From a virus: a stretch of 61,932 bases of DNA. The stretch is taken from positions 1 to 61,932 of the IMG/VR virus record IMGVR_UViG_3300020578_003649. One strand, given 5' to 3'. The notes below the pieces were generated by a model that was given only the letters and a program-made list of their open reading frames with translations, searched no databases and was not told the DNA's origin. Numbering within the stretch: position 1 is the stretch's first letter; every line of letters starts with the position of its first letter. Shown here one piece after another: positions 1 to 61,932 of the stretch. The position numbers and the translations under genes are program-made.

Positions 1-17
1 ATTTTTTTGATAGGATC

Positions 18-212
18 CTAATTTTTTGGCAACTTTTTTTCTAAAGTTTTTCTGCGCGCTTTTAGCTTCCGGATCTCTAATTTGCGAAGGTATGGTCCGT
101 GGTTATATGTACTACCTTCCCAAGCCATTGTCCAGACTGTCTTATCTGTCTTAAGGAATTCAATGCGATTGTCAATCTTTGTAATCGTGTCCTGGATTTC
201 TTGTGTCGTCAT
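18..212 (-). CDS. Hypothetical protein, 64 aa
   Basis: I do not recognise a family. The product is lysine/arginine-rich and probably helical, ending in a run of basic residues (LKARRKTLEKKLPKN). A longer reading adds MRD and starts at 221 in an ATGA overlap with the upstream stop. I prefer the second ATG at 212 because the bases before it (TGAGAGAT) match the TAAGAGAT leader placed at the same distance before the genes at 403, 567 and 1043. Last gene of the small-ORF operon within this window. Confidence 0.6.
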   Translation of the reverse strand: MTTQEIQDTITKIDNRIEFLKTDKTVWTMAWEGSTYNHGPYLRKLEIRKLKARRKTLEKKLPKN

Positions 213-217
213 ATCTC

Positions 218-403
218 TCATTTTGTAAAGCTTACTTGATATTCACAACTACCACTCCAGGATTCTCTAAGAGTTACTCGATAACCCTTGAAGCGGCCCA
301 ATTGCTGCACATAATCTAAAAACGACAGCCTGTCTTCGGGATGAGCTTTAGCCTGATAAAGGCCATATTCTTCAAATAATTGCTTTTCTAATTTCTTCTT
401 CAT
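218..403 (-). CDS. Hypothetical protein, 61 aa
   Basis: Unrecognised small soluble protein (MKKKLEKQLFEEYGLYQAKA...). Its start lies 5 bp after the stop of the 52-aa gene upstream, and its ribosome-binding region AATAAGAGAC contains that stop codon. Its own stop overlaps the next reading frame. This tight packing is the main evidence that it is a real gene. Confidence 0.6.
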   Translation of the reverse strand: MKKKLEKQLFEEYGLYQAKAHPEDRLSFLDYVQQLGRFKGYRVTLRESWSGSCEYQVSFTK

Positions 404-408
404 GTCTC

Positions 409-567
409 TTATTTTTCTAATTGGTAAATAGCTTCTTTAACCGTGCCAATCAAATAGCCGTAACAATATGCTGCGGCGGCTGGACCTTTTTCATCCCATT
501 GCTGTTGTGCGGCACCTAATTGCTTTTTCAACATTGCCACTAATTCTTTTTTCTGTGCTTTTGTCAT
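409..567 (-). CDS. Hypothetical protein, 52 aa
   Basis: Short ORF reading MTKAQKKELVAMLKKQLG... with an alanine/glutamine-rich middle (LGAAQQQW, GPAAAAYCYGYLIG) and a helical C-terminus. Function unknown. It starts right after a promoter-like element at 578-607 and carries the same AAATAAGAGATATG start context as the gene at 1043. First gene of a three-gene unit with 403 and 212. Confidence 0.6.
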   Translation of the reverse strand: MTKAQKKELVAMLKKQLGAAQQQWDEKGPAAAAYCYGYLIGTVKEAIYQLEK

Positions 568-577
568 ATCTCTTATT

Positions 578-607
578 TTTATACTATAAATTTAAGGAAT
601 TAATCAA
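578..607 (-). promoter_or_regulatory. Sigma70-like promoter (TTGATT / TATAAA)
   Basis: Reading the minus strand, TTGATT and TATAAA are separated by 18 bp, with the ATG at 567 close downstream. Immediately upstream is GGATCGCA, which is also found at the same place before the promoter at 1058-1086, so these two form a pair with a shared extra upstream element. Confidence 0.5.
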
Positions 608-653
608 TGCGATCCTAATCTTTTTCAAGAAAAGTTACAGAAAAGTTTGCTGG

Positions 654-1043
654 CTAATTAAAGCCAACAAACCCTACTTTGAGTGGTAACTCCAACTCTT
701 CTGCAATCTCTTTGAGACGGTATAATGGAGCATCTTCTATCTCATTCATTACTATTCCAGCTACGCGCTCCATGTCATAGCCAAAGCCAAAGCTATAAAC
801 AGTAACGGCTCTTTGGATGCGCTTAAGCTCCGGAGTTGCTTCATCACTCCACTCTAATTCAAACAATGCATAGTCAACAATATCAGACTCTAATTTCTCC
901 TCAAATGCATTCATTGCATTCTCCCATTGTTGAGTTACTAATACACGGACTGCTGCCGCAACCATGTCATTGTGCTCATACATTTCCTTGCTCCAAGGTT
1001 TAACAATTTGGATTCCGTACTGTGTTTTGATTTCTTTTTTCAT
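654..1043 (-). CDS. Hypothetical protein, 129 aa
   Basis: Acidic, probably alpha-helical soluble protein (MKKEIKTQYGIQIVKPWSKEMYEH...), without a motif I recognise. It has its own promoter at 1058-1086 and the start context AAATAAGAGATATG. About 50 bp of AT-rich non-coding DNA separate its stop from the next promoter, so it is probably a single-gene unit or reads through into the next genes. It is the largest product in the leftmost cluster. Confidence 0.7.
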   Translation of the reverse strand: MKKEIKTQYGIQIVKPWSKEMYEHNDMVAAAVRVLVTQQWENAMNAFEEKLESDIVDYALFELEWSDEATPELKRIQRAVTVYSFGFGYDMERVAGIVMNEIEDAPLYRLKEIAEELELPLKVGFVGFN

Positions 1044-1057
1044 ATCTCTTATTTTTT

Positions 1058-1086
1058 ATTATACTTAAAGATAAGCATTTTTTCAA
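1058..1086 (-). promoter_or_regulatory. Sigma70-like promoter (TTGAAA-N17-TATAAT)
   Basis: Minus-strand TTGAAA, a 17-bp spacer and a perfect TATAAT end 15 bp before the ATG at 1043. A TTGGAT copy lies a further 10 bp upstream (1091-1096), one helical turn away, within GGATCGCATTGA shared with the 578-607 promoter. Confidence 0.65.
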
Positions 1087-1166
1087 TGCGATCCAAGCAT
1101 TTCATGAAAAAAGTTTCATAAAATGTTTTTATGGAAAACAGGATCCTTATAAATGGTGTCTATGGA

Positions 1167-1318
1167 AATCTACTTAAAGCTTTGGTTGAACTTAAACCAT
1201 CGATTGAACTAGACCGGGTTAATCTACTTAAACCATTGGTTGAACTTAAACCATCGATTGAACTAGACCGGGTTAATCTACTTAAACCATTGGTTGAACT
1301 TAAACCATCGATTGAACT
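1167..1318 (+). repeat. 54-bp direct tandem repeat, about 2.8 copies
   Basis: Copies begin at 1167, 1221 and 1275, with the last cut at about 1318. Copies 2 and 3 are identical over their shared length; copy 1 differs in a short block (AAAGCTTTGG against AAACCATTGG). Each unit contains the near-palindrome GGTTGAACTTAAACC. The unit is a multiple of three, so a plus-strand ORF (1131-1322, 63 aa) runs through it with an 18-aa repeat (LLKPLVELKPSIELDRVN). That would be the only plus-strand gene in the window. I see no strong ribosome-binding site, so I record the region as a repeat. Confidence 0.85.
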
Positions 1319-1320
1319 GT

Positions 1321-1346
1321 AAAAAAGGGAGCCATTACGACTCCCT
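1321..1346 (-). terminator. Rho-independent terminator
   Basis: On the minus strand a 6-bp stem (AGGGAG/CTCCCT), extended inward by GU pairs, is followed by six T residues. It would end the transcript that carries the 29-aa gene and the structured RNA to its right. Confidence 0.75.
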
Positions 1347-1460
1347 AACGTGCACGCCTGGGAAATAAGAGAGAGAAACCAGGTCTAGCGAATGCCGTCC
1401 AGGCTGAGGTGTTCATCGAGCCGCCAACAGAGAGCATCGACTGTGGTTACAACCTGGACT
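1347..1460 (-). ncRNA. Candidate structured non-coding RNA
   Basis: This stretch between the 29-aa gene and a terminator is GC-richer than its surroundings and has no ORF. Reading minus, GTCCAGG (1459-1453) pairs perfectly with CCTGGAC (1403-1397), closing a roughly 60-nt domain with smaller internal helices (ACAG/CTGT, TGTT/AACA). A second helix CCTGG/CCAGG joins 1383-1379 with 1361-1357. The layout of promoter (1577-1605), tiny ORF, RNA and terminator fits a small RNA processed from the 3' end of a short mRNA. I cannot match it to a named RNA family. Confidence 0.45.
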
Positions 1461-1464
1461 AACG

Positions 1465-1554
1465 TTATTTTCTAGGACGGATAAAGTCCTTCCATATTCC
1501 AATTGCAAATAGACTCGCAATCATTATTACGGCTATTACTCCTACTATAGGCAT
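1465..1554 (-). CDS. Small membrane protein, 29 aa
   Basis: A 29-residue ORF (MPIVGVIAVIMIASLFAIGI...) that is almost entirely one hydrophobic transmembrane helix with a basic tail (WKDFIRPRK). An AAAAAGGAAATGAT ribosome-binding region precedes the ATG, and a strong promoter (1577-1605) lies just upstream. Role unknown; single-helix phage peptides of this size can be holin/antiholin-like or can target host membrane complexes. Confidence 0.55.
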   Translation of the reverse strand: MPIVGVIAVIMIASLFAIGIWKDFIRPRK

Positions 1555-1576
1555 ATCATTTCCTTTTTACTCTTAT

Positions 1577-1605
1577 ATTATATGAAATGCTCTGCGAGAA
1601 TCCAA
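1577..1605 (-). promoter_or_regulatory. Promoter TTGGAT-N17-TATAAT
   Basis: Perfect TTGGAT and TATAAT with a 17-bp spacer, reading leftward into the 29-aa gene and the structured RNA. It marks the right edge of the transcribed unit and the left edge of the long A-tract array. Confidence 0.75.
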
Positions 1606-1699
1606 CCGGATCGAGCTAAATGTTACGGCATATGTTTACTCTCAATAGCTAGGAAACCGAATCGAAACCGCACTATAGCACCTAAAAGCACATACCAAT

Positions 1700-2220
1700 C
1701 TAAAAATAAAACGCAATACAAACTAAAAATAAACGGCTATTGCTCTAAAAATAGCCTAAAAATAACGCATATTGGACTAAAAATAACGCATATCCATCTA
1801 AAAATAGACGCGTTCAGTATACTATATATAGAGAGACAACGCAATCTAAAAATAGGACTAAAAATAAAACCTGATATTGTACTAAAAATAGAATGCATTT
1901 TGGACTAAAAATAACATCACTTTGGACTAAAAATAAAACGCACTTTGGACTAAAAATAAACCAGGGAGGGAGGAGATGGACTAAAAATAGCCGGATATTG
2001 CTCTAAAAATAACATGCCCCTTAGAGTTCGTTTAAGAACATCGAGGGCCTAGATATGCTAGATATCCATCGAGTCAGCGATAAAGAGCATACGCCCCATT
2101 AAAACTAAAAGGACAGGCAGGGAGATATATAACCTTTCCACTCTGATGCTACTAGACACTAAAACCACAATTACGTCTAAAAATACGACTAGTACTTTTA
2201 CCATATTCAAACTAAAAATA
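1700..2220 (+). repeat. Array of 16 phased CTAAAAATA motifs (candidate origin or centromere)
   Basis: Exact CTAAAAATA begins at 1700, 1723, 1745, 1756, 1777, 1798, 1846, 1858, 1882, 1905, 1927, 1950, 1981, 2003, 2177 and 2212, all in one orientation. The first fourteen are 11-12 or 21-24 bp apart (once 31 and once 48), close to multiples of 11.2-11.4 bp, so the A5 tracts fall on nearly the same helix face and the DNA should be curved. Several units share a longer core of about 22 bp, GGACTAAAAATAAAACGCA. No minus-strand gene is present. Helically phased iterons beside an AT-rich segment are typical of replication origins or partition sites; that role is inferred. Confidence 0.8.
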
Positions 2221-2460
2221 GCAGGGTGGGGAAGATGCTACTAGACTCTATCCTCTATTTCTATGCTATAGTAAGCGTCTATGGAAACACCTGGGTAATA
2301 GGGAATCTTTATATGTATGTGTATATACTCTCTTATATACATTATACTTAATAATACTTATGTCTCTATATGTTGTATTCTTTGTATTTGCATACTATGT
2401 ATTCTTCTGCAGTACCCGTAACATTACATTCCTACGGATACTAATTAGTTTGGGTGCATA
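2221..2460. other. Non-coding AT-rich segment next to the A-tract array
   Basis: I see no credible gene here. From about 2310 to 2410 the sequence is very AT-rich with TATA-type runs (TATGTATGTGTATATAC, TATATACATTATACTTAATA), which would melt easily. GATGCTACTAGAC occurs twice nearby (2145-2157 and 2234-2246). Together with the array on its left this resembles a DNA-unwinding element beside iterons. Confidence 0.45.
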
Positions 2461-2462
2461 GT

Positions 2463-2490
2463 AAAAAAGAGCCACAACAATGCGACTCTT
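2463..2490 (-). terminator. Rho-independent terminator
   Basis: Minus strand: AAGAGTC, an 11-nt loop and GGCTCTT form a 7-bp stem (one GU pair), then a T run. It closes the operon ending with the 97-aa gene at 2522 and isolates the non-coding A-tract locus from leftward transcription. Confidence 0.75.
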
Positions 2491-2521
2491 TCAGCTTGAC
2501 TGGCAGTATTATCTTGTCATC

Positions 2522-2815
2522 TTATTCTGTATTAGATTCTGGCCAATCTGAGAACTTCAATCCATATTGCAAAGAGAACCATTGCATCTCTCGCTCTGCT
2601 GCTTTAGCTGGAGTGCGTAATGTCTTTTGCAAGTAACGCTTTCCCCACTCTTGCCATTCCGTGTTTTGAGCTACAGTCATAGTCCATTGTTGGAACCAAT
2701 TATCTGTTCGTCCCTTTACGTCCTCAAAGGTTACCGCATGTCCTGCAATGCGAAACATTTCATTGATAAGGTCTTCGCCTGCCTTTTCTCGTTTTTGTTC
2801 TCGGGTTAGTCTCAT
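2522..2815 (-). CDS. Hypothetical protein, 97 aa
   Basis: Charged, tryptophan-rich soluble protein (MRLTREQKREKAGEDLINEMF...FSDWPESNTE). No family recognised. It starts in an ATGA overlap with the 35-aa gene upstream and is followed by a terminator, so it is the last gene of the unit that starts at the promoter at 3103-3131. Confidence 0.65.
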   Translation of the reverse strand: MRLTREQKREKAGEDLINEMFRIAGHAVTFEDVKGRTDNWFQQWTMTVAQNTEWQEWGKRYLQKTLRTPAKAAEREMQWFSLQYGLKFSDWPESNTE

Positions 2816-2919
2816 CTGTATTTTGGTTTTAATACGACGTCATAATAGTCGACTTCGACAGGATCCTGTCCTTGTATGTAAATGGTACTACGTTTAGGAT
2901 TCAACTCTTTGCATTGCAT
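2812..2919 (-). CDS. Hypothetical small protein, 35 aa
   Basis: A 35-residue ORF (MQCKELNPKRSTIYIQGQ...) fitted exactly between its neighbours: its ATG overlaps the upstream TAA (TAATG), and its TGA overlaps the downstream ATG (ATGA). The double overlap argues that it is translated by coupling. Function unknown. Confidence 0.5.
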   Translation of the reverse strand: MQCKELNPKRSTIYIQGQDPVEVDYYDVVLKPKYR

Positions 2920-3083
2920 TACCCGTTCCTTTCTGGTGCCTTTGGTTCCTCAGGTGCCAATTCAGATCTCAATGAATCTGCTTTGCGTTGTGCTGCTCGA
3001 ATGATGCTAGCACTGTATATATGTCCTTTTGCAGCAAGTTTTTCATATGCTACAATCAACTCACGTATCTCATCATTTGTCAT
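2919..3083 (-). CDS. Hypothetical small protein, 54 aa
   Basis: Reads MTNDEIRELIVAYEKLAAKG..., a predicted helical N-terminal half and a proline/glutamate-rich tail (ELAPEEPKAPERNG). It resembles many unassigned phage small proteins. First gene after the promoter at 3103-3131, with AGGAAATAAAG as a possible ribosome-binding region. Confidence 0.55.
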   Translation of the reverse strand: MTNDEIRELIVAYEKLAAKGHIYSASIIRAAQRKADSLRSELAPEEPKAPERNG

Positions 3084-3102
3084 TGTTATCTTTATTTCCT
3101 GT

Positions 3103-3131
3103 ATAATAAGAAATAAAAATCAATTATCCAA
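3103..3131 (-). promoter_or_regulatory. Promoter TTGGAT-N17-TATTAT
   Basis: TTGGAT and TATTAT separated by 17 bp on the minus strand, about 20 bp before the ATG at 3083. It abuts the end of the gene at 3136. Confidence 0.7.
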
Positions 3132-3135
3132 CCTT

Positions 3136-3291
3136 TTAGCCAATACGAATTTCAAAGCCCCATTTACCCCAAATAAAGTCAATGCTGGTATAACCATGAA
3201 GCCATTTGTCGTGAGTAACTTTGCAGGTAGGTATTACATAGAATTGATATGCAACATGGAACCTTTGGAACCTTCTATTCTGTCGTGCCAT
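3136..3291 (-). CDS. Hypothetical small basic protein, 51 aa
   Basis: Reads MARQNRRFQRFHVAYQFYVI..., aromatic and basic, ending GKWGFEIRIG. A longer in-frame reading exists to 3402, but that would lie inside the 138-aa gene. I choose the ATG at 3291, which overlaps the upstream gene's end by only 17 bp. Unknown function. Confidence 0.45.
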   Translation of the reverse strand: MARQNRRFQRFHVAYQFYVIPTCKVTHDKWLHGYTSIDFIWGKWGFEIRIG

Positions 3292-3691
3292 AACAAACAA
3301 TTTCATAACCTTCTTCAAGGCGGTTGAAACTATGCACAATCTTGCCAGCAAACTCTGGTGAAAATGATTCCATATTGTTGCCACGAGCAATGTAAGGTCC
3401 ACCTGATGGATCTACCATATCGATAGTATCCTTATCGGAATAGACATATTGTCCATATTTTTTTGCAAGGTCAGTGTAAGTACCCTTCTCATCATCCCAC
3501 TCGTGAACTAGCTTCATGAACGACTCCAAACTCTCAGTGCCACCATCTTCTTGGTATTTTGCATATGCTTTATCATACACGTTAGGCCAACTACTTCGGC
3601 ACCATTTGAAATTACCAGTCCATAAGATGTTACCATTTGGCATGAGACTAAACTCATATCGGTCTCCATATCGGTTTGTGTAGTTTGTCAT
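3275..3691 (-). CDS. Hypothetical protein, 138 aa
   Basis: Soluble protein rich in aromatic residues (MTNYTNRYGDRYEFSLMPNG...), beginning with a stretch that looks like a small beta-sheet domain (FSLMPNGNILWTGNFKW). No recognised motif. Its ATG abuts the stop of the membrane protein at 3691 (1-bp overlap), consistent with one operon. Confidence 0.65.
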   Translation of the reverse strand: MTNYTNRYGDRYEFSLMPNGNILWTGNFKWCRSSWPNVYDKAYAKYQEDGGTESLESFMKLVHEWDDEKGTYTDLAKKYGQYVYSDKDTIDMVDPSGGPYIARGNNMESFSPEFAGKIVHSFNRLEEGYEIVCYGTTE

Positions 3692-3876
3692 TACTCGCCA
3701 AATAAGTTATCAAACATTCTGTTATAAGCTTCAATTGCCGGATACAAAACTAATAGGCCTGCTACTCCATATAACACACTTGTATATGATATTGGAGATA
3801 AAAAGAACTTTGCAGTTGCCATTGCTCCTGAAAATGCCATTAATACGGCAGCGAATTTTTTAAGATATTTTTTCAT
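3691..3876 (-). CDS. Small membrane protein, 61 aa
   Basis: Basic N-terminus (MKKYLKKF) followed by two hydrophobic segments, about residues 8-26 and 31-47, then a polar tail (NRMFDNLFGE). Probably an inner-membrane protein with two helices. Role unknown; lysis regulation and superinfection exclusion are common jobs for such phage proteins, but nothing here decides it. Confidence 0.6.
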   Translation of the reverse strand: MKKYLKKFAAVLMAFSGAMATAKFFLSPISYTSVLYGVAGLLVLYPAIEAYNRMFDNLFGE

Positions 3877-3877
3877 G

Positions 3878-4075
3878 TTATTTAAACCATTTATTTATTG
3901 TGGTACGTATTGGCTCTGGTAAAGCCTTCTTCTTTTTCTTTTTGTCTGTAAGTTGTTTAGGTTTGCGAAATTGCTCATAAGCTGATTTAAGTTGACCTCT
4001 CATTACTTCAGAGTAAGGCGTATGAGTTTTCTTTTCATTGTCAAAATTAAGATTGGGTTCATGAACTACACTCAT
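3878..4075 (-). CDS. Hypothetical basic protein, 65 aa
   Basis: Contains a six-lysine run (LTDKKKKKKALPEP) and a basic C-terminus, so it may bind nucleic acid. No family recognised. It sits 1 bp from the next gene and 8 bp after the gene upstream, within the 3.1-4.3 kb unit. Confidence 0.55.
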   Translation of the reverse strand: MSVVHEPNLNFDNEKKTHTPYSEVMRGQLKSAYEQFRKPKQLTDKKKKKKALPEPIRTTINKWFK

Positions 4076-4083
4076 CTAGTTTC

Positions 4084-4278
4084 TTATATTCTTTGTTTTA
4101 CCTTTTCCCAATAGATTACCAACGGAGTAATGTCATCATTGGGAATTGAATCTCTAATGAAATCACATATTACATCACACGCTGCCATTGCACATTCTTT
4201 TGTCTGCCAAAAATCAATTGACATATCTACCGTCATTTTCTCTAGCAAATGTGATGCTTGTTCTTCTATTGTTCTCAT
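4084..4278 (-). CDS. Hypothetical protein, 64 aa
   Basis: Acidic helical protein (MRTIEEQASHLLEKMTVDMS...). The upstream sequence has a TATTAT element (TTTCTTATTATAAGG) shortly before the ATG, but no clear TTGGAT at 17 bp, so a promoter here is possible but weak. Function unknown. Confidence 0.55.
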   Translation of the reverse strand: MRTIEEQASHLLEKMTVDMSIDFWQTKECAMAACDVICDFIRDSIPNDDITPLVIYWEKVKQRI

Positions 4279-4309
4279 ACCTTATAATAAGAAATATTAT
4301 TTAATCTTC

Positions 4310-4525
4310 TTATTCTCCACATCCTTCAACATAATTTAAGTCAGCGGATGGATCTTGATAGTACATAACCATTTTGCGCAGAAGTTTATTTTCTCGCTTC
4401 AATATTTCACATTTTTTATATTCTCGTGCCATTGACATTGACATCATAATGCCAATAACAACTCCTAGAAATACCCCAACAGCTGCGGAGATTCCAAATT
4501 CTTTTTTATTCAACGGTTCTATCAT
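4310..4525 (-). CDS. Membrane-anchored coiled-coil protein, 71 aa
   Basis: Residues 11-32 form one transmembrane helix (FGISAAVGVFLGVVIGIMMS), followed by a heptad-like charged helix (REYKKCEILKRENKLLRKM) and an acidic tail. The N-in/coiled-coil layout recalls small spanins or membrane-tethered phage scaffolds, but there is no lipobox or other decisive motif. Overlaps the upstream gene by 20 bp. Confidence 0.6.
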   Translation of the reverse strand: MIEPLNKKEFGISAAVGVFLGVVIGIMMSMSMAREYKKCEILKRENKLLRKMVMYYQDPSADLNYVEGCGE

Positions 4526-4781
4526 TTTCTTGTTCTGTTTCGTTTTGAAGCTTAGTTAATTCAAATTCATATCGTTCCGTAATCCAACGACGTTGAGCTG
4601 AGCTACGTTCTGATTTTTTTGCTTGAACTAAATCATATTCTGATTTAAGTGTTTGCATATCCATTCGAGCTACTTCGCGAATCGAAGGAGGCATATAATC
4701 GATTGGATCAATATTTTTTGTTAATTCTTGTAAGAATGCATTGTATTGTTCTTGCTGTTCTGGAGTTAAATCTGATGACAT
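4506..4781 (-). CDS. Hypothetical protein, 91 aa
   Basis: Glutamine/glutamate-rich helical protein (MSSDLTPEQQEQYNAFLQEL...) with a long charged C-terminal helix, likely coiled coil. Unknown function. The C-terminal 20 bp overlap the membrane-anchored coiled-coil gene downstream. Confidence 0.6.
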   Translation of the reverse strand: MSSDLTPEQQEQYNAFLQELTKNIDPIDYMPPSIREVARMDMQTLKSEYDLVQAKKSERSSAQRRWITERYEFELTKLQNETEQENDRTVE

Positions 4782-4793
4782 ATATTTGATTAT

Positions 4794-5027
4794 TTATTTT
4801 TTAACATCTTTATGTATCTCACGCCAGATATGTAACTCTGTTTCAAACGTATTGCCTTCGAATATCGGCTTCTTAGTTAAACGAGTATATTGTGTTGTAG
4901 TTCCATCTGGATTAAGTGTTTTGCTAATTCGGATACGACGAGTTTGTTCTTTAGAACGTCTACATAACAAGCCTCTACGGCGTAACGATAATTTAAATCT
5001 TGATTTTAATTTTTTAATGAAAGTCAT
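4794..5027 (-). CDS. Hypothetical very basic protein, 77 aa
   Basis: The first 35 residues are dense in Lys/Arg (KKLKSRFKLSLRRRGLLCRR) followed by a beta-like segment (RIRISKTLNPDGTTTQYTRL). Possibly a nucleic-acid-binding or ribosome-interacting protein. It follows directly on the promoter at 5045-5073 and has an AATAAAGAG ribosome-binding region. Confidence 0.6.
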   Translation of the reverse strand: MTFIKKLKSRFKLSLRRRGLLCRRSKEQTRRIRISKTLNPDGTTTQYTRLTKKPIFEGNTFETELHIWREIHKDVKK

Positions 5028-5044
5028 AACTCTTTATTTTCTAT

Positions 5045-5073
5045 AATATAAGAAATAATGAGTTAATATCCAA
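5045..5073 (-). promoter_or_regulatory. Promoter TTGGAT-N17-TATATT
   Basis: TTGGAT and TATATT with a 17-bp spacer reading toward the gene at 5027. The same downstream leader (ATAGAAAATAAAGAGTT) is found before the genes at 17110 and, with one base fewer, 15851. Confidence 0.7.
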
Positions 5074-5094
5074 CCGACATGGAAGAAAACTTTG

Positions 5095-5388
5095 TTATCC
5101 TTTAATTAATTTTTTATCTTCTTTGTTTAAACAAAATTTTGGATCTGACAACAATTTATCAAATCGACGATCAACGTATGAATTTAATTCATCAATTCGT
5201 CGATGCATCGACTCTTCGATATGCTCATTGCTTCGATATAAATTACTAATTGACTCGTTCATACAACGATCTAACATTTCTAAGCTTTTTTTTAATTTCA
5301 GTACCTTCACAGTACTATATACAGCAATAGCAGCAAGTGCCACCAAAACCATTGTTAGTACCCCAAAAGCAAACATTAATGTTTCCAT
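5095..5388 (-). CDS. Membrane-anchored coiled-coil protein, 97 aa
   Basis: A hydrophobic N-terminal helix (about residues 5-29, LMFAFGVLTMVLVALAAIAV) is followed by a long heptad-rich region (KLKKSLEMLDRCMNESISNL...). It could be a spanin-like or membrane-tethered protein. GGAGG lies 7 bp before the ATG, one of the better Shine-Dalgarno sites in the cluster. A 9-bp inverted repeat (CCGACATGG at 5074 and CCATGTCGG at 5416) flanks the gene. Confidence 0.65.
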   Translation of the reverse strand: METLMFAFGVLTMVLVALAAIAVYSTVKVLKLKKSLEMLDRCMNESISNLYRSNEHIEESMHRRIDELNSYVDRRFDKLLSDPKFCLNKEDKKLIKG

Positions 5389-5429
5389 AATTTTCCTCCG
5401 TATGTCAAAGAACTCCCATGTCGGGGATA

Positions 5430-5765
5430 TTATACTGGATTACCAGTTGCTTCTGCGTATAGTTTACGCAATGTGTATATGCTATTTTTTGTTTTAAACA
5501 CAATCACATCTGCCGTTTGCTCTGTGATTTCAGTTACCGTAGTTGTTTGCCATGTAAAGAAATCATTGAATGGAGACATAAGCAATGATCGACCTTCGGC
5601 CGGCTCATCATGTTTTGCTTTGAATCGTCCTTCATCAGTCCATTCAATCCAAATGATGCCAACAGACCGTTTAGTCAACCCATCATGTTCTCTTACTAAC
5701 TCCCAGTTATTTGCCGGAGCTTCTTCAATGTGAACTGGTATTGCTATTCTATCTATTTTACTCAT
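5430..5765 (-). CDS. Hypothetical protein, 111 aa
   Basis: Soluble, beta-rich protein (MSKIDRIAIPVHIEEAPANN...) with conserved-looking aromatic strings (SVGIIWIEWTDEGRFKA). It resembles unassigned phage regulators but I recognise no family. It overlaps the 60-aa gene upstream by 8 bp, which suggests translational coupling. Confidence 0.6.
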   Translation of the reverse strand: MSKIDRIAIPVHIEEAPANNWELVREHDGLTKRSVGIIWIEWTDEGRFKAKHDEPAEGRSLLMSPFNDFFTWQTTTVTEITEQTADVIVFKTKNSIYTLRKLYAEATGNPV

Positions 5766-5940
5766 AACTATTTTTTATATGTTCATAATCATCTATACAA
5801 ATGGCTACTTCCATTCCATCCAAAGTTCCAATTACTTCGCGAAGCAATCTATACTTATATTTAAACTTCGTAACATCGATTTCAACAACTTTTTTGTATG
5901 GGTCATGTCCTAATACACGAATCATTACCATTTGTTTCAT
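5758..5940 (-). CDS. Hypothetical protein, 60 aa
   Basis: Short alpha/beta protein (MKQMVMIRVLGHDPYKKVVE...). Unknown. It lies between the large secreted protein at 5979 and the 111-aa gene and is probably co-transcribed with the latter. Confidence 0.55.
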   Translation of the reverse strand: MKQMVMIRVLGHDPYKKVVEIDVTKFKYKYRLLREVIGTLDGMEVAICIDDYEHIKNSYE

Positions 5941-5978
5941 TTTAACTCCGATATGTTTACTAATAATAAAAAAACTAT

Positions 5979-7949
5979 TTAACGAATCAAACCAAAATGT
6001 CCAAATACTTGTTGACGATAATCAGTTTGCGTATCTCCAAATGATACTTGATATGTATAAGTTCCATCTTGAACTGGTCGTAATGCATAAGTGCCATCCC
6101 AACCTTCTGTGTGATCATGTGACTCAAATACCATTTCTCCCCAACGGTTGAATACTTGCAAATGATAATCATATGGATCAAAGCCGTTAGTGAATACTGG
6201 TAACCACGTTTGATTGTGTTCATTGCCATCAGGTGTAAATGAGTTAGGAATGTAAAACAATAACTCAAGACAACGAGCAATGGTTATTATAGTTTGTTGC
6301 TGTGATGATGCGCATCCATTTACCCAAGCCGTTACTGTGAGTGTAAACTGTCCTGGTGCAGTAAATGCAATAGATATATTGTCTTGTTGATATGTAGTTC
6401 CCATGTATTGCCATTCTGAATATCCTGGAATACTGCTTTGAGCTGAGAATGTTAATAATACTGAGTCGCCTTCGCATATCTCATAAAAAGGATTATAAGG
6501 TGCAATTGAATCTAATATGGGCTGAGGGTATGTTGTAATGTCTGTAGTAACATCAAACACACAACCGCTTTGAATGTATGTGTATGTTATTGTGTTTGTG
6601 CCAACCGCTTGGCTTGGTTCAAAGTTATTGCCCACTACTCCCGTTCCTGAGAATACTCCGCCTACGGGTTGTGCTTGTAATGTAACAAACTCATCATATA
6701 AACAGAAAGGTCCTTCGGGTTGTATTGTAGGCGTCACACTGAATATAGTAATATCAATATCCACAGGCAATCCTAAACAGCCATTGGCTTCTGGGGTTAC
6801 TTGTATAGCTCCAGGAATAAAACTCGCAGGAAACGCACTAAAATCAACCTCTATAACGCTTGTTCCTTGACCTGACAGGATAGGTGCAACACTACTCCAC
6901 AATAAGTTGTATCCGGGTTGAGTGGCTACATCGTATACTTCGAGTGTAGATCCAATACATATAGTATCAGTGCCATTGATTGGTCCTAACACAGGAATAG
7001 GATTGCCTGGTATCACTAACACAGTATCTGGACCATTACTTGTACCACCATTACATTGCGACCAACCTGCATTACATGTAGGATATGTGAGATGACAAGT
7101 ATACTGAGTAGGACCATTAGGTGTAACTGTTAGAGTAGGTCCAGTACCTAATGCAACAAGATTTCCTACTTGGTACCATGTTAACGTTGGCGTTACTGTA
7201 GGACCATTTGGAGTCCATTGCCAAGCATCATTTGTAGCAGTCCATTGCGATGAATTGCGTCCTGGTACGGTAACTGCTGCGGTTCCTGCAGCATTATGAA
7301 CTCCTTGTGTTGCAGTTCCATTTTGCCATTGCAGACAAGCAGGTTTGCTTTGTATGTGATTTTCAATAACGTTGCTTGACTCATGTATCACAATATGGAA
7401 TGTACCTTGATTACCCGTACATGAAAACATTGGTACTCCAATCCAACTCACAACCAATTTGCGACATGGAGCCACACCTTGCACTTGATATCTAATCTGT
7501 CCTCCTAATCCAGGATGCCAATCTTGCCAAGGCCCCATTACGCAGTTCTTTGGTACAAGAGCATTTGCTGTAGGAATAGTTTGAGTTGTAAATGTAGTTG
7601 GTTGTCCCGCACTAAATGAAATCCATCCATTGGATCCTACCCAAAACTGAGTATAGGTTTGCCCATAAAAACAAAATGTGAATCCAATATTGAAAGGACC
7701 TTGCTGTGAGTCATCTGTCATGAATAGCTGAGTGCCGGTATTGGTTTGAGCCACATATGGAATGGAAGCAACCTGGTATGTGGTTGTTTGCTTTGGATTG
7801 ACACCGATGCCACATTGTGTCAAATCTGCTGTGAGTGTTGTTGTCCCTTGACCGCAAGGTAGAATCTGATCTGGACCTAATGCCGGACAATATTGAGAAT
7901 AGGACGTAATGCTCACAAGCATTAGTATAAGTGTGTATAAGTGCTTCAT
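5979..7949 (-). CDS. Secreted multi-domain beta protein with CHU_C-type C-terminus, 656 aa
   Basis: The start at 7949 gives a clean signal peptide (MKHLYTLILMLVSITSYSQ); the longer reading from 7988 would run through a terminator. The body is made of Ig/PKD-like beta repeats rich in Pro, Gly, Thr and paired Cys (CPALGPDQILPCGQG, GTDTICIGSTLEVYD, PEGPFCLYDEFVTLQ, YEICEGDSVLLTF). The last ~85 residues carry IPNSFTPDGNEHNQTW and VFNRWGEMVFES...GWDGTY, ending YQVSFGD...GHFGLIR: the hallmark of the gliding-motility-associated/CHU_C type-B sorting domain of Bacteroidota. Such proteins normally leave through the type IX secretion system. In a phage it may be a virion adhesin or a protein displayed by the infected cell. 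The family call is strong; the role is inferred. Confidence 0.85.
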   Translation of the reverse strand: MKHLYTLILMLVSITSYSQYCPALGPDQILPCGQGTTTLTADLTQCGIGVNPKQTTTYQVASIPYVAQTNTGTQLFMTDDSQQGPFNIGFTFCFYGQTYTQFWVGSNGWISFSAGQPTTFTTQTIPTANALVPKNCVMGPWQDWHPGLGGQIRYQVQGVAPCRKLVVSWIGVPMFSCTGNQGTFHIVIHESSNVIENHIQSKPACLQWQNGTATQGVHNAAGTAAVTVPGRNSSQWTATNDAWQWTPNGPTVTPTLTWYQVGNLVALGTGPTLTVTPNGPTQYTCHLTYPTCNAGWSQCNGGTSNGPDTVLVIPGNPIPVLGPINGTDTICIGSTLEVYDVATQPGYNLLWSSVAPILSGQGTSVIEVDFSAFPASFIPGAIQVTPEANGCLGLPVDIDITIFSVTPTIQPEGPFCLYDEFVTLQAQPVGGVFSGTGVVGNNFEPSQAVGTNTITYTYIQSGCVFDVTTDITTYPQPILDSIAPYNPFYEICEGDSVLLTFSAQSSIPGYSEWQYMGTTYQQDNISIAFTAPGQFTLTVTAWVNGCASSQQQTIITIARCLELLFYIPNSFTPDGNEHNQTWLPVFTNGFDPYDYHLQVFNRWGEMVFESHDHTEGWDGTYALRPVQDGTYTYQVSFGDTQTDYRQQVFGHFGLIR

Positions 7950-7962
7950 AGAACCTTTATTA

Positions 7963-7970
7963 ATAAATAT
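7963..7970 (-). promoter_or_regulatory. ATATTTAT candidate late-promoter element
   Basis: Reads ATATTTATTAATAAAGG on the minus strand, ending 5 bp before the ATG at 7949. The same ATATTTAT block recurs at a similar distance before virion, lysis and glycan genes. Confidence 0.4.
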
Positions 7971-7976
7971 GTATAG

Positions 7977-8023
7977 TAAAAAACCCAAGCAGTTTCTGCT
8001 GATGAGGCAGTCTTACTTGGGTT
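7977..8023 (-). terminator. Rho-independent terminator of the tRNA/ncRNA unit
   Basis: AACCCAAG pairs with CTTGGGTT (8 bp) around a 26-nt loop containing a smaller GCAG/CTGC hairpin, followed by a T run. It ends the transcript containing both tRNAs and lies just upstream of the secreted-protein gene. Confidence 0.75.
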
Positions 8024-8085
8024 GATATTACGACTCTGAAAACCGTATCTTCAGAGGGACCTAAGATACTATCTTAAGTGGGGTA
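7977..8085 (-). ncRNA. Candidate three-hairpin non-coding RNA
   Basis: Between the tRNA-Met-like gene and the terminator lie two further strong stems with no ORF: an 8-9 bp hairpin at 8059-8079 (ACTTAAGAT...ATCTTAGGT) and a perfect 7-bp hairpin CTCTGAA/TTCAGAG (8056-8050 with 8040-8034). With the terminator this makes three consecutive stem-loops. An ATATTTAT element at 8089-8096 could drive it separately. It lacks a T-arm, so it is not a third tRNA. No known RNA family recognised. Confidence 0.45.
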
Positions 8086-8097
8086 CAAATAAATATG

Positions 8098-8170
8098 AGC
8101 CTTCGATAGGATTCGAACCTGCGATCCTAGCTTATGAGACTAAGCGGATAACCAACTTCCACACTCAAGC
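8098..8170 (-). tRNA. tRNA-Met(CAT)-like, imperfect acceptor and T stems
   Basis: A D-arm (TGGA/TCCG with GG in the loop), an anticodon arm (loop CTCATAA, anticodon CAT, U33 and A37 present) and a TTCGAAT T-loop are all visible. The acceptor stem GCTTGAG/CGAAGGC has two mismatches, and the T-stem GCAGG/CCTAT has one. CCA is not encoded. It may be a decaying tRNA, an alternative CAU tRNA (Ile2-type), or a gene repaired by editing. It lies 8 bp from the well-formed tRNA-Glu. Confidence 0.7.
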
Positions 8171-8178
8171 GATATTTG

Positions 8179-8250
8179 TAGTCCCACGGAGAATCGAACT
8201 CCGCTTTTCAGGATGAAAACCTGATGTCCTGACCGATAGACGATGGGACC
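8179..8250 (-). tRNA. tRNA-Glu(TTC)
   Basis: Complete cloverleaf: acceptor GGTCCCA/TGGGACT with discriminator A, anticodon stem TCAGG/CCTGA around TTTTCAT (anticodon TTC), and T-stem CGGAG/CTCCG with TTCGATT loop. CCA is not encoded, so host CCA addition would be needed. Expressed from the promoter at 8449-8477 together with the 56-aa gene. Confidence 0.93.
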
Positions 8251-8264
8251 GTATAAAATACATT

Positions 8265-8435
8265 TTAAAATCCAGCCATTGTTAAAAATGCACTATAAAG
8301 ACTTTCTTCTTCTTCTCGACATAAATCTGCTAACCGATCAACACATTCATCATGCGTACCCGTTAATAGAATTTCGCCTTGCCCATTTACAAGTTGAAAT
8401 ACATCTTTCTTTGAATCTATACAAACAATCTCCAT
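8265..8435 (-). CDS. Hypothetical small protein, 56 aa
   Basis: Reads MEIVCIDSKKDVFQLVNGQG..., then an acidic helix (CVDRLADLCREEEESLYSAF). Unknown function. It is the first gene after a strong promoter and is followed directly by the tRNAs, so its mRNA is probably the tRNA precursor. Confidence 0.55.
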   Translation of the reverse strand: MEIVCIDSKKDVFQLVNGQGEILLTGTHDECVDRLADLCREEEESLYSAFLTMAGF

Positions 8436-8448
8436 AATCTTTTTTTAT

Positions 8449-8477
8449 ATATTATGAAATTATTACATTCATTCCAA
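8449..8477 (-). promoter_or_regulatory. Promoter TTGGAA-N17-TAATAT
   Basis: TTGGAA and TAATAT (overlapping a TATATAAA run) with a 17-bp spacer, reading into the 56-aa gene and the tRNA cluster. Confidence 0.6.
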
Positions 8478-8482
8478 CCAGA

Positions 8483-8797
8483 TTAGATAAATTGTAATAA
8501 AAAATAACTTAGTTTATATCCAACATATGCTCCTAATGCTGATGGTATAGGAAATACAATCAATTTACCTAACTCAGTAACATACTTGGGACGATTCACA
8601 ATTCTACCCATAAATGCATAATATGCTAAATAACCAAGCAATACAGCTAAATCTGTACGAGTTGCAATAAATACTACTAGTATTGCACCAAGGAAACCAA
8701 ATGTAAAATTGTCTCTAACTCCTTCCCATATTTCTTTATTAGATGCATTCTTGTACTCAATGTATATACGTTTATACCTAGATGGGGTCTTTTTCAT
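8483..8797 (-). CDS. Integral membrane protein, 104 aa
   Basis: A basic, soluble N-terminal 30 residues (MKKTPSRYKRIYIEYKNA) is followed by two or three hydrophobic segments (FGFLGAILVVFIATRTDLAV, LLGYLAYYAFMG, ALGAYVGYKLSYFLLQF). No family recognised. It ends just before the tRNA promoter. Confidence 0.6.
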   Translation of the reverse strand: MKKTPSRYKRIYIEYKNASNKEIWEGVRDNFTFGFLGAILVVFIATRTDLAVLLGYLAYYAFMGRIVNRPKYVTELGKLIVFPIPSALGAYVGYKLSYFLLQFI

Positions 8798-8821
8798 TTC
8801 GTATTTTTCTTAGTTTGTAAA

Positions 8822-9151
8822 TCACTCAATAATTTTTTCAACATAGGTACAAGTTTCTCCTGGATCAAAACCTTTTTCAATCAATAAAGGTAAACTTGCA
8901 GGTTTGCACCAAGCAAATACCAGCCACCCTGAGTATTTGGATTGTACATATTTCCATCGGGCTTCCCATAACATTCTGAATATACCTCTGCGGCGATATT
9001 CTTCATGCACCCAAGCATCTAGGAATTTAATTTTTTGATCTTTTTCTCGCTCCATATAAATATGACCCACAATTTCTCCATTAATCATGGCAATCCAGGT
9101 TTCTAACTCTTGAGCATTACTTTTTAAATGTACAATTTTTATATCTTCCAT
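8822..9151 (-). CDS. GNAT-family N-acetyltransferase, 109 aa
   Basis: Contains the acetyl-CoA pyrophosphate-binding motif A of GNAT enzymes: a hydrophobic strand FLDAWVHEEYRRRGIFRMLW with Val48 and the R53-R-R-G-I-F loop, then a helix. The fold is short (typically 140 aa or more), with only one additional strand block (WLVFAWCKPASLPLLIEKGF). It transfers an acetyl group from acetyl-CoA to an amine; the substrate cannot be read. It lies 1 bp from the next gene. Confidence 0.75.
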   Translation of the reverse strand: MEDIKIVHLKSNAQELETWIAMINGEIVGHIYMEREKDQKIKFLDAWVHEEYRRRGIFRMLWEARWKYVQSKYSGWLVFAWCKPASLPLLIEKGFDPGETCTYVEKIIE

Positions 9152-9152
9152 T

Positions 9153-9524
9153 TTAAACTTTTAACCATTTATTATCGTGATTGTATTTAAAACTTGCTAT
9201 GTAATCTTGTGTCCATCTATTTGACTCAATCAACGATAAAAATAATTCGCCGTTATCTCTACTATACAAGTGGTACGTTTCATTGATTATTGGCTCAAAA
9301 TTGAATTTTGACTTATATACTAAATCGTTCCACTTATACTCATCAATTAGTTTTTGATACTCCTGCTTCAGTTCTTCAAACTTAGATAGAAATTGCTTGT
9401 TAACATTTGCAACACGAGGTTGCTTCCAGTGATTAATATCCTGCACTGCTATAGCAGGAGCACCAACGTTGCTAGCATAAGGTAGCAGACCTGGACTATC
9501 AGCAACGTTGTCTGGTTTTTCCAT
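9153..9524 (-). CDS. Hypothetical protein, 123 aa
   Basis: Soluble protein with a helical middle (FLSKFEELKQEYQKLIDEYKWN) and aromatic C-terminus. Family unknown. The region upstream of its ATG (9527-9563) is copy A of the repeated thyA-end sequence. Confidence 0.6.
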   Translation of the reverse strand: MEKPDNVADSPGLLPYASNVGAPAIAVQDINHWKQPRVANVNKQFLSKFEELKQEYQKLIDEYKWNDLVYKSKFNFEPIINETYHLYSRDNGELFLSLIESNRWTQDYIASFKYNHDNKWLKV

Positions 9525-9526
9525 AA

Positions 9527-9563
9527 CTAATTTGATAAAACGGCTTTAATTGCTGGGTGTGAT
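9527..9563. repeat. thyA 3'-end-like direct repeat, copy A
   Basis: Contains AATTTGATAAAACGGCTTTAATTGCTGGGTGTGATT in two adjoining blocks. It matches copies at 10128-10175 and 10331-10375, but lacks the T-rich insert shared by those two. It covers the last codons of the 192-aa gene and the leader of the 123-aa gene. Confidence 0.75.
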
Positions 9564-10124
9564 TGCATATCTTACTATACAAGCTCTAAATCCTTCTGGT
9601 CTATACTCTTCAGGATTTGTTAATACTCTCTCTAATAAGTCACGAATCATCTGTTTATCATCTTCATATGTTCTTTCAGGAGCATCAATGTCTTGTGGAA
9701 AATCAGGTGACCAAGTAATTGTAATGCTTTGTTTTGGTTCAAAGGTTGCAGGGTCATATACTGTTGGCGCAAAAACACAACCATCTTTTACTGGGGCATG
9801 TAGTTCTATTGGGTCATACATAACTGGAGTGAATAATACCTTATAAACATATCCTACCTTACCTGGATGTTTGGGATCTTCTTCACCTGCTAATTTGACT
9901 GATTTAGCTACTATTGGTTCATTATTTTCAGATAGTCCTGAAGGCAATTCCATCCATACAATTCTATCAAAACCGAAGTGCTTAATAAGCTCAGCTTCTA
10001 CTTGTATTCTTTGCTCTTCTGTTAGATTATCAATACCGAAAGTATTATCTAAACTGTGGTTGTTTTCAAGTGGAGCATTTGGAGCACAAATACTCATTAG
10101 TTTTTTTGTTAATTCTGTTGTCAT
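9546..10124 (-). CDS. Hypothetical protein, 192 aa
   Basis: Acidic soluble protein (MTTELTKKLMSICAPNAPLE...), rich in proline in the middle (DPIELHAPVKDGCVFAP). No known domain. Its last codons lie in a sequence that is repeated at the ends of the next gene and of thyA, indicating that the gene was added next to a duplicated end. Confidence 0.6.
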   Translation of the reverse strand: MTTELTKKLMSICAPNAPLENNHSLDNTFGIDNLTEEQRIQVEAELIKHFGFDRIVWMELPSGLSENNEPIVAKSVKLAGEEDPKHPGKVGYVYKVLFTPVMYDPIELHAPVKDGCVFAPTVYDPATFEPKQSITITWSPDFPQDIDAPERTYEDDKQMIRDLLERVLTNPEEYRPEGFRACIVRYAITPSN

Positions 10125-10127
10125 AAC

Positions 10128-10175
10128 TTATATTTTTTTAATTTGATAAAGGTGCTTTAATGGTTGGGTGTGATT
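10128..10175. repeat. thyA 3'-end-like direct repeat, copy B
   Basis: Shares the block CATAACTTATATTTTTTTAA + TTTGATAAAG exactly with copy C (about 30 bp), followed by the diverged GCTTTAATGGTTGGGTGTGA segment. Confidence 0.8.
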
Positions 10176-10330
10176 GATTTTTTAATCTGCTCTAATAAAA
10201 TATCCACCTGTTCATCCAGCATACTGATACCATGCATTTCTTTTATTGATTGGTATTCATTAAGACCAATTGTTGCGTTTGCTTCTTTTTCACCATCGGT
10301 GATTGTAATTTTGATTTGTAAATTTTCCAT
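10157..10330 (-). CDS. Hypothetical small protein, 57 aa
   Basis: Reads MENLQIKITITDGEKEANAT...ILLEQIKKSITPNH. A beta-hairpin-like N-terminus and helical C-terminus; unknown function. Bounded on both sides by copies of the same repeat, so gene plus repeat looks like a small inserted cassette. Confidence 0.55.
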   Translation of the reverse strand: MENLQIKITITDGEKEANATIGLNEYQSIKEMHGISMLDEQVDILLEQIKKSITPNH

Positions 10331-10375
10331 AACTTATATTTTTTTAATTTGATAAAGGGAATTTAATTGCTGGGT
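10331..10375. repeat. thyA 3'-end direct repeat, copy C
   Basis: Covers the true end of thyA (codons for HPAIKFPLSN) and the leader of the 57-aa gene. It is the likely source of copies A and B. Confidence 0.8.
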
Positions 10376-11441
10376 GAGATTCATATCCTTCAACATAAAA
10401 GTCTCTGGGTCTGATATCTTGTTGATCAAATACATTGGCATCTGGATTCCAGAATTCATTATTGATTATAAGTTTGCCTAATAACATCGGCGATCTTGTT
10501 AGCTGTTCTTTCACTCCATCAATTTGATCTAAGTAAATATGACAATCTCCTAAGTTACCTACTAATTCATCAGGAACCATATTAGTTTCCATTGCCAATA
10601 ACTCTAATAATAAAGCATATGATGCAATGTTGAAAGGTAAACCTAATGGAGTATCTACTGAGCGTTGATTCCACATTAGAGAGATTGCTCGTTTAGGTAT
10701 TCCAGCTTCATCACAAACTTTATGCATTTCAGTATCAGCATCAATTGTTTCGTAATTACCTTCTTTAATAGATTCATATAGTCTAGTGCTTCCATTAGAT
10801 CCTAAAGCAGTTCTTTCTTTAGCACTCAACTCTCTTGTATAAACTTGAAATCCATAATGACAAGGTGGAAGTGTCATATGATGTAACTCTCCTACATTCC
10901 AAGCTGATACCATTAACCGTCTAGAGTTTGGGTTTGTTTTGAGTGATTGAATAAGAATTTTGATTTGGTCAATTGGGCCAAAGTATCCATTAACTTCAGG
11001 GAAACTCCAAGCTCTCCACTGCTTACCATAAATTGGTCCTAATTCACCAAATTTATTAGCAAACTCATTATCGGTTTTGATTTTGTTAATGAACCATTCT
11101 TTTATATTTACCATCTGACCAGCATCGCTAATCATTTGTTCATCTGCGTTTGGGTTATTTTTTATGTAGTTAGCAAAACAATCACCATCCCATACATGAC
11201 AATTATTATCAACGAGATACTTGATATTAGTATCACCTCGCAAGAACCACAATAACTCAGTTACAATGCTTTTCCAAGCCATTTTCTTTGTTGTGAGTAG
11301 TGGAAAACCTAAACTCATATCATGACGAATCTGTCTTCCAAACACTGACCTAGTACCAGTACCTGTTCTGTCTGCCTTCTCTACTCCATTGTCTAGAATG
11401 TCTTTGAGTAGCTTGAGGTAATCATGTTCTATGTTTTTCAT
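10344..11441 (-). CDS. thyA: Thymidylate synthase (ThyA type), 365 aa
   Basis: Methylates dUMP to dTMP using methylene-tetrahydrofolate, supplying thymidine for phage DNA. Visible family blocks: DRTGTGTRSVFGRQIRHD (dUMP/phosphate loop), LLWFLRGDTNIKYL, GPIYGKQWRAW, the catalytic LPPCHYGFQVY (Cys194), NQRSVDTPLGLPFNIASYA, and the C-terminal GYESHPAIKFP. It is about 100 residues longer than bacterial ThyA; one insertion of about 35 residues falls between the catalytic Cys and the RSVD motif. I start at 11441, where the ATG overlaps the stop of the 56-aa gene (ATGA); the extension to 11474 lies inside that gene. Confidence 0.95.
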   Translation of the reverse strand: MKNIEHDYLKLLKDILDNGVEKADRTGTGTRSVFGRQIRHDMSLGFPLLTTKKMAWKSIVTELLWFLRGDTNIKYLVDNNCHVWDGDCFANYIKNNPNADEQMISDAGQMVNIKEWFINKIKTDNEFANKFGELGPIYGKQWRAWSFPEVNGYFGPIDQIKILIQSLKTNPNSRRLMVSAWNVGELHHMTLPPCHYGFQVYTRELSAKERTALGSNGSTRLYESIKEGNYETIDADTEMHKVCDEAGIPKRAISLMWNQRSVDTPLGLPFNIASYALLLELLAMETNMVPDELVGNLGDCHIYLDQIDGVKEQLTRSPMLLGKLIINNEFWNPDANVFDQQDIRPRDFYVEGYESHPAIKFPLSN

Positions 11442-11608
11442 ATTTTTTTGTAAAATGATATGCCAAAGTCCCACATTAAAAAGCTAATGCTGATTACTAA
11501 GAATTTAGTTGTTTCGAATTTATTACTCGTTATGAATACGGTAGGAATCAATGCCAGTTGTTTGAAACGACCGCCCCATACGGTATGTAAATAAAATTTA
11601 ATCTTCAT
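11438..11608 (-). CDS. Hypothetical small protein, 56 aa
   Basis: Reads MKIKFYLHTVWGGRFKQLAL... with a hydrophobic C-terminal half (FLVISISFLMWDFGISF). Its start overlaps the previous small ORF, and its TGA overlaps the thyA ATG. Probably a small membrane-associated protein, expressed with thyA by coupling. Confidence 0.5.
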   Translation of the reverse strand: MKIKFYLHTVWGGRFKQLALIPTVFITSNKFETTKFLVISISFLMWDFGISFYKKI

Positions 11609-11696
11609 CGTGAATCATGTATTTATATAAATGATATCCTAACCAAATTAGGCTTATAATCCAACCGCTAATCAATACTATCGATGTCCATTTCAT
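11598..11696 (-). CDS. Small membrane protein, 32 aa
   Basis: MKWTSIVLISGWIISLIWLG... is a single transmembrane helix with a charged tail (YMIHDED). It overlaps the 74-aa gene upstream by 29 bp and the 56-aa gene downstream by 11 bp in different frames. The overlap weakens confidence, but the composition is that of a real single-pass peptide. Confidence 0.45.
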   Translation of the reverse strand: MKWTSIVLISGWIISLIWLGYHLYKYMIHDED

Positions 11697-11892
11697 ATTC
11701 AGCATCCTGTATAGTTTCACAAAACATAAAGTGAGTATCTGATCTTAATACATGATCACATTCTCGCCATTGCATATACAATTGTACATGTTCCATATTA
11801 GGTTCTTCATCTAATCGTTTAGCAAAATGATTGATTGGTTTTTGATCTTTGATAATGTATGCATTATCTCCGTGACAATATATCGATCTCAT
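11668..11892 (-). CDS. Hypothetical protein, 74 aa
   Basis: Reads MRSIYCHGDNAYIIKDQKPI..., an acidic protein with a helical middle. I choose the second ATG (11892) because it forms an ATGA overlap with the upstream stop; the first ATG (11901) adds three residues. Unknown function. Confidence 0.5.
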   Translation of the reverse strand: MRSIYCHGDNAYIIKDQKPINHFAKRLDEEPNMEHVQLYMQWRECDHVLRSDTHFMFCETIQDAEYEMDIDSID

Positions 11893-12103
11893 TTCAGCCA
11901 CCCTTCTATTGCCATAACAATTGCATCCGAAATTTGCAGTTTAGGATCGTCTTTCATTGCTTTTAACGCATATGTTACTACATATGTTTCGCATCCTAAA
12001 TCTCGTGCTTCATGTAACACGTGTTCAACAATGTCCAAGGACCGGTGAATATCCTCTACTGGTCCTACTTGGAAATTATGTTTTGCAGTACTGTATCTTT
12101 TCA

Positions 12104-12104
<1 letters not shown>
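11889..12104 (-). CDS. Hypothetical protein, 71 aa
   Basis: MKRYSTAKHNFQVGPVEDIH..., mostly helical; unknown. The ATG at 12104 overlaps the GroEL stop as TGATG, so translation is probably coupled to the chaperonin. Confidence 0.55.
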
Positions 12105-13729
<1,625 letters not shown>

Positions 13730-13746
13730 TTATAACTTTTATTTAT

Positions 13747-13775
13747 AATATATATAACTATTGAGCAATCTCCAA
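13747..13775 (-). promoter_or_regulatory. Promoter TTGGAG-N17-TATATT before groEL
   Basis: TTGGAG, a 17-bp spacer and TATATT, with the -35 inside the last codons of the VWA gene. A TATAAATA string overlaps the downstream edge, so a second promoter type could also act here. Confidence 0.55.
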
Positions 13776-15851
13776 GAATTTTGTATTCAATGTTCTGGAT
13801 ACTTGCAACATATTTTTTGGATCAATAAACTCCGAATCCATACCGTACATCTTTTGGAACATTTCACGATCTGATTCATGGTAGTGACTATTCGAATCAT
13901 ATGTGATGAAATAGCTTATGATATTGATATTATTTTCACGGAAGTTATTGATAACTCGACGCGTGAAGTTAACACCATTATAATATTGAGCACAACCATA
14001 TACATTGGTTGGAGCACCATCTGAATAATTCACAAAGATACACTCATCGCCTTTTGCATCAGCCTTGATATACTTCTCGATACTCTTGAAAGACAATCCT
14101 TCTGGAGTACAACCAAAGCAATCCAAGTAACGGAACATGTTGCGAATCTTACTCATCTTGTCTTTTGCAGAGTCATATGCATACACAGTAACACAACGCT
14201 CTTTACCACTTTGTGAGTCAGTGCCTCGTAGTGAAATTTGCACTCGGATACCTGTCGTCATGGAAGCTGCTTGTGCAACTGCTACTGCTGACGTGATTGA
14301 GTTGTAAAACTTCAAACCATCCATTGAGCCTGATGCATCAATTGAAATGTGAATGAAATAATTCTTGAAACGATCTGTTACAATGCGATGGAATACATTT
14401 GCATTGTCATAGCCAAGCTGTGAAATCAATCTGCGATCAATCTTACCTGATTCAAGTCGAGTGCTTTTCAAACTGCGATCTGCATTACGAAGCTGCAGCT
14501 TCTTGCCAAGTTGCTTGCCTAATACCAAACCACGATCAACTGCTTCTTGATTCTTACGAATGTCTCTTGAATAATATGAGTCACGATTAATGTCATCATT
14601 AAAGTCTAGGGTACCATTTATGTATTCTGCAGCATAGTTTGCAAATAGTCTCGGCATTGCTGTAATGATAGCAGGAGTCAATTTGCGAATAACAATTGCA
14701 TCAATGATATCTGCATTGCCAGCACCAGTAGCTACTTGTACCGTCTCGGTGCCTGATTCTTGGATTGCTTTTACAATGCTGGCTTGCGCATTAGTCAACC
14801 GACCTGTCTTTTTCAAAATGCCTTTAACAAACTTGCGTTGTGCCTCAATAGCTTTGTCAAGTTTCTTTTGCTCGGATGGAGATAATGTCGAAGCATTTTT
14901 GGAATTGATATCTCCTTCATCACCATCACCTTCAGAATCTTCATCATCTTCTGAATCTTCATCATCATTGCCACTGCCTTTGTTGGTACCTTCGTAATTA
15001 TTGTCACTTTGTGAACCATCACCATTATCTGAATCATCCTGTTGTGCTTGCTCAGGTGTTGCTGCAACTGCCGCTTTGATCTGCTTATAAATCTCAATTG
15101 CAACTCGAAGAGCATCCTCGGTAGTTTTAAGTCGATTGATATTGCGAAGATCAATAGTATTCCAAATAGCTTTCAAAGCACCGAGTGCATTCAAATCGCG
15201 ATTAGGATTAGTGAAGTTAATGATGTGAAAGAAATAATCATCCCAAGTCTCCTGTGTCTTTTCACCATTACGAAGAGCTTTATCAATAATCTTATCATTG
15301 AAATAAGCATCATACATTGCTTCATAATACATGCGGTAACCTGGAGCTGTCTTGTAAATGTGAAAGTCGATGCGCCGGTCTTCAATCCAATTGAGTAGAT
15401 CCTTGACCACTGCATAATCGCGTTCAGTCATTGTCATATCCGGATCAATACCTGAATATTGACAAATCTGAGCCATCTTAGTATTACCTAAATAGCTTGT
15501 ATAACCGCCTGTTACGGATTTGAATAGCGAAAAGTCTGTGAGTGCAATATGCGAGCCTTCATGTAATGCCAATCCAACTGCAGGGTCAAAATTCTTGCCA
15601 TCTAATTTAGTGCCAATAACAACCTTTTCGCCGTCGGTGTAACTATTATCACTACTTTGGAATACTACTGGAATTGCACGACCGGTAACAATATTTACAA
15701 AGTTACCAATTGCACGTTGCGTTGCAGCTAACTTGGTATAGTCAATACCTGTTTCTGATTTGAAAGTGGTATCAAAATCATCATTGAGCCAAAAGCTTGA
15801 TGCTTGAGTGTCTTTATACTTGCCGCCTAATATTTTATCGATAATACTCAT
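13758..15851 (-). CDS. VWA-domain protein (CobT/ViaA-like), 697 aa
   Basis: N-terminal alpha/beta region includes an HEGSH-type stretch (GLALHEGSHIALTDF) and a central low-complexity acidic linker (DNGDGSQSDNNYEGT..., then EDSEDDEDSEGDGDEG), which is a CobT-like layout. The C-terminal VWA domain has a MIDAS motif (DASGSMDGL near residue 500), Thr in TPEGLS and Asp in NYSDGAPT. With the MoxR ATPase next door it forms an AAA+/VWA pair (the RavA-ViaA, CbbQ-CbbO and CobS-CobT logic), used to remodel proteins or insert metals. Phage homologs are often called CobT, but cobalamin synthesis is unlikely here. Confidence 0.85.
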   Translation of the reverse strand: MSIIDKILGGKYKDTQASSFWLNDDFDTTFKSETGIDYTKLAATQRAIGNFVNIVTGRAIPVVFQSSDNSYTDGEKVVIGTKLDGKNFDPAVGLALHEGSHIALTDFSLFKSVTGGYTSYLGNTKMAQICQYSGIDPDMTMTERDYAVVKDLLNWIEDRRIDFHIYKTAPGYRMYYEAMYDAYFNDKIIDKALRNGEKTQETWDDYFFHIINFTNPNRDLNALGALKAIWNTIDLRNINRLKTTEDALRVAIEIYKQIKAAVAATPEQAQQDDSDNGDGSQSDNNYEGTNKGSGNDDEDSEDDEDSEGDGDEGDINSKNASTLSPSEQKKLDKAIEAQRKFVKGILKKTGRLTNAQASIVKAIQESGTETVQVATGAGNADIIDAIVIRKLTPAIITAMPRLFANYAAEYINGTLDFNDDINRDSYYSRDIRKNQEAVDRGLVLGKQLGKKLQLRNADRSLKSTRLESGKIDRRLISQLGYDNANVFHRIVTDRFKNYFIHISIDASGSMDGLKFYNSITSAVAVAQAASMTTGIRVQISLRGTDSQSGKERCVTVYAYDSAKDKMSKIRNMFRYLDCFGCTPEGLSFKSIEKYIKADAKGDECIFVNYSDGAPTNVYGCAQYYNGVNFTRRVINNFRENNINIISYFITYDSNSHYHESDREMFQKMYGMDSEFIDPKNMLQVSRTLNTKFLEIAQ

Positions 15852-15867
15852 AACTCTTATTTTCTAT

Positions 15868-15896
15868 ATTATAAGAAATTAAATTCAAGTATCCAA
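15868..15896 (-). promoter_or_regulatory. Promoter TTGGAT-N17-TATAAT before the VWA gene
   Basis: Perfect hexamers and a 17-bp spacer, with leader ATAGAAAATAAGAGTT running into the ATG at 15851. Confidence 0.8.
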
Positions 15897-15905
15897 CCTG
15901 TACAG

Positions 15906-15935
15906 TAAAAAAGGGCGACATTTCTGCCACCCTCT
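15906..15935 (-). terminator. Rho-independent terminator
   Basis: GGGTGGC pairs with GTCGCCC (two GU pairs) around AGAAAT, then six T. It ends the ATPase transcript before the VWA promoter, so the two partner genes are separately transcribed. The hairpin apex closely resembles that of the terminator at 47937-47966. Confidence 0.8.
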
Positions 15936-15952
15936 TTTGAGCTATGAAAAAT

Positions 15953-17110
15953 TTAAAGAGAATTAGATTCCTCAGTCTCTACATCCGCTGCATTGAAGAT
16001 GTCATTCATCTCCGTAGCCATATGTTTCTGGATAATTTGTTTAACGAAAACACGTTCTGAATCCGTTCCGCCCGATGCATCAAAGAAAGGAAGGATTGCT
16101 ACCTCTGCTGCTTCTGTAAGCGAAAACCCATCTGCTAACAATTCACACAATCTAACTGTCATACGAGTTGATACCATTGTGGTAAGTTTACCATCTTCCG
16201 ATCTCCATTCTTTGCGTGTTGCATCTGCAATATCAGCAACTGCGTGGATAAGAGCTGACGATACATTATCTTTAAAGCGACGAGACAATAAATCTTCTTC
16301 TTGAGAAAGAGTCAAGATATCAACCTCAATGATTTCAAAACGATCCATTAATGCTCGGTCCAATACTCGGGTCGATGTATACTCCGTACCAATGTTTGCT
16401 GTAGCAATAAAGGATACTCCTTGTGCAACGTGAATAGTCGGTGCATTGATATCTTCATCAAGTCGAAGGTAACGCTGACCTTCATCTAATACTGTCATTA
16501 AGATATTCCATGCTTCTGGATGCGCACGAGATAACTCATCTAAAAGCACGACTGCATTCTCGGTTTGAATTGCTTTTACAAATGCAGACTCATCAAATGT
16601 TGTCTGTCCATCTTTAAAGTGAGTGTTACCAATAAGCGTCGCTCTAGGATCTTGAGTTGCACCCAAGTTAAAATAAAAGAAAGGACGATTAGTTGCCTTA
16701 GGAAGATCCTTTGCTGCTTGTGTCTTACCACAACCTGCAGGCCCAACCATCATGATATTTTTTCCGCGAACTGCTGAACGAACTAAATATTTCCATTTAA
16801 CATCAGACATTTCTAATGTTGCAGGTTTGATCTTATGAGCATTCTGAATAAGTTGCATTACTGGATCAAGTTCTTTTTTCACTGACGACTCTGGTTGGGG
16901 TTTAGGTAAATCTTCTAATTCTAGGCCTTGTTTATTCATACGCTTCGCGCGACCCGATTCTTCATCAAATAAAAGAATTTCGTCATTATTGAATGCGTGC
17001 TGAATCATGATAGGACGGAACAACGCCGTTATATCTTTATCAGTACCAAATTCGATGATTACTTGTTTGCCGTTGACAATGGTTGGCACTCCAATTTTCT
17101 TGTTTTTCAT
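15953..17110 (-). CDS. MoxR-family AAA+ ATPase (CobS/CbbQ-like), 385 aa
   Basis: Walker A is GPAGCGKT (residues 123-130), Walker B VVLLDE, followed by the family's SRAHPEAWNILMTVLDEGQRYL. Sensor-type FIATANIGTEYTSTRVLDRALMDRFE comes next. MoxR proteins form hexamers that act on a VWA partner; here the VWA gene lies directly downstream. It is produced from a near-perfect promoter at 17128-17156. A role in metal insertion, protein remodelling or virion assembly is possible; the target is not readable. Confidence 0.92.
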   Translation of the reverse strand: MKNKKIGVPTIVNGKQVIIEFGTDKDITALFRPIMIQHAFNNDEILLFDEESGRAKRMNKQGLELEDLPKPQPESSVKKELDPVMQLIQNAHKIKPATLEMSDVKWKYLVRSAVRGKNIMMVGPAGCGKTQAAKDLPKATNRPFFYFNLGATQDPRATLIGNTHFKDGQTTFDESAFVKAIQTENAVVLLDELSRAHPEAWNILMTVLDEGQRYLRLDEDINAPTIHVAQGVSFIATANIGTEYTSTRVLDRALMDRFEIIEVDILTLSQEEDLLSRRFKDNVSSALIHAVADIADATRKEWRSEDGKLTTMVSTRMTVRLCELLADGFSLTEAAEVAILPFFDASGGTDSERVFVKQIIQKHMATEMNDIFNAADVETEESNSL

Positions 17111-17127
17111 AACTCTTTATTTTCTAT

Positions 17128-17156
17128 ATTATATGAAATAAGAGTTAAGAATCCAA
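17128..17156 (-). promoter_or_regulatory. Promoter TTGGAT-N17-TATAAT before the MoxR gene
   Basis: Exact hexamers, 17-bp spacer. The -35 and part of the spacer lie inside the end of the 41-aa gene. Confidence 0.8.
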
Positions 17157-17270
17157 TCTTTCGTCAACTTTTTTATGTTTCTTTTTGCGTGTATATGATT
17201 TTTTGTTCTTATGCACCACAGGCCGCGTTGCCTGCCAAATTTCCTGCATAGTTACTTCAATCTTTTCCAT
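17145..17270 (-). CDS. Small basic protein, 41 aa
   Basis: Reads MEKIEVTMQEIWQATRPVVH..., ending in a lysine-dense segment (KNKKSYTRKKKHKKVDERLD). Similar short basic proteins with a TRPV/RKKK layout are frequent in T4-like marine phages, but I know no function. The start has a neighbouring ATG context after the cargo gene at 17307. Confidence 0.5.
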   Translation of the reverse strand: MEKIEVTMQEIWQATRPVVHKNKKSYTRKKKHKKVDERLDS

Positions 17271-17306
17271 GATGTTATTATAGGAAAAAGGATACAAAGA
17301 TCCAAA

Positions 17307-18224
17307 TTACCACTTACGGCAAGACCAATATCTTGCAGATGTTCTGTCTTTGGCAGTATGACAACGGTGTCTTGCTCTAAACGAACGTCTACGTGCTGGA
17401 TCGCTCTTACGTATTCTCATATTAGGGTCGCCGAAGTTAACCTTTACAACGTTGCCTTTAGCATTTTTAACGTAGACTTTGAATTTCTTAACATCGCCGC
17501 GCATTGGTTTACCTAATTGTACTTTGCGTCCTTGATATTCTGCTTCTGTAATTACATCAAATTTACCTGCTTTGATGTCTTCCATCATTGCAATTGCACA
17601 TTCTGTACAGATTGACATTTCTTCCATATTTTCCTTTTTCATTCTTCCGCGTTTCATGTTAAGATTCCATTGAGCCATTTTTTGTCGTTCGCCTGTGGAA
17701 TTTTTTGCAATTTTTTCTAATTGCGAAATTGACATTTCTTGACTCACTCCAACTCGTTTAGATATTCCTTTACGCCCCGGATTCTTACCATCAGCAAAAT
17801 TTTCTTCTATTTCTTCATTCTTAGATTTTTTACCCCAATTCTTTGCACCTTTTTTTCTACAAGCTGAAAGTGCTAATGAACCATATGCCGACGGCCATGT
17901 ACCGCCATCGCGAGTATAACGAGCTTTTACTTTGCGATAACAAGCATCTCGTTTTGCTTTTTTCTCTTCATCAATAACAGTTTCAGCTTTTGGAGTACGT
18001 TTACCCATTCCAACTCTACGTTTTTGAGCAACTAATGCATCTTTTTCTTTTTTATCAAATGAGCTCCAAGTTTTCGGAGTGTCTGAAGAAACTTTTTTGC
18101 TAGGTCGACATTTCTTTACACCTTTAGTTTTGTCATTGCCGCAAGGTCTACCATGTTGGTCTACCCATTTTTCTTTAACCCAACGACGTAAATCTTCATT
18201 CATCAAATTTTGAAGTTTAATCAT
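17307..18224 (-). CDS. Basic virion-type protein with capsid-targeting-like leader, 305 aa
   Basis: The start at 18224 is fixed by a strong AGGAGG (18229-18234) and an ATGA overlap. The N-terminus MIKLQNLMNE matches the T4 capsid-targeting pattern, cut after (L/M/I)-x-Glu. Three segments follow: a DUF5872-like block (LRRWVKEKWVDQHGRPCG), a Cys/Lys-rich block (ACYRKVKARYTRDGGTWPSA...ALSACRKKGAKNWG), and a C-terminal block (VNFGDPNMRIRKSDPARRRS...CHTAKDRTSARYWSCRKW) familiar from marine phage structural proteins. The basic charge fits packaging with DNA. Likely an internal or structural virion protein. Confidence 0.7.
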   Translation of the reverse strand: MIKLQNLMNEDLRRWVKEKWVDQHGRPCGNDKTKGVKKCRPSKKVSSDTPKTWSSFDKKEKDALVAQKRRVGMGKRTPKAETVIDEEKKAKRDACYRKVKARYTRDGGTWPSAYGSLALSACRKKGAKNWGKKSKNEEIEENFADGKNPGRKGISKRVGVSQEMSISQLEKIAKNSTGERQKMAQWNLNMKRGRMKKENMEEMSICTECAIAMMEDIKAGKFDVITEAEYQGRKVQLGKPMRGDVKKFKVYVKNAKGNVVKVNFGDPNMRIRKSDPARRRSFRARHRCHTAKDRTSARYWSCRKW

Positions 18225-18973
18225 TGTACCTCCTGTCGAATTCCTAATTGTGGAATACGTTTTTTCCATACTGATAAAATTTTTGTTTTATCTTCCGGAG
18301 TTATTGATTTGTTATTCACCCATATATCTAAATAATCGTTAACAACTTTAGAAAATGGAGTTCTTGTTTTTTTAGCTCGTAAATATAAACCTTGAATCAT
18401 TGCATCTATTTCTTTAGGCAATGTAAAATATCGAGCTGGGGGCAATGCGCCTGCTTCTATTTTAGATCGAACAGCTTGGTCTGATGGAATAAATTTACTA
18501 TCAATTGTATTCCACCCCGATTGTGTTATATGTTCAATTTCATGACGAAGCGTGTCTCGCAAATCCATTGCGACTTCTGATAATAACTTAGGATATTCTG
18601 CAGGATCCATTTTGAAACGAATTTCAATAAGCGGCAATTCATCAGAGTGTCGTTTTGTATTATTATACGCATCACCTCCTACATGTAAGTCATTGTAACC
18701 TTCAATCCATTGAATTTTTAATTCTAAATAAAATTCAACCGGGATATCTGTATTTTCTACTTCTTCAAAATATATGTTATCAAATGCAGCCGGATCTTCT
18801 ATATTGGGTACTGGTTCGCCTTGTTTAAAATAAATTTTTTCGCCGCCGAAGAAACCTTCCGGATCATCTTTTGATGCAAAACTATCTTTAATTACATGTA
18901 GCAAAGTTTTTGATAGTTTAGTAACTAATCCATCATAACGGCCTTCTGCAATTAATTTTTTTAATGATATCAT
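18221..18973 (-). CDS. Putative zinc metalloprotease cargo protein, 250 aa
   Basis: Starts MISLKKLIAEGRYDGL, a capsid-targeting-like leader with an Ile-Ala-Glu cleavage site. In the middle the sequence DTLRHEIEHITQSGWN holds an HExxH zincin motif (His-Glu-Ile-Glu-His). No downstream third ligand can be assigned. Overlaps both neighbours by 4 bp (ATGA), forming an operon with the 679-aa and 305-aa proteins. Interpretation: a peptidase packaged in the head. The protease call rests on one short motif. Confidence 0.6.
   Translation of the reverse strand: MISLKKLIAEGRYDGLVTKLSKTLLHVIKDSFASKDDPEGFFGGEKIYFKQGEPVPNIEDPAAFDNIYFEEVENTDIPVEFYLELKIQWIEGYNDLHVGGDAYNNTKRHSDELPLIEIRFKMDPAEYPKLLSEVAMDLRDTLRHEIEHITQSGWNTIDSKFIPSDQAVRSKIEAGALPPARYFTLPKEIDAMIQGLYLRAKKTRTPFSKVVNDYLDIWVNNKSITPEDKTKILSVWKKRIPQLGIRQEVQ
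18229..18234 (-). promoter_or_regulatory. Strong Shine-Dalgarno AGGAGG
   Basis: A full AGGAGG four bases before the ATG at 18224, embedded in the last codons of the upstream gene. It decides the start of the 305-aa protein against the longer reading to 18269. Confidence 0.75.
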
Positions 18974-21009
18974 AATAAATCTTTTAGTTTAATAACACCG
19001 TCAGCTATATTTTTCATTTTAAGTATTTCACTTTTATTTGATCGCAATTGTTTTACTATCTGAGATACTAGTTGTTTATATTGTTTCGGAGAATTTGCAT
19101 GCAACGTATTAAATAATGTCTCCGTAGATCGATTTGTACCAAATTGTGACGTAGTTTTACTAAAAAGTAATTTCCGAACATCATTAGTAAAATACTTTGA
19201 ATTGTCTGTTGTAAAATATTTAATTGCATCATCTAAAACTTGCAAAGTTTTTTTCTTACCTGCAGTTTTAGCTAATTTATTTGTTCCATATACAATTTGT
19301 TCTAATGCCTGTGGCCTAAGTGCACTTTGTTCAAAATCATGAAAATAATAGTTTTTAAACCAATTTTTTGTTGGATTTTTAGCATCTGGTTGGAATGTCC
19401 AACGCATCCCCGCGCGCGGATCATATGATACATTTAATTTTTTACTTTGCGTAATAGCAGGATCTTTTATGTGGGCTAATTCGTGAGTTAATACACTTTT
19501 GAATTGTTGTTTATTAATTGTACCAGATTTAGTCATAAATCTTTCAGGTACCATATATATTTCGCCAGCATCGGTTGCCCAACCGCGTGATGTTTTCTCG
19601 CCGAGAGTTTCAGCCCTAGATAAAGTTACCATATGTACTTTAACATCTCGTGTTATCATACGGGGTTGGCCTGGCAGAATTTTAGTATGTTTTTGTCCTA
19701 TATTTGTTGGACTAGGAAATTCATATCTAGCAGCCATTGGTGCTCGTACATTTGCATTTTTTATGTTATATGTTTTAAAATATATTTCATACCAATTTTC
19801 TGGCGAGCCTTTTTGACTTAATTTAAATACATCATCTGCAATTTGATCTAAACTTTGTAATTCTGTAGGCGAAAATTTAATTCCAGCAGTGATGCCTAAG
19901 CCTTGCGCAGCAAATTTCTTTTCAGCCATTTGTTTTATATCTTGGTAAGTATATTTACCATTAAATATTCCAGATTGTACAGACTGCCATTCTTCAGGTG
20001 TTAACGATTTTTTATATGCTTGAAGTTTTGGATCTTTAAGAATAGCTTTCCATGTTTCAGCAGGTGTTTTTACTGAATCATATAAAAACTTTTCATGTTG
20101 TTGAAATTGTCTAATTAGATTTGCTTCGTCATCCGGTAAAGATGCCAATTCTTTCTCAGTAATACTTTTAAAGGATCCTGTTTTGTTAAAACTTTTAAAT
20201 TTTGAAATCTTTGCACCTAATTTTGCTAACGCTGCCCTTTTAAATTTTTGTACTGCAGGAATTCTTTGTACAACACGACTAATAAATGGTAATGCTGCAA
20301 AAAATGCAGAAACGCCGGCTCCAAATTTATTTCCTTCATCCCAATAAAGTTTTGCATCAGCTGTCATGGCTAAACTAGCTAAGCCAATGCCAACCGGGCC
20401 AGCAAAATAAAGTAATGATGCTGCATTTTCAATTCCAGCGTGCATTTCATGAGATTTAAATGCTGATAATAAATTAGTTGTATATGGCGCGTACAACGCC
20501 GGGTCCATTAACATTTTATACAACAAATCTTTTTTTATTGAATTTTTTTTCGATGCCCAATTGTTAAATAACATTTGCAATGTCTGAGCTTCAGATGGTC
20601 TTCGGCTACTACTAGGAACCATTCCTGCAGCGCCCGGGCGCCGATAACTAATCTCTTCGATTAAGTCTTCCCAAGTAAAAACTTTCTTAACTGTCCAGAA
20701 CCAATCTTTTTGAGGTAATACTTTTACTAAATGTTCAGCTACTTTATATAAGTCTCTGAAATCCATGAATTCGTGGAGATATTCTCCTAATCCACGATTA
20801 CCTGTTAATTTCTGCAATTCTCTATTAACTAGTTTATATTGTTCAATTGATAATATTTGTTTTATAGAGCTTAATGCTCCCTTTTCATTATCTAAAAAAA
20901 TACCTTTTGAATCATATATTTGTTGTGCTAGTTTTTTCGCAGCTTCTTGCTTTACTTGTTGTTGAGATTTGAATTTTTGTTCATCGAGTAAATTTACTAG
21001 CTGTATCAT
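18970..21009 (-). CDS. Large internal virion-type protein with HExxH motif, 679 aa
   Basis: I start at 21009 (MIQLVNLLDEQKF); the longer reading begins at a GTG. The leader matches the T4 Alt-type targeting sequence, with a predicted cut after Leu-Asp-Glu. A hydrophobic segment follows at about residues 205-260 (LLYFAGPVGIGLASLAMTAD, AGVSAFFAALPF), then a helical region. Late in the protein FKSVLTHELAHIKDPA is an HExxH zincin signature. A large protein with both a membrane-active stretch and a peptidase motif fits an injected protein. An ATATTTAT element (21014-21021) directly precedes the start. Confidence 0.65.
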   Translation of the reverse strand: MIQLVNLLDEQKFKSQQQVKQEAAKKLAQQIYDSKGIFLDNEKGALSSIKQILSIEQYKLVNRELQKLTGNRGLGEYLHEFMDFRDLYKVAEHLVKVLPQKDWFWTVKKVFTWEDLIEEISYRRPGAAGMVPSSSRRPSEAQTLQMLFNNWASKKNSIKKDLLYKMLMDPALYAPYTTNLLSAFKSHEMHAGIENAASLLYFAGPVGIGLASLAMTADAKLYWDEGNKFGAGVSAFFAALPFISRVVQRIPAVQKFKRAALAKLGAKISKFKSFNKTGSFKSITEKELASLPDDEANLIRQFQQHEKFLYDSVKTPAETWKAILKDPKLQAYKKSLTPEEWQSVQSGIFNGKYTYQDIKQMAEKKFAAQGLGITAGIKFSPTELQSLDQIADDVFKLSQKGSPENWYEIYFKTYNIKNANVRAPMAARYEFPSPTNIGQKHTKILPGQPRMITRDVKVHMVTLSRAETLGEKTSRGWATDAGEIYMVPERFMTKSGTINKQQFKSVLTHELAHIKDPAITQSKKLNVSYDPRAGMRWTFQPDAKNPTKNWFKNYYFHDFEQSALRPQALEQIVYGTNKLAKTAGKKKTLQVLDDAIKYFTTDNSKYFTNDVRKLLFSKTTSQFGTNRSTETLFNTLHANSPKQYKQLVSQIVKQLRSNKSEILKMKNIADGVIKLKDLL

Positions 21010-21013
21010 ATTA

Positions 21014-21021
21014 ATAAATAT
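21014..21021 (-). promoter_or_regulatory. ATATTTAT candidate late-promoter element
   Basis: ATATTTATTAATATG: the element runs straight into the start codon of the 679-aa gene, leaving little room for a leader, so it may alternatively mark an RNA-processing or initiation site. Confidence 0.35.
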
Positions 21022-21575
21022 CACTCAAGTAAATTGTAATTCCAATATTTTTCTTTTTCTTCATTATACGGATTACCTGTTTGTTGATAATAACAATTTA
21101 GACAAAGCATTTGTAAATTTGCAACAACGTGATTAGTTTCGTCACCATCTAGATGATCTAGTTTCAATGGCACTGTATCATCTGTTATTCTTCGTTCTGA
21201 ATAACCACAACTTGCACATTCTTCTTTAAAGATTCCTAATGCCAATAATCTATTTCGAAGTTTCCAAGAAGGATAGTTAGGATGCTTACCTGACAATATA
21301 TTATCAATAGAGTAGATACCTTTTGATGCTTTCTGAACATCTTTAGGGATACCTACTCCAAATTGATTTTTATGTAGCTCATATAATGTTTTACCAGTAT
21401 CTCGATCTGTATATAATCGAGCATACTTTTTATAAGTAGTAAATGATACTTTAAGAAAGCGAGCGGCTTCTGCATTAGACTTTGTATTTTCCATTGCATA
21501 ACGAATTTCACTTTCTGGTATATCTAAAGCAGTTTTGCCTATACCATATACATACTTATATTGTTTATCTGCCAT
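21021..21575 (-). CDS. HNH endonuclease-like protein, 184 aa
   Basis: N-terminal half looks like a helix-turn-helix DNA reader (SNAEAARFLKVSFTTYKKYARLY). The C-terminal half has a zinc/HNH core: CASCGYSERR, then LKLDHLDGDETNHVVANLQM, then LCLNCYYQ (two CxxC pairs flanking a D-H-L-D-G-D/N-H core). Likely a free-standing homing endonuclease or DNA-nicking enzyme. It opens a five-gene insert, driven by the promoter at 22580, that splits the cargo block. Confidence 0.8.
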   Translation of the reverse strand: MADKQYKYVYGIGKTALDIPESEIRYAMENTKSNAEAARFLKVSFTTYKKYARLYTDRDTGKTLYELHKNQFGVGIPKDVQKASKGIYSIDNILSGKHPNYPSWKLRNRLLALGIFKEECASCGYSERRITDDTVPLKLDHLDGDETNHVVANLQMLCLNCYYQQTGNPYNEEKEKYWNYNLLE

Positions 21576-21961
21576 TAATAAACTCCATGTTTACGAAGCT
21601 CTGACACAGCATCGCGAGGCATCGTTTTTGTATCATACATTTCTAAAAGCATTGATTTTAATTTAATTGCTTGATCATTAAAAAATGATGAATGCACTTT
21701 AGATTGTTTTTGAACTTCAGCAATCCAAAATGAATAAACTGGAAATGCATCATCAAATCTATCAGCATCGGTTCGATTCTCCCAATATTCAATTTGATCT
21801 TTCAATGGCCACATATGAATTGGAAGATCTGGATCTTTTCTGATACCGGGTTTACGTACTAAATGTTTTTCTTTATTCATATTCTTTGATATGAATTTGT
21901 CCATAATGTTAATTGAACGATCCTTCGGCGATTCGCCAGTGTGTGCAGATTTTCTACCCAT
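21575..21961 (-). CDS. Hypothetical protein, 128 aa
   Basis: Basic N-terminus (MGRKSAHTGESPKDRSINIM) then a helical, aromatic body (DQIEYWENRTDADRFDDAFP...). I see no known domain. It abuts the HNH gene (1-bp overlap), so the two are probably made together. Confidence 0.6.
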   Translation of the reverse strand: MGRKSAHTGESPKDRSINIMDKFISKNMNKEKHLVRKPGIRKDPDLPIHMWPLKDQIEYWENRTDADRFDDAFPVYSFWIAEVQKQSKVHSSFFNDQAIKLKSMLLEMYDTKTMPRDAVSELRKHGVY

Positions 21962-22139
21962 TTGTTTTTATTTTATTTGTTAGTATAACTATTTTACGCC
22001 ATGCATCTTCTGCTGCATAGATATATTTTTTAAAATTTATGATGTCTCTTGATTCGCGGGCTTTGTCAGCTCGTTTCATATTTCTATGATATGTTGCATG
22101 TAACAACCCAATTTTTATTTTTATAATAAATGTAATCAT
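21954..22139 (-). CDS. Hypothetical small protein, 61 aa
   Basis: Reads MITFIIKIKIGLLHATYHRN..., a hydrophobic start followed by a charged helix (ADKARESRDIINFKKYIYAA). Possibly membrane-peripheral. Overlaps the ClpS-like gene by 4 bp and the 128-aa gene by 8 bp. Confidence 0.5.
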   Translation of the reverse strand: MITFIIKIKIGLLHATYHRNMKRADKARESRDIINFKKYIYAAEDAWRKIVILTNKIKTNG

Positions 22140-22402
22140 TTTACTTGTTTTTTAACTATAGTTTTCAATTTACATTGATTAAGTATATTACTAACATGCA
22201 TACATTCTTCATAACTATCTGCGTATATCGCACACAGTTTTGCTTGATCAACTATTATTGCACATTGATATGCTTGCAATTCATTAAAATCACAGTATGA
22301 CATCAAACAATCTACAACATGATCAAATGTAATTCGATCATCATTGTATAAGACTACTTCATGAAGTCCTTTGTTAGATTTTTTGTAAACTTTCTTTGAC
22401 AT
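22136..22402 (-). CDS. clpS: ClpS-like Clp protease adaptor, 88 aa
   Basis: ClpS hands N-degron substrates to ClpAP. Blocks line up with bacterial ClpS in order: HEVVLYNDD (residues 14-22, the NDD lining the N-degron pocket), then ITFDHVVDCLMSYCDFNELQ, then AYQCAIIVDQAKLCAIYADS, then the last strand LKTIVKKQ. Bacterial ClpS keeps a His that contacts the substrate amino group (the first His of AVHYQG in E. coli); here the aligned residue is Asp (IIVDQAK). It may therefore redirect or block the host ClpS/ClpA rather than copy it. It sits in a small insert driven by a TTGGAT promoter inside a virion-gene block. Confidence 0.75.
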   Translation of the reverse strand: MSKKVYKKSNKGLHEVVLYNDDRITFDHVVDCLMSYCDFNELQAYQCAIIVDQAKLCAIYADSYEECMHVSNILNQCKLKTIVKKQVK

Positions 22403-22574
22403 CTCTAATTATTACACATTGTTCAAACAATTCGCGATCTTCTGCAAAACGCAATGATTCGTTTAAAAATTTCATTTTACGTTCAGTATCCCAATATTCA
22501 GGCCAATCCCATTTATCAGTAGCCATTACGTTGATAGAATCAACAAATAAACGTTCTATGAAATTATGATCCAT
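22374..22574 (-). CDS. Hypothetical protein, 66 aa
   Basis: MDHNFIERLFVDSINVMATD..., acidic and helical. Unknown. First gene after the promoter at 22580-22608; its last 29 bp overlap the ClpS-like gene. Confidence 0.55.
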   Translation of the reverse strand: MDHNFIERLFVDSINVMATDKWDWPEYWDTERKMKFLNESLRFAEDRELFEQCVIIRDVKESLQKI

Positions 22575-22579
22575 AACTT

Positions 22580-22608
22580 ATTATATGAAAAATTAAATAT
22601 CAATCCAA
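22580..22608 (-). promoter_or_regulatory. Promoter TTGGAT-N17-TATAAT before the HNH/ClpS insert
   Basis: TTGGAT and TATAAT, 17-bp spacer, with the -35 in the last codons of the HAD-like gene. It gives the five inserted genes a different expression class from the cargo genes around them. Confidence 0.75.
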
Positions 22609-23043
22609 ATCAAAATATTTTTTTAATTGATTGATTGTATCTTGTACATTATTAGGATTATGTTTAATACCAATACCTTTTTTCATTTCCCACGCATTAA
22701 TATTATCTAAACTGTCATCAATAAGTATAGATTTTGGATTTGCATAAATATTTTTACTAATACCGGTTGCTACAAATTTGACATCAGGTGTTGGTTTTAA
22801 GTATTGATTAATTTGATCTCGTTTAGTCTTTTCATTGGCAACTCGATTTGATGTACCTACTGCTGAAAGTATTATTGGATCTAAATTTTTTATTTTATCC
22901 CAAAGTGCTGCGCCAATATACTCAGTTTTATTTCCATTACCTCCTACATCGGCACTCATTTTTTTAAATAACACATCACCCATATCAACATATAATGTAT
23001 ATGTAGCTAATTCTTCATTTAATAAAGATTTTAAACGTATCAT
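22600..23043 (-). CDS. HAD-like phosphatase/nucleotidase with capsid-targeting-like leader, 147 aa
   Basis: The leader MIRLKSLLNE is followed directly by the HAD core: motif I in TLYVDMGDVLFKK (Asp-x-x-Asp-Val-Leu), motif II LSAVGTSN, and motif IV KSILIDDSLDNINAW, with a lysine between. Size and order fit small 5'-nucleotidase-like HADs. In a typical HAD the first motif reads DxDGVL; here it is DMGDVL, with the second acid one place later. If cleaved after Leu-Asn-Glu the enzyme would begin its fold at once. Substrate unknown. Confidence 0.7.
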   Translation of the reverse strand: MIRLKSLLNEELATYTLYVDMGDVLFKKMSADVGGNGNKTEYIGAALWDKIKNLDPIILSAVGTSNRVANEKTKRDQINQYLKPTPDVKFVATGISKNIYANPKSILIDDSLDNINAWEMKKGIGIKHNPNNVQDTINQLKKYFDLD

Positions 23044-23054
23044 ATTATTACTTA

Positions 23055-23936
23055 TTATGTAATTACTAACTTAAGATCATGGTCTAAAGAAGAATCACTA
23101 GTATTTATCATTAAAATATATGTACCTGGCGACGCCGGCGCTTCAAATTTTAATATTCCTTGTTGTACATTATCCCAATGATGCTCATCAACCATTTGGC
23201 CAAACAATTTATAAATTTTTATATCAATTGAATCAATTGGTAATATGTTAGATGATACTTTTATTGTAATTGCATCTCCAGGCTTTGCTGGATTCGGATA
23301 CATAGTATAATTAGAATCTGATTTTTTATTAGATGTATTATCTTTTGCTGTAGTTGTATTAGATGATACATTACTTTTTATAAATTTGTCAATCTTTAAA
23401 GCATTATCGATACGTTGTTGTTTGCTGCCTGGTATTGGTTTAAAAACATTATCCATTAAATTTGCAGCACTAGCTGCAATATCTCCAGATACTATACTAC
23501 GATCATATTTTTTAACATATTCTTTTGATAAACCTTTATATGTACCATCTTCTTGTTTGTAATACATCAATGCTTTATCAATACCAGGTATTGGTTTGTC
23601 GTACCATAAGTAACCATTTTTTAATTCACATTTCATGAAATCTAATTGAGTTGATAATGCACTTTTAGATTTTCCAATATGTTTTGCAAATGCAGTTAAT
23701 GCTTGTTTACGTCCATAGCCCGGATCCCATTGACATAATCCATAACCGCCGGTACCGCCTGCTTCAGTGGTATCTGGATCGCAACCCGATTCATGTGATA
23801 TGTTACCAGCTAATGCTACCGCACCAGTATAACTAAAACCGCGGGCTTGTAAACCTTTTACAATTTCTTTAGCTTTTTCTAGTTCGCCAGGAGCATTTAG
23901 ATCAAATTCTAACAATAAAGATTTAAGGCGTATCAT
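23055..23936 (-). CDS. Phage lysozyme with a T9SS type-A-like C-terminal domain, 293 aa
   Basis: Three parts are visible. Residues 1-10 (MIRLKSLLLE) are a capsid-targeting-like leader. Residues 20-150 match the phage tail lysozyme family (YTGAVALAGNISHESGCDPD, then GGYGLCQWDPGYGRKQA), which cuts peptidoglycan; Glu of HESG is the likely catalytic residue. After a Thr/Asn-rich linker, residues 212-293 resemble a Por/T9SS sorting domain: YPNPAKPGDAITIKV, IKIYKLFGQMVDE, and SPGTYILMIN...LVIT. There is no signal peptide, so the domain cannot use T9SS normally and may act as a binding beta-sandwich. Cut and packaged, it would be an entry lysozyme. Confidence 0.8.
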   Translation of the reverse strand: MIRLKSLLLEFDLNAPGELEKAKEIVKGLQARGFSYTGAVALAGNISHESGCDPDTTEAGGTGGYGLCQWDPGYGRKQALTAFAKHIGKSKSALSTQLDFMKCELKNGYLWYDKPIPGIDKALMYYKQEDGTYKGLSKEYVKKYDRSIVSGDIAASAANLMDNVFKPIPGSKQQRIDNALKIDKFIKSNVSSNTTTAKDNTSNKKSDSNYTMYPNPAKPGDAITIKVSSNILPIDSIDIKIYKLFGQMVDEHHWDNVQQGILKFEAPASPGTYILMINTSDSSLDHDLKLVIT

Positions 23937-24268
23937 TATTTGCCTTTTGTCTCACGAATAATCAATTCACCTAAAACTTCTAATCGGCCTACTTCTCTTT
24001 GAAACTCAATTTGTGTCATGGATGTAGATATTTTTTTATATGTAACATCATATTCTTTTTTAGCTTCATCTAAATTAAATTTTCCAGCAGCTGCTTTTTT
24101 ATAATATGGAAGTTTAACTTTGAAATGATGCCATGTTAAAAGAGCTAAGCCTCCTTTTTTCTTTGCATTGTTAACAATCTTCTCAGCACCAGCTTCTCTA
24201 GTGTCAGCAAATGTTTCAAAAGTTTCTTTTTTATCTTTTGATTCAAAAAGTAAATTCATTAGTTTCAT
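23936..24268 (-). CDS. Candidate capsid cargo protein, 110 aa
   Basis: MKLMNLLFESKDKKETFETF: the leader ends in Leu-Phe-Glu, fitting (L/I)-x-Glu processing. The rest is lysine-rich and helical (KIVNNAKKKGGLALLTWHHF) without a domain I know. It sits directly upstream of the lysozyme (1-bp overlap) and after an ATATTTATTAAT element at 24273-24280. Probably an internal head protein. Confidence 0.55.
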   Translation of the reverse strand: MKLMNLLFESKDKKETFETFADTREAGAEKIVNNAKKKGGLALLTWHHFKVKLPYYKKAAAGKFNLDEAKKEYDVTYKKISTSMTQIEFQREVGRLEVLGELIIRETKGK

Positions 24269-24272
24269 ATTA

Positions 24273-24280
24273 ATAAATAT
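24273..24280 (-). promoter_or_regulatory. ATATTTAT candidate late-promoter element
   Basis: ATATTTATTAATATG leads directly into the 110-aa cargo gene, the same arrangement as at 21009. Confidence 0.4.
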
Positions 24281-24281
24281 A

Positions 24282-24683
24282 TTACCACATTTCTTCTTGA
24301 GTATATATACAAACTATTTCTTCATCCCGTTCAATATCGCGGATTGCTACAAATTCATCTAAAGTTAAATCGTGAATAACATTTGGAGAATCAGAATGAT
24401 TTACAAAATATGCTAAATTAATATTATTTGGTGTACGAGATAAAAATATTCCGTCAGATGTAGAATTACACATTGTATTTAAATATGATTTTACATCTTC
24501 ATGCAAACCTGAAAGTTCTGTCCACTGAATAAATATAGTATCAGCAGTAACATCATGTAGTAATACATCTCCTTTTCTTATCGGACGTATTGCAAATAAA
24601 CCAACTCCAGAGCAAACCTTAGATGGTTTCAAACGAAGATTAGTATTATGAAGTATGTTTTGAATTATTTCCCGTTTCGTCAT
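24282..24683 (-). CDS. SET-domain protein, putative lysine methyltransferase, 133 aa
   Basis: The SET core appears in order: GVGLFAIRPIRKGDVLL (residues 26-42), the cofactor/substrate pseudoknot NLAYFVNHSDSPNV (Asn95-His96), a beta segment with AIRDIERDEEIVCIY, and Tyr127 at the expected catalytic end. SET proteins move a methyl group from S-adenosylmethionine to lysine. The domain is compact and lacks pre- and post-SET cysteines. It overlaps the upstream gene by 38 bp. Targets could be host or virion proteins; unknown. Confidence 0.85.
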   Translation of the reverse strand: MTKREIIQNILHNTNLRLKPSKVCSGVGLFAIRPIRKGDVLLHDVTADTIFIQWTELSGLHEDVKSYLNTMCNSTSDGIFLSRTPNNINLAYFVNHSDSPNVIHDLTLDEFVAIRDIERDEEIVCIYTQEEMW

Positions 24684-25308
24684 CTTGAGTTGTAAAATTA
24701 GTTATATAATTATAGTCAGTTTCAAAACCACCTTTACCTTCAACGGTATAGATATTCATATCAATTCTATATCCTGGATTTTTGTCAATGCGTTTAAATG
24801 TCCAAGCATTATCCATCCATATGATTCTATTATTAGGATAAATAAAAAAGTTACCATTATCCATCTTGAATACATGGCCACATTTGTGTTCTGGGGTTTC
24901 TGAGAAATTAGTATCTAATACATTTCTATTTTCATGAGACCAATCTAATGTAAACATATATATACCTTGCCGTTTAACACCCGTAATGGAAATTAAATCA
25001 GCTCGTAAACCAGATAAACGTTCTCTAATTTGTACATCAATATATGATGAAAAACAATCCCAATATACATGTTCTGTTAAAGGAAGAATTTCGGCATCCT
25101 TTTTCCAACAAAATGCATGGATAGGTCTTCGAGTCCAATTAACTCCATTTTCTAAAAAAGCCTCAAAGAGAGGTGTTCTTTTTTGTATAGATGCTACACT
25201 ATGCACGTCAGCTAAAGTAAATTCTGCATGTCCACGTTCGTGATTAAACATGAATTCATTTCGTATATAACATGTAATAGTTGGAATGTTTGCATTTAAA
25301 TATGCCAT
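24646..25308 (-). CDS. Hypothetical protein, 220 aa
   Basis: Soluble, beta-rich, with many aromatic residues (MAYLNANIPTITCYIRNEFM...) and a stretch GHVFKMDNGNFFIYPNNRII. Resembles unassigned T4-like phage proteins; no domain name recalled. Placed between the cysteine-rich 155-aa protein and the SET gene in a tight operon. Confidence 0.6.
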   Translation of the reverse strand: MAYLNANIPTITCYIRNEFMFNHERGHAEFTLADVHSVASIQKRTPLFEAFLENGVNWTRRPIHAFCWKKDAEILPLTEHVYWDCFSSYIDVQIRERLSGLRADLISITGVKRQGIYMFTLDWSHENRNVLDTNFSETPEHKCGHVFKMDNGNFFIYPNNRIIWMDNAWTFKRIDKNPGYRIDMNIYTVEGKGGFETDYNYITNFTTQDDETGNNSKHTS

Positions 25309-25314
25309 ATAACT

Positions 25315-25782
25315 TTATTTTTTATGTTTTGATATTTCAACTGCTGCCAATTGAGCTAATGCTGCTTTTTTAGATTTAGGACGTTTAGATAATCTTCTGC
25401 CAGTTTCCGTTGTAGCAAAATATCCTGATTCTGTTTTTTCAATGCGTTCTGGCATCAATTGTTTTAAATGATTCTTGAAGTTAGCAGGAACGAATTGAGG
25501 TTGTTGCATATTATATGAATCTTGTTCCGATCCGTGATGCATTTCATTCATTAAAAAATCGCCTACCTCTTGAATATCATCTTTCGATGTAGCAATATGA
25601 TCTGCTGCCCAATCGTGTCCATCACTCAATATTTCTTGAACTTGATTTGGATCTAATTCTAACAATGCATCTACATATTTCTTGATTGTTTTTAAATTGC
25701 CAAAGAACATGTAATTGCTATTGTTATCATTACATCCGCTGTTTCCGCCGCAACCGCAGCTACATTCATTTAATTTTTTCAT
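25315..25782 (-). CDS. Cys-rich N-terminus protein, 155 aa
   Basis: Starts MKKLNECSCGCGGNSGCNDN, with five Cys in 13 residues (possible metal site), then a helical domain (LKTIKKYVDALLELDPNQVQ...) and a basic tail with SKRPKSKKAALAQLAA. An AGGAGG stands before the ATG, formed from the end of the fibre-like gene. MKKLNE could be a short form of the leader seen in the cargo block, but the match is weak. Possibly a minor virion protein. Confidence 0.5.
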   Translation of the reverse strand: MKKLNECSCGCGGNSGCNDNNSNYMFFGNLKTIKKYVDALLELDPNQVQEILSDGHDWAADHIATSKDDIQEVGDFLMNEMHHGSEQDSYNMQQPQFVPANFKNHLKQLMPERIEKTESGYFATTETGRRLSKRPKSKKAALAQLAAVEISKHKK

Positions 25783-25785
25783 TTA

Positions 25786-26292
25786 CTATCCTCCTGCGGT
25801 GAACTCAGGGCTTGCGAGCCATTGCGAACCATCATGAATATACAAAACACCGGTGCTAAAACTCCAATATATACTGCCGCGCGCCGGACTACTTGGCTGA
25901 GTTGTTGGTAAAATAAAATTACCCGAACTGCCTAATGTGCCCAAATTCATAATCAATGTACTAGACCCCGTTATATTACCAGCTAATGGACCATTAACAC
26001 TTAAACTACCAGTTACACCTAATGAACCAGTAATTCTAGCAGATCCTGTAAATGGAAAACTAGATGCATTTGCTACAAATGAAGCCGTCGTTGCAAATGA
26101 TGCAGTCGTTGCAAATGATGCAGTCGTTGCAAATGATGCAGTCGTTGCAATACCAGTTAATGAACCACTAAAAGAACCAGTTGCAATAATAGTATCTGTA
26201 CTTACTCCGCTTAATGCATCGATTGCACGTGTAATGTGTTCAGCTTGAACTGTACCACCATTAGTAATACCGGTTTTATTTATTACTGCCAT
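25786..26292 (-). CDS. Fibre-like structural protein with ASFATT repeats, 168 aa
   Basis: Low-complexity Ser/Thr/Gly/Ala-rich protein typical of phage fibres. Residues 47-72 hold a hexapeptide repeat ASFATT encoded by an 18-bp tandem repeat (26081-26152). Repeated GSL/TGS segments follow (SARITGSLGVTGSLSVNGPL). The last 35 residues (SSPARGSIYWSFSTGVLYIH...) resemble fibre tip domains that appear in collar or tail spikes. Downstream of an ATATTTAT-like element. Likely a trimeric head or tail fibre. Confidence 0.65.
   Translation of the reverse strand: MAVINKTGITNGGTVQAEHITRAIDALSGVSTDTIIATGSFSGSLTGIATTASFATTASFATTASFATTASFVANASSFPFTGSARITGSLGVTGSLSVNGPLAGNITGSSTLIMNLGTLGSSGNFILPTTQPSSPARGSIYWSFSTGVLYIHDGSQWLASPEFTAGG
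26081..26152 (+). repeat. 18-bp coding tandem repeat, 4 copies
   Basis: GATGCAGTCGTTGCAAAT occurs four times (26081, 26099, 26117, 26135); the first and last copies differ by one or two bases. Read minus, it encodes ASFATT. Slippage here would lengthen or shorten the fibre without changing frame. Confidence 0.9.
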
Positions 26293-26467
26293 TTACATTC
26301 CTTTTTTTATAAATAGGCCAATTCTTAGTTTTTTCATTTAGCCATTCTTGTCGATCATCGCACCCGCAATCTTCATTTAAAATTTGAGCAATACGCTTTG
26401 CAATTTGATCTAACTTGGTTACACTAGTTATTTTTTTAATATCATCACCCAAACCTTTACTTGACAT
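26276..26467 (-). CDS. Hypothetical small protein, 63 aa
   Basis: MSSKGLGDDIKKITSVTKLD...LNEDCGCDDRQEWLNEKT: a helical body followed by a DCGCDDR metal-binding-like motif. The GLGD...CGCDxRxEWLN pattern is familiar from small phage proteins of unknown role. I start at 26467, which overlaps the upstream stop by 11 bp. Confidence 0.6.
   Translation of the reverse strand: MSSKGLGDDIKKITSVTKLDQIAKRIAQILNEDCGCDDRQEWLNEKTKNWPIYKKRNVNGSNK
26309..26316 (-). promoter_or_regulatory. CTATTTAT candidate late-promoter element
   Basis: CTATTTATAAAAAAAGG precedes the fibre gene start at 26292 and lies in the 3' end of the 63-aa gene; one base off the ATATTTAT core. Confidence 0.3.
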
Positions 26468-27503
26468 AACGTGCTCCATTTTTAATCTTATTCATTAATT
26501 GAATCATCATTGTTTGCCATTGTGGTGTTCTAGGTATTTCAAATACCATAGTACCTGGAAATTGATATGATTGTTCTGGTTTCATTAGTTGCATATGACC
26601 CATATCATCGATACCTAAAACTTGATGTGGTACATTTTTCATTGTAATTTGATTGCTAGGTATCATGGTACATTGACCTGGATGATTCCATTGACCCATT
26701 GCATCTTGTACTGCATTAGTATGTTTCATTACATGATGCCAATCTTCCGTAGTCATACGTTTTTCTTGCATAATATGTTTTGATAATAAATCAGTTACTG
26801 TGTCAGCATCCGTACTTTCAATAGTTAATTGTCGTACGGTGTTTTGTTGCAACAATTCTTTCAAATGTTCAATCAAACCTTTATTTCTGAGATACTTGAA
26901 TGCTAAATTTTCAATTGAATATTCGCCTTCTGTTTCTAATCCAGCTTGGCGCAATTCTCGTATCCTTAGTAATATTTCTCGAATTCTTTTTTCTAAATTC
27001 GGATGATCTTTTTTTAGATTGGTAATTTCATATTCAAATGGTTCTGCTTTCATTTGAATTAATGCATCATCAATTGATATAAGATCTGGCTGTGGACGAT
27101 TTATCCATTTTTGTTGCATAACAGAATAGATGCCAACCGATGAATGTAAATTCTCATTTTTATCTTGTGCATACAACTCAATATCAATTCCTTTGTATTT
27201 TAAAGGAAAATTATGAGTCCATATTGCTTTTTTTAAATGAAGATAATTTTTTGTCATATGCAAATTATCACTAACTTGCATGAAATTAATTACAACATGT
27301 AAATCAATATCACTATACTTAGTCCAATTATAGTTTGCATTACTACCAATCAAAATTACATCTAATATTGGTGCATTGATTTCTAAAAACTCATAAAATT
27401 TTTCTGCAATTTTCATGAAATTTTTATGAAGTCCAGACCGTAGTTCGCCATCTTTCCATATTGCAGGATTCAATTCACTATGTGTTTGATATTCTTTTAG
27501 CAT
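26457..27503 (-). CDS. Nucleotidyltransferase-fold protein, 348 aa
   Basis: Residues 48-70 (LDVILIGSNANYNWTKYSDI + DLHV) form the NTase signature GS...xDxD (Gly53-Ser54, Asp65, Asp67) of the polymerase-beta/Mn-dependent superfamily. The N-terminal domain also has IELYAQDKNENLHSS, likely the third acidic position. The C-terminal part is helical, then a small beta domain (PHQVLGIDDMGHMQLMKP...). It could add a nucleotide to RNA or protein. It follows an ATATTTAT element at 27509-27516. Confidence 0.7.
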   Translation of the reverse strand: MLKEYQTHSELNPAIWKDGELRSGLHKNFMKIAEKFYEFLEINAPILDVILIGSNANYNWTKYSDIDLHVVINFMQVSDNLHMTKNYLHLKKAIWTHNFPLKYKGIDIELYAQDKNENLHSSVGIYSVMQQKWINRPQPDLISIDDALIQMKAEPFEYEITNLKKDHPNLEKRIREILLRIRELRQAGLETEGEYSIENLAFKYLRNKGLIEHLKELLQQNTVRQLTIESTDADTVTDLLSKHIMQEKRMTTEDWHHVMKHTNAVQDAMGQWNHPGQCTMIPSNQITMKNVPHQVLGIDDMGHMQLMKPEQSYQFPGTMVFEIPRTPQWQTMMIQLMNKIKNGARYVK

Positions 27504-27508
27504 CTATT

Positions 27509-27516
27509 ATAAATAT
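27509..27516 (-). promoter_or_regulatory. ATATTTATA candidate late-promoter element
   Basis: ATATTTATAATAG ends next to the ATG at 27503 and marks the start of the NTase/fibre operon. Confidence 0.4.
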
Positions 27517-27518
27517 CT

Positions 27519-27866
27519 CTATTTCCAAAATAGCTGTACTAAAATAAGAGAGAATGCTAATATTAATGATACGGCTGTTTTCATATTGATTCCTTCATCT
27601 TTAAACAAATATGTCATCAAAGTAAAAATCAATATTCCAGAAACAAATGATAAAAATCTACCGGGCCAAAATAATCCTGAAAACCCGCTGACAGAAAAAC
27701 GTGTTGCTTCCATGAATGCCCATGTAATAGGAATGCCTGCTAACATCAATATCCAACGATATGTTTTCGCCCATGGCCATATTAGCGGGCCATTAGTTTG
27801 AACCCAAACGATTACTTGCCCAAATAAAAATATTAAAAATGCGTAGATTAAATGTTTGTAGTTCAT
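27519..27866 (-). CDS. Integral membrane protein, four helices, 115 aa
   Basis: Four hydrophobic segments (LIYAFLIFLFGQVIVWV, ILMLAGIPITWAFM, FLSFVSGILIFTLMTYLF, AVSLILAFSLILVQLFW) with a conserved-looking NGPLIWPW and GLFWPGRFLS. A protein of this layout is common in T4-like marine phages but unassigned; small multidrug-transporter-like packing is possible. It precedes the lysis genes. Confidence 0.65.
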   Translation of the reverse strand: MNYKHLIYAFLIFLFGQVIVWVQTNGPLIWPWAKTYRWILMLAGIPITWAFMEATRFSVSGFSGLFWPGRFLSFVSGILIFTLMTYLFKDEGINMKTAVSLILAFSLILVQLFWK

Positions 27867-27901
27867 AATAAATAATAAAGAATAATTAAACGTATTCCAA
27901 A

Positions 27902-28327
27902 TTATTTACGATCGCCTTTGTGTAGATCTATTTTATCAAGAATTGTATTTAATGCTGCTATATCTATGAACCCAGATATTGAAGCATTTTTAAGTGCACT
28001 TATCAATTGAAAAACAATAAAAGGGACTAGAATAGTTTCACTCAACCAACTAGTCCCTTTAAATCCTTGTTCTACCATTAACAATGTTGTAAGCAGGATA
28101 ATCCATGTTACAAGAGTTTTTAAAACTTTAAGTGCCTTGCAAGTCTGAAATCCTTCTCGTTTAATACCAGCAATTACACCAAAGAAGCCATCTGCCATTA
28201 CTACTCCAACCAGTGCCAAGTATTGATCTGAATTTGACATTGCCAAATTGAAAAAATAAGTGCATATGAATGCCATAATCGTACCCAATGAATATATCCC
28301 CGCTGTTGCTAATGTAGTTGTTTTCAT
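27902..28327 (-). CDS. Holin (phage_holin_4 / toxin-secretion type), 141 aa
   Basis: Three or four transmembrane segments (TTTLATAGIYSLGTIMAFIC, YLALVGVVMADGFFGVIAGI, VLKTLVTWIILLTTLLMV, SETILVPFIVFQLISAL) and a charged tail (LDKIDLHKGDRK) match the class of holins with an Asp-containing first hairpin. It would time release of the endolysin downstream. Remarkable: a perfect 11-bp inverted repeat (28020-28030/28050-28060) followed by a T-rich run is embedded in the coding sequence, which would act as an intrinsic terminator. Start overlaps the YkuD-like gene by 1 bp. Confidence 0.75.
   Translation of the reverse strand: MKTTTLATAGIYSLGTIMAFICTYFFNLAMSNSDQYLALVGVVMADGFFGVIAGIKREGFQTCKALKVLKTLVTWIILLTTLLMVEQGFKGTSWLSETILVPFIVFQLISALKNASISGFIDIAALNTILDKIDLHKGDRK
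28006..28060 (-). terminator. Terminator-like hairpin inside the holin gene
   Basis: Minus strand: AAAGGGACTAG (28060-28050), a 19-nt loop, the exact complement CTAGTCCCTTT (28030-28020), then TATTGTTTTT. The stem is 11 perfect base pairs, much stronger than expected by chance in coding DNA. It would split the operon or slow the last third of holin synthesis. Confidence 0.65.
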
Positions 28328-28920
28328 TACTTAATATCTGCTGATTCAATTAATGTATATGTAAATGATTTACCATGAATAGCTGCCGCTTTACGACAAA
28401 TAGTCATAAATGATTCAAAATCAGACGCCTTTTTAAAAACTTGACAACCTTCACTCCAATTTTCTACATAAGTAGAATCTGCGCCTGCTTTGTGAATATT
28501 AATTCCAAATACTCCTTCAGCTATTTTATTCTCATCATAAGTCATATCACGATTTGCGTCACGATAAACTTTAACTGGCTTTTGTTGTCTTAATGCTTCA
28601 TATTTGCCTTGATGTAAACCTAAAGTATGTGAGCCTCTGTATTGACCTTCAACTAAACGAGCAACTCCGCCTGCCGCTTTACCTTCCAACATACCTTTTT
28701 TACCTGGGTCTGTAGTAGCGGGCCAACAATGTGATTTCCATTCGCCGCCTTCTTTATAAGAAACAGTAATGCAATCATCAAATACATTAGTTACTTTATT
28801 TCCAGTTGCAGAGTTTCTAACTCCAACAATATTTACATCAAAATCTTTTGCACCTTCAAACCAAACATATCCTTTGGCTTTAACAGCAGTTTCAATTTGT
28901 TCTTTTGTATAACAACTCAT
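28327..28920 (-). CDS. YkuD-like (L,D-transpeptidase-fold) protein, 197 aa
   Basis: Residues 138-162 hold GINIHKAGADSTY...WSEGCQVF, with His143 and Cys159 in the S-x-G-C setting of YkuD enzymes (HxxxxS-G-C). The rest has a beta-rich body with LGLHQGKYEALRQQKPVKVY. YkuD-fold proteins act on peptidoglycan stems; in a lysis cassette a role as an endopeptidase is more likely than as a transpeptidase. GAGGAAATTAGT lies before the ATG. It sits between holin and GH19 endolysin. Confidence 0.7.
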   Translation of the reverse strand: MSCYTKEQIETAVKAKGYVWFEGAKDFDVNIVGVRNSATGNKVTNVFDDCITVSYKEGGEWKSHCWPATTDPGKKGMLEGKAAGGVARLVEGQYRGSHTLGLHQGKYEALRQQKPVKVYRDANRDMTYDENKIAEGVFGINIHKAGADSTYVENWSEGCQVFKKASDFESFMTICRKAAAIHGKSFTYTLIESADIK

Positions 28921-28936
28921 ACTAATTTCCTCAATA

Positions 28937-29548
28937 TTATTTTACGTATTCGTAATATTTTTTAGTTTTTGCTTTTCTATCTTCTAAACCATGAGTTCCG
29001 CCATTGATACGCTTGGTAAGCGCTAGTATAGCTGCATCATTAACTCCCCGATCACAAATCGACCAAAGTTTGTTGCGATCAAAGAAAAACATTGCAGATT
29101 CAAATGCATAAGTAGTTGCTACTAGATCTGGAGTATCTAATATTTCTGGTTTCTTAAGATATTCTGCAAATGCTTTGTAATTTGATTTTCCTGTGAGTTG
29201 TAGTGCACCTCGGCCACGATATTTCCAACCATCCCCCGATGCTTCATCTCCATTACCCATTCGGCTTGCATACACTCGGTTGGCAATTTTTTCTGGTTGC
29301 CGCGCATAAGACTCTTCTAATGTTCCAGGAAAGTATTTTCCAAAAATGCCTTGTAGGCCTTGTGCTGAATAGTTTAGGTTTTCGCTAAATGCTTTGAACC
29401 CACCTGTTTCATGTGATGTCTGAGCAAAGAAATGCGAAGCACGTACTGGTGTTAACTTGTAATAAGCCATAGCAGCTTTCAATGTTCCAGGACCAAATGC
29501 TCCATCGGCAGTAACACCTACTTTTTCTTGTAAACTTTTTAAACTCAT
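28937..29548 (-). CDS. Endolysin, GH19 chitinase-like with PG-binding domain, 203 aa
   Basis: Residues 1-30 (SLKSLQEKVGVTADGAFGPG...) form a small peptidoglycan-binding repeat. The catalytic domain starts with ASHFFAQTSHETGGFKAFSE, where His46-Glu47 and Glu56 are the GH19 catalytic pair. YRGRGALQLTGKSNYKAF is the family's substrate cleft. Such enzymes cut beta-1,4 bonds in peptidoglycan (muramidase) or chitin. Overlaps the small holin-like gene by 1 bp. Confident family call. Confidence 0.93.
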   Translation of the reverse strand: MSLKSLQEKVGVTADGAFGPGTLKAAMAYYKLTPVRASHFFAQTSHETGGFKAFSENLNYSAQGLQGIFGKYFPGTLEESYARQPEKIANRVYASRMGNGDEASGDGWKYRGRGALQLTGKSNYKAFAEYLKKPEILDTPDLVATTYAFESAMFFFDRNKLWSICDRGVNDAAILALTKRINGGTHGLEDRKAKTKKYYEYVK

Positions 29549-29799
29549 TATTCTTCCTCGTTAGTAGTTTCTTTTCCTTTACCTGCAAATTTTTCTAAAC
29601 CTGCAATACCTAAACTACCTAATGTTACAACTACAAATGAATTATAGATATATTCATTCAATTTCAATTCGCTACCAAGGTAACCAGTAATTAAATCGAC
29701 AAACATTGCAATTGTCATTACTGCAAATGACATAAAACCAATAATAGTTTTTTCATTAAAGTCATTTGAATTTTTAAAAATGTCTGTAAACTTTGCCAT
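29548..29799 (-). CDS. Small holin-like membrane protein, 83 aa
   Basis: Two hydrophobic helices (IIGFMSFAVMTIAMFVDLIT and FVVVTLGSLGIAGLEKF) between a charged N-terminus and an acidic tail (GKGKETTNEEE). Size and topology are those of class II holins or antiholins. Directly before the endolysin, after AAAGGGAGAATAT (ribosome-binding) and an ATATTTATA element (29817-29824). Two holin-like proteins flank the lysis enzymes. Confidence 0.65.
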   Translation of the reverse strand: MAKFTDIFKNSNDFNEKTIIGFMSFAVMTIAMFVDLITGYLGSELKLNEYIYNSFVVVTLGSLGIAGLEKFAGKGKETTNEEE

Positions 29800-29816
29800 A
29801 TATTCTCCCTTTTTGT

Positions 29817-29824
29817 ATAAATAT
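29817..29824 (-). promoter_or_regulatory. ATATTTATA candidate late-promoter element
   Basis: ATATTTATACAAAAAGGGAG before the lysis cassette start at 29799; it combines the element with a strong Shine-Dalgarno. Confidence 0.45.
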
Positions 29825-29837
29825 ATGACAAAAGAGA

Positions 29838-30998
29838 TTACCGGCAGTTAATGAGTTCTTTTACGAGGTCTTGTATGTGTAATATAGTTATTTTTAAATT
29901 GCCCAATTGAAACATTCCAACTTCGCCTGAATCTTGTATGATTGCTGAAAGATTTTCTATTATGTTATAATCTTGTTGAGTAAATTGGTTGCCATTAATT
30001 TCTACTATAATATCATCATAATCATAACGATCAGTGTTTGTTAGCGAATGACAACGTTTTCTTAAATCATATTTAGTTTTTGATTGTTCTAACGTAATAT
30101 ATTTCATCCATTCGGCGTCTGAATATATTCTATCACACCATGGCTCTAATAAACGCAATATATCTTGCGAACAATTTTCTACTCGAAATGCAATATTATA
30201 TTTAGGAAGAATAACGGGATGTTGCCATTCGTTATTTTTAATCCAACACCCCCATTTCCTTAAATAATTTCTACCTGCTTTTTCAGATACTTGTTTAAAG
30301 TAATCATCATCCCGACCAACTTCTTCTGTCCATCGGTGGCCTCTACATGTTAAATGATATACAAATGCATCCCGACTTTGAATTAATTCATATCCTGCTA
30401 ATATCCAACGTTGAAATATATCCGAATCTTCATATGGAAATGGTGCAAACAATGGATCATGGCCGCCGATTGCTTGAAAATCTGATTTATATAAAATCCA
30501 TGGAGCAAACATTCCGTATGTTATGCGATCTAATTGAGTTTCCTGTTCATTGATAACAAATTGTTCAAATGCATCAATATCTAACGTATCAAAGTCTTGA
30601 CCGAAGTCCATTATTACTTTTTCATTTCCCGGAGGGTGTAAAGGTGGCTCGATACGGGTTGCACAGACAACTTTTCCTGGCTCTAAGTGCTTAACTAAAT
30701 TTTCTATATAACTTGGCCCAATAATCATATCGGCGTGTAAAATACCCACTATATCATTTGTAGCAAGTTCAATACCTTTATCATATAGAATAGTATGACC
30801 GATTCGGTCTTCACTGCGGAATATTCTAGTTTGATTTCCGGGCTGAGTTTCTACATGTTGCATCCACTCCCACGTTCCATCTGTAGAACCATCATCTAAT
30901 AAAATAACTTCTGCCTCCGGGGCATGTTTTTGAATACTTGCATACACATTTTTTACGTGTCGCAAATTATTGTAACTAGGTATAATTAATGATATCAT
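29838..30998 (-). CDS. GT2 glycosyltransferase, 386 aa
   Basis: The start MISLIIPSYNNLRHVKNVYA (30998) overlaps the methyltransferase stop (ATGA). The GT-A core follows in order: PSYNN, AEVILLDDGSTDGTWEWM, GILHADMIIGPSYIE (DxD-like Ala-Asp-Met), and the acceptor part YGMFAPWILYKSDFQAIGGH. The C-terminus extends about 120 residues beyond the core. It transfers a sugar from a nucleotide donor to a surface glycan, most likely. Last gene of the glycan operon. Confidence 0.85.
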   Translation of the reverse strand: MISLIIPSYNNLRHVKNVYASIQKHAPEAEVILLDDGSTDGTWEWMQHVETQPGNQTRIFRSEDRIGHTILYDKGIELATNDIVGILHADMIIGPSYIENLVKHLEPGKVVCATRIEPPLHPPGNEKVIMDFGQDFDTLDIDAFEQFVINEQETQLDRITYGMFAPWILYKSDFQAIGGHDPLFAPFPYEDSDIFQRWILAGYELIQSRDAFVYHLTCRGHRWTEEVGRDDDYFKQVSEKAGRNYLRKWGCWIKNNEWQHPVILPKYNIAFRVENCSQDILRLLEPWCDRIYSDAEWMKYITLEQSKTKYDLRKRCHSLTNTDRYDYDDIIVEINGNQFTQQDYNIIENLSAIIQDSGEVGMFQLGNLKITILHIQDLVKELINCR

Positions 30999-31684
30999 AA
31001 TTTTTGTATTGTTACGCCCCAAATAACGTTAGGCGTATATATGTTATAATGTGAATAATATTTAGGATCATTGATTTCAGAAGTCATTTCTTCCCAATTT
31101 GTAAAATCTGATGAGTAATAAAACTTTTCATCAGAAACAAAATAACCATTTCTTTGTAATTCTCGTTTAATTATATTTTGACGCCGTAGGTCATAATATC
31201 TTAAAAATGGTTCGCCAGATTCTTCATAATTCATATATGGGCCAGCTGGCAATGTAATAATTAATTTAGAATTAGTATCCTTAAGTAGTTTGCAGGCTTT
31301 ATTAATTCCCAATATATCGTGATTCCATCGACATGTATCATCTTCAGCTAATCCGTTTGCCATACGATTACCAGCAAACCAAAAACCAAAATGTTCGAAT
31401 ACAGAAATTGAAATTATAAAATCATATTTATTAGATTCATCAAATTCTATAAAATCACATTGTATATGTTTCCAATTGGTATTTTTTCGTAGCCAATAAT
31501 GCGGTTCCGATGGCATGATGTCTGTAGTATTAACGTTAATAAAACCCTTTTCATGTATTGTTTCCGAAACCCCTTCGATGCCGCCCCGACATTCGCCTAT
31601 AATTAATACTGACTTAGTATTATCAATTAATTGATTAGCAAAGTATGGTACTTCTACTATTTTTGTTCCTTGTAACTGTATCAT
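30995..31684 (-). CDS. SAM-dependent methyltransferase-like protein, 229 aa
   Basis: A Rossmann motif I is visible in SVLIIGECRGGIEGVSETI, followed by NTTDIM (acidic end of strand 2) and DFIISISVFEHFGFWF (motif IV with the His-Phe typical of small-molecule methyltransferases). Within the glycan operon it may methylate a sugar to cap a chain. Target unknown. Confidence 0.7.
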   Translation of the reverse strand: MIQLQGTKIVEVPYFANQLIDNTKSVLIIGECRGGIEGVSETIHEKGFINVNTTDIMPSEPHYWLRKNTNWKHIQCDFIEFDESNKYDFIISISVFEHFGFWFAGNRMANGLAEDDTCRWNHDILGINKACKLLKDTNSKLIITLPAGPYMNYEESGEPFLRYYDLRRQNIIKRELQRNGYFVSDEKFYYSSDFTNWEEMTSEINDPKYYSHYNIYTPNVIWGVTIQKL

Positions 31685-32403
31685 ACCGTATATGTTTCTC
31701 CGTAACGTCTCATATCAGAATATAATAAATTAAATTCCGAATTCAAAAAATAAGTATTCATATTATTTTCTGCATTTCGGCAAAATTCATCAACCCCAAT
31801 GTTTATTTTATTTTCTTTAAATGTTAAAGAATTCATATGAGTAATTGTATTATTATCAGAAACAATTGTTTTAAAATTCATAGTTTCGCCAATACATCCG
31901 GTATAAAAATCTACACCCCAACCATAAATTAATTCTGCAGGATATTGTTGTATTTTTTCTAGAATATCTCTACGTATCAACGGTGCTTGAAAATCAATCC
32001 ATCGCACTTCCCGAAGTCCCTTACCCCAATTCCACATCTGTTTCCATCTGCATTGATCAATTGATGCATTGATAACAGTTGACGAATATACAGCTGCATC
32101 GGATTGAGTTGCTTCCCGAAGCGACGTTGTTAAAAAAGATGGTCCATGGAATACTAAATCATTATTTAAAAAATAAAGATAATCATGATTTGTTGATAAA
32201 AAATAATCTAGTACTACATTAAATCCGCCGCCGAAGAACGCATTTTCATCTAAACGATGTGTTGTTGTTTTTGCCAATGATTCTGATGAACCGTTATCTA
32301 ATACCATCAATTCACATTGTTCGAATAATGGATCTCGTTTTAATTGATTAACTAAATTATCTGTCCAAATTGGCAGATTATGATTAAGTGTTGCTATTAA
32401 CAT
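31681..32403 (-). CDS. GT2-type glycosyltransferase, 240 aa
   Basis: GT-A features: MLIATLNHNLPIWTDNLVNQ, ELMVLDNGSSES, and YLYFLNNDLVFHGPSFL (Asn-Asn-Asp as DxD-like). It lacks the usual N-terminal PxYN pattern. Overlaps the next gene by 4 bp. Probably one transferase of the chain assembly line. Confidence 0.7.
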   Translation of the reverse strand: MLIATLNHNLPIWTDNLVNQLKRDPLFEQCELMVLDNGSSESLAKTTTHRLDENAFFGGGFNVVLDYFLSTNHDYLYFLNNDLVFHGPSFLTTSLREATQSDAAVYSSTVINASIDQCRWKQMWNWGKGLREVRWIDFQAPLIRRDILEKIQQYPAELIYGWGVDFYTGCIGETMNFKTIVSDNNTITHMNSLTFKENKINIGVDEFCRNAENNMNTYFLNSEFNLLYSDMRRYGETYTV

Positions 32404-32405
32404 AT

Positions 32406-33203
32406 TTAAAACCTTAATTGATTTGTTTCTTTGCTAGGCATAACTATTCCTAAAAAATTCTTTGCAATTGTTTGTTCTGTGTTTCCTTGTTGTTTAAAAT
32501 CATTTAATTGTTCTAAATAATGAAATGGCTTAAACCAAGATTCGCATGGAACTAATCTAATAGCTTCTGACGCTAAAACATATTCACCATACCAAATAAG
32601 CTCGCCAGGAATCACATGTAATAACTGTTCAAATGTCAATTCATTTGGCTCTAAATAATTTTTTTTCATATGTTCAAATACTTTAACTGACCATAAGTTT
32701 GGACATGTCCAATCGTAGAATTTTCCGGTTCGTCCAAACAGATCCATAACCGTTTTTCTATCATGTTCATATGATTGTTTTACATTATCTAATAGATTTC
32801 CTTTAGTAGCCATCCATTGAAATAAATCTTTATTTTCATGCATTGTAGTATATGGAGTTTCTTCATCAAACATAAAATCATTAATAAAAAAATCTCGAAT
32901 AAAATATGAATCGCCATCTACCCATAGATAGTTATTACATAATCCAGTTTCACTAAATTTCATTTTTACCAATTGTTGCGAAAACCAATTTTGATGAACA
33001 GTATCTTGAATGATATCTTCATCAAATATCATATTATAACCATCAGTTCCGATAATATCTTTAAACAATTGTTCTTGTTGTTTAGGTATTGATAAGTATA
33101 CTGGAATATTATCTTTGTTATATTCTGCAGTAGTTTCAATAAGTTGTTTAGTATAGTGTACATGCGGAGCATGTGATTTAAATAAAAAAACTAAATTATC
33201 CAT
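32406..33203 (-). CDS. Glycosyltransferase-like protein (DUF6492 type), 265 aa
   Basis: Start MDNLVFLFKSHAPHVHYTKQ (33203). A fold with NYLWVDGDSYFIRDFFIND (Asp-x-Asp metal motif in a DGD setting) suggests a GT-A transferase of the DUF6492/glycosyltransferase-8-like kind. The rest is aromatic-rich. It lies 1 bp from the deacetylase upstream. Confidence 0.6.
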   Translation of the reverse strand: MDNLVFLFKSHAPHVHYTKQLIETTAEYNKDNIPVYLSIPKQQEQLFKDIIGTDGYNMIFDEDIIQDTVHQNWFSQQLVKMKFSETGLCNNYLWVDGDSYFIRDFFINDFMFDEETPYTTMHENKDLFQWMATKGNLLDNVKQSYEHDRKTVMDLFGRTGKFYDWTCPNLWSVKVFEHMKKNYLEPNELTFEQLLHVIPGELIWYGEYVLASEAIRLVPCESWFKPFHYLEQLNDFKQQGNTEQTIAKNFLGIVMPSKETNQLRF

Positions 33204-33204
33204 A

Positions 33205-33840
33205 TTAATCAAATAAATTCAAAATTTTATATTTTTCGATATAATGTATCTTCTTTTTAGAACATTGAAAATCACTGTGAAATGCTCGTAATACATCTTT
33301 CGTAAAATAATACCGATGTTGTTGACTTTTAAACATTTTTAATGCATCTAATTTTTTATCATAAAATGGCTCTATATCTACATATAAATTAGATCTCCAT
33401 GCATCTTGAGTACTAGGTGTATAATATTGAACTAAACTAATTTTACTATTACGAATCAATGCCGGCCCGAAGCCAGATATGTATCGATGTTCAAAATGCG
33501 AATCTGTTTCATTTGGTAAAAAAATTGCATCGAATTCTATTTCTGAATTTTTAATTATATTTTCAATTAATTGAATCCAATTTTCTTCTGAAAGTTCTTT
33601 AATAAATTTATAAGGAGTATTTATAATAGTTAAATTATTACAGCCGGCGGCAGCCCATACGTTTTCAACTTCTACTAAACGATGTTGTCCAGTTGATTCA
33701 TCACAATCACCCCCTTGTGCTAATTGCAATAAATTAAATTTTGTGTCAGTATATTTTAATATAGTTCCTAACATACTGTATTCGACATCATCCGGGTGAG
33801 GTGATAAACAAAGTACGTTATTAAAATTTAGAAATTTCAT
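33205..33840 (-). CDS. PIG-L family deacetylase, 211 aa
   Basis: Family signature CLSPHPDDVE at residues 11-20 (zinc ligands His15, Asp18), then LLQLAQGGDCDESTG, then FLPNETDSHFEHRYISG with the second zinc His pair. PIG-L/LmbE enzymes remove acetyl from N-acetyl-glucosamine or analog sugars. In this operon it could make a free amine on a glycan for later modification. Overlaps the WbqC gene by 20 bp. Confidence 0.85.
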   Translation of the reverse strand: MKFLNFNNVLCLSPHPDDVEYSMLGTILKYTDTKFNLLQLAQGGDCDESTGQHRLVEVENVWAAAGCNNLTIINTPYKFIKELSEENWIQLIENIIKNSEIEFDAIFLPNETDSHFEHRYISGFGPALIRNSKISLVQYYTPSTQDAWRSNLYVDIEPFYDKKLDALKMFKSQQHRYYFTKDVLRAFHSDFQCSKKKIHYIEKYKILNLFD

Positions 33841-34387
33841 ATAAATGCTCCAATGTGTGAATTTTATTCATATCTTGTTGATATATAACTTGTATGTCTT
33901 GCATATTAAATAATTCTTCATTTAAATAATCTTTACCGCCTTGTCCTGCTAAATATGTAGTAGCTCCATAATATTTACATAAATCTACTAATCTAGCATT
34001 AGAAGTTAAAGATGTTTCATAATCTTCTACTATAATGGTATCGATATTTAATTTTTTAATTAGATATCGAATAATCGATGAATTTGTTTGATATAAATTA
34101 TCTGTTATTAAATTATCCATCTCAGATAAAATATGTTTATATTTAGGTAATGAATTTTTAATTCGTTCCCAATCCTTTGAGGGATCAATGTATTGTTTTT
34201 TATTAATATTATCAATTCCTTTTCGTACACTCATCGTATTCCAACGGCCATCTAAATTAAATCTATTTTGAAACCCATTTTTTTCAAATTGGCAATTACC
34301 TAATAAAACAAATATATCAGCTTGTTGTATCTTTTGAAAAAAAGGATACCATGGTACGAAATTTGGCTGATGTATTGTAACTATCAT
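33821..34387 (-). CDS. WbqC-like family protein, 188 aa
   Basis: Characteristic N-terminal block: MIVTIHQPNFVPWYPFFQKI followed by QADIFVLLGNCQFEKNGFQNRF. WbqC-like proteins occur in O-antigen clusters; one role proposed is glycan modification by acyl or amino acid transfer. Fits the surrounding surface-sugar genes. Overlaps GT42-like gene by 4 bp. Confidence 0.8.
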   Translation of the reverse strand: MIVTIHQPNFVPWYPFFQKIQQADIFVLLGNCQFEKNGFQNRFNLDGRWNTMSVRKGIDNINKKQYIDPSKDWERIKNSLPKYKHILSEMDNLITDNLYQTNSSIIRYLIKKLNIDTIIVEDYETSLTSNARLVDLCKYYGATTYLAGQGGKDYLNEELFNMQDIQVIYQQDMNKIHTLEHLYEISKF

Positions 34388-35070
34388 ATACCTAACTTAT
34401 CTCGTTGTTCTTTCGTTAATTGATTAATATGACTAGCTGTTCCCCCATATCGCTCAATTAATCGAACCATTTGATTATAATCTAAATCATATCCTGCGGG
34501 CTGGGCTGCAGTTCCTTGTCCAGCAAATGATGGTTGACCATTATCATCTAATTTTCTATTTTCAAATACCGGATGATAACCCCCATTCGGATCGATACCA
34601 GCAAAGATAAATTCTTTATAATTTAGAAATTTTGCAAGAAAATTAGCAGCAGTTACACCACAAGATCCTGGCCATTCGTCTAAACTAGGTACTTGTGCAT
34701 TTTCGCTATTAGTTCTATGTTGTTCTTCTAATTTAGAATTATCACCTGGATGAAGTTCGTATAGATAAAAATCAATATCATTAAATCTGTCAGGGAATAT
34801 TTCAGTTAATTTAGAAAAATGTACATGTTGATTAACGCCGCCAAATCTAGGATTAAATTGAGAATGTAAAAAGCTAGGAACAATCATAGTTCTTACCTTT
34901 TTAAAATCATCATCTGATGTTAATTCCATCGGTTCAATATCATTAAAAAACACGTATGTCGGTTCTTCGCATAACCAAATTGCATTATTTAATGCAGCTA
35001 CATCATATTTATCTGATTTTGGTAAATATAGCGCACTAGGGCCTTTACCTAAAATTATAATTGGTTTCAT
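34384..35070 (-). CDS. GT42/DUF115-like glycosyltransferase (possible sialyltransferase-type), 228 aa
   Basis: Opens MKPIIILGKGPSALYLPKSD, then YDVAALNNAIWL, and later WPGSCGVTAANFLAKFLNYK + EFIFAGID. The order GxGPS, N-rich switch, SGxxxA and SGID-like is that of the bacterial sialyltransferases of GT42. Together with a CMP-sugar cytidylyltransferase in the same operon (37282) this points to a nonulosonic-acid transfer step. Fold-level similarity only. Confidence 0.5.
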   Translation of the reverse strand: MKPIIILGKGPSALYLPKSDKYDVAALNNAIWLCEEPTYVFFNDIEPMELTSDDDFKKVRTMIVPSFLHSQFNPRFGGVNQHVHFSKLTEIFPDRFNDIDFYLYELHPGDNSKLEEQHRTNSENAQVPSLDEWPGSCGVTAANFLAKFLNYKEFIFAGIDPNGGYHPVFENRKLDDNGQPSFAGQGTAAQPAGYDLDYNQMVRLIERYGGTASHINQLTKEQRDKLGI

Positions 35071-35804
35071 TTATCTCCTAATTTGTTTAATATATAGTCA
35101 TATGTAAATTCGGGAGCAGATTCCCAATGTTTACTTAAAATATAATCATGATGATTCTTACAATAATCAGAATTTATATCATAGTAAATTGCAATTGCAT
35201 TATCATCTTTATCAGGAAATCTCATATCTATTAATTGCAACTCTGGTAAATAATTTAGTATATCCGATGGATCGAATGCTAAACTATTAGTAATACCAAT
35301 ATCTTCAATAATGTATACGCCATCTTTATTTAATTTTGTTTTGAAGTTATTGAACGTCTGAATCTGATCATTTAATTCATGTGAACCATCATCAATAATA
35401 ATGTGAAAATAACCATCTGGTATGCTTTCTAGAAATTTATTTCGTTCGAGCATACTATTAAAATCATTTGCACATGAATTAATTTGTATTAACTCTGTTC
35501 TAGGATATTCTTTTAATGTTTCTAAAACTTCATGGAACTTGCACCCAGGCCAATCTACTCGTTCAAATGTATCAGCTCCATAAATTTTTGCTTTAGTAAA
35601 GTATTCAGACCATAATTTTAGAGATGTGCCTCGCAAAATTCCAATTTCTAATATATTAATATCTTCATGTTGGTATATATGGAATAATCTATCATAAATC
35701 TCTAAGTATGTATGAGCGGGTATACTTTTATTTCCGCAATGCGGATCTTTATCACAATCCCACTTGTAGTGTTTTAATATATCTACTAATGTTTTATTTT
35801 TCAC
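35067..35804 (-). CDS. Class I SAM methyltransferase-like protein (CmcI/TylF type), 245 aa
   Basis: Motif I DINILEIGILRGTSLKLWSE, followed by KIYGADTFERVDWPG, and a later GYFHIIIDDGSHELNDQIQT (Asp-Asp-Gly-Ser-His, a metal-binding and substrate loop typical of macrocin/CmcI-type O-methyltransferases). Probably methylates a sugar hydroxyl. Overlaps the epimerase by 11 bp. Confidence 0.75.
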   Translation of the reverse strand: MKNKTLVDILKHYKWDCDKDPHCGNKSIPAHTYLEIYDRLFHIYQHEDINILEIGILRGTSLKLWSEYFTKAKIYGADTFERVDWPGCKFHEVLETLKEYPRTELIQINSCANDFNSMLERNKFLESIPDGYFHIIIDDGSHELNDQIQTFNNFKTKLNKDGVYIIEDIGITNSLAFDPSDILNYLPELQLIDMRFPDKDDNAIAIYYDINSDYCKNHHDYILSKHWESAPEFTYDYILNKLGDK

Positions 35805-36684
35805 CCTGTTCCTTTATATAATTTAAAAATTTACGTATGCCAGTTTGTAAACTAGTTTTTGGAAACCATCCTATTTTTTTTAATTTATCACTATTACCGA
35901 TGCAACCGAATTGATCTCCAGGATGACTTCCAATATCATTGATTTGATATTCTTCAATTGATTTATCATTAGCTTGTATTAATGAATATATCAATTCCCG
36001 TATAGTAGTTTTAATACCAGTTGAGACATTAAATGTATCTGAATTATTATTTGTTAACATTAATAACAATGCATCTACAACATCATCAACATAAATTATA
36101 TCTCGATATCTATCTAGCGAACCAGTTACGTTAATCATATTACCTTTGATAACTTGATTTGCAAATGCAGATACTACACCTTTATATTCATTTGATAAAT
36201 CTTGTCCTGGGCCGTATGTGTTCCATAATCTTAAAATAGAATATGAAAAATTATGTTGTTGTGCGAATTTCTTAATGTAATACTCGCCTGATAATTTACT
36301 AACTGCATAATTAGATAATGGATCTAATAAATCTGATTCTATTGCATTATCATTATTACCATATACTGCCATCGTTGATGTATATACAATATGTTTAACT
36401 TGTTTATGTGCTGCTAAATAACAAATTTGTAACGTACCTCTAATATTATAATTTAAATCTAACTGCGGATCTATTTCAGAACCTCTACCATATGGCTGTG
36501 CTGCTAAATGATATATAATATCAATTGGGTCTTCAATTTGTAATAAATCATCTGAACTAATATCTAATACATAATCAGCGTTATGATTTAAATCTACAGT
36601 AATTACATTATGATTCATTTCTTTTAATTTCGATACTAAATTAGTACCAATTAAACCATGGCCGCCTGTTACTAATATATTCAT
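35794..36684 (-). CDS. NAD-dependent nucleotide-sugar epimerase/dehydratase, 296 aa
   Basis: Extended SDR: NAD loop LVTGGHGLIGTNLVSKLKEM, substrate-binding TSTMAVYG, and the active YxxxK in NYAVSKLSGEYYI. The protein has the usual tail DIIYVDDVVDALLLML. It interconverts UDP- or other NDP-sugars. Part of the central sugar-making half of the operon. Confidence 0.9.
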   Translation of the reverse strand: MNILVTGGHGLIGTNLVSKLKEMNHNVITVDLNHNADYVLDISSDDLLQIEDPIDIIYHLAAQPYGRGSEIDPQLDLNYNIRGTLQICYLAAHKQVKHIVYTSTMAVYGNNDNAIESDLLDPLSNYAVSKLSGEYYIKKFAQQHNFSYSILRLWNTYGPGQDLSNEYKGVVSAFANQVIKGNMINVTGSLDRYRDIIYVDDVVDALLLMLTNNNSDTFNVSTGIKTTIRELIYSLIQANDKSIEEYQINDIGSHPGDQFGCIGNSDKLKKIGWFPKTSLQTGIRKFLNYIKEQGEK

Positions 36685-37295
36685 ATGAATCTATAATTTA
36701 ATTCGCCTAAATCTTCTATAGTATGTTTAATAATATCATTTGATTTTACTATACAATCAACTTGAGGTCCGCCGTTTATTGTAGTAGGAGTTCCTGTTAA
36801 AATTATATCGCCTTTATTCAATTTAACAATTTTAGAAATATAACTTACAGATAGATATGGATTCAAAATCATATCCATTGTATTACCACGCTGTAATTCT
36901 ATTCCATTTATAAATGTTTTCATTTCTAAAGTTCGATTACGTAAATCTAAATGTTTAACATTCTTAGATATAGGACAAAAACCAGTTCTAGATTTAGAAA
37001 ATGCTAAATGATGATCTCTATTATAAATACTATTACAAGTAATATCTCCAGCTACAAAAAAACCAGAGATGACATCATATGCATCATCTTCTGAAATATT
37101 TTCGCAGTCTTGATTAATTAATATGCCTAATTCAACTTCAGTCCAAACTATATCAACTTTATATGTTGGGTATGTAACATTTGAATTTTCATATGTTAAA
37201 CAATTGGTAGATTTCAAAAAATATATCGGATCTTGATTTGATACCCCAATACCTCGATAATTTAATGCTAAACAATGTACATTATTGATGTTCAT
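36681..37295 (-). CDS. FAH-family (fumarylacetoacetase-like) hydrolase, 204 aa
   Basis: Start MNINNVHCLALNYRGIGVSN at 37295. Family blocks: WTEVELGILIN (metal-binding Glu pair), SGFFVAGDITCN, FSKSRTGFCPIS, and GDIILTGTPTTI. FAH proteins cleave C-C bonds in beta-diketo acids or decarboxylate 2-oxo acids. An enzyme of this type in a glycan operon is unusual; it might work on a keto acid related to nonulosonic-acid chemistry. The substrate is not readable. Confidence 0.8.
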   Translation of the reverse strand: MNINNVHCLALNYRGIGVSNQDPIYFLKSTNCLTYENSNVTYPTYKVDIVWTEVELGILINQDCENISEDDAYDVISGFFVAGDITCNSIYNRDHHLAFSKSRTGFCPISKNVKHLDLRNRTLEMKTFINGIELQRGNTMDMILNPYLSVSYISKIVKLNKGDIILTGTPTTINGGPQVDCIVKSNDIIKHTIEDLGELNYRFI

Positions 37296-37941
37296 GATTT
37301 CTTTTATATAAAATTTCTGCAATTTCAAAATCTAATGGAGTATCAATTTCTATACCTTCTGCTTCTTCAATTGGATAAAATAAACAATTGTTAGTAATTG
37401 CATTTTTTGTTTGTAATAAACTTTTAACTTCAGAAATCATTACATTAAATGTTGGCAATTTAATAGGTTCAAGATCTTGAGAATTTGGCGTATTTGCTAA
37501 ATCATAATTAATAGGCGAATCTTTAAACCATGCATGTTTTTTTGCAAATAATGCTGTTACTAACGAATCATACTGATCGGAATGATTTATAAACTCTTCA
37601 TAACAATTTTTTAATGTACTATCTTTTAATAATGGAGCTGTTGGTTGAAGAATCATTATATATTTTGTATCAACACTATTTCCTAAATATTCATAATATT
37701 GACTATTATTACATTCAGAACTAGCATAAAATTCCGGCCGGCGTACAAATTTTACTTCATATTTTTTAGCCATAGCTTCTGCTACTTCACTGTCAGAATC
37801 GATAACAACTGGCAATCCTAATGTTTTAGCTTGTTTAATTTTTATTTCTAACAAACTAGAATTAGCAAATGGTTTGAAATTTTTATTTTTTACCCGTGTT
37901 GATCCAGCTCTGCAAGGTATTACAATTGTGATGTTATCCAT
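37282..37941 (-). CDS. CMP-nonulosonate-type cytidylyltransferase (NeuA/KdsB-like), 219 aa
   Basis: N-terminal signature IPCRAGSTRVKNKN (residues 8-21), the acylneuraminate cytidylyltransferase P-loop, followed by VVIDSDSE and ILQPTAPLL (the conserved LQPTxP strand). It activates an acidic sugar as CMP-sugar. No NeuB-type synthase is seen in this window; it could lie outside or the sugar could come from the host. Confidence 0.85.
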   Translation of the reverse strand: MDNITIVIPCRAGSTRVKNKNFKPFANSSLLEIKIKQAKTLGLPVVIDSDSEVAEAMAKKYEVKFVRRPEFYASSECNNSQYYEYLGNSVDTKYIMILQPTAPLLKDSTLKNCYEEFINHSDQYDSLVTALFAKKHAWFKDSPINYDLANTPNSQDLEPIKLPTFNVMISEVKSLLQTKNAITNNCLFYPIEEAEGIEIDTPLDFEIAEILYKRNHEHQ

Positions 37942-38915
37942 TATAATAATCCACCATCTTTTAATTCATTAATACATGTATCCCAATCCGAAAAACGAAA
38001 TGCTTTATCATCAATATATGCTACAGCTCTAGGTTTTTCTGCAGTTACTTTAGAAATATATTTATCTAAACCATGTTGTTCTAACCATTCCCAAACTAAT
38101 TGCGTACCAGTTTTGCCATTAACTAATCCTCGATCTGGTTTTGCTTTAGCAGTATAACAAATTAATGTATATTTTTCAGATAATGTTTTCAATGCATCTT
38201 CGATTCCATCTACTGGGGTATCATATATAGTTCCATCATGATAACCTTTTGAATTCTTATGAATTACACCATCAAAATCAATTCCTAAATTAATAGTTTC
38301 ATCTGGATAAGAATGTTTACGAATTCCTTTATTCCAATTTAATTGTTTTAATTCATCTGGACGATTTTGGTTAATAGGTGGAGTTGCACAACCTGAGCCA
38401 TGAGTTAATTCATAAGTTAACAACAATGTTAAAACTTCTGCTGTATGATAATATTCTGCACCTAATTCTACAGTTGTACAATTTTCTACTTTTTCTGATA
38501 AAGGGTGAGATGTAATACAAGCAACATTTAATCCTCTTGTATTTGCCCATTGCAATGCTTTGATAATGTCTTTACTTCTACCTGAAGAACTAATACCTAA
38601 TACCAATGATTGCGAAATTTGTTCCTCTGTACGATTTCTAGTAAATGCTTCCATCCAAGAAACCATCCATTGATCCCAATCTGTATCATTTATAAATGAT
38701 GTTGCTAAAATTGCAGAACCCGGGGCTTGTGCTAAACGTTGTCCGTTTGATAATCTAGTGATGTCAGCGGCTGCGTGATCTGCAACTGCTAAATTACCAC
38801 CATGTCCTAAAATGTAAATGTTGTTAGATTTGTTAAATTTGTGTTGTAAGTCGGACCATTCTTTAGAATGAATTACTTCTTCAAATCTACCAATTAAGTT
38901 TTCATAGTTTAACAT
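37941..38915 (-). CDS. SIS-HAD fusion (GmhA-like isomerase + phosphatase), 324 aa
   Basis: Residues 1-190: a SIS domain with GHGGNLAVADHAAAD (37-51) and LVLGISSSGRSKDII, as in sedoheptulose-7-phosphate isomerase. Residues 205-324: a HAD domain with GIDFDGVIHKN (motif I), LICYTAKAKPD (motif II), and VAYIDDKAFRF (motif IV). GmhA and GmhB normally are separate; this order fuses isomerase and phosphatase, which could give a heptose-like or nonulosonic precursor. Driven by its own TTGGAC promoter. Confidence 0.8.
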   Translation of the reverse strand: MLNYENLIGRFEEVIHSKEWSDLQHKFNKSNNIYILGHGGNLAVADHAAADITRLSNGQRLAQAPGSAILATSFINDTDWDQWMVSWMEAFTRNRTEEQISQSLVLGISSSGRSKDIIKALQWANTRGLNVACITSHPLSEKVENCTTVELGAEYYHTAEVLTLLLTYELTHGSGCATPPINQNRPDELKQLNWNKGIRKHSYPDETINLGIDFDGVIHKNSKGYHDGTIYDTPVDGIEDALKTLSEKYTLICYTAKAKPDRGLVNGKTGTQLVWEWLEQHGLDKYISKVTAEKPRAVAYIDDKAFRFSDWDTCINELKDGGLL

Positions 38916-38942
38916 AATATACCTTTTTATTGTTTATAACTT

Positions 38943-38971
38943 ATAATATTTAATTTTTTGTCAAAGTCCAA
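38943..38971 (-). promoter_or_regulatory. Promoter TTGGAC-N17-TATTAT
   Basis: TTGGAC and TATTAT with a 17-bp spacer in the only real gap of the glycan operon, before the SIS-HAD gene; the -35 overlaps the last codons of the RmlD-like gene. Confidence 0.55.
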
Positions 38972-39677
38972 ATTTATTGTAACATTTTAAACTAGTATCT
39001 ACTAATATTGGAACTTGTGATATTGATTGTATTTCTTTTATACTTCCAGGTTTGACATTCGGATTTCGTTGTAGACCAAATTCATAAAATGATTTTCGAT
39101 CGCCGCCAATATGTGTAATTCCAATTTGATTGCTTACAACTGCATCGGCAATAATTGGTACTAAATTATCAATATATTCTTTTGATGACCATTTATCAAT
39201 GTATGCAGTATCAAATGGAAAATCTTTATCGCAAAATTCCGTACGAATACTTAATGAATTTTCATGACATGAAACAATATATTCTCCTGCTGCTTTAGTT
39301 TTTGAATATTTTGTTAAAGGATTGATTTGATCGTTGATATCATACATACCTTTTTTGCCATCAAAGACGTGCGACGTTGAAATAAATATGAGTCTGATAT
39401 TATAGTTAATACATAATTTTACGATGTTCGTAGTTCCAATAATATTGGTATCTAATGCTAATATTGGATCTTTTTCAACATCTGCAAATTTTGCAATTGC
39501 TGCACAATGAACTATAATATCAGGTATATTATTTTTAATTAAACTATCAAGTTGTTCATAATTTATGATATTAAATTCGGAATGCGATGGCGTTATACAT
39601 GATACATTTCTAGATTGAAATTCTTGAGATAAATTTGAACCTAATAATCCAGATGCGCCTGTTATTAAAATTTTCAT
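38961..39677 (-). CDS. RmlD-like NAD(P)-dependent sugar reductase, 238 aa
   Basis: Rossmann start MKILITGASGLLGSNLSQEF, with PDIIVHCAAIAKFADVEKDP and ISTSHVFDGKKG, then YSKTKAAGEYIV (YxxxK). The sequence matches RmlD/dTDP-4-dehydrorhamnose reductases, which reduce a 4-keto sugar. It works with RmlC (40630) in deoxysugar synthesis. Overlaps the epimerase upstream by 4 bp. Confidence 0.85.
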   Translation of the reverse strand: MKILITGASGLLGSNLSQEFQSRNVSCITPSHSEFNIINYEQLDSLIKNNIPDIIVHCAAIAKFADVEKDPILALDTNIIGTTNIVKLCINYNIRLIFISTSHVFDGKKGMYDINDQINPLTKYSKTKAAGEYIVSCHENSLSIRTEFCDKDFPFDTAYIDKWSSKEYIDNLVPIIADAVVSNQIGITHIGGDRKSFYEFGLQRNPNVKPGSIKEIQSISQVPILVDTSLKCYNKFGL

Positions 39678-40627
39678 ATAACTTCTTTAAAGATTTCAAT
39701 ATTGTAAAATTCCGGTGTACAAAAATCATAATTAGAAAAATCAATTTTTTCAAAAATTTCTTTAATAGTATCATTAGGTGTATATCTAGGTTGATACCCT
39801 AATAATGATTGAATCTTTTCAGTACTAACTTTATAATTTCTAATATCCGGATTATGTAGTATTTCTAAATCTACATGATAGCCTCGCGCTGTTAATTCAG
39901 ATGCTACAATGTTTCCTAATTCTCCAATTGTATAATTGAATCCAGATAAATTAAAAACACCTGATATTGATAAATCAGATTCTAATGCTAAACGATATCC
40001 TTGTATGACATCTCTAATATCAATTAATGGTCTCCATAAATTTGCGCTATTAACTGTAATTTTCCCTTTAGATAATCCAGACATAATCATGGTATTGACT
40101 ACTAAATCATAACGCATTCTTGGAGAAAAGCCGCCTACGGTACCTTTACGAAACATAATTGGTTTAAAGTTATCATCCTCTAAAATCATTAATCCATTTT
40201 CGCATTGTAATTTTGAAATTCCATATGCGTATGCTGGCTTAACAAAATCAGTTTCAGTTAATGTCTGATTGTCAGTAAAACCATATACACTACATGAACT
40301 AGCACAAATAAATCGTTTGATGCCGGCTTGTTTACAAATATATGCTAAATATGTTGGTATTGAGCAATTTCCATTAAAATTTAAATCTGGACGGAATTGT
40401 GCCATTGGATCATTTGATAATCCTCCTAAAAATATCATTGCATCAAAACCATTTAAATCTTCCACTCGAATTTCAGCTAAATCTTTTTTTATTCTAGTTA
40501 TATTTTCAGATAAATAATCTCCAAACCAAAATAAATCTACAACAGTAATATCATAATCATTAGCTAATTCATTACAAAAACGAGAACCAATATATCCAGC
40601 TCCGCCGGCGACTAATATCTTTTTCAT
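39674..40627 (-). CDS. NAD-dependent epimerase/dehydratase, 317 aa
   Basis: Rossmann motif ILVAGGAGYIGSRFCNELAN, substrate strand ICASSCSVYG, and YAYGISKLQCENGL (YxxxK). The C-terminus with LSGFNYTIGELGNIV is normal for extended SDRs. It acts on a nucleotide-sugar, partner substrate unknown. Confidence 0.9.
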   Translation of the reverse strand: MKKILVAGGAGYIGSRFCNELANDYDITVVDLFWFGDYLSENITRIKKDLAEIRVEDLNGFDAMIFLGGLSNDPMAQFRPDLNFNGNCSIPTYLAYICKQAGIKRFICASSCSVYGFTDNQTLTETDFVKPAYAYGISKLQCENGLMILEDDNFKPIMFRKGTVGGFSPRMRYDLVVNTMIMSGLSKGKITVNSANLWRPLIDIRDVIQGYRLALESDLSISGVFNLSGFNYTIGELGNIVASELTARGYHVDLEILHNPDIRNYKVSTEKIQSLLGYQPRYTPNDTIKEIFEKIDFSNYDFCTPEFYNIEIFKEVI

Positions 40628-40629
40628 AT

Positions 40630-41175
40630 TTAAAATTTAGGATTTTGTTTATATTCTGTGAATGATTGTGCATTTTTATCTTTTTCTGATAAAATCATAT
40701 CTAAAATATCAATTGGAAATTCTAAATTTAATTCTGAAGATAATGGATTAATGCAACCATCGGCAAAACTATTATAATATGCTGATGTTTTATATATTAA
40801 ATGAGTATCATCTTGTAAAGATAAAAATCCATGGGCATAATGACCTGGAATCCATATAATATTAAAATTTTTATCAGATAATGGGATCGTAATATATTGA
40901 CCAAATGATGGTGAGTCTTTTCTTATATCTACAATGAAATCGATACCAGAACCTTTAACTACTCGTACTAACTTACCCATAGGTTTATCCCATTGATAAT
41001 GTAATCCTCGAAATACATTTTTTTTAGATAATGAATGATTATCTTGCAAAAATTCAATATTGAGATGATCTTGTAATTGTTGATTAAATGATTCTAAAAA
41101 AAAGCCTCTATCATCATAATATACTGCAGGTGTAAATATAAATACATCGTCGAAATTAGTTTGCGTTATTGTCAT
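40630..41175 (-). CDS. rmlC: dTDP-4-dehydrorhamnose 3,5-epimerase (RmlC-like), 181 aa
   Basis: Cupin with FIFTPAVYYDDRGFFLESFN, FRGLHYQWDKPMGKLVRVVK, IVDIRKDSPSFGQY, IPGHYAHGFLSLQDDTHLIY. The catalytic His in RGLHYQ and Asp in VDIRKDS are present. It epimerises 4-keto-6-deoxyhexose at C3 and C5. Overlaps the next gene by 4 bp. Confidence 0.93.
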   Translation of the reverse strand: MTITQTNFDDVFIFTPAVYYDDRGFFLESFNQQLQDHLNIEFLQDNHSLSKKNVFRGLHYQWDKPMGKLVRVVKGSGIDFIVDIRKDSPSFGQYITIPLSDKNFNIIWIPGHYAHGFLSLQDDTHLIYKTSAYYNSFADGCINPLSSELNLEFPIDILDMILSEKDKNAQSFTEYKQNPKF

Positions 41176-42032
41176 ATGTTTACTCGTTTTAAAAAGTTAT
41201 CAGTATCTTCATACAATTCACCATTTAATGCAGCTTCATTAAACCAGTTACTAAATTTATCAATATCAATGACACCTGTATGTCTATCATTATGTTTGAA
41301 TATTTGTTGACTTTCTATTCGAAGTTGATAAATTAAATCAATATCAATTTTATCAAAATGAACTAAATATAAATCTGGATATTCATCTGTATTAGCATCT
41401 GGGTGTGTTTGTAATTCAGGATGTGCTTTAACATCCGCATGCGGCCACCTTCCGCATAATGTGCCATGGCGACCAATCATCCAATGTACTGGTTGTTGCA
41501 CTATACATGCTTTACTTTTAGACGGAAAATATCGTAAGTACTTACGCTGTTCATATAATGGTTTTGTATCGTCATATGACAGTTCATCTCCATATTGTAT
41601 TACTTCAATACCACGTGGTCGAATAACTGGTTCTGTAAATGTATTTAAAACTTCTCGTAAATTTGGATGATAAAGAATTTCATCTCTATCTAAAAATATT
41701 ACAACATCTACTCCTGATTCTAGTAATTTATGTTGAACTGCATTAATAATTGGAGCTTCTCTATCATGATACAACCCATAATCATATTCTTGTAAATCAT
41801 CCCACACAACGCATTGATTTGCATCATATATATCATCTATATTACTAACTCGTTTTGCATCGATATTATATCGTTCTTTTAACGAATCAACCATATTAAA
41901 ATTTGAGATATTATTTACTAAAAAAATTAGTTCACTCTCTTTAAATGTTCGAAGCCAATATTTAATTGCAATATCCATTAAATAATTTGGCGGACGTTCG
42001 CAATTTGTAATTAATTTAATTTTTCTTTCCAT
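41172..42032 (-). CDS. Glycosyltransferase-like protein, 286 aa
   Basis: Contains VVIFLDRDEILYHPNLREVL (Asp-Arg-Asp metal-site pattern) and a later WMIGRHGTLCGRWPHADV. It resembles GT92/GT2-type transferases without a clear N-terminal nucleotide loop. Probable surface-glycan transferase. 1-bp gap to the GT2 upstream. Confidence 0.6.
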   Translation of the reverse strand: MERKIKLITNCERPPNYLMDIAIKYWLRTFKESELIFLVNNISNFNMVDSLKERYNIDAKRVSNIDDIYDANQCVVWDDLQEYDYGLYHDREAPIINAVQHKLLESGVDVVIFLDRDEILYHPNLREVLNTFTEPVIRPRGIEVIQYGDELSYDDTKPLYEQRKYLRYFPSKSKACIVQQPVHWMIGRHGTLCGRWPHADVKAHPELQTHPDANTDEYPDLYLVHFDKIDIDLIYQLRIESQQIFKHNDRHTGVIDIDKFSNWFNEAALNGELYEDTDNFLKRVNI

Positions 42033-42033
42033 A

Positions 42034-42876
42034 TTATTTTATTCCTTTTATCATACCATATTCATCAAATACTGGCATTTTACCCCATTTTTCTAACCAT
42101 TTTTTAGAATTTTCAGATTCTGCTTTTCGCTGTCGTTCTGATGATTGACCGTTATTTTCTTCTAATCTATGACTACCTCTAGCTCCAAAATGCCATACAA
42201 CGGAAGAAGCTGGTAAAATGAATCTTACGCCATGTTGAATCATTCTCAAAAATAAATCCATATCTTCCCAGCTGGCTGGTGCAAATCTTGGATCGTTGCC
42301 GCCTATTTCATCCCAAACTGATTTTTTAATTAAACCAGATACACCTTCCCCTTTTGGAATTTCAATATCCTTGTTTATTCTAATAAAATCCTCTGACCAC
42401 GCATCAAAATAATTAGAATCAAAATTATGAAAATATTCCCCAAACATATTCAATGGAACTATAACTGTTCCGGGTCTACTCGATGAATTATTAAACATAT
42501 TCGGTTCTACTCGATGTGGATTGATCCAAAGTTTTTCATCTGGATATTTTTCCTGAATATCTAAGAGTGATTTATCCCAATTTTTAGTTACATAAAAATC
42601 TGAATGAAGAAATAGAATATATTCTGTTTCAACGTGGTCTGCACAAACATTCATTCCGCCGCCGATTCCTCTAACTTTAATATTTTCAGGTTCAATGAGT
42701 AAAGTTAAATTATACTTATCTTGATTTTCAAATAACCATTCATTAGTTCCATCATTACAATTTTCTGCGTGTATTATAAATGGCGCATCTTTAAAATAAC
42801 TATTTTTTCTAACTGAATCTATAGCTATTTTAAGATATGGAAGATTATTATATGTTGAAATGCAAAACGTAATCAT
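42034..42876 (-). CDS. GT2 glycosyltransferase, 280 aa
   Basis: Starts MITFCISTYNNLPYLKIAID, with APFIIHAENCNDGTNEWLFE and EYILFLHSDFYVTKNW (HSD = DxD). A late WEDMDLFLRMIQHG is the ED acceptor-catalytic signature of GT2 enzymes. Typical chain-building transferase. Confidence 0.88.
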   Translation of the reverse strand: MITFCISTYNNLPYLKIAIDSVRKNSYFKDAPFIIHAENCNDGTNEWLFENQDKYNLTLLIEPENIKVRGIGGGMNVCADHVETEYILFLHSDFYVTKNWDKSLLDIQEKYPDEKLWINPHRVEPNMFNNSSSRPGTVIVPLNMFGEYFHNFDSNYFDAWSEDFIRINKDIEIPKGEGVSGLIKKSVWDEIGGNDPRFAPASWEDMDLFLRMIQHGVRFILPASSVVWHFGARGSHRLEENNGQSSERQRKAESENSKKWLEKWGKMPVFDEYGMIKGIK

Positions 42877-42877
42877 A

Positions 42878-43522
42878 TTAACTTAATGTTATGAAATTTA
42901 CTAGTCCATCATAAAAATTATTTTGACGTTCTTGTCGTTCAATTGTTTTAGGATGATATAAAGCCCATTCTTCTTCTATAGGCAACATCCCATGATTCTT
43001 AAAACCATCTAATACTTCATGAACTTTATTTATCCATTTAATATCAGGAGTATTTTTATAAATTCGCATTTGCCAATCTGCCCAATTTACCCAACCTTTT
43101 TCATTTACATTCCAACCCCATTGTTTAATATGTTCTTCTGTTAAACCTTCAACAGTATTAACTCTAGGGACGCGGATCATATCTACAATTTGGTTTTCTT
43201 TTAATAATGCTGGCAAGTTTTCTATTAAATTGATATGTGGTATTTCATCTGCATCAATTTGAAAAATCCAATCTCCATAGCATAAACTATTTAGTTTATT
43301 TTTCCAATCTGCAAAATGATTTTGAAATTTTGCTTTATGCCAATGAAATTCATTATTTTGTGAATGTGATCTAAGAAATGCTTCAACTTCTTTATCTCCA
43401 TTTGTTTCATCAAATAAAATTACAATATTATCTTGAGATCGTTTATGTTTAACTAAAAAATTAACTAATCGTTGTATTTCTAAAAATTCATTACATACTG
43501 TAATAGCATAACTTATTGTCAT
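42878..43522 (-). CDS. GT2-like glycosyltransferase, 214 aa
   Basis: MTISYAITVCNEFLEIQRLV, ...DNIVILFDETNGD..., and GDWIFQIDADEIPHINLIEN (Asp-Ala-Asp-Glu motif). The WQMRIYKNTPDIKWINKVHE block matches the beta-1,4-glucosyltransferase/WaaE subgroup. Spaced 1 bp from both neighbours. Confidence 0.8.
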   Translation of the reverse strand: MTISYAITVCNEFLEIQRLVNFLVKHKRSQDNIVILFDETNGDKEVEAFLRSHSQNNEFHWHKAKFQNHFADWKNKLNSLCYGDWIFQIDADEIPHINLIENLPALLKENQIVDMIRVPRVNTVEGLTEEHIKQWGWNVNEKGWVNWADWQMRIYKNTPDIKWINKVHEVLDGFKNHGMLPIEEEWALYHPKTIERQERQNNFYDGLVNFITLS

Positions 43523-43523
43523 A

Positions 43524-44783
43524 TTATACTTTCTGAAGTTTTGGTAATTGTATTTTATTTAAAGATGGTAATTTTAAAGTTGCTAATTTAGGTATTGATT
43601 CTATTACTGTATCAATTTCTTTAAATACATCAGAATAAATTTTAGTAATTGCCACTTTATTGAAATTGCTGCGTGCAAAGAATCGTTGACGTTTTGCTAA
43701 TTCAGCCCATTTCTTATAATCTTTCTGCACACCTCGCAAACATTCAACTGCGTATTTATAATCTGGCGTAAACCACTTAGCTTCGCCAATTAACCAATCA
43801 TTTTGTGCACTAGGATGCACATTGGTTAATCCGCCTTTTACTTCACAAATAAAATCTTGTTTCAAGAAATCAGCAGGACCTGAAAAATATGGAGCAATAA
43901 TAGGTTTTGATGTTGTTGAAAATTCTAACAATGGACGTCCAAATCCTTCTGATTTAGTTAATGAATACATGGCTTTGACTTTTGGATGCATATACAATGC
44001 ATTCATTTCTGCATCACTTAATTCACCATGCAATAAATATATTTTTGGCAAACGATCTGTTTTTTTGAAAAGACTTGCAACTTGTTTGATTTTCTTTTCA
44101 ATCTCCATTCTGTCTGTAATTGAATAGGTTGCGCCACTAGTTTTTAATACTAATGCAGGTTGCGACTTTTGATTTTTAAATGCATCATAGAATGAATATA
44201 TTGTCCCGCTGATATTCTTGCGATCTTCACCTAATGCACCTTGTAACCAATGTCCGACTGTTAAGAATGTAAATGATTCTGGAATTTCATTTAATGCATC
44301 TAATGTTGTTTCATATTTACCAGTATATACTGCATCATCAAAGTATTCAGGAACAACATGAATTTTAGTAGTTATTGTTTTGTTCTTTTGTTTAGCTGTA
44401 TTTTCAAATACATATTTTGTAAATTCAGATGGCACTATAACCAATTGCATTTTATTTAAATCATCAATCCAGCTTTCAGGGCATAAATCTCCTTCAGTTC
44501 CCGCCGTAATACCAATATTATATTTGCCTACCGGTTGAAACTCATTTGGAATTGTAACTTGAATCCAAATGTCTGGTTGTTCTGTTAATGGTAATGGAAT
44601 GATTCTAGATTTTAAATCATCTGTCAATGGATATGTAAATGGAGTATGACCCCATGGCAATGAAACTAATCGTACATCCCATTCTTTACCTCGTTGTTCA
44701 ATTAATTGCGAAATGATTTCGCGAGCATGGTGTCCATAACCTGATTGTGTCGCAACTGGCGATGCTATAACTAATTTTCTCAT
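43524..44783 (-). CDS. GT4 (GT-B) glycosyltransferase, 419 aa
   Basis: GT-B layout: N-terminal ASPVATQSGYGHHAREIISQ, C-terminal donor domain with FTFLTVGHWLQGALGED, and the ExxGxxxxE-like SLTKSEGFGRPLLEFSTTSK. The C-terminus ends with LKLPSLNKIQLPKLQKV, a linker-like repeat that nearly copies the N-terminus of the next gene upstream (MQLPKLQKIDPN). Confidence 0.88.
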   Translation of the reverse strand: MRKLVIASPVATQSGYGHHAREIISQLIEQRGKEWDVRLVSLPWGHTPFTYPLTDDLKSRIIPLPLTEQPDIWIQVTIPNEFQPVGKYNIGITAGTEGDLCPESWIDDLNKMQLVIVPSEFTKYVFENTAKQKNKTITTKIHVVPEYFDDAVYTGKYETTLDALNEIPESFTFLTVGHWLQGALGEDRKNISGTIYSFYDAFKNQKSQPALVLKTSGATYSITDRMEIEKKIKQVASLFKKTDRLPKIYLLHGELSDAEMNALYMHPKVKAMYSLTKSEGFGRPLLEFSTTSKPIIAPYFSGPADFLKQDFICEVKGGLTNVHPSAQNDWLIGEAKWFTPDYKYAVECLRGVQKDYKKWAELAKRQRFFARSNFNKVAITKIYSDVFKEIDTVIESIPKLATLKLPSLNKIQLPKLQKV

Positions 44784-46273
44784 TATTCTACTATTCCTGT
44801 TTTTTCGTATTTTTTATGTTCTACTACATTCAATGTATATGATGGGCGTTGTTCTTTATTAATTTCAAACAAATAGTTAATCATTTCAATCATTTTGTTA
44901 CCCATTTGTTCTGCAGTTAATCCGTTTTGCAATGCCCAATTTCTACCAGCTTCTGCCATTTCACTTCTTCGATATAATGGAATATCATACCAATAACGAA
45001 TTGCTGCAGCAACATCTTCAAAATTCGCTCGGTCGTCAAAGATATATGGCGTTGCTGGAGAGCCTTGAAGTGATCTATTACTTGGAAATACTGGTTTAGC
45101 CCATAGCCCATGTTTTTTATAACGACCCATATGATTGGTTGCAAATTCGCCATCAAATCGAATCCACTCATCATTTTCATCTACAAACCCACATTGATCT
45201 TGCAATCCGCCCGTAACATTATTTACAATAGGGGTACCTGCTAAAATTGCCTCGGTTGAACTAAGTCCCCAACCTTCATTTGAACCAATATTAACAACAA
45301 CATCAGCTACATTGTACAATGCATTAAGATCTTGTGCAGATAATTTTTGTTCTGAGAAAATTATTTTACAATCTGGTGCTAAAACATCTCGTACTGCAAT
45401 TAAGTCCGTGCCATTTTCATCAACTGGTTGGGTATGCATTACTAAACCAACTTTAGAACGAGATTCTTCTGGTAATGAATCTACGAATGTTTTAAATGAT
45501 AAGATAAGATCACCTGGTTGTTTTCTTCTGATATTTCGATTATTCCAAAATACTATGAATTCAATATCATTTTGTTTTTTGAATTGATCATGCATTTTTT
45601 TATATGCATTATCTGATGAATCTAATGGTTTAAAATTATTATGATTAAGACCATGTGGTACATAACCCGTAACTACATCATTCCATTTTAGATTAAGCGG
45701 TGCTATATCAAATTCATCATAATCTACAACACCGAAACCGTTCTGTTTAAGAACTTCTCTGTGAATATTATCAGATTGCTTACTAATTCCCATAATTAAG
45801 TCACAACTACCGTAAAATGGAGCATTCCACATTGGATAAGGTAAATCATCCCATATTGAATAATAAATTAATGGAATTCCATAAGTTGTTTTAATTTCAT
45901 GCTCTAATGCATACAACCATGTCCAATATCTTGGATCAGTAAAATGAAAAATTGCATCTGGTTGTTCTTGATTTAACAATGCAAATAAAACATTGCGATC
46001 TCCATAACCTGACCATGGAATTAATTTTACTGATGCATCTGCAACGCCTGTTTCTTGTGCAATTTGTTGAGATAAATCTAAACCTTTGCCATGTTCTGGG
46101 TGTTGTAGTGCTGCACCTAATTGCACCCAATCATACGTTTTAACTGTATTGTAAATAATTTCTTTGCTAACCGTTCCAATACCTGATGGTAAACGAAAAT
46201 CATCTGCTAATAATAGAATCTTTTTTTTCTTAGGTTTGTTAGGATCGATTTTTTGTAATTTTGGTAATTGCAT
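44783..46273 (-). CDS. GT4 (GT-B) glycosyltransferase, 496 aa
   Basis: Begins with MQLPKLQKIDPNKPKKKKIL, a lysine-rich linker, then the GT-B N-domain (LLADDFRLPSGIGTVSKEII). The C-domain shows EFIVFWNNRNIRRKQPGDLI and VVNIGSNEGWGLSSTEAILA, the EGxGxxxxE donor-binding signature. First gene of the 16-kb glycan operon, preceded by an ATATTTATA element (46305-46312). Confidence 0.9.
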   Translation of the reverse strand: MQLPKLQKIDPNKPKKKKILLLADDFRLPSGIGTVSKEIIYNTVKTYDWVQLGAALQHPEHGKGLDLSQQIAQETGVADASVKLIPWSGYGDRNVLFALLNQEQPDAIFHFTDPRYWTWLYALEHEIKTTYGIPLIYYSIWDDLPYPMWNAPFYGSCDLIMGISKQSDNIHREVLKQNGFGVVDYDEFDIAPLNLKWNDVVTGYVPHGLNHNNFKPLDSSDNAYKKMHDQFKKQNDIEFIVFWNNRNIRRKQPGDLILSFKTFVDSLPEESRSKVGLVMHTQPVDENGTDLIAVRDVLAPDCKIIFSEQKLSAQDLNALYNVADVVVNIGSNEGWGLSSTEAILAGTPIVNNVTGGLQDQCGFVDENDEWIRFDGEFATNHMGRYKKHGLWAKPVFPSNRSLQGSPATPYIFDDRANFEDVAAAIRYWYDIPLYRRSEMAEAGRNWALQNGLTAEQMGNKMIEMINYLFEINKEQRPSYTLNVVEHKKYEKTGIVE

Positions 46274-46304
46274 TCGTAACTTTTCCTTTTATTATAACTT
46301 TATT

Positions 46305-46312
46305 ATAAATAT
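46305..46312 (-). promoter_or_regulatory. ATATTTATA candidate late-promoter element
   Basis: ATATTTATAATAAAG lies before the first gene of the glycan operon, together with two TATAAT strings; no clean TTGGAT partner is seen at 17 bp. Confidence 0.4.
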
Positions 46313-46315
46313 GTA

Positions 46316-46720
46316 TTAACCTAGTATAACTACCGGTTTTTCTAGTTTTTTAGTGTTTGTATATGCTGTTTTGAGTACTGGATCTAATTGTGATTCGTTA
46401 GTCATGATAATCATATAATCACATCGTTCAGCAATTAATTTCATGCGATGATGAAGCTGACTAAAATGATAAGATTTTCCATAATATGATTCTGGCATTG
46501 CAGAATGTACATTGTAACCTGAAAATGATGGATTATATTCTTCATATTGCATTCCAAATTCTAAAGCAAACTTTCTTACCATGCTATTAGCGCCTTCCGC
46601 TCCGCCAGCGCCTAATACAACAACATCATCACCAAAACGTTGTTTTAGATTGCGAAGTGTTTCTTGAACCTTGCGTTTATTCTGCCAATTTGTATTTCCA
46701 ATTACTGCTACTCGTTTCAT
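46316..46720 (-). CDS. SLOG/YspA-like nucleotide-binding protein, 134 aa
   Basis: Rossmannoid with RVAVIGNTNWQNKRKVQETL and VVVLGAGGAEGANSMVRKFA, the Gly-rich loop of SLOG/DprA-like domains, and RCDYMIIMTNE. SLOG proteins bind nucleotide-derived ligands (e.g. in TIR- or LOG-type systems). Overlaps the 70-aa gene upstream by 4 bp. Precise role unknown. Confidence 0.65.
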   Translation of the reverse strand: MKRVAVIGNTNWQNKRKVQETLRNLKQRFGDDVVVLGAGGAEGANSMVRKFALEFGMQYEEYNPSFSGYNVHSAMPESYYGKSYHFSQLHHRMKLIAERCDYMIIMTNESQLDPVLKTAYTNTKKLEKPVVILG

Positions 46721-46929
46721 TTCTTTTCATATAAAAATTTAACGCCTTTTGGCATATGACCATAAACAATTCGAAGAGCTTCTTCTAGCAATTTTCTATT
46801 AGTTTTACTATTCGGGCCTTCATCATTGGTACATAATGTATATTGCATAGTAGTAACATGGCAGCCTGGCCACGTTGGATGATTCTTCATCTCAAATTGA
46901 TATACATAAATGTGCTTGTGTTGGAACAT
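46717..46929 (-). CDS. Hypothetical protein, 70 aa
   Basis: MFQHKHIYVYQFEMKNHPTW..., a beta-rich start with a conserved-looking HPTWPGCHVTTMQ. Unknown. First gene after the promoter at 46935-46963. Confidence 0.55.
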   Translation of the reverse strand: MFQHKHIYVYQFEMKNHPTWPGCHVTTMQYTLCTNDEGPNSKTNRKLLEEALRIVYGHMPKGVKFLYEKK

Positions 46930-46934
46930 ACTAT

Positions 46935-46963
46935 ATTATATAAAAATTTATTCTCGAATCCTA
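46935..46963 (-). promoter_or_regulatory. Promoter TAGGAT-N17-TATAAT
   Basis: TAGGAT (one base off TTGGAT), 17-bp spacer, TATAAT, just before the 70-aa/SLOG gene pair. Confidence 0.55.
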
Positions 46964-47904
46964 TTTTCTTTTGGACAATTTGCATAATCTGTTTTGAATG
47001 GACAATACTTACAATTCTTATCACCTTTACCTGATATTGCAAGATATTTTGCTTCGGCATTCTTGTTACCGTCTTGATCAAAACATTGTTCAACAAATGC
47101 ATCAATTTGACGCTGTACTTTCTTTTGGGTAACTGTACCTGATGATGGTCTAAAGTTTTGAATGCGCTTCTGCGGAAACATTGAATCCTCAATCATTTTG
47201 CGTTTCACAATAAAGAATTCAACATCAATATTTTCTTTAGGTACATTGAATTGTTTGGAAAAATAATTCTTATATGCAACTAATTGAGCGGCCTTTAAGC
47301 TATCTGCTTTTTGATATTTATTCCAACCTTGACGCGACGTCTTGATATCATATAATACAATGCGATTAGTTGGTACATGGCGCATAATAACATCGATGAA
47401 TCCATACCAATATACTGAAGGATTTGAATCTGATGCTTGAACACATAGATCCAATTCAATACCAACCAATTCCCAACCTTTGCTAGAAAAATATGCTGAG
47501 CGACGTTTCTTGAACCATTCTAATATTGCAACACCATCTTCTAAATATTCTGCTAATTGCAATGGATTCGAAAAATGTTCTCCACCCATATCCGTTACAC
47601 ATCGTACATATTCTTCTCGAAGCTTGTTTTGAAGGATGTTACGAAAATCTAAATTCTCAGCTTTCTTAACTGATTCGGTATACATTACTGTTAAGAAATG
47701 TTGAAATGTTTCATGAAATGCCGTTCCAAATGCTGTTTCAATTGATGCTTGAAATGGAGCTAAGCCATCAATATAAGCAAGTTTCCAAGATAATGGACAA
47801 CGCTCATACATGGACCATTGTGAATAAGATATCTTTCTAGGAACTGTTTCAGGATCACGAAGTGATAAACGGTATATTGGTGCAATGTATTGTCCTTGTT
47901 TCAT
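46948..47904 (-). CDS. PD-(D/E)XK nuclease of the RecB/Cas4 type, 318 aa
   Basis: Starts at 47904 (MKQGQYIAPIYRLSLRD). KISYSQWSMYERCPLSWKLA and AFGTAFHETFQHFL contain the N-terminal Cys and active His; FIDVIMRH and VLYDIKTSRQGWNKYQ (Asp-x-Lys) are the D...DxK catalytic core. The C-terminus KNCKYCPFKTDYANCPK supplies three Cys for a [4Fe-4S] cluster with the N-terminal Cys. Such nucleases act in recombination or replication-fork processing. Confidence 0.85.
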   Translation of the reverse strand: MKQGQYIAPIYRLSLRDPETVPRKISYSQWSMYERCPLSWKLAYIDGLAPFQASIETAFGTAFHETFQHFLTVMYTESVKKAENLDFRNILQNKLREEYVRCVTDMGGEHFSNPLQLAEYLEDGVAILEWFKKRRSAYFSSKGWELVGIELDLCVQASDSNPSVYWYGFIDVIMRHVPTNRIVLYDIKTSRQGWNKYQKADSLKAAQLVAYKNYFSKQFNVPKENIDVEFFIVKRKMIEDSMFPQKRIQNFRPSSGTVTQKKVQRQIDAFVEQCFDQDGNKNAEAKYLAISGKGDKNCKYCPFKTDYANCPKENRIRE

Positions 47905-47936
47905 ACTTATAATATAAGAAAAATAATTCAAGAACA

Positions 47937-47966
47937 CAAAAAAAGCTCGACATTTCTGCCGAGCTT
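47937..47966 (-). terminator. Rho-independent terminator
   Basis: AAGCTCG/CGAGCTT (7 bp) around a GCAGAAATGT apex, then a long T run. It ends the 192-aa gene's transcript before the nuclease gene. The apex is nearly the same as in the terminator at 15906-15935. Confidence 0.85.
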
Positions 47967-47970
47967 GATA

Positions 47971-48549
47971 TTAATCTATTTGTTCCGTAAATGATAAAAC
48001 CCCATCTAACAATTCATCTTTTTTGTTAGACATTTCTTCATAAAAGGCATCTGTCCAACAACCATCTTCATCTCGATATTCTGGATCTTCAAAAAATTCT
48101 TCATCTGGATGAAAATATTCAATGTCTCGATATTGTTGATTCGAAGCAAATGCTCCAATGAAACAATAACCCTCATCATCAAAGGTTCCTTCAACTTTAG
48201 CTCCTGCATATTGTTCTCGAAGGAAATCGGTTAGTTTAAAAAACAATCCTTCTGGAAAGTCCCATGCACTAACAATGTGCAGATAAACGGTATCATCAGA
48301 TGCATCTATATCGTTTAGATAACACCATTTAGCACCAACGTTGTCAATCCACCATTCCCGCGTGTCTTCTGTGCCATCATATAAACTTTCAAAGAGACAA
48401 TTTGAACAAGCTTCTATGCGACTCATATATGTTGAATTTTCAGGCCATTTTTCTGAATTTGTTTCTAATCCAATCCACTCTAAAAATCTAGAAGTATCTT
48501 CCGGGTTTGGAAATTTAATTTCGAAAGTTGAATAAACGTGATTTGCCAT
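47971..48549 (-). CDS. Acidic protein with Api92-like ferredoxin fold, 192 aa
   Basis: Very acidic (FHPDEEFFEDPEYRDEDGCW), starting MANHVYSTFEIKFPNPEDTS as in Api92/DUF1281-like proteins. GFAF-type CFIGAF and EYFHP segments are typical of this ferredoxin-like group. Acidic DNA-mimic behaviour is conceivable (anti-restriction), but this is only composition. Single-gene unit with its own promoter and terminator. Confidence 0.5.
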   Translation of the reverse strand: MANHVYSTFEIKFPNPEDTSRFLEWIGLETNSEKWPENSTYMSRIEACSNCLFESLYDGTEDTREWWIDNVGAKWCYLNDIDASDDTVYLHIVSAWDFPEGLFFKLTDFLREQYAGAKVEGTFDDEGYCFIGAFASNQQYRDIEYFHPDEEFFEDPEYRDEDGCWTDAFYEEMSNKKDELLDGVLSFTEQID

Positions 48550-48567
48550 TTTCTTATATTTTTCTAT

Positions 48568-48596
48568 ATTATAAAAAATTATTTTTGTGAATCCAA
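48568..48596 (-). promoter_or_regulatory. Promoter TTGGAT-N17-TATAAT
   Basis: Exact hexamers with a 17-bp spacer, leading into the acidic protein at 48549. Confidence 0.8.
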
Positions 48597-48597
48597 A

Positions 48598-48813
48598 TTA
48601 TTTGACTGAATCTCTATAATAATGTTGTTGCTCGATTAGATATATATCGATTAAATCTTTAGTTTTTTGCAAATCTTGTTCAAATAAACCCTTATGTCGA
48701 CATCTTACAATGCGTTTAATAATATCAAATTCATATGCATTCAACCCCCAATCTTTTGCAAATTTATATAAACTCTCGTTACCTTTGTAGTGTTTTTGTG
48801 TATTTACGCTCAC
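48598..48813 (-). CDS. DUF3310-like small protein, 71 aa
   Basis: KHYKGNESLYKFAKDWGLNA...IIKRIVRCRHKGLFEQDL + QKTKDLIDIY matches the pattern of DUF3310 (HY...GN..KY..R..HK...DL.KA...L), sometimes called nucleotide kinase-like. Function not established. Overlaps the clamp-loader small subunit by 4 bp. Confidence 0.6.
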   Translation of the reverse strand: MSVNTQKHYKGNESLYKFAKDWGLNAYEFDIIKRIVRCRHKGLFEQDLQKTKDLIDIYLIEQQHYYRDSVK

Positions 48814-49259
48814 TTGATTCCTTTTAACATTTTCTTTTTCTCAGCATCATTATAACCATACATTGTCAAAATTCGGTCCAATGTAACTTTATCCATTAAA
48901 TCTGCATAATCTGAAGCTTCGGACTTACTAATCTGATAATGTTCTGCAAGTTGCGTAATTAAATCTTTATCAAATTTATCTTCCGATTTGCCTTTTATAT
49001 ATTTTGCAAAGCTTTTGTTTGTAGGCAAAAGTTCATAATACAATCGATATGTTTCTTGTGGTCGTAATAATCCAATTGTATATGTTTGTAATTCATTAAC
49101 TAATTCAGTTAATTCCATTCGCATAGACAACCAACGATTAACAATAAACGGAGAAAACTTCTTTTGATCCGTTTCGGACCATTTTTTCCATTCTCGTTTT
49201 TTATCCGTTACGCCTCCGATAAAATCAAAAATTGTTGCTGCTTTCTTTTCTTCTGCCAT
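48810..49259 (-). CDS. Clamp loader small subunit (T4 gp62-like), 149 aa
   Basis: Helical protein with FDFIGGVTDKKREWKKWSET and FSPFIVNRWLSMRMELTELV, the conserved SPFIxNRxLSM signature of gp62. With gp44-like (49693) it would form the pentameric ATPase that loads the sliding clamp. Position between replication genes supports it. Sequence-weak but context-strong. Confidence 0.8.
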   Translation of the reverse strand: MAEEKKAATIFDFIGGVTDKKREWKKWSETDQKKFSPFIVNRWLSMRMELTELVNELQTYTIGLLRPQETYRLYYELLPTNKSFAKYIKGKSEDKFDKDLITQLAEHYQISKSEASDYADLMDKVTLDRILTMYGYNDAEKKKMLKGIK

Positions 49260-49262
49260 TTA

Positions 49263-49478
49263 TTATAATTTATATTTTTTACGATATTGTTGTTCTAAAT
49301 ACGGTCCCATTCCCATTTCTAAAATAATTGCAGAATCCGGAATTCCTATGATGCGTTTTGCATCTAAAATATCATCTATAGATTTATTGCGAAATGTTTT
49401 TATCTTAGTTTTTGCATTACTACGATCAGATGTTTTAAAAATAATCGTAATTAAATCTTTATGATATGGAATTGACAT
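49263..49478 (-). CDS. Hypothetical protein, 71 aa
   Basis: MSIPYHKDLITIIFKTSDRS..., basic and beta-alpha in character. Unknown. It is wedged between the clamp-loader genes with 1-3 bp gaps. Confidence 0.55.
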   Translation of the reverse strand: MSIPYHKDLITIIFKTSDRSNAKTKIKTFRNKSIDDILDAKRIIGIPDSAIILEMGMGPYLEQQYRKKYKL

Positions 49479-49696
49479 TATTTTTTAATTTTTATGGGTT
49501 GAAATTCTTCCGGGATAGCACCACAATCGTCACATCTAAATACTGGAATTGGTACCATAGTATCTTTATCGTTTCCTGTTAAAAACTTAGAAACTTTATT
49601 AATTGCCATAACTTGACGAAAATACAATCCGTCACATTCTTTGCATTGAATTGGTTGCATATCGTTAGGACCAATATTAACATTCATTTTACTCAT
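49478..49696 (-). CDS. Zinc-ribbon protein, 72 aa
   Basis: Two Cys pairs (CKECDGLYF and FRCDDCGAIPEE) in the layout of a small zinc ribbon, separated by a hydrophobic segment. Such proteins sit beside clamp-loader genes in other T4-like phages. ATGA overlap with gp44-like. Possibly a transcription or replication accessory factor. Confidence 0.65.
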   Translation of the reverse strand: MSKMNVNIGPNDMQPIQCKECDGLYFRQVMAINKVSKFLTGNDKDTMVPIPVFRCDDCGAIPEEFQPIKIKK

Positions 49697-50619
49697 ATTT
49701 CTCCTAATAAATTTACAAACATTGCCATAATATTAATTTCTTTATCTACAACCGATGCATCTTTGTATTGTGCTTCTGCTATAATTAAAATACACGGAGC
49801 TACATGACCAGTTCCCCAATCATCTAATGTATCATAAAGAAATGTATATAATGGAGTGAAATCTTTTACTTTGCTATCTGCAATCGTTTGACGAATTTTA
49901 TTGAACGATGCTTTTTTGTCTTTAGCATTCTTTAATACCTCTAGAATTTCAGTCATATAATTTGCTTGAATAGCACTTGCTTTATCTAATTGTAATTTTC
50001 CATTAACTACAGATGCTTGTGCTGCATTAATTGCACGGCGGATATCTGGGTATGATGCATTGATAATTGCTGCAACATCTTTAATATCATATTCAACACC
50101 TTTATCTTCTAAAACTGTAACTAAACGTTTAGCTACATCTGTTTTGCTAGGCGGGGTGATTGCAAATGTTTGACAACGAGATTGAATTGGATCGATAATC
50201 TTTTCTACATAGTTACATGTAAGGATAAACCGTGTTGTTTTGCTATACGTTTCCATCAAGTTACGCAATGCTGCTTGTGCATTTGGTGTTAAATAATCAG
50301 CTTCATCTAAAATGATAATTTTCCAACGACGAAACCCAACTGTCGATGCATATCTTTTAATTTTATCTCGCACTGCATCTACTGAGTTTTCGTCTGATGC
50401 ATTAATATACATTAAGTCAGCATCAACGCTATTTGCGATAATCTTTGCCAAGGTAGTTTTACCAGTACCAGCTGAACCATAAAATAACAAATGCGGAACA
50501 TCTCCATTTTCAATGAAAATTTTAACTTTTTCAATGATGTGTTCATTACCAATATAACCTTCTAACGTATCCGGGCGAAATGATTCAACCCAAAGTGTAT
50601 TTTCTTGTTGTTTAAACAT
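49693..50619 (-). CDS. Clamp loader large subunit (T4 gp44-like), 308 aa
   Basis: AAA+ clamp-loader ATPase: Walker A GSAGTGKT (48-55), Walker B IIILDEADYLT, sensor 1 FILTCNY, and the SRC motif in IDPIQSRCQTF. It loads the sliding clamp onto primed DNA. Full length compared with T4 gp44 (319 aa). In order clamp loader, dUTPase, HNH, clamp. Confidence 0.95.
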   Translation of the reverse strand: MFKQQENTLWVESFRPDTLEGYIGNEHIIEKVKIFIENGDVPHLLFYGSAGTGKTTLAKIIANSVDADLMYINASDENSVDAVRDKIKRYASTVGFRRWKIIILDEADYLTPNAQAALRNLMETYSKTTRFILTCNYVEKIIDPIQSRCQTFAITPPSKTDVAKRLVTVLEDKGVEYDIKDVAAIINASYPDIRRAINAAQASVVNGKLQLDKASAIQANYMTEILEVLKNAKDKKASFNKIRQTIADSKVKDFTPLYTFLYDTLDDWGTGHVAPCILIIAEAQYKDASVVDKEINIMAMFVNLLGEI

Positions 50620-50624
50620 ATTTT

Positions 50625-51053
50625 TTATTTACCTGTTGATCCGAAACCTTTTTCTCCACGCTTTGTGCCACCGATAAGTGAGCCTACTGCCTGCCAAGCA
50701 ATATGTTCAACTTTAGCTAATACTAATTGCGCAATTCGTTCGCCGATTTTAACTTGAAAATCTTCAGTTCCATGATTAATTAATATTACTCCTAATTCTC
50801 CACGATAATCTGAATCAATTGTGCCTGGACTATTTAATACAGTTACACTATATTTAAGTGCTAAACCACTTCTAGGTCTTACTTGTATTTCATAACCATA
50901 TGGAATTTCAACATATAATCCAGTTTTAATTAAAGCAGTTTTACCAGGTTCAATAATTACATTGTCATTGCTTCTAATATCCATTCCAACACTTCCCCCG
51001 GTTTCATACTGAGGGAGAGCATTGGCTGATTTATTTACTATCTTTATTAACAT
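50625..51053 (-). CDS. dut: dUTPase, 142 aa
   Basis: All five motifs: SVGMDIRSN (1), RPRSGLALKY (2), GTIDSDYRGELGVIL (3), GERIAQLVLAKV (4), RGEKGFGSTG (5). Homotrimer that breaks dUTP to dUMP, preventing uracil in DNA and feeding thymidylate synthase (10344). Overlaps the HNH gene by 7 bp. Confidence 0.96.
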   Translation of the reverse strand: MLIKIVNKSANALPQYETGGSVGMDIRSNDNVIIEPGKTALIKTGLYVEIPYGYEIQVRPRSGLALKYSVTVLNSPGTIDSDYRGELGVILINHGTEDFQVKIGERIAQLVLAKVEHIAWQAVGSLIGGTKRGEKGFGSTGK

Positions 51054-51673
51054 TTATATAATTTATTTCTTAAAATATTTTCTTTCCATGGAATAAATCT
51101 TAAATTAGATATATCTCCAATAATATTAGGATCAATATTATCGCGGAAACCTTCGGATATCGGAATAATATGATCTAATTGATAATTATCGGTACCTTTT
51201 TTTGCTTTTCCGCGGTTTTCATGAAATTCTAAAGTATGTATTGCTTGTCGTTTTGTTATTTTATGAACTTCATTATAATATTTCTTTTTTTCGGATAATA
51301 CCTGCTCATATTCTATTTCACTTAAATTAGTTGCTAAACTATTTTGCATTCCTAATGATATATTATATCCATTCGGAATACGTTTTTTAGTTTCATATGC
51401 TTTTAGTAAACCTTCTGAAATTTTTTGCTTATGTATTATGCCTTTTGGTTTACCTGTCCAATATCCAATACAACCTGTATTTTTTTCTGAAACTGTTTTT
51501 TTCCTTTCTTCCGTTTTAGGTTTGCCGTATGATGGATTTTTTTCATTCAATTTTGAACAACTATAACATTCCCATTCTTGCATACGCTTTAACAAACCTG
51601 GAGTCATTCTTTTTGCTTTAGAATATTTAGGTGATCCGCAATTTGGGCAGTCACAAACATAATACCGTTCCAT
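51047..51673 (-). CDS. HNH homing-type endonuclease with NUMOD3, 208 aa
   Basis: An N-terminal zinc ribbon (CDCPNCGSPKYS, CYSCSKLN), a NUMOD3-like DNA-binding region (NPSYGKPKTEERKKTVSEKN, GKPKGIIHKQKISEGLLKAY), and an HNH core (NYQLDHIIPISEGFRDNIDP...NLRFIPWKENILRNK). Typical of free-standing homing endonucleases between replication genes. Its ATG follows an ATATTTAT element. Confidence 0.9.
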   Translation of the reverse strand: MERYYVCDCPNCGSPKYSKAKRMTPGLLKRMQEWECYSCSKLNEKNPSYGKPKTEERKKTVSEKNTGCIGYWTGKPKGIIHKQKISEGLLKAYETKKRIPNGYNISLGMQNSLATNLSEIEYEQVLSEKKKYYNEVHKITKRQAIHTLEFHENRGKAKKGTDNYQLDHIIPISEGFRDNIDPNIIGDISNLRFIPWKENILRNKLYKC

Positions 51674-51686
51674 ATTAACCTTTTAA

Positions 51687-51694
51687 ATAAATAT
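51687..51694 (-). promoter_or_regulatory. ATATTTAT candidate late-promoter element
   Basis: ATATTTATTTAAAAGG before the HNH gene start. The gene is thus in the same expression class as virion genes, not as the replication genes around it. Confidence 0.35.
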
Positions 51695-51730
51695 CATACG
51701 GTATTAGTTTTGTAACATTACTTTCCAAAT

Positions 51731-52441
51731 TTAATTCTGCAACATCACAAGCCAATATGTAGATTCAAAATCCGAACCAGTAAAATCAATACGAGCTAAA
51801 CCATCCGGAGATACCTTAAGATAACCAGAATCTCCTCGATTTGCTACAAGAACTTCTTTTAGTTTATCTGCAGAGAAACAAACCGGATCCATTGAGTTTT
51901 GATTTGCTGCTCCAACTTCAAATGAAATATTATCTGCATTTACGGTTGAATAATTGATAATGAATTTAATTTGTCCATTAACAATTTGAACTGCAAAGTT
52001 TTTCGCATCTGGTAATGCATTCTTTGCTTTAATGAATTTACTGATAAATTCTTCATTAACTGGAATGGTTACTTCATAATCTGGTTCTGCATTGATTGAA
52101 GGCACTGCTGGAATAACTGTCGTATCAGCCAACATAAAAGTTGCTTTAGTTGTTCCTTCTGAAATTTTCATTGCATAATTCTTACCAGCTGCATTTTGAA
52201 CTTCAATTTCAATATTCTCATTCAATGCACCAAGCATTTTAATTAATGCGCCGGTATGATTAATACCTAACATACCTGTCATAAATGGAGTGGTATTCCA
52301 TTTAATTTTACCTACAATGGTTTGATCCATATCAATTAGTTCACAACCAATTGATCCTTCTTGTTCTTTCAACGTAACCGCTTCGCAATTTCCTGCTAAG
52401 TAGTAACGATTAATAAACGATTGTAACTTGCTTTTTTCCAT
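51731..52441 (-). CDS. Sliding clamp (T4 gp45-like), 236 aa
   Basis: Two-domain beta/alpha clamp: an N-terminal helix-strand (KLQSFINRYYLAG), beta-rich core (GSIGCELIDMDQTIVGKIKW) and the C-terminal PDGLARIDFTGSDFESTYWL. Length close to T4 gp45 (228 aa). It would tether the B-family polymerase and also act in late transcription. Family match is at fold and context level. Confidence 0.8.
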   Translation of the reverse strand: MEKSKLQSFINRYYLAGNCEAVTLKEQEGSIGCELIDMDQTIVGKIKWNTTPFMTGMLGINHTGALIKMLGALNENIEIEVQNAAGKNYAMKISEGTTKATFMLADTTVIPAVPSINAEPDYEVTIPVNEEFISKFIKAKNALPDAKNFAVQIVNGQIKFIINYSTVNADNISFEVGAANQNSMDPVCFSADKLKEVLVANRGDSGYLKVSPDGLARIDFTGSDFESTYWLVMLQN

Positions 52442-52454
52442 TTTTTATTTCCAA

Positions 52455-53714
52455 TTAAAAAGTAAAGAATTTATTAAATTGTTCTGCATCGGTAGTTGAA
52501 ATACTGCTACCACCGAATTTTTTATATGTTTTGATGTATTTCTCATATACTTGAGGTGCGTTGTCTGGATCTGCAAACATTTCGTGTAATGATAAAACTA
52601 CATCATATAAATCTTTTGGAATTACTGTTTCTAGCAATTCAACGTGACTATCAACTAATTGATTGATTTCATTTGCAGCTTGTACATATAAATGTGTATT
52701 ATGTACAACCATTCTAGGCATAGCTTCTTGTGAATATCTATCTAAGCCTTCTGGCGTTTTTCCGCCTAATAATTCATAGGTAAAATCTGAGCATGCTGGG
52801 CAATTCATTGCGCAAGGTACGTGCTGAGTTAAATCAATTGCAACTTCGCCTGTCTTACCTTGTTTGATATGTGACTTTCTGCGGTATTCTGCATTCTTTG
52901 GAAAATATAATTCAGAGAATGTTTGTGTTTTATAATTCGTAGAATGAAGATACGTTCCAAATACCGGATATTGACCTGGAGAACTAGAATCTGTTGTAAT
53001 ATAAATTCTATTGCCTGTCAATTCATTCATTAACTTTTGCAATGTTGCTAAAATAAAGAAATCTGAAATTTTACTAATACCAAGTAAGTGAACATATTCT
53101 AATCGTTTATTTTCAAATTCTCTTTCTTTAAGCATCAAAGATACCGCAAACATAAAATCTACTAATTTTTGCGGACCTCCGATTGCCCAACCTTGAAAAT
53201 CAAAATGTTTAAATTTATGATACCACCAAGTATACTCATCTGTATTAGAACCTTGTAACATGTTCAAAAACTTAGTTTTGCCACTTTGATGTTTTTCAAA
53301 CCAAGCAAAGTTATCATAACTAATATCGGCACACTCAGCGAATTTGTTTTTATATTTTGTCTTGGGTGGAATATCGAGATTTGCTGCTACATCACTATTA
53401 GCTTCTAACCAATGAAAAATCTTTTCTCGCAATTCGTTACTATATGGTAATGCACCAGTTGCAATCTGATAACCGCCTGAGTCGCCAAATACTAATACAT
53501 CTTTTTCTAATCCTAATTGATCACGAAAATCCATTTTCTTGTAATGATGCCCTGCCGTAATCAAGAAATATGGATGACGCCATTTTTCTGGATAACGGGA
53601 ATCAAAGAACTTTACGGGATCGCCGTTTGTAAACTTCATATCTTTCTTAAATGCAGATACCATGGAACCTGCAGATAAAGATGGAAAGTATATGAATCTT
53701 TTGTTATCGCTCAT
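52455..53714 (-). CDS. dpdA: TGT/DpdA-like 7-deazaguanine DNA transglycosylase, 419 aa
   Basis: TIM-barrel TGT fold: VLVFGDSGGYQIATGAL (residues 74-90, base-recognition loop with Asp78), LDIPPKTKYKN, NMLQGSNTDE, GWAIGGPQKLV (base-binding GGxxx), and LLGISKISDF. Near residue 290 PCAMNCPACSDF supplies a Cys cluster for zinc. Related bacterial TGT puts preQ1 into tRNA; phage/genomic-island DpdA puts preQ0-derived bases in DNA. Presence of FolE-QueD-QueE (60-62 kb) supports the DNA-modification reading. A glycosyltransferase overlaps it upstream. Confidence 0.75.
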   Translation of the reverse strand: MSDNKRFIYFPSLSAGSMVSAFKKDMKFTNGDPVKFFDSRYPEKWRHPYFLITAGHHYKKMDFRDQLGLEKDVLVFGDSGGYQIATGALPYSNELREKIFHWLEANSDVAANLDIPPKTKYKNKFAECADISYDNFAWFEKHQSGKTKFLNMLQGSNTDEYTWWYHKFKHFDFQGWAIGGPQKLVDFMFAVSLMLKEREFENKRLEYVHLLGISKISDFFILATLQKLMNELTGNRIYITTDSSSPGQYPVFGTYLHSTNYKTQTFSELYFPKNAEYRRKSHIKQGKTGEVAIDLTQHVPCAMNCPACSDFTYELLGGKTPEGLDRYSQEAMPRMVVHNTHLYVQAANEINQLVDSHVELLETVIPKDLYDVVLSLHEMFADPDNAPQVYEKYIKTYKKFGGSSISTTDAEQFNKFFTF

Positions 53715-54729
53715 TATATTCCTTTAAATTATTAATTAAGTGTGTTGCCGAAAAAAAGTTATTATGTAATTTATCTACCAAATTAGCAATCTGTTCTGAT
53801 AAATCTTGTTGTTCATATTTTAATATTGCTTGAACTGTCTCATCTACAGTGTCTGCTTGTTTAAACATAGGGTGATACATTTCCGTATATGATAATCGAT
53901 TTGGAACAATTGGACATGCTCCAGCACAAGCCGATTCATACATAGAAATACCCAATGTTTCTTGATCTGCAAATGATACTGCAAATTTAGATCTTTGAAG
54001 CAATTCATGATATTCTTTTTTAGTTAAATTTATTTCCATTGCAACACAAAATTGATAATGTGCTAATTCAGGTCGTGATGCTAATTCTTGAAATAAATCT
54101 AAACGTTTCTCTGGGGCTATGCGATGCGGAAATACAATTATATCTTGTTTTTGCTGCCATGAAACAAATTGAATTATATCTCGTGTATATTCCATTGGCC
54201 AACCCGTACGATTAAATGTCGGATTCAAAAAGACATCATATGTTTTACACATCAAATCAAAATGTGCTTTAGTTGCAATCCAATTGTGATCATATGCGCC
54301 AATCATTGCTTGTTCAGTGTGTCTAATCCATGATTTATCTCCTACGAGACGACCTAAAAAATCATTTGGGTCATATGAACCCGCGTGCCATAAACCGTGT
54401 GTTACAACAGGTATATTTAAAAGCTCACTCATGTATTTTACATTGATAATGCCCGGGTGCCAAGCATCTGTAAAAATGATATGGTCGCCGGTTTGTATAT
54501 GACCTTTAGTAAACATATATGATAAAGTATGCACTTGCTTTGCTTTATACATATTAGTGCCACCGAAGTTTAAAAAGGCACCTGGTGTCGTTGCTTCTGG
54601 AATATTTAAATCTCCTTCAACTACAATAACTTCAAACCCAGCGTCTTCTAATAACTTCGGTACATGTGTCTTCCATTCGCAAGTATAACGAGTAGGAACT
54701 GATTCTATGTCAACTAAAAATATTTTCAT
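53704..54729 (-). CDS. GT-B glycosyltransferase next to DpdA, 341 aa
   Basis: Starts at 54729 (MKIFLVDIESVPTRYTCEWK). The N-domain has VVTHGLWHAGSYDPNDFLG, the C-domain IIVFPHRIAPEKRLDLFQEL and the donor motif FADQETLGISMYESACAGAC (E..G....ES..AG). This is a GT4-type transferase. It overlaps the DpdA gene by 11 bp and follows the PTPS-like gene. It might glycosylate the modified base or DNA, in analogy with T4 glucosyltransferases; otherwise it belongs with the glycan genes. Confidence 0.75.
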   Translation of the reverse strand: MKIFLVDIESVPTRYTCEWKTHVPKLLEDAGFEVIVVEGDLNIPEATTPGAFLNFGGTNMYKAKQVHTLSYMFTKGHIQTGDHIIFTDAWHPGIINVKYMSELLNIPVVTHGLWHAGSYDPNDFLGRLVGDKSWIRHTEQAMIGAYDHNWIATKAHFDLMCKTYDVFLNPTFNRTGWPMEYTRDIIQFVSWQQKQDIIVFPHRIAPEKRLDLFQELASRPELAHYQFCVAMEINLTKKEYHELLQRSKFAVSFADQETLGISMYESACAGACPIVPNRLSYTEMYHPMFKQADTVDETVQAILKYEQQDLSEQIANLVDKLHNNFFSATHLINNLKEYNER

Positions 54730-54730
54730 A

Positions 54731-55081
54731 TTATCTTTCAATGATTGCACCATTTTCCCAATCTTCCCAAACTTCTACTTTGTATAATTCTGGAAATCTC
54801 CATAACAACCATTCGCCAATTTTTTCACATGACATCGCACCAAATTCTAATACATTGATAACGCCAGTTTCAAATTGTCGTTGTAGTTGCGATTTTATTT
54901 CACGATTCAATAAAATAAACTCTTTATCGCGATCTGTGTGAGTTACTTTAGCATAACAACGGAAACCAAACATGTGTCGATGTCTATCTGATAAGAATGC
55001 TACTTCCGGAAATATGTCTTTTGCAGCAGGCCAATTATGAAAGCCTTCCATGCTAAATGTTACTACTACGCTGTATTTCAT
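54731..55081 (-). CDS. Second PTPS/QueD-like protein, 116 aa
   Basis: Aligns with 6-pyruvoyl-tetrahydropterin synthases in motif order: VTFSMEGFHNW (His15), LSDRHRHMFGF (His34, His36; zinc trio), LNREIK, EFGAMSCEKIGEWLLWRF, YKVEVWEDWENGA. It lacks the usual catalytic Cys in the first half, and the Glu-Thr pair region has become WEDWENGA. It lies between the GT and a cytidylyltransferase, far from QueD (61244), so it may have a different pterin substrate or none. Confidence 0.65.
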   Translation of the reverse strand: MKYSVVVTFSMEGFHNWPAAKDIFPEVAFLSDRHRHMFGFRCYAKVTHTDRDKEFILLNREIKSQLQRQFETGVINVLEFGAMSCEKIGEWLLWRFPELYKVEVWEDWENGAIIER

Positions 55082-55469
55082 CTGCTATTAATTTTTTAAA
55101 TTTAGTTGTAGACCAACCATGATTTCTATTTAAATAATGTATTGGAATATGTAGTTCCTTGCCGGTAAATTCTGCGGATATATAATCATCTCCTAGAAAT
55201 CTTACATCTGGTTCAATTGAACGTAATAAAAATGTTAATTCGGCTTCTGTATTGTAAGTTAAAATCATACAACCTTTAACCATATATGTTAACATTTCAC
55301 GTCGCTCTGCTATAGATAAAACTGGTTTTAGTTTTGTAGGTCGTTCGATTGTCGGATCATCATGTAATAATATTATTAGTTGATCGCAGTTTTCTTGACA
55401 TTGTTTAAACATATGAATATAACCTGGGTGTATACAATCAAAGTTACCTGCTATAACACCCGTCTTCAT
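55053..55469 (-). CDS. Cytidylyltransferase-like (RfaE/TagD type), 138 aa
   Basis: Signature GNFDCIHPGYIHMFKQC (HxGH-like, here HPGY) and STTKFKKLI (ISTTKI-type). It joins a nucleotide to a phosphorylated sugar, alcohol or pantetheine. Overlaps the PTPS-like gene by 29 bp. Could supply the NDP-sugar for the GT at 53704. Confidence 0.75.
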   Translation of the reverse strand: MKTGVIAGNFDCIHPGYIHMFKQCQENCDQLIILLHDDPTIERPTKLKPVLSIAERREMLTYMVKGCMILTYNTEAELTFLLRSIEPDVRFLGDDYISAEFTGKELHIPIHYLNRNHGWSTTKFKKLIADEIQRSSNI

Positions 55470-55915
55470 TGTTCGTATCTATCAAATTTATAATCATCTG
55501 GCAATACTTGTTGCATATTATGCACTGTCGTACAATATAATGAATAATCATTATATACAACTTTAATGCTATCTGTTTTCTTTAACAACCCAGCATCCTT
55601 CTCATTAAGCATTAACAATATATGAGCTCTGATACGAATCATAGGTGGAATCTTTTCAAGCATACCTGGTTCGACTTCGATCGAGACAAATTGTTTGTCT
55701 GACATCATATTGAATATATTGTTCCAATCAAAACCTTTGATTTGATTATTTACCAATTGTTTAGTTGCTGGAGAACAAATATAAACGTGTGCTACAGGTT
55801 TCCAAATTTCTTTACCTAATACTAATGTATTAAAATCGGAAACAAACATTGTTTCTACGTCAGTAAATCGTCCTTCAACTTCTTTACCAAACCATATGCT
55901 TTTATAACCAATCAT
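55466..55915 (-). CDS. Hypothetical protein, 149 aa
   Basis: MIGYKSIWFGKEVEGRFTDV..., soluble alpha/beta; no family found. First gene after the promoter at 55921-55949, heading the DpdA/GT/PTPS operon, so may take part in the same pathway. Confidence 0.55.
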   Translation of the reverse strand: MIGYKSIWFGKEVEGRFTDVETMFVSDFNTLVLGKEIWKPVAHVYICSPATKQLVNNQIKGFDWNNIFNMMSDKQFVSIEVEPGMLEKIPPMIRIRAHILLMLNEKDAGLLKKTDSIKVVYNDYSLYCTTVHNMQQVLPDDYKFDRYEQ

Positions 55916-55920
55916 ACTAT

Positions 55921-55949
55921 ATTATAATAAATTTATTATTATTTTCCAA
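55921..55949 (-). promoter_or_regulatory. Promoter TTGGAA-N17-TATAAT before the DpdA operon
   Basis: TTGGAA, 17-bp spacer, TATAAT; the -35 is in the last codons of the DNA polymerase gene. It reads leftward through the cytidylyltransferase, PTPS-like, GT and DpdA genes. Confidence 0.65.
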
Positions 55950-58455
55950 ATGAAAAGAATTTAGCTACGTTATTATTTTCAGGAAATGCTCCCCAATTCA
56001 TTGCAGCATAAAAATCATCAAGTTTATTTTTTAATTCTTTTTCAAAAATTTTATTTCTATCAATATATTGTTCAACGAAATCTGCAATAACTTTTGGATC
56101 TTGGTAACCTCGCAATGCAATAGTATCAAAGCCATATGGATTATCTGACAAATAAGCCCATTTAACTTTTTCGCCGTCTGTTATCATTTCTACATCTGTT
56201 ATTTTATGCATTGATAACAAATCATTAAAATTGATTGCAGCTTTAACGTGTGCTGGAGTACCCGATAAATAACCTGTAAATGGTTTACGACGTTTAGTAT
56301 ATTTAGAAATTTCTTTTACTCCGGAGTTTTTCATTACATTGAGTATTGGAGATTTCTTAAGATCTGTTTTAAATTTATGGATCATATCCGTAGTTTGAGT
56401 TTTATCTCGTTCTTTAAGAATATGCCATAATGTTTCTTTCATGATCTTTTTAAAATCTTCCGGAAAGCTTGATCTAACAACATCTAATCCTTTGATATCT
56501 AATTTATCCGTAGATTTGCCTTCTTTGAAAATTACCCATTGTGCATATCGTTTCTTTGCAATCCATAAACCAGACTTTGCAACATATTCTTGTTTAATTT
56601 GCCAACGATGTGTTGCTGTATTATGGAAAACTTCAGCATAACGATCATACATTTTATTAACTAATGCTTGAACTTCAGATGCAATTGTATTTGTTTGATC
56701 AATCATAAATTGTTCATCCGATTCATCAAATCCTGGAAATCGTTTTTTAATTAATGGCAAACTGGATACAAAGGTTGAATCTGTATCAGTATAAAATGCA
56801 AATTCTGCTTTGCCATTTGTTGCATTAATAAAATGATCTTGACCTGTTTCTTTTGCATAATGATTATTGATAACCTTTGCAGAAAATTTAATTACTGCTT
56901 GACCGGTTGCTGTAATAGCACCTGCATTATCTAAATCATGGAAACGAAATGTCTTAAGTCCTAATACTCCATAAAATGAATTGAGCAATACTTTTTGTGT
57001 TAATTGAAGTGCATCATAAAATTTATATTGTTCAGAACCAACTTCAAATTCATCTCGTTTATCTTTATAAATAACACGCTCCTCAAACCATTTTTCTAGA
57101 ATGGTTGGTAAGAATCCTTTACGAGCCGTTTGATATACAGTACCATTACTTGCAACTGTATAACTATTATCTAATAGCCACGCTTTAACGTGTAGGATAT
57201 GTGTACCATCTTGCAATGTTACTTCTTGTGGTTTTGATTTTAACAAACATTCTTGATCCCAATTTTTAATAACACCTATTTTAGTTTCTGGAGAAATATT
57301 AAGTGTCATGATAATACTTGGATATAGTGATGTTAAATCTAAGTCATATATCCATTTATACAAACCTGGGACAGGATCTTTTACATATGCTCCTGCTAAT
57401 GCATCTGCTTCAGTTTCTTCTTCAATAAATCTAAATTGTTTATTTGGTGCAACTAATCCATTGCGTTTTAAATCCACGATAGCAGCACCATCTAAATATT
57501 TAGATGCATAATAAACATCTTCATACGGAACATGTCCTTTATGACATATGGTTCGAGCAAGATTAAGAAGTTGTGTCTTTTCATCTAGATCTTGAACTAG
57601 ATTAACGTCAACCATGTTATATTCAACAAACTTGTGAATATTAGTTGCAAAAAGTTGATTTAAATCTCCTTCATATTCAACTTTGCCTCGACCTAATTCA
57701 AATTTAGCAACTGTGTCTAAACGATAATTTGGAAGTTCTGTATATGTAAATTTTTTATAAAGTGTCAAATAATCTAAACTTGATACCCCGAAGATTTTAT
57801 ATCGTTCACGATTCTTGTTCCATTCAACAATTCCTGCTGGAGATAATTTTTTTATTGACTGTGCACCTAATACATTTTTACAACGATTAATAAGATATGG
57901 GATATCATAATTGTCTGTATTCCATCCTGTGATAACCGTTGGTTGAACTGCTGCAAATATATTAATAAAACGTGTTAACATATCTGCTTCACTACGAAAT
58001 ATTTCTACTTCATAATCAGTTTCTGAAAAACCGGTTGTTGTAACTCGTTTTTCTTCATCTAATAACAATACTCTGCGGTCATTACCGGCTTTATCATAAT
58101 ATGCAATAGATGTAATTTTTAATCGAGCTTCTACTGGTGTTGAATAACCATTTTCATCTCGCTCAGACTCAATATCAAAGAAAAAGTCTCGATGTCCTTT
58201 TGATGGCTCATCTGATTCATAATACAAATCAATCAATGTTCGTACTTCTTCATTTAAATCAGATTCATATGCCGTTCGATTGTCTTTGTGATTGCCAGGT
58301 ACTTTATTTAAAATTGCACCATCTAATGATTTATATTGTCCGTTTGAATCTGGTAAATATGCATATGGTTGAAATGTAAACTTTTGATGTCCCAATTCAT
58401 CATCCCACACGTGCATGATACCATTCTTTTTATCGTAACCTATTGATTGGTACAT
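55939..58455 (-). CDS. DNA polymerase, family B (T4 gp43-like), 838 aa
   Basis: Exonuclease motifs: ExoI FFFDIESE (Asp94, Glu96), ExoII ITGWNTDNYDIPYLI, ExoIII later Tyr-Asp. Polymerase motif A DLTSLYPSII, B KVLLNSFYGVLG, C FYTDTDST. Length near T4 gp43 (898 aa), full and in frame. Main replicative polymerase with proofreading, using the gp45 clamp at 51731. HPRT lies directly upstream. Confidence 0.97.
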   Translation of the reverse strand: MYQSIGYDKKNGIMHVWDDELGHQKFTFQPYAYLPDSNGQYKSLDGAILNKVPGNHKDNRTAYESDLNEEVRTLIDLYYESDEPSKGHRDFFFDIESERDENGYSTPVEARLKITSIAYYDKAGNDRRVLLLDEEKRVTTTGFSETDYEVEIFRSEADMLTRFINIFAAVQPTVITGWNTDNYDIPYLINRCKNVLGAQSIKKLSPAGIVEWNKNRERYKIFGVSSLDYLTLYKKFTYTELPNYRLDTVAKFELGRGKVEYEGDLNQLFATNIHKFVEYNMVDVNLVQDLDEKTQLLNLARTICHKGHVPYEDVYYASKYLDGAAIVDLKRNGLVAPNKQFRFIEEETEADALAGAYVKDPVPGLYKWIYDLDLTSLYPSIIMTLNISPETKIGVIKNWDQECLLKSKPQEVTLQDGTHILHVKAWLLDNSYTVASNGTVYQTARKGFLPTILEKWFEERVIYKDKRDEFEVGSEQYKFYDALQLTQKVLLNSFYGVLGLKTFRFHDLDNAGAITATGQAVIKFSAKVINNHYAKETGQDHFINATNGKAEFAFYTDTDSTFVSSLPLIKKRFPGFDESDEQFMIDQTNTIASEVQALVNKMYDRYAEVFHNTATHRWQIKQEYVAKSGLWIAKKRYAQWVIFKEGKSTDKLDIKGLDVVRSSFPEDFKKIMKETLWHILKERDKTQTTDMIHKFKTDLKKSPILNVMKNSGVKEISKYTKRRKPFTGYLSGTPAHVKAAINFNDLLSMHKITDVEMITDGEKVKWAYLSDNPYGFDTIALRGYQDPKVIADFVEQYIDRNKIFEKELKNKLDDFYAAMNWGAFPENNNVAKFFSFGK

Positions 58456-58458
58456 ATA

Positions 58459-58962
58459 TTATATTTCGTAAATATCTAATAATTCTCGTTTAATTCCGTT
58501 ATCGTCAAGCCCATAACCCACTACCCATTGGTCTTCAATTTCAAATGCATAAAAATCTGTCATGAGCGGACTAGATTTTCTTTTAAGCAATGTTACTACT
58601 TTAACATCGGCAGCATATCGAGAATTAACTAAATGCAATGCTTCAAACATTGTAGCACCCGTATCTAAAATATCATCTACAATATAAACTCGTTTACCAT
58701 GTAAATCTAATTCAATGTCTTTGATTACTTTAACTCCGCAGCTGTTGTCTTGTCCTTCATATGATTTTAATCGAATACAATCAATTTCGCAAAAAATTGA
58801 CATCGATCTTGTTAAATCTGAAAAGAAATGTAATGCGCCATTTAACACACAGATCATCACTGGGGGCAGCGCATTGCCAGATTTCATATGATCTACTGAT
58901 ATTGCATCTGCTAATTGTTGAACTCGGTCTCGTATTTGTTCTTTTGTGATGATTTTTTCCAT
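58459..58962 (-). CDS. hpt: Hypoxanthine(-guanine) phosphoribosyltransferase, 167 aa
   Basis: PRPP-binding signature VYIVDDILDTGATMFEAL, with MICVLNGALHFFSDLTR, and the C-terminal VVGYGLD used to recognise the purine. Salvages hypoxanthine or guanine to IMP/GMP. It could raise GTP for the 7-deazaguanine route, which begins from GTP. Start overlaps the small membrane gene by 52 bp; the family N-terminus (KEQIRDRVQQLADAIS) supports the start. Confidence 0.93.
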   Translation of the reverse strand: MEKIITKEQIRDRVQQLADAISVDHMKSGNALPPVMICVLNGALHFFSDLTRSMSIFCEIDCIRLKSYEGQDNSCGVKVIKDIELDLHGKRVYIVDDILDTGATMFEALHLVNSRYAADVKVVTLLKRKSSPLMTDFYAFEIEDQWVVGYGLDDNGIKRELLDIYEI

Positions 58963-59168
58963 GTTTCGTATATTCCAAATAAATTAATTGAAATGATAAT
59001 AGCACTCAATGCTAAATGACTAAAATTGTCTATGAAGATATCATATGTTATCCAACCAATATCTCCAACAATCCAAGCTATCATAGCCGGCGTTCTTAAA
59101 CATTTAGCATTGAGTATGTATCCTATTAATACTAATAAAGTGCTAATCCAGCCTAATGCTTCAATCAT
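58911..59168 (-). CDS. Small SemiSWEET/PnuC-like membrane protein, 85 aa
   Basis: Three hydrophobic segments (ALGWISTLLVLIGYILNA, MIAWIVGDIGWITYDIF, LALSAIIISINLFGIY) with a pattern of W..G....Y and N..G.Y resembling a half-transporter. Phages carry nicotinamide mononucleotide-transporter-like or SemiSWEET-like proteins. Substrate unknown. ATGA overlap with GroES. Confidence 0.55.
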   Translation of the reverse strand: MIEALGWISTLLVLIGYILNAKCLRTPAMIAWIVGDIGWITYDIFIDNFSHLALSAIIISINLFGIYETWKKSSQKNKYETEFNN

Positions 59169-59464
59169 TGAGCTGAATTTACAAGACCGATTTCAGATTC
59201 GCGAATCAACATATAATCTGTATCATCTAGAATAATACTTTTGTTTTCGCCTAGGTTTGATTTGTATACAAACACTTCATCACCTGTTTTTACTGTCATC
59301 GGAATACGATCTCCAGTTTGCGTAAATAAACCTTGGCCTGTTGCTACAACAACTCCTTTAGTAAAATTCATATCGCGGTCTACTAAGATAATTCCGCCTT
59401 TTGTTTTCTCTGAAACTTTTTCTACTTTAATTAAAACTTGATCTCCAATTGGTGTCCAATTCAT
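59165..59464 (-). CDS. groES: Co-chaperonin GroES-like (Cpn10), 99 aa
   Basis: MNWTPIGDQVLIKVEKVSEK followed by mobile loop EKTKGGIIL, then TKGVVVATGQG and GDEVFVYKSNLGENKSIILD...DYMLIRESEI, the standard Cpn10 order. The roof loop is slightly longer. It pairs with the GroEL at 12104 despite the distance. Some T4-like phages supply only the cap (gp31), so encoding both is notable. Confidence 0.9.
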   Translation of the reverse strand: MNWTPIGDQVLIKVEKVSEKTKGGIILVDRDMNFTKGVVVATGQGLFTQTGDRIPMTVKTGDEVFVYKSNLGENKSIILDDTDYMLIRESEIGLVNSAQ

Positions 59465-59476
59465 AACTTATTTCTT

Positions 59477-59725
59477 TTATTGATTAAATAATTCTACAAT
59501 TCTTTCTTGTGTGATGTTATTGCCAATTAACCGGCCTACTTCATTGCCAGCTCGCGTAACGATGATTGTAGGAACATTGCGAATTGAATATTTTCCAACT
59601 GCTTCTGAATTTGTATCTACATCTAAGATAGTTATTGGTAATTGACTTTGCATTGCCTGAATTTGAGGCTTTAACAACTTACATGGGCCGCACCATGTTG
59701 CTGTAAAGTATAATATCTGTTTCAT
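59477..59725 (-). CDS. Thioredoxin-like, 82 aa
   Basis: Catalytic FTATWCGPCKLLKP, cis-Pro in RNVPTIIV, and the usual end. At 82 residues it is a compact thioredoxin/glutaredoxin hybrid. It can reduce disulfides, for instance of a ribonucleotide reductase encoded elsewhere. Confidence 0.92.
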   Translation of the reverse strand: MKQILYFTATWCGPCKLLKPQIQAMQSQLPITILDVDTNSEAVGKYSIRNVPTIIVTRAGNEVGRLIGNNITQERIVELFNQ

Positions 59726-59784
59726 ACTATATGATATATAATTTTAACATTATTTCCAAATGTTGTTGTTACTGTCCAATTCAT
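59722..59784 (-). CDS. Micro-ORF, 20 aa
   Basis: MNWTVTTTFGNNVKIIYHIV fits exactly between two ATGA overlaps: its ATG lies on the stop of the 65-aa gene and its TGA on the thioredoxin start. The double overlap suggests translation. The same bases contain the promoter at 59731-59759. Function unknown. Confidence 0.4.
   Translation of the reverse strand: MNWTVTTTFGNNVKIIYHIV
59731..59759 (-). promoter_or_regulatory. Promoter TTGGAA-N17-TATCAT before thioredoxin
   Basis: TTGGAA and TATCAT with a 17-bp spacer in the micro-ORF, followed after a few bases by the thioredoxin ATG. Confidence 0.5.
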
Positions 59785-59978
59785 TTTCTATCTCTTTGTG
59801 AAATCCAAAAGCGTAATTCTGATGTTGCAGGAACTTTTGTTAAATCAAAATAACGAACATATTCATCTGCTAAATATGCTGGCATATTAACTGTTTCGTA
59901 AGTTAATTGATTCCATGTTACCATACTTAAATGGTCTTTTTTACGTTTTGTACGTTTTAGTGGTTTTTCTCGTTTCAT
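59781..59978 (-). CDS. Hypothetical basic protein, 65 aa
   Basis: Starts with a highly basic stretch (MKREKPLKRTKRKKDHLSMV). Unknown. TAATG overlap with the 48-aa gene and ATGA with the micro-ORF. Confidence 0.5.
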   Translation of the reverse strand: MKREKPLKRTKRKKDHLSMVTWNQLTYETVNMPAYLADEYVRYFDLTKVPATSELRFWISQRDRK

Positions 59979-60124
59979 TATATTTTTTTAAAAAAATTTG
60001 TAATAAAATAGTTCATTGTGTTAAGATTAAGATTATTTTGATAATTTACAAAAATTAAATCTAACAAATCAATATGAGACATATTATCTGGGCAAATTCC
60101 GATGATATGAAGAATTTCGTGCAT
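59978..60124 (-). CDS. Hypothetical small protein, 48 aa
   Basis: MHEILHIIGICPDNMSHIDL... The N-terminal HEILHxxGxCPDNxxH recalls short phage proteins with a His/Cys site, which I cannot name. An AGAGGAG Shine-Dalgarno lies before the ATG. It ends with TAATG. Confidence 0.5.
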   Translation of the reverse strand: MHEILHIIGICPDNMSHIDLLDLIFVNYQNNLNLNTMNYFITNFFKKI

Positions 60125-60125
60125 G

Positions 60126-60902
60126 TTATACTCCTCTTTTTGTATTATAACTTATTATGTGATCGCGACCAGTCATGTTATAGCCTTTTTCAGCACACAT
60201 TTCGAATACGATAGGGTACATTTTAATAAGCTCGTCACGCGTATCACCTGCGGGCATAATATATGTCTTATTTTTAGGAATGTTAAACAATACCCTAAAT
60301 TCTTCAATTTCTTCTAAATTATATGCAGTGCCATCCCAAACTGGTTTATAATGGTAATCGGCATGAAATGATATCATTTGCTTAATAGCTTCCGTGTTTA
60401 ATCTGAACTTGTTATGCTGTTTAACCATTTTTTCATCTGTAATAGTACCTTGTGGAGTTGCAACACCTACAACTGGGATACTATTGCTAAACTTAGGACT
60501 AAGGCTAATAAGTCCAATTGGATAATCAGTCTCAATAAAATGAGATCCTTCAGTCTCAATTGTGATAAGAATACCTCTTTCATGAGCGAAATGTGTTAAT
60601 TCATTTACTAATGCAGGGTGCATGGTTGGAGACCCGCCTGTTAACATCATTTCCGTAATATGTGGATTCTCATCATAAATCTTAATGATGTCATTAAAAC
60701 AAAAGGTGCCTTTTTCAGGATGTATACTTGTATACCATGAGTCGCACCACCCACCCTCGCCAAAATAGCAACGATGCGTGCAACCTGTAGTTCTAACTGC
60801 AATAGTAGGTCGGCCAAACCGACTGCCTTCGGATTGTACGCAACGATACAATTCTACTATTGGTAATGTTTTTGTGTAATCTGTAATTCTTCCTGGTTTC
60901 AT
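60126..60902 (-). CDS. queE: 7-carboxy-7-deazaguanine synthase (QueE-like), 258 aa
   Basis: Radical SAM enzyme turning carboxytetrahydropterin into CDG. The Fe-S site TTGCTHRCYFGEGGWCDSWY is a CxxxC...WCD variant known from phage QueE. EMMLTGGSPTMHP is the SAM-binding GGEP-like strand; ITIETEGSHFI follows. I use the ATG at 60902 (MKPGRITDYTKTLPIVELYR), 7 bp after the upstream stop; the longer one would overlap by 34 bp. Confidence 0.92.
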   Translation of the reverse strand: MKPGRITDYTKTLPIVELYRCVQSEGSRFGRPTIAVRTTGCTHRCYFGEGGWCDSWYTSIHPEKGTFCFNDIIKIYDENPHITEMMLTGGSPTMHPALVNELTHFAHERGILITIETEGSHFIETDYPIGLISLSPKFSNSIPVVGVATPQGTITDEKMVKQHNKFRLNTEAIKQMISFHADYHYKPVWDGTAYNLEEIEEFRVLFNIPKNKTYIMPAGDTRDELIKMYPIVFEMCAEKGYNMTGRDHIISYNTKRGV

Positions 60903-60909
60903 AATAGGA

Positions 60910-61257
60910 TTAAAAAGGTAATTCATCATCATTGGCATCGACATGATCTAATTTTTTTATTAGTTCGTTAAATTTTTCTTCTAATGCAGTTAGTTTATCA
61001 AACAATGCGTTCAAAGTTACTGGATCTATCATTGTATACTTAACATCATTGCCAAAATATTTATTTAGAAATGATCTAGGATATGTTGCAACTCGAGAAA
61101 AATTTTCGCGACTCATGTCCGGAGGTAAATCACGCCAAACAATTTTGATGCCTTCTTTTAAGGCAGCATCCATTATTTCGCGACCTACATTATTAAGTGT
61201 AGCAGATTTACCTGTATACTCGTAAATTGATACATACATTTCATTAATATTGTTCAT
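60910..61257 (-). CDS. Hypothetical protein, 115 aa
   Basis: MNNINEMYVSIYEYTGKSAT... with LNKYFGNDVKYTMIDPVTLN and a coiled C-terminus (LTALEEKFNELIKKLDHVDA). Inserted between QueD and QueE, so maybe a helper. No family recalled. Confidence 0.55.
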   Translation of the reverse strand: MNNINEMYVSIYEYTGKSATLNNVGREIMDAALKEGIKIVWRDLPPDMSRENFSRVATYPRSFLNKYFGNDVKYTMIDPVTLNALFDKLTALEEKFNELIKKLDHVDANDDELPF

Positions 61258-61711
61258 AACTTGCTGAATTTCGTTCGTGTTCGTATACTTCTACTTTTGT
61301 AGCTTTAACTCTTCCTTCAGTTTCTTCCTTGAGGAATGCATTGATTATTTCAAATAAAAACTCTGCAAATCTCTCACAGCCAGTTGCTGGTAATACTCTA
61401 AGTTGTATGATTCCATCTTTGTCCATTTGTATAAATTTTTGTAAGTATGGATCATCTTCAGCTACAATAGTTGTGTGATCTAGCAACCAAGCAAAGTATT
61501 CTTTTGGTGACATACCTAAGATGGTAGAGTTAGCTCTTTTCATACCGCCGAAATCCCATACCCAATTGCGTTCATCTAGTTCACCTTCAAACCATACTCG
61601 GAATGAAATTGCATAGCCATGTAGGTATTTACAATGTGTGCCATCTGCTTTCCATTGACGGAAACATGCTGAGTACCCATCATATAATTTAGTTGAAATG
61701 TAACGTGCCAT
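61244..61711 (-). CDS. queD: 6-carboxytetrahydropterin synthase (QueD-like), 155 aa
   Basis: Phage-type QueD: CFRQWKADGTHCKYLHGYAI with Cys27-x3-His31 (bacterial CxxxHGH becomes CxxxHGY), VWDFGGMK, LLDHTT, and VYEHERNSA. It converts dihydroneopterin triphosphate to carboxytetrahydropterin. TAATG overlap with folE shows the pathway order folE-queD-(115 aa)-queE. Zinc ligands appear rearranged, as His26 lies beside the Cys. Confidence 0.88.
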   Translation of the reverse strand: MARYISTKLYDGYSACFRQWKADGTHCKYLHGYAISFRVWFEGELDERNWVWDFGGMKRANSTILGMSPKEYFAWLLDHTTIVAEDDPYLQKFIQMDKDGIIQLRVLPATGCERFAEFLFEIINAFLKEETEGRVKATKVEVYEHERNSASYEQY

Positions 61712-61932
61712 TATTTTTGTTTGTTAATAATTGATAAAAACTCTTTACGTGCTTCGGGATCTGTTTTAAAACATCCTCCCATTTTGCTTGTTACCGTATC
61801 AGAATTAACATCTTGTATTCCTCGCGATTTTACACAATAATGTGTTGCTTCTATAATTATGCCAATATCCTCTGTTTCTAAAATATAACTTAAAGCATAA
61901 TAAATTTGTTCGGTTAATCTTTCTTGTATTTG
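61711..61932 (-). CDS. folE: GTP cyclohydrolase I (FolE), C-terminal part, cut by window edge
   Basis: The last 73 residues are in the window: QIQERLTEQIYYALSYILET, then IIIEATHYCVKSRGIQDVNS (zinc Cys and the ThyCxxxRG signature), then DTVTSKMGGCFKTDPEARKE. The N-terminus lies outside. FolE forms dihydroneopterin triphosphate from GTP, the first step toward 7-deazaguanine. Confidence 0.93.
   Translation of the reverse strand, partial: QIQERLTEQIYYALSYILETEDIGIIIEATHYCVKSRGIQDVNSDTVTSKMGGCFKTDPEARKEFLSIINKQK

Follow-up and report, generated by a model that had tools for sequence, protein, structure and literature searches.

Six genes of an uncultivated T4-superfamily phage encode proteins that share the N-terminal leader M-(I/K)-x-L-x-x-L-(L/I/M)-x-E in front of wholly different bodies, and very probably, judging from sequence comparison, this leader is a capsid-targeting sequence of the T4 type, whose cargo would be packaged into the head, cut there, ejected with the DNA and act in the host. 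The support for this reading is comparative but strong. With less confidence, we favor the wider view that a single interchangeable N-terminal tag gives a large uncultivated lineage of the T4 superfamily a general loading system for bringing dozens of protein types into the host along with the genome.

Leaders and Cargo in the Window

The window, i.e., the whole stretch of DNA that was analyzed, is a 61.9-kb IMG/VR fragment of a T4-superfamily phage with a gp43-type DNA polymerase, a gp44-type clamp loader and a large glycan-synthesis block; no head genes were found in this fragment. The long contig closest to it, referred to as G001, has a polymerase that is 86% identical. The six leader genes cluster at 17.3–24.3 kb, all on the minus strand, with starts at 18224, 18973, 21009, 23043, 23936 and 24268 as given in the preliminary description, and their bodies, which it had called unrelated, indeed have no detectable similarity to each other. 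Genes outside annotated phages were called by a simple longest-ORF procedure; the ORF listing gives longer ORFs with upstream starts at 18269 and 21024, for which the leader starts are 18224 and 21009, and upstream of the ATG at leader start 18224, AGGAGGTACA forms a strong ribosome-binding site. Leader-free genes are interspersed in the cluster, such as an HNH-type gene at 21021-21575, and the gene that adjoins the cluster at 24282-24683 (minus strand), also without a leader, encodes a SET-domain protein (PF00856, 4e-10), the domain being of the lysine-methyltransferase type. The features of the cluster are as follows (a slash marks a putative cut).

18195-18224, minus strand: leader MIKLQNLMNE of a basic two-domain protein; the leader of the G001 orthologue is MIRLVDLLSE
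17307-18194, minus strand: cargo, basic protein with DUF5872 (PF19197, 1.4e-11) and phrog_7595 (6.5e-14)
17544-17552, minus strand: putative second prohead-protease site, I-T-E/A, between the two domains
18944-18973, minus strand: leader MISLKKLIAE; Glu10 invariant in 57 of 57 distinct homologues
18221-18943, minus strand: cargo, HExxH protein (HEIEH); body folded in the AF2 model, residues 1-10 with pLDDT below 50
20980-21009, minus strand: leader MIQLVNLLDE; a homologue in locus L443 starts MIRLKHLLFE
18970-20979, minus strand: cargo, second and larger HExxH protein (HELAH), 669 residues
23014-23043, minus strand: leader MIRLKSLLNE
22600-23013, minus strand: cargo, HAD/5'-deoxyribonucleotidase-like protein (phrog_2643, 6e-12; 37% identical over 99 aa to NT5C of Flavobacterium phage immuto)
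23907-23936, minus strand: leader MIRLKSLLLE
23055-23906, minus strand: cargo, Phage_lysozyme2 lysozyme (PF18013, 2.5e-20) with a C-terminal sorting-domain-like module (PF18962, 4e-5, just below the cut-off)
24242-24268, minus strand: leader MKLMNLLFE, nine residues; the leader of the immuto orthologue is MRLLELLRE
23936-24241, minus strand: cargo, small basic protein of 110 residues, 67% identical to a protein of a cultured Flavobacterium phage

The strict gp21 site, (L/I)-x-E, fits five of the six leaders, the exception being MIKLQNLMNE with Met at P3. In Pfam and PHROG searches, none of the six has homology in its mature part to T4 IPI–IPIII or Alt. The basic two-domain protein is 87% identical overall to its G001 orthologue. 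Its conserved YQGRKV domain is preceded by [LI]xE in 28 of 30 distinct contexts and by the same motif with V in the other two, while the remaining upstream sequence differs; the retention of (I/L)-x-E at this place suggests that the window protein may undergo a second cut at the putative site. A homologue of the DUF5872 protein in cyanophage S-B43 is without the tag, and the domain can therefore occur untagged. For the HELAH protein, Pfam and PHROG searches gave nothing over threshold, and no homologue of the full 679-residue protein (18970-21009) was found in the annotated phage collection. The HAD protein (22600-23043, minus strand) has DMGDV where its immuto homologue has DMDGV, and this displacement of the second catalytic Asp may mean that the enzyme is changed or without activity. 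The C-terminus of the tagged lysozyme (23055-23936) resembles the sorting domain used in type IX secretion by Bacteroidota (PF18962), which is a hint of a Bacteroidota host, as for immuto.

Enrichment of the Leader at Gene Starts

In the window, 6 of 96 gene starts fit the pattern; with residues 2–25 of each start permuted, the average over 20,000 trials was 0.25 and no trial exceeded 3. Nine related genomes or contigs contain 64 fitting starts among 1,414 (4.3 expected), with 2 to 14 per genome or contig, and the pattern is found in them at 4.5% of starts vs. 0.5% of internal methionines (p = 2e-26). When starts are selected only as M(I/V/L)xL, which leaves the tested position 10 out of the selection, 62% of the 68 starts have Glu at position 10, compared with 11% after internal methionines (p = 4e-10). 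The earlier idea that the leader sets a particular group of proteins apart agrees with its distribution: in the relatives it falls on cargo-like proteins and a few false positives, e.g., an exonuclease-like protein starting MNKYQKLFKE, and it is not equally common elsewhere, as other T4-like phages have 0–2 matches each (Syn9, 2; S-CAM1, 0; HTVC008M, 1) and the unrelated phage K has 3 vs. 0.8 expected. Because Syn9, HTVC008M and phage K also show matches, single hits per genome mean little, and the signal is the clade total of 64 together with the conservation in homologues. The few false positives per genome, including one in T4 and those of phage K, are what chance or a gene-calling artefact would produce; as an explanation of the whole pattern, such an origin is scarcely credible given the difference between starts and internal methionines, the conservation of the leader across homologues and the position of 77 of the 83 DNA-level matches listed from IMG/VR, which are at ORF starts.

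Constraint on the Leader and Predicted Structures

Across distinct homologues of the HExxH protein (57) and of a kinase-like protein (53), Glu10 is invariant; the residues at positions 4, 7 and 8 are hydrophobic, and within the leader variation is greatest at positions 6 and 9. Between the DUF5872 protein and its G001 orthologue, the DNA is only 50% identical in the leader and 80% identical in the body, and despite this divergence both leaders keep M1, I2, L4, L7 and E10. In T4, amber-suppressor genetics of IPIII showed that targeting depends mainly on residues 4 and 7 and processing on residues 8 and 10, with Asp10 blocking processing (PMC9026906). The constraint map of the leader, as read from the homologues, is the same as this genetic map; the window leaders and their homologues alike have an N-terminal peptide of about ten residues with critical positions 4, 7, 8 and 10. 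On its sequence features, the leader belongs with the T4 capsid-targeting sequences.

AlphaFold models of the kinase-like and HExxH proteins, built with 31–35 homologues, place the leader outside the well-predicted part. The body of the kinase-like protein has a pLDDT of 89.9, with residues 1–8 below 50, and the model matches kinases (aminoglycoside phosphotransferases, CK2 and RIO) with a probability near 1 and low TM. This tagged kinase-fold protein (L118:6983-7519, with homologues L236-L315) is found in all seven long related contigs and has 53 distinct homologues in IMG/VR. The model of the HExxH protein is moderate (pLDDT 79.8, pTM 0.55; residues 1–10 below pLDDT 50) and has no significant match in the PDB, and its assignment as a candidate metallopeptidase is made from the motif only.

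T4 Control and Prohead Protease of Related Phages

Applied to T4, the same pattern matches 5 of 241 genes, namely those of IPII, IPIII and the vertex protein gp24, together with a 274-residue protein that is presumably gp2 and one false positive that is presumably RNase H. The Alt leader, MELITELFDE, is present in the T4 genome, and gp24 chains of 427 and 417 residues in the PDB are consistent with the loss of ten residues. The likeness of the leader to the T4 targeting peptide in length, hydrophobic pattern and final Glu, from which the preliminary description had started, is borne out by this control and by the conservation in homologues.

The presence of a prohead protease, another point on which the earlier proposal depended, was confirmed in relatives: an S77 protease of the T4 gp21 type scores over the cut-off in 8 of 12 related contigs, among them G001, where two of the window leader proteins also have orthologues. 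The S77 search found none in the window, which is a fragment, and was silent in 14 control genomes too, so that this absence proves nothing. The S77 protease of Microcystis phage Mel-JY01 is recognized by Pfam (6e-30) and matches the T4 gp21 structure 5jbl at 1.4e-18, and immuto has an S77 prohead protease by annotation. Among 19 contigs found through the tag alone, all three with a Gp23 capsid match also have the protease. In relatives a gp22-like acidic protein adjoins gp23, and the N-terminal part of gp23 contains a Glu site immediately ahead of the region with which mature T4 gp23 begins (ISE/ANRTG in Mel-JY01; VKE/S or VKE/A in the clade). With Met at P3 in one of the window leaders and Val there in the clade gp23 site, the specificity of the clade protease would be slightly wider than that of T4. 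The scaffold shows a density of (L/I)-x-E that is mildly raised only (z 1.2 to 2.1), and the argument makes no use of it. Between the prohead protease and scaffold genes of Mel-JY01 (L006:22429-23595) lies a gene for a protein that starts MYEYVEYILE and is a possible Alt analogue; its ADP-ribosyltransferase-likeness, noted by eye, is unsupported, as Pfam and PDB searches gave nothing, and the protein is left out of the argument.

The tag, as MIRLKDLLKE and variants, is also found on a prohead-core-type protein at eight IMG/VR loci among the matches listed. This tagged family is a homologue of the gene that adjoins gp21 in the clade, and in six of the eight loci a protease-like ORF lies about 0.8 kb or less upstream on the same strand. 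It is very unlikely that the tag directs proteins elsewhere, for instance to the membrane or tail tube, and resembles the gp21 site by convergence. The peptide could form an amphipathic helix, and AF2 draws residues 4–9 as helical with low confidence; however, the length is fixed at 9–10 residues, the terminal Glu is invariant, the constrained positions are those of the T4 signal, known T4 substrates fit the same pattern and the tag is on a core-type protein whose gene adjoins that of the protease.

Spread of the Tag and a Cultured Phage

A DNA-level scan of IMG/VR for MI(R/S)LKxLLxE-type starts found at least 83 tag matches in at least 80 loci, in which the tag precedes at least 33 unrelated families; among the matches listed, 78 lie in ORFs that have at least 60 residues or are cut by the contig end, and 77 of these 78 are at the ORF start. 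The tag is thus modular. Of the preliminary description's set of tagged proteins, the six in the window stand, and its restriction to these six does not, with dozens of cargo families in many phages. Recognized cargo includes a GH24-type lysozyme with LysM, Phage_lysozyme2 and a SleB-type cell-wall hydrolase with LysM, as well as a zeta-toxin-like P-loop protein, a putative protease, HEAT repeats, an FMN-reductase-like protein and basic DUF6321 and DUF5872 proteins.

The composition of the cargo bears on what it would do after packaging. In an unlikely alternative, the tag loads cargo into the prohead and is cut off as proposed, and most of the cargo is internal structural or DNA-condensing protein or is used in the tail, and does not act on the host. 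Two of the cargo proteins are basic, the DUF5872 homologue of cyanophage S-B43 is annotated as a structural protein, the core-type protein bears the tag, and lysozymes often sit in tails, so that the tagged lysozymes could be tail components instead. The kinase-fold, deoxyribonucleotidase-like, zeta-toxin-like, cell-wall hydrolase and HExxH cargo, however, has no obvious structural role, and the cargo set varies between relatives, like that of the T-even internal proteins.

Delivery into the host, the reading that we prefer, is directly testable in immuto, a cultured phage with the same tags. MRLLELLRE of immuto is on the orthologue of the window protein at 23936-24268 (67% identical), the protein that starts MISIYNILKE has a glycine-rich motif of kinase-like type, and a further tagged protein starts MIKLIDLLTE; the NT5C nucleotidase starts MGNLADLLLE when read from the second ATG. 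In immuto, the homologue of the HExxH protein forms the C-terminal part of a multidomain protein of 907 residues, a layout that has been called polyvalent (PMC5512222).

Proposed Function and Relation to Known Systems

We propose that proteins bearing the tag are probably packaged and carried into the host together with the DNA, and we infer late expression, core binding, cleavage, packaging and ejection, as well as the job of each cargo, as follows. Cargo with the 9–10-residue N-terminal tag would be made late in infection, hydrophobic residues 4 and 7 of the tag would bind the prohead scaffold core, and the growing head would enclose the core-bound cargo. The S77 prohead protease would then cut after Glu10 at (L/I)-x-E (positions 8–10) and free the mature proteins inside the head, which may be ejected with the DNA and be active at once in the new host, where their targets may include the cell wall, nucleotides and host proteins. 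Late-promoter-like NATAAATA elements are found upstream of 0 of 20 leader genes vs. 40 of 694 other genes, and NATAAATA may not be the late promoter of the clade.

T-even internal proteins are diverse proteins that have the targeting sequence alone in common (Rao and Black, PMC3012670), and one conserved tag on diverse cargo is therefore already known; new here are the lineage, the consensus and the number and enzymatic range of the cargo. T4 IPI–IPIII and Alt share with the proteins described here a 10-residue N-terminal peptide with hydrophobic or aromatic residues at positions 4, 7 and 8, Glu10 and an (L/I)-x-E site, followed by unrelated mature proteins (PMC9026906, PMC3012670). The consensus in this uncultivated clade is M-I-(R/K/S)-(L/M)-K-x-L-(L/I)-x-E, compared with MKTYQEFIAE in T4, and its cargo families are many more and many of them enzyme-like. 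T4 gp24 (MAKINELLRE) and the core proteins gp21, gp22 and gp67 are head proteins cut after Glu at the same motif; in relatives, the core-type protein beside the protease carries the tag, whereas gp24 is a shell protein and not cargo. Ejection proteins of the giant phages phiKZ and SPN3US are likewise head proteins cut after Glu by a gp21-related protease, but mostly have long propeptides and S/A-x-E or A-x-E motifs (PMC5694885). Polyvalent proteins of phages and plasmids, whose metallopeptidase, lysozyme and nucleotide-enzyme domains have been proposed to be packaged and injected (PMC5512222), combine several effector domains per polypeptide, whereas the domains here are mostly encoded by separate genes with one tag each, and among the six only the protein at 17307-18224 is a clear two-domain fusion. 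The literature covered, which includes few subscription journals, yielded no account of this tag in phages from the environment.

Because the phage proteins that are injected have no homology in common, finding them is difficult. If the general loading system is real, the types loaded would include many enzymes and a conserved kinase-fold protein, and the sequence itself would reveal injected effectors; with a ten-residue tag as the predictor, the first proteins to act on the host could be catalogued for many uncultivated T4-superfamily phages. The T4 targeting rule, which concerns residues 4, 7, 8 and 10, would then hold far outside the T-even phages.

Repeats in the Window

A 43-nt repeat at 1566-1608, 3092-3134, 5034-5076, 15857-15899, 17117-17159 and 48557-48599 lies upstream of several minus-strand genes, none of them a leader gene. 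It contains TTGGAT and TATAAT-like boxes and looks like a shared promoter class. At 1167-1328 there is a tandem repeat of 54 nt, and CTAAAAATA repeats form a field at 1700-2027.
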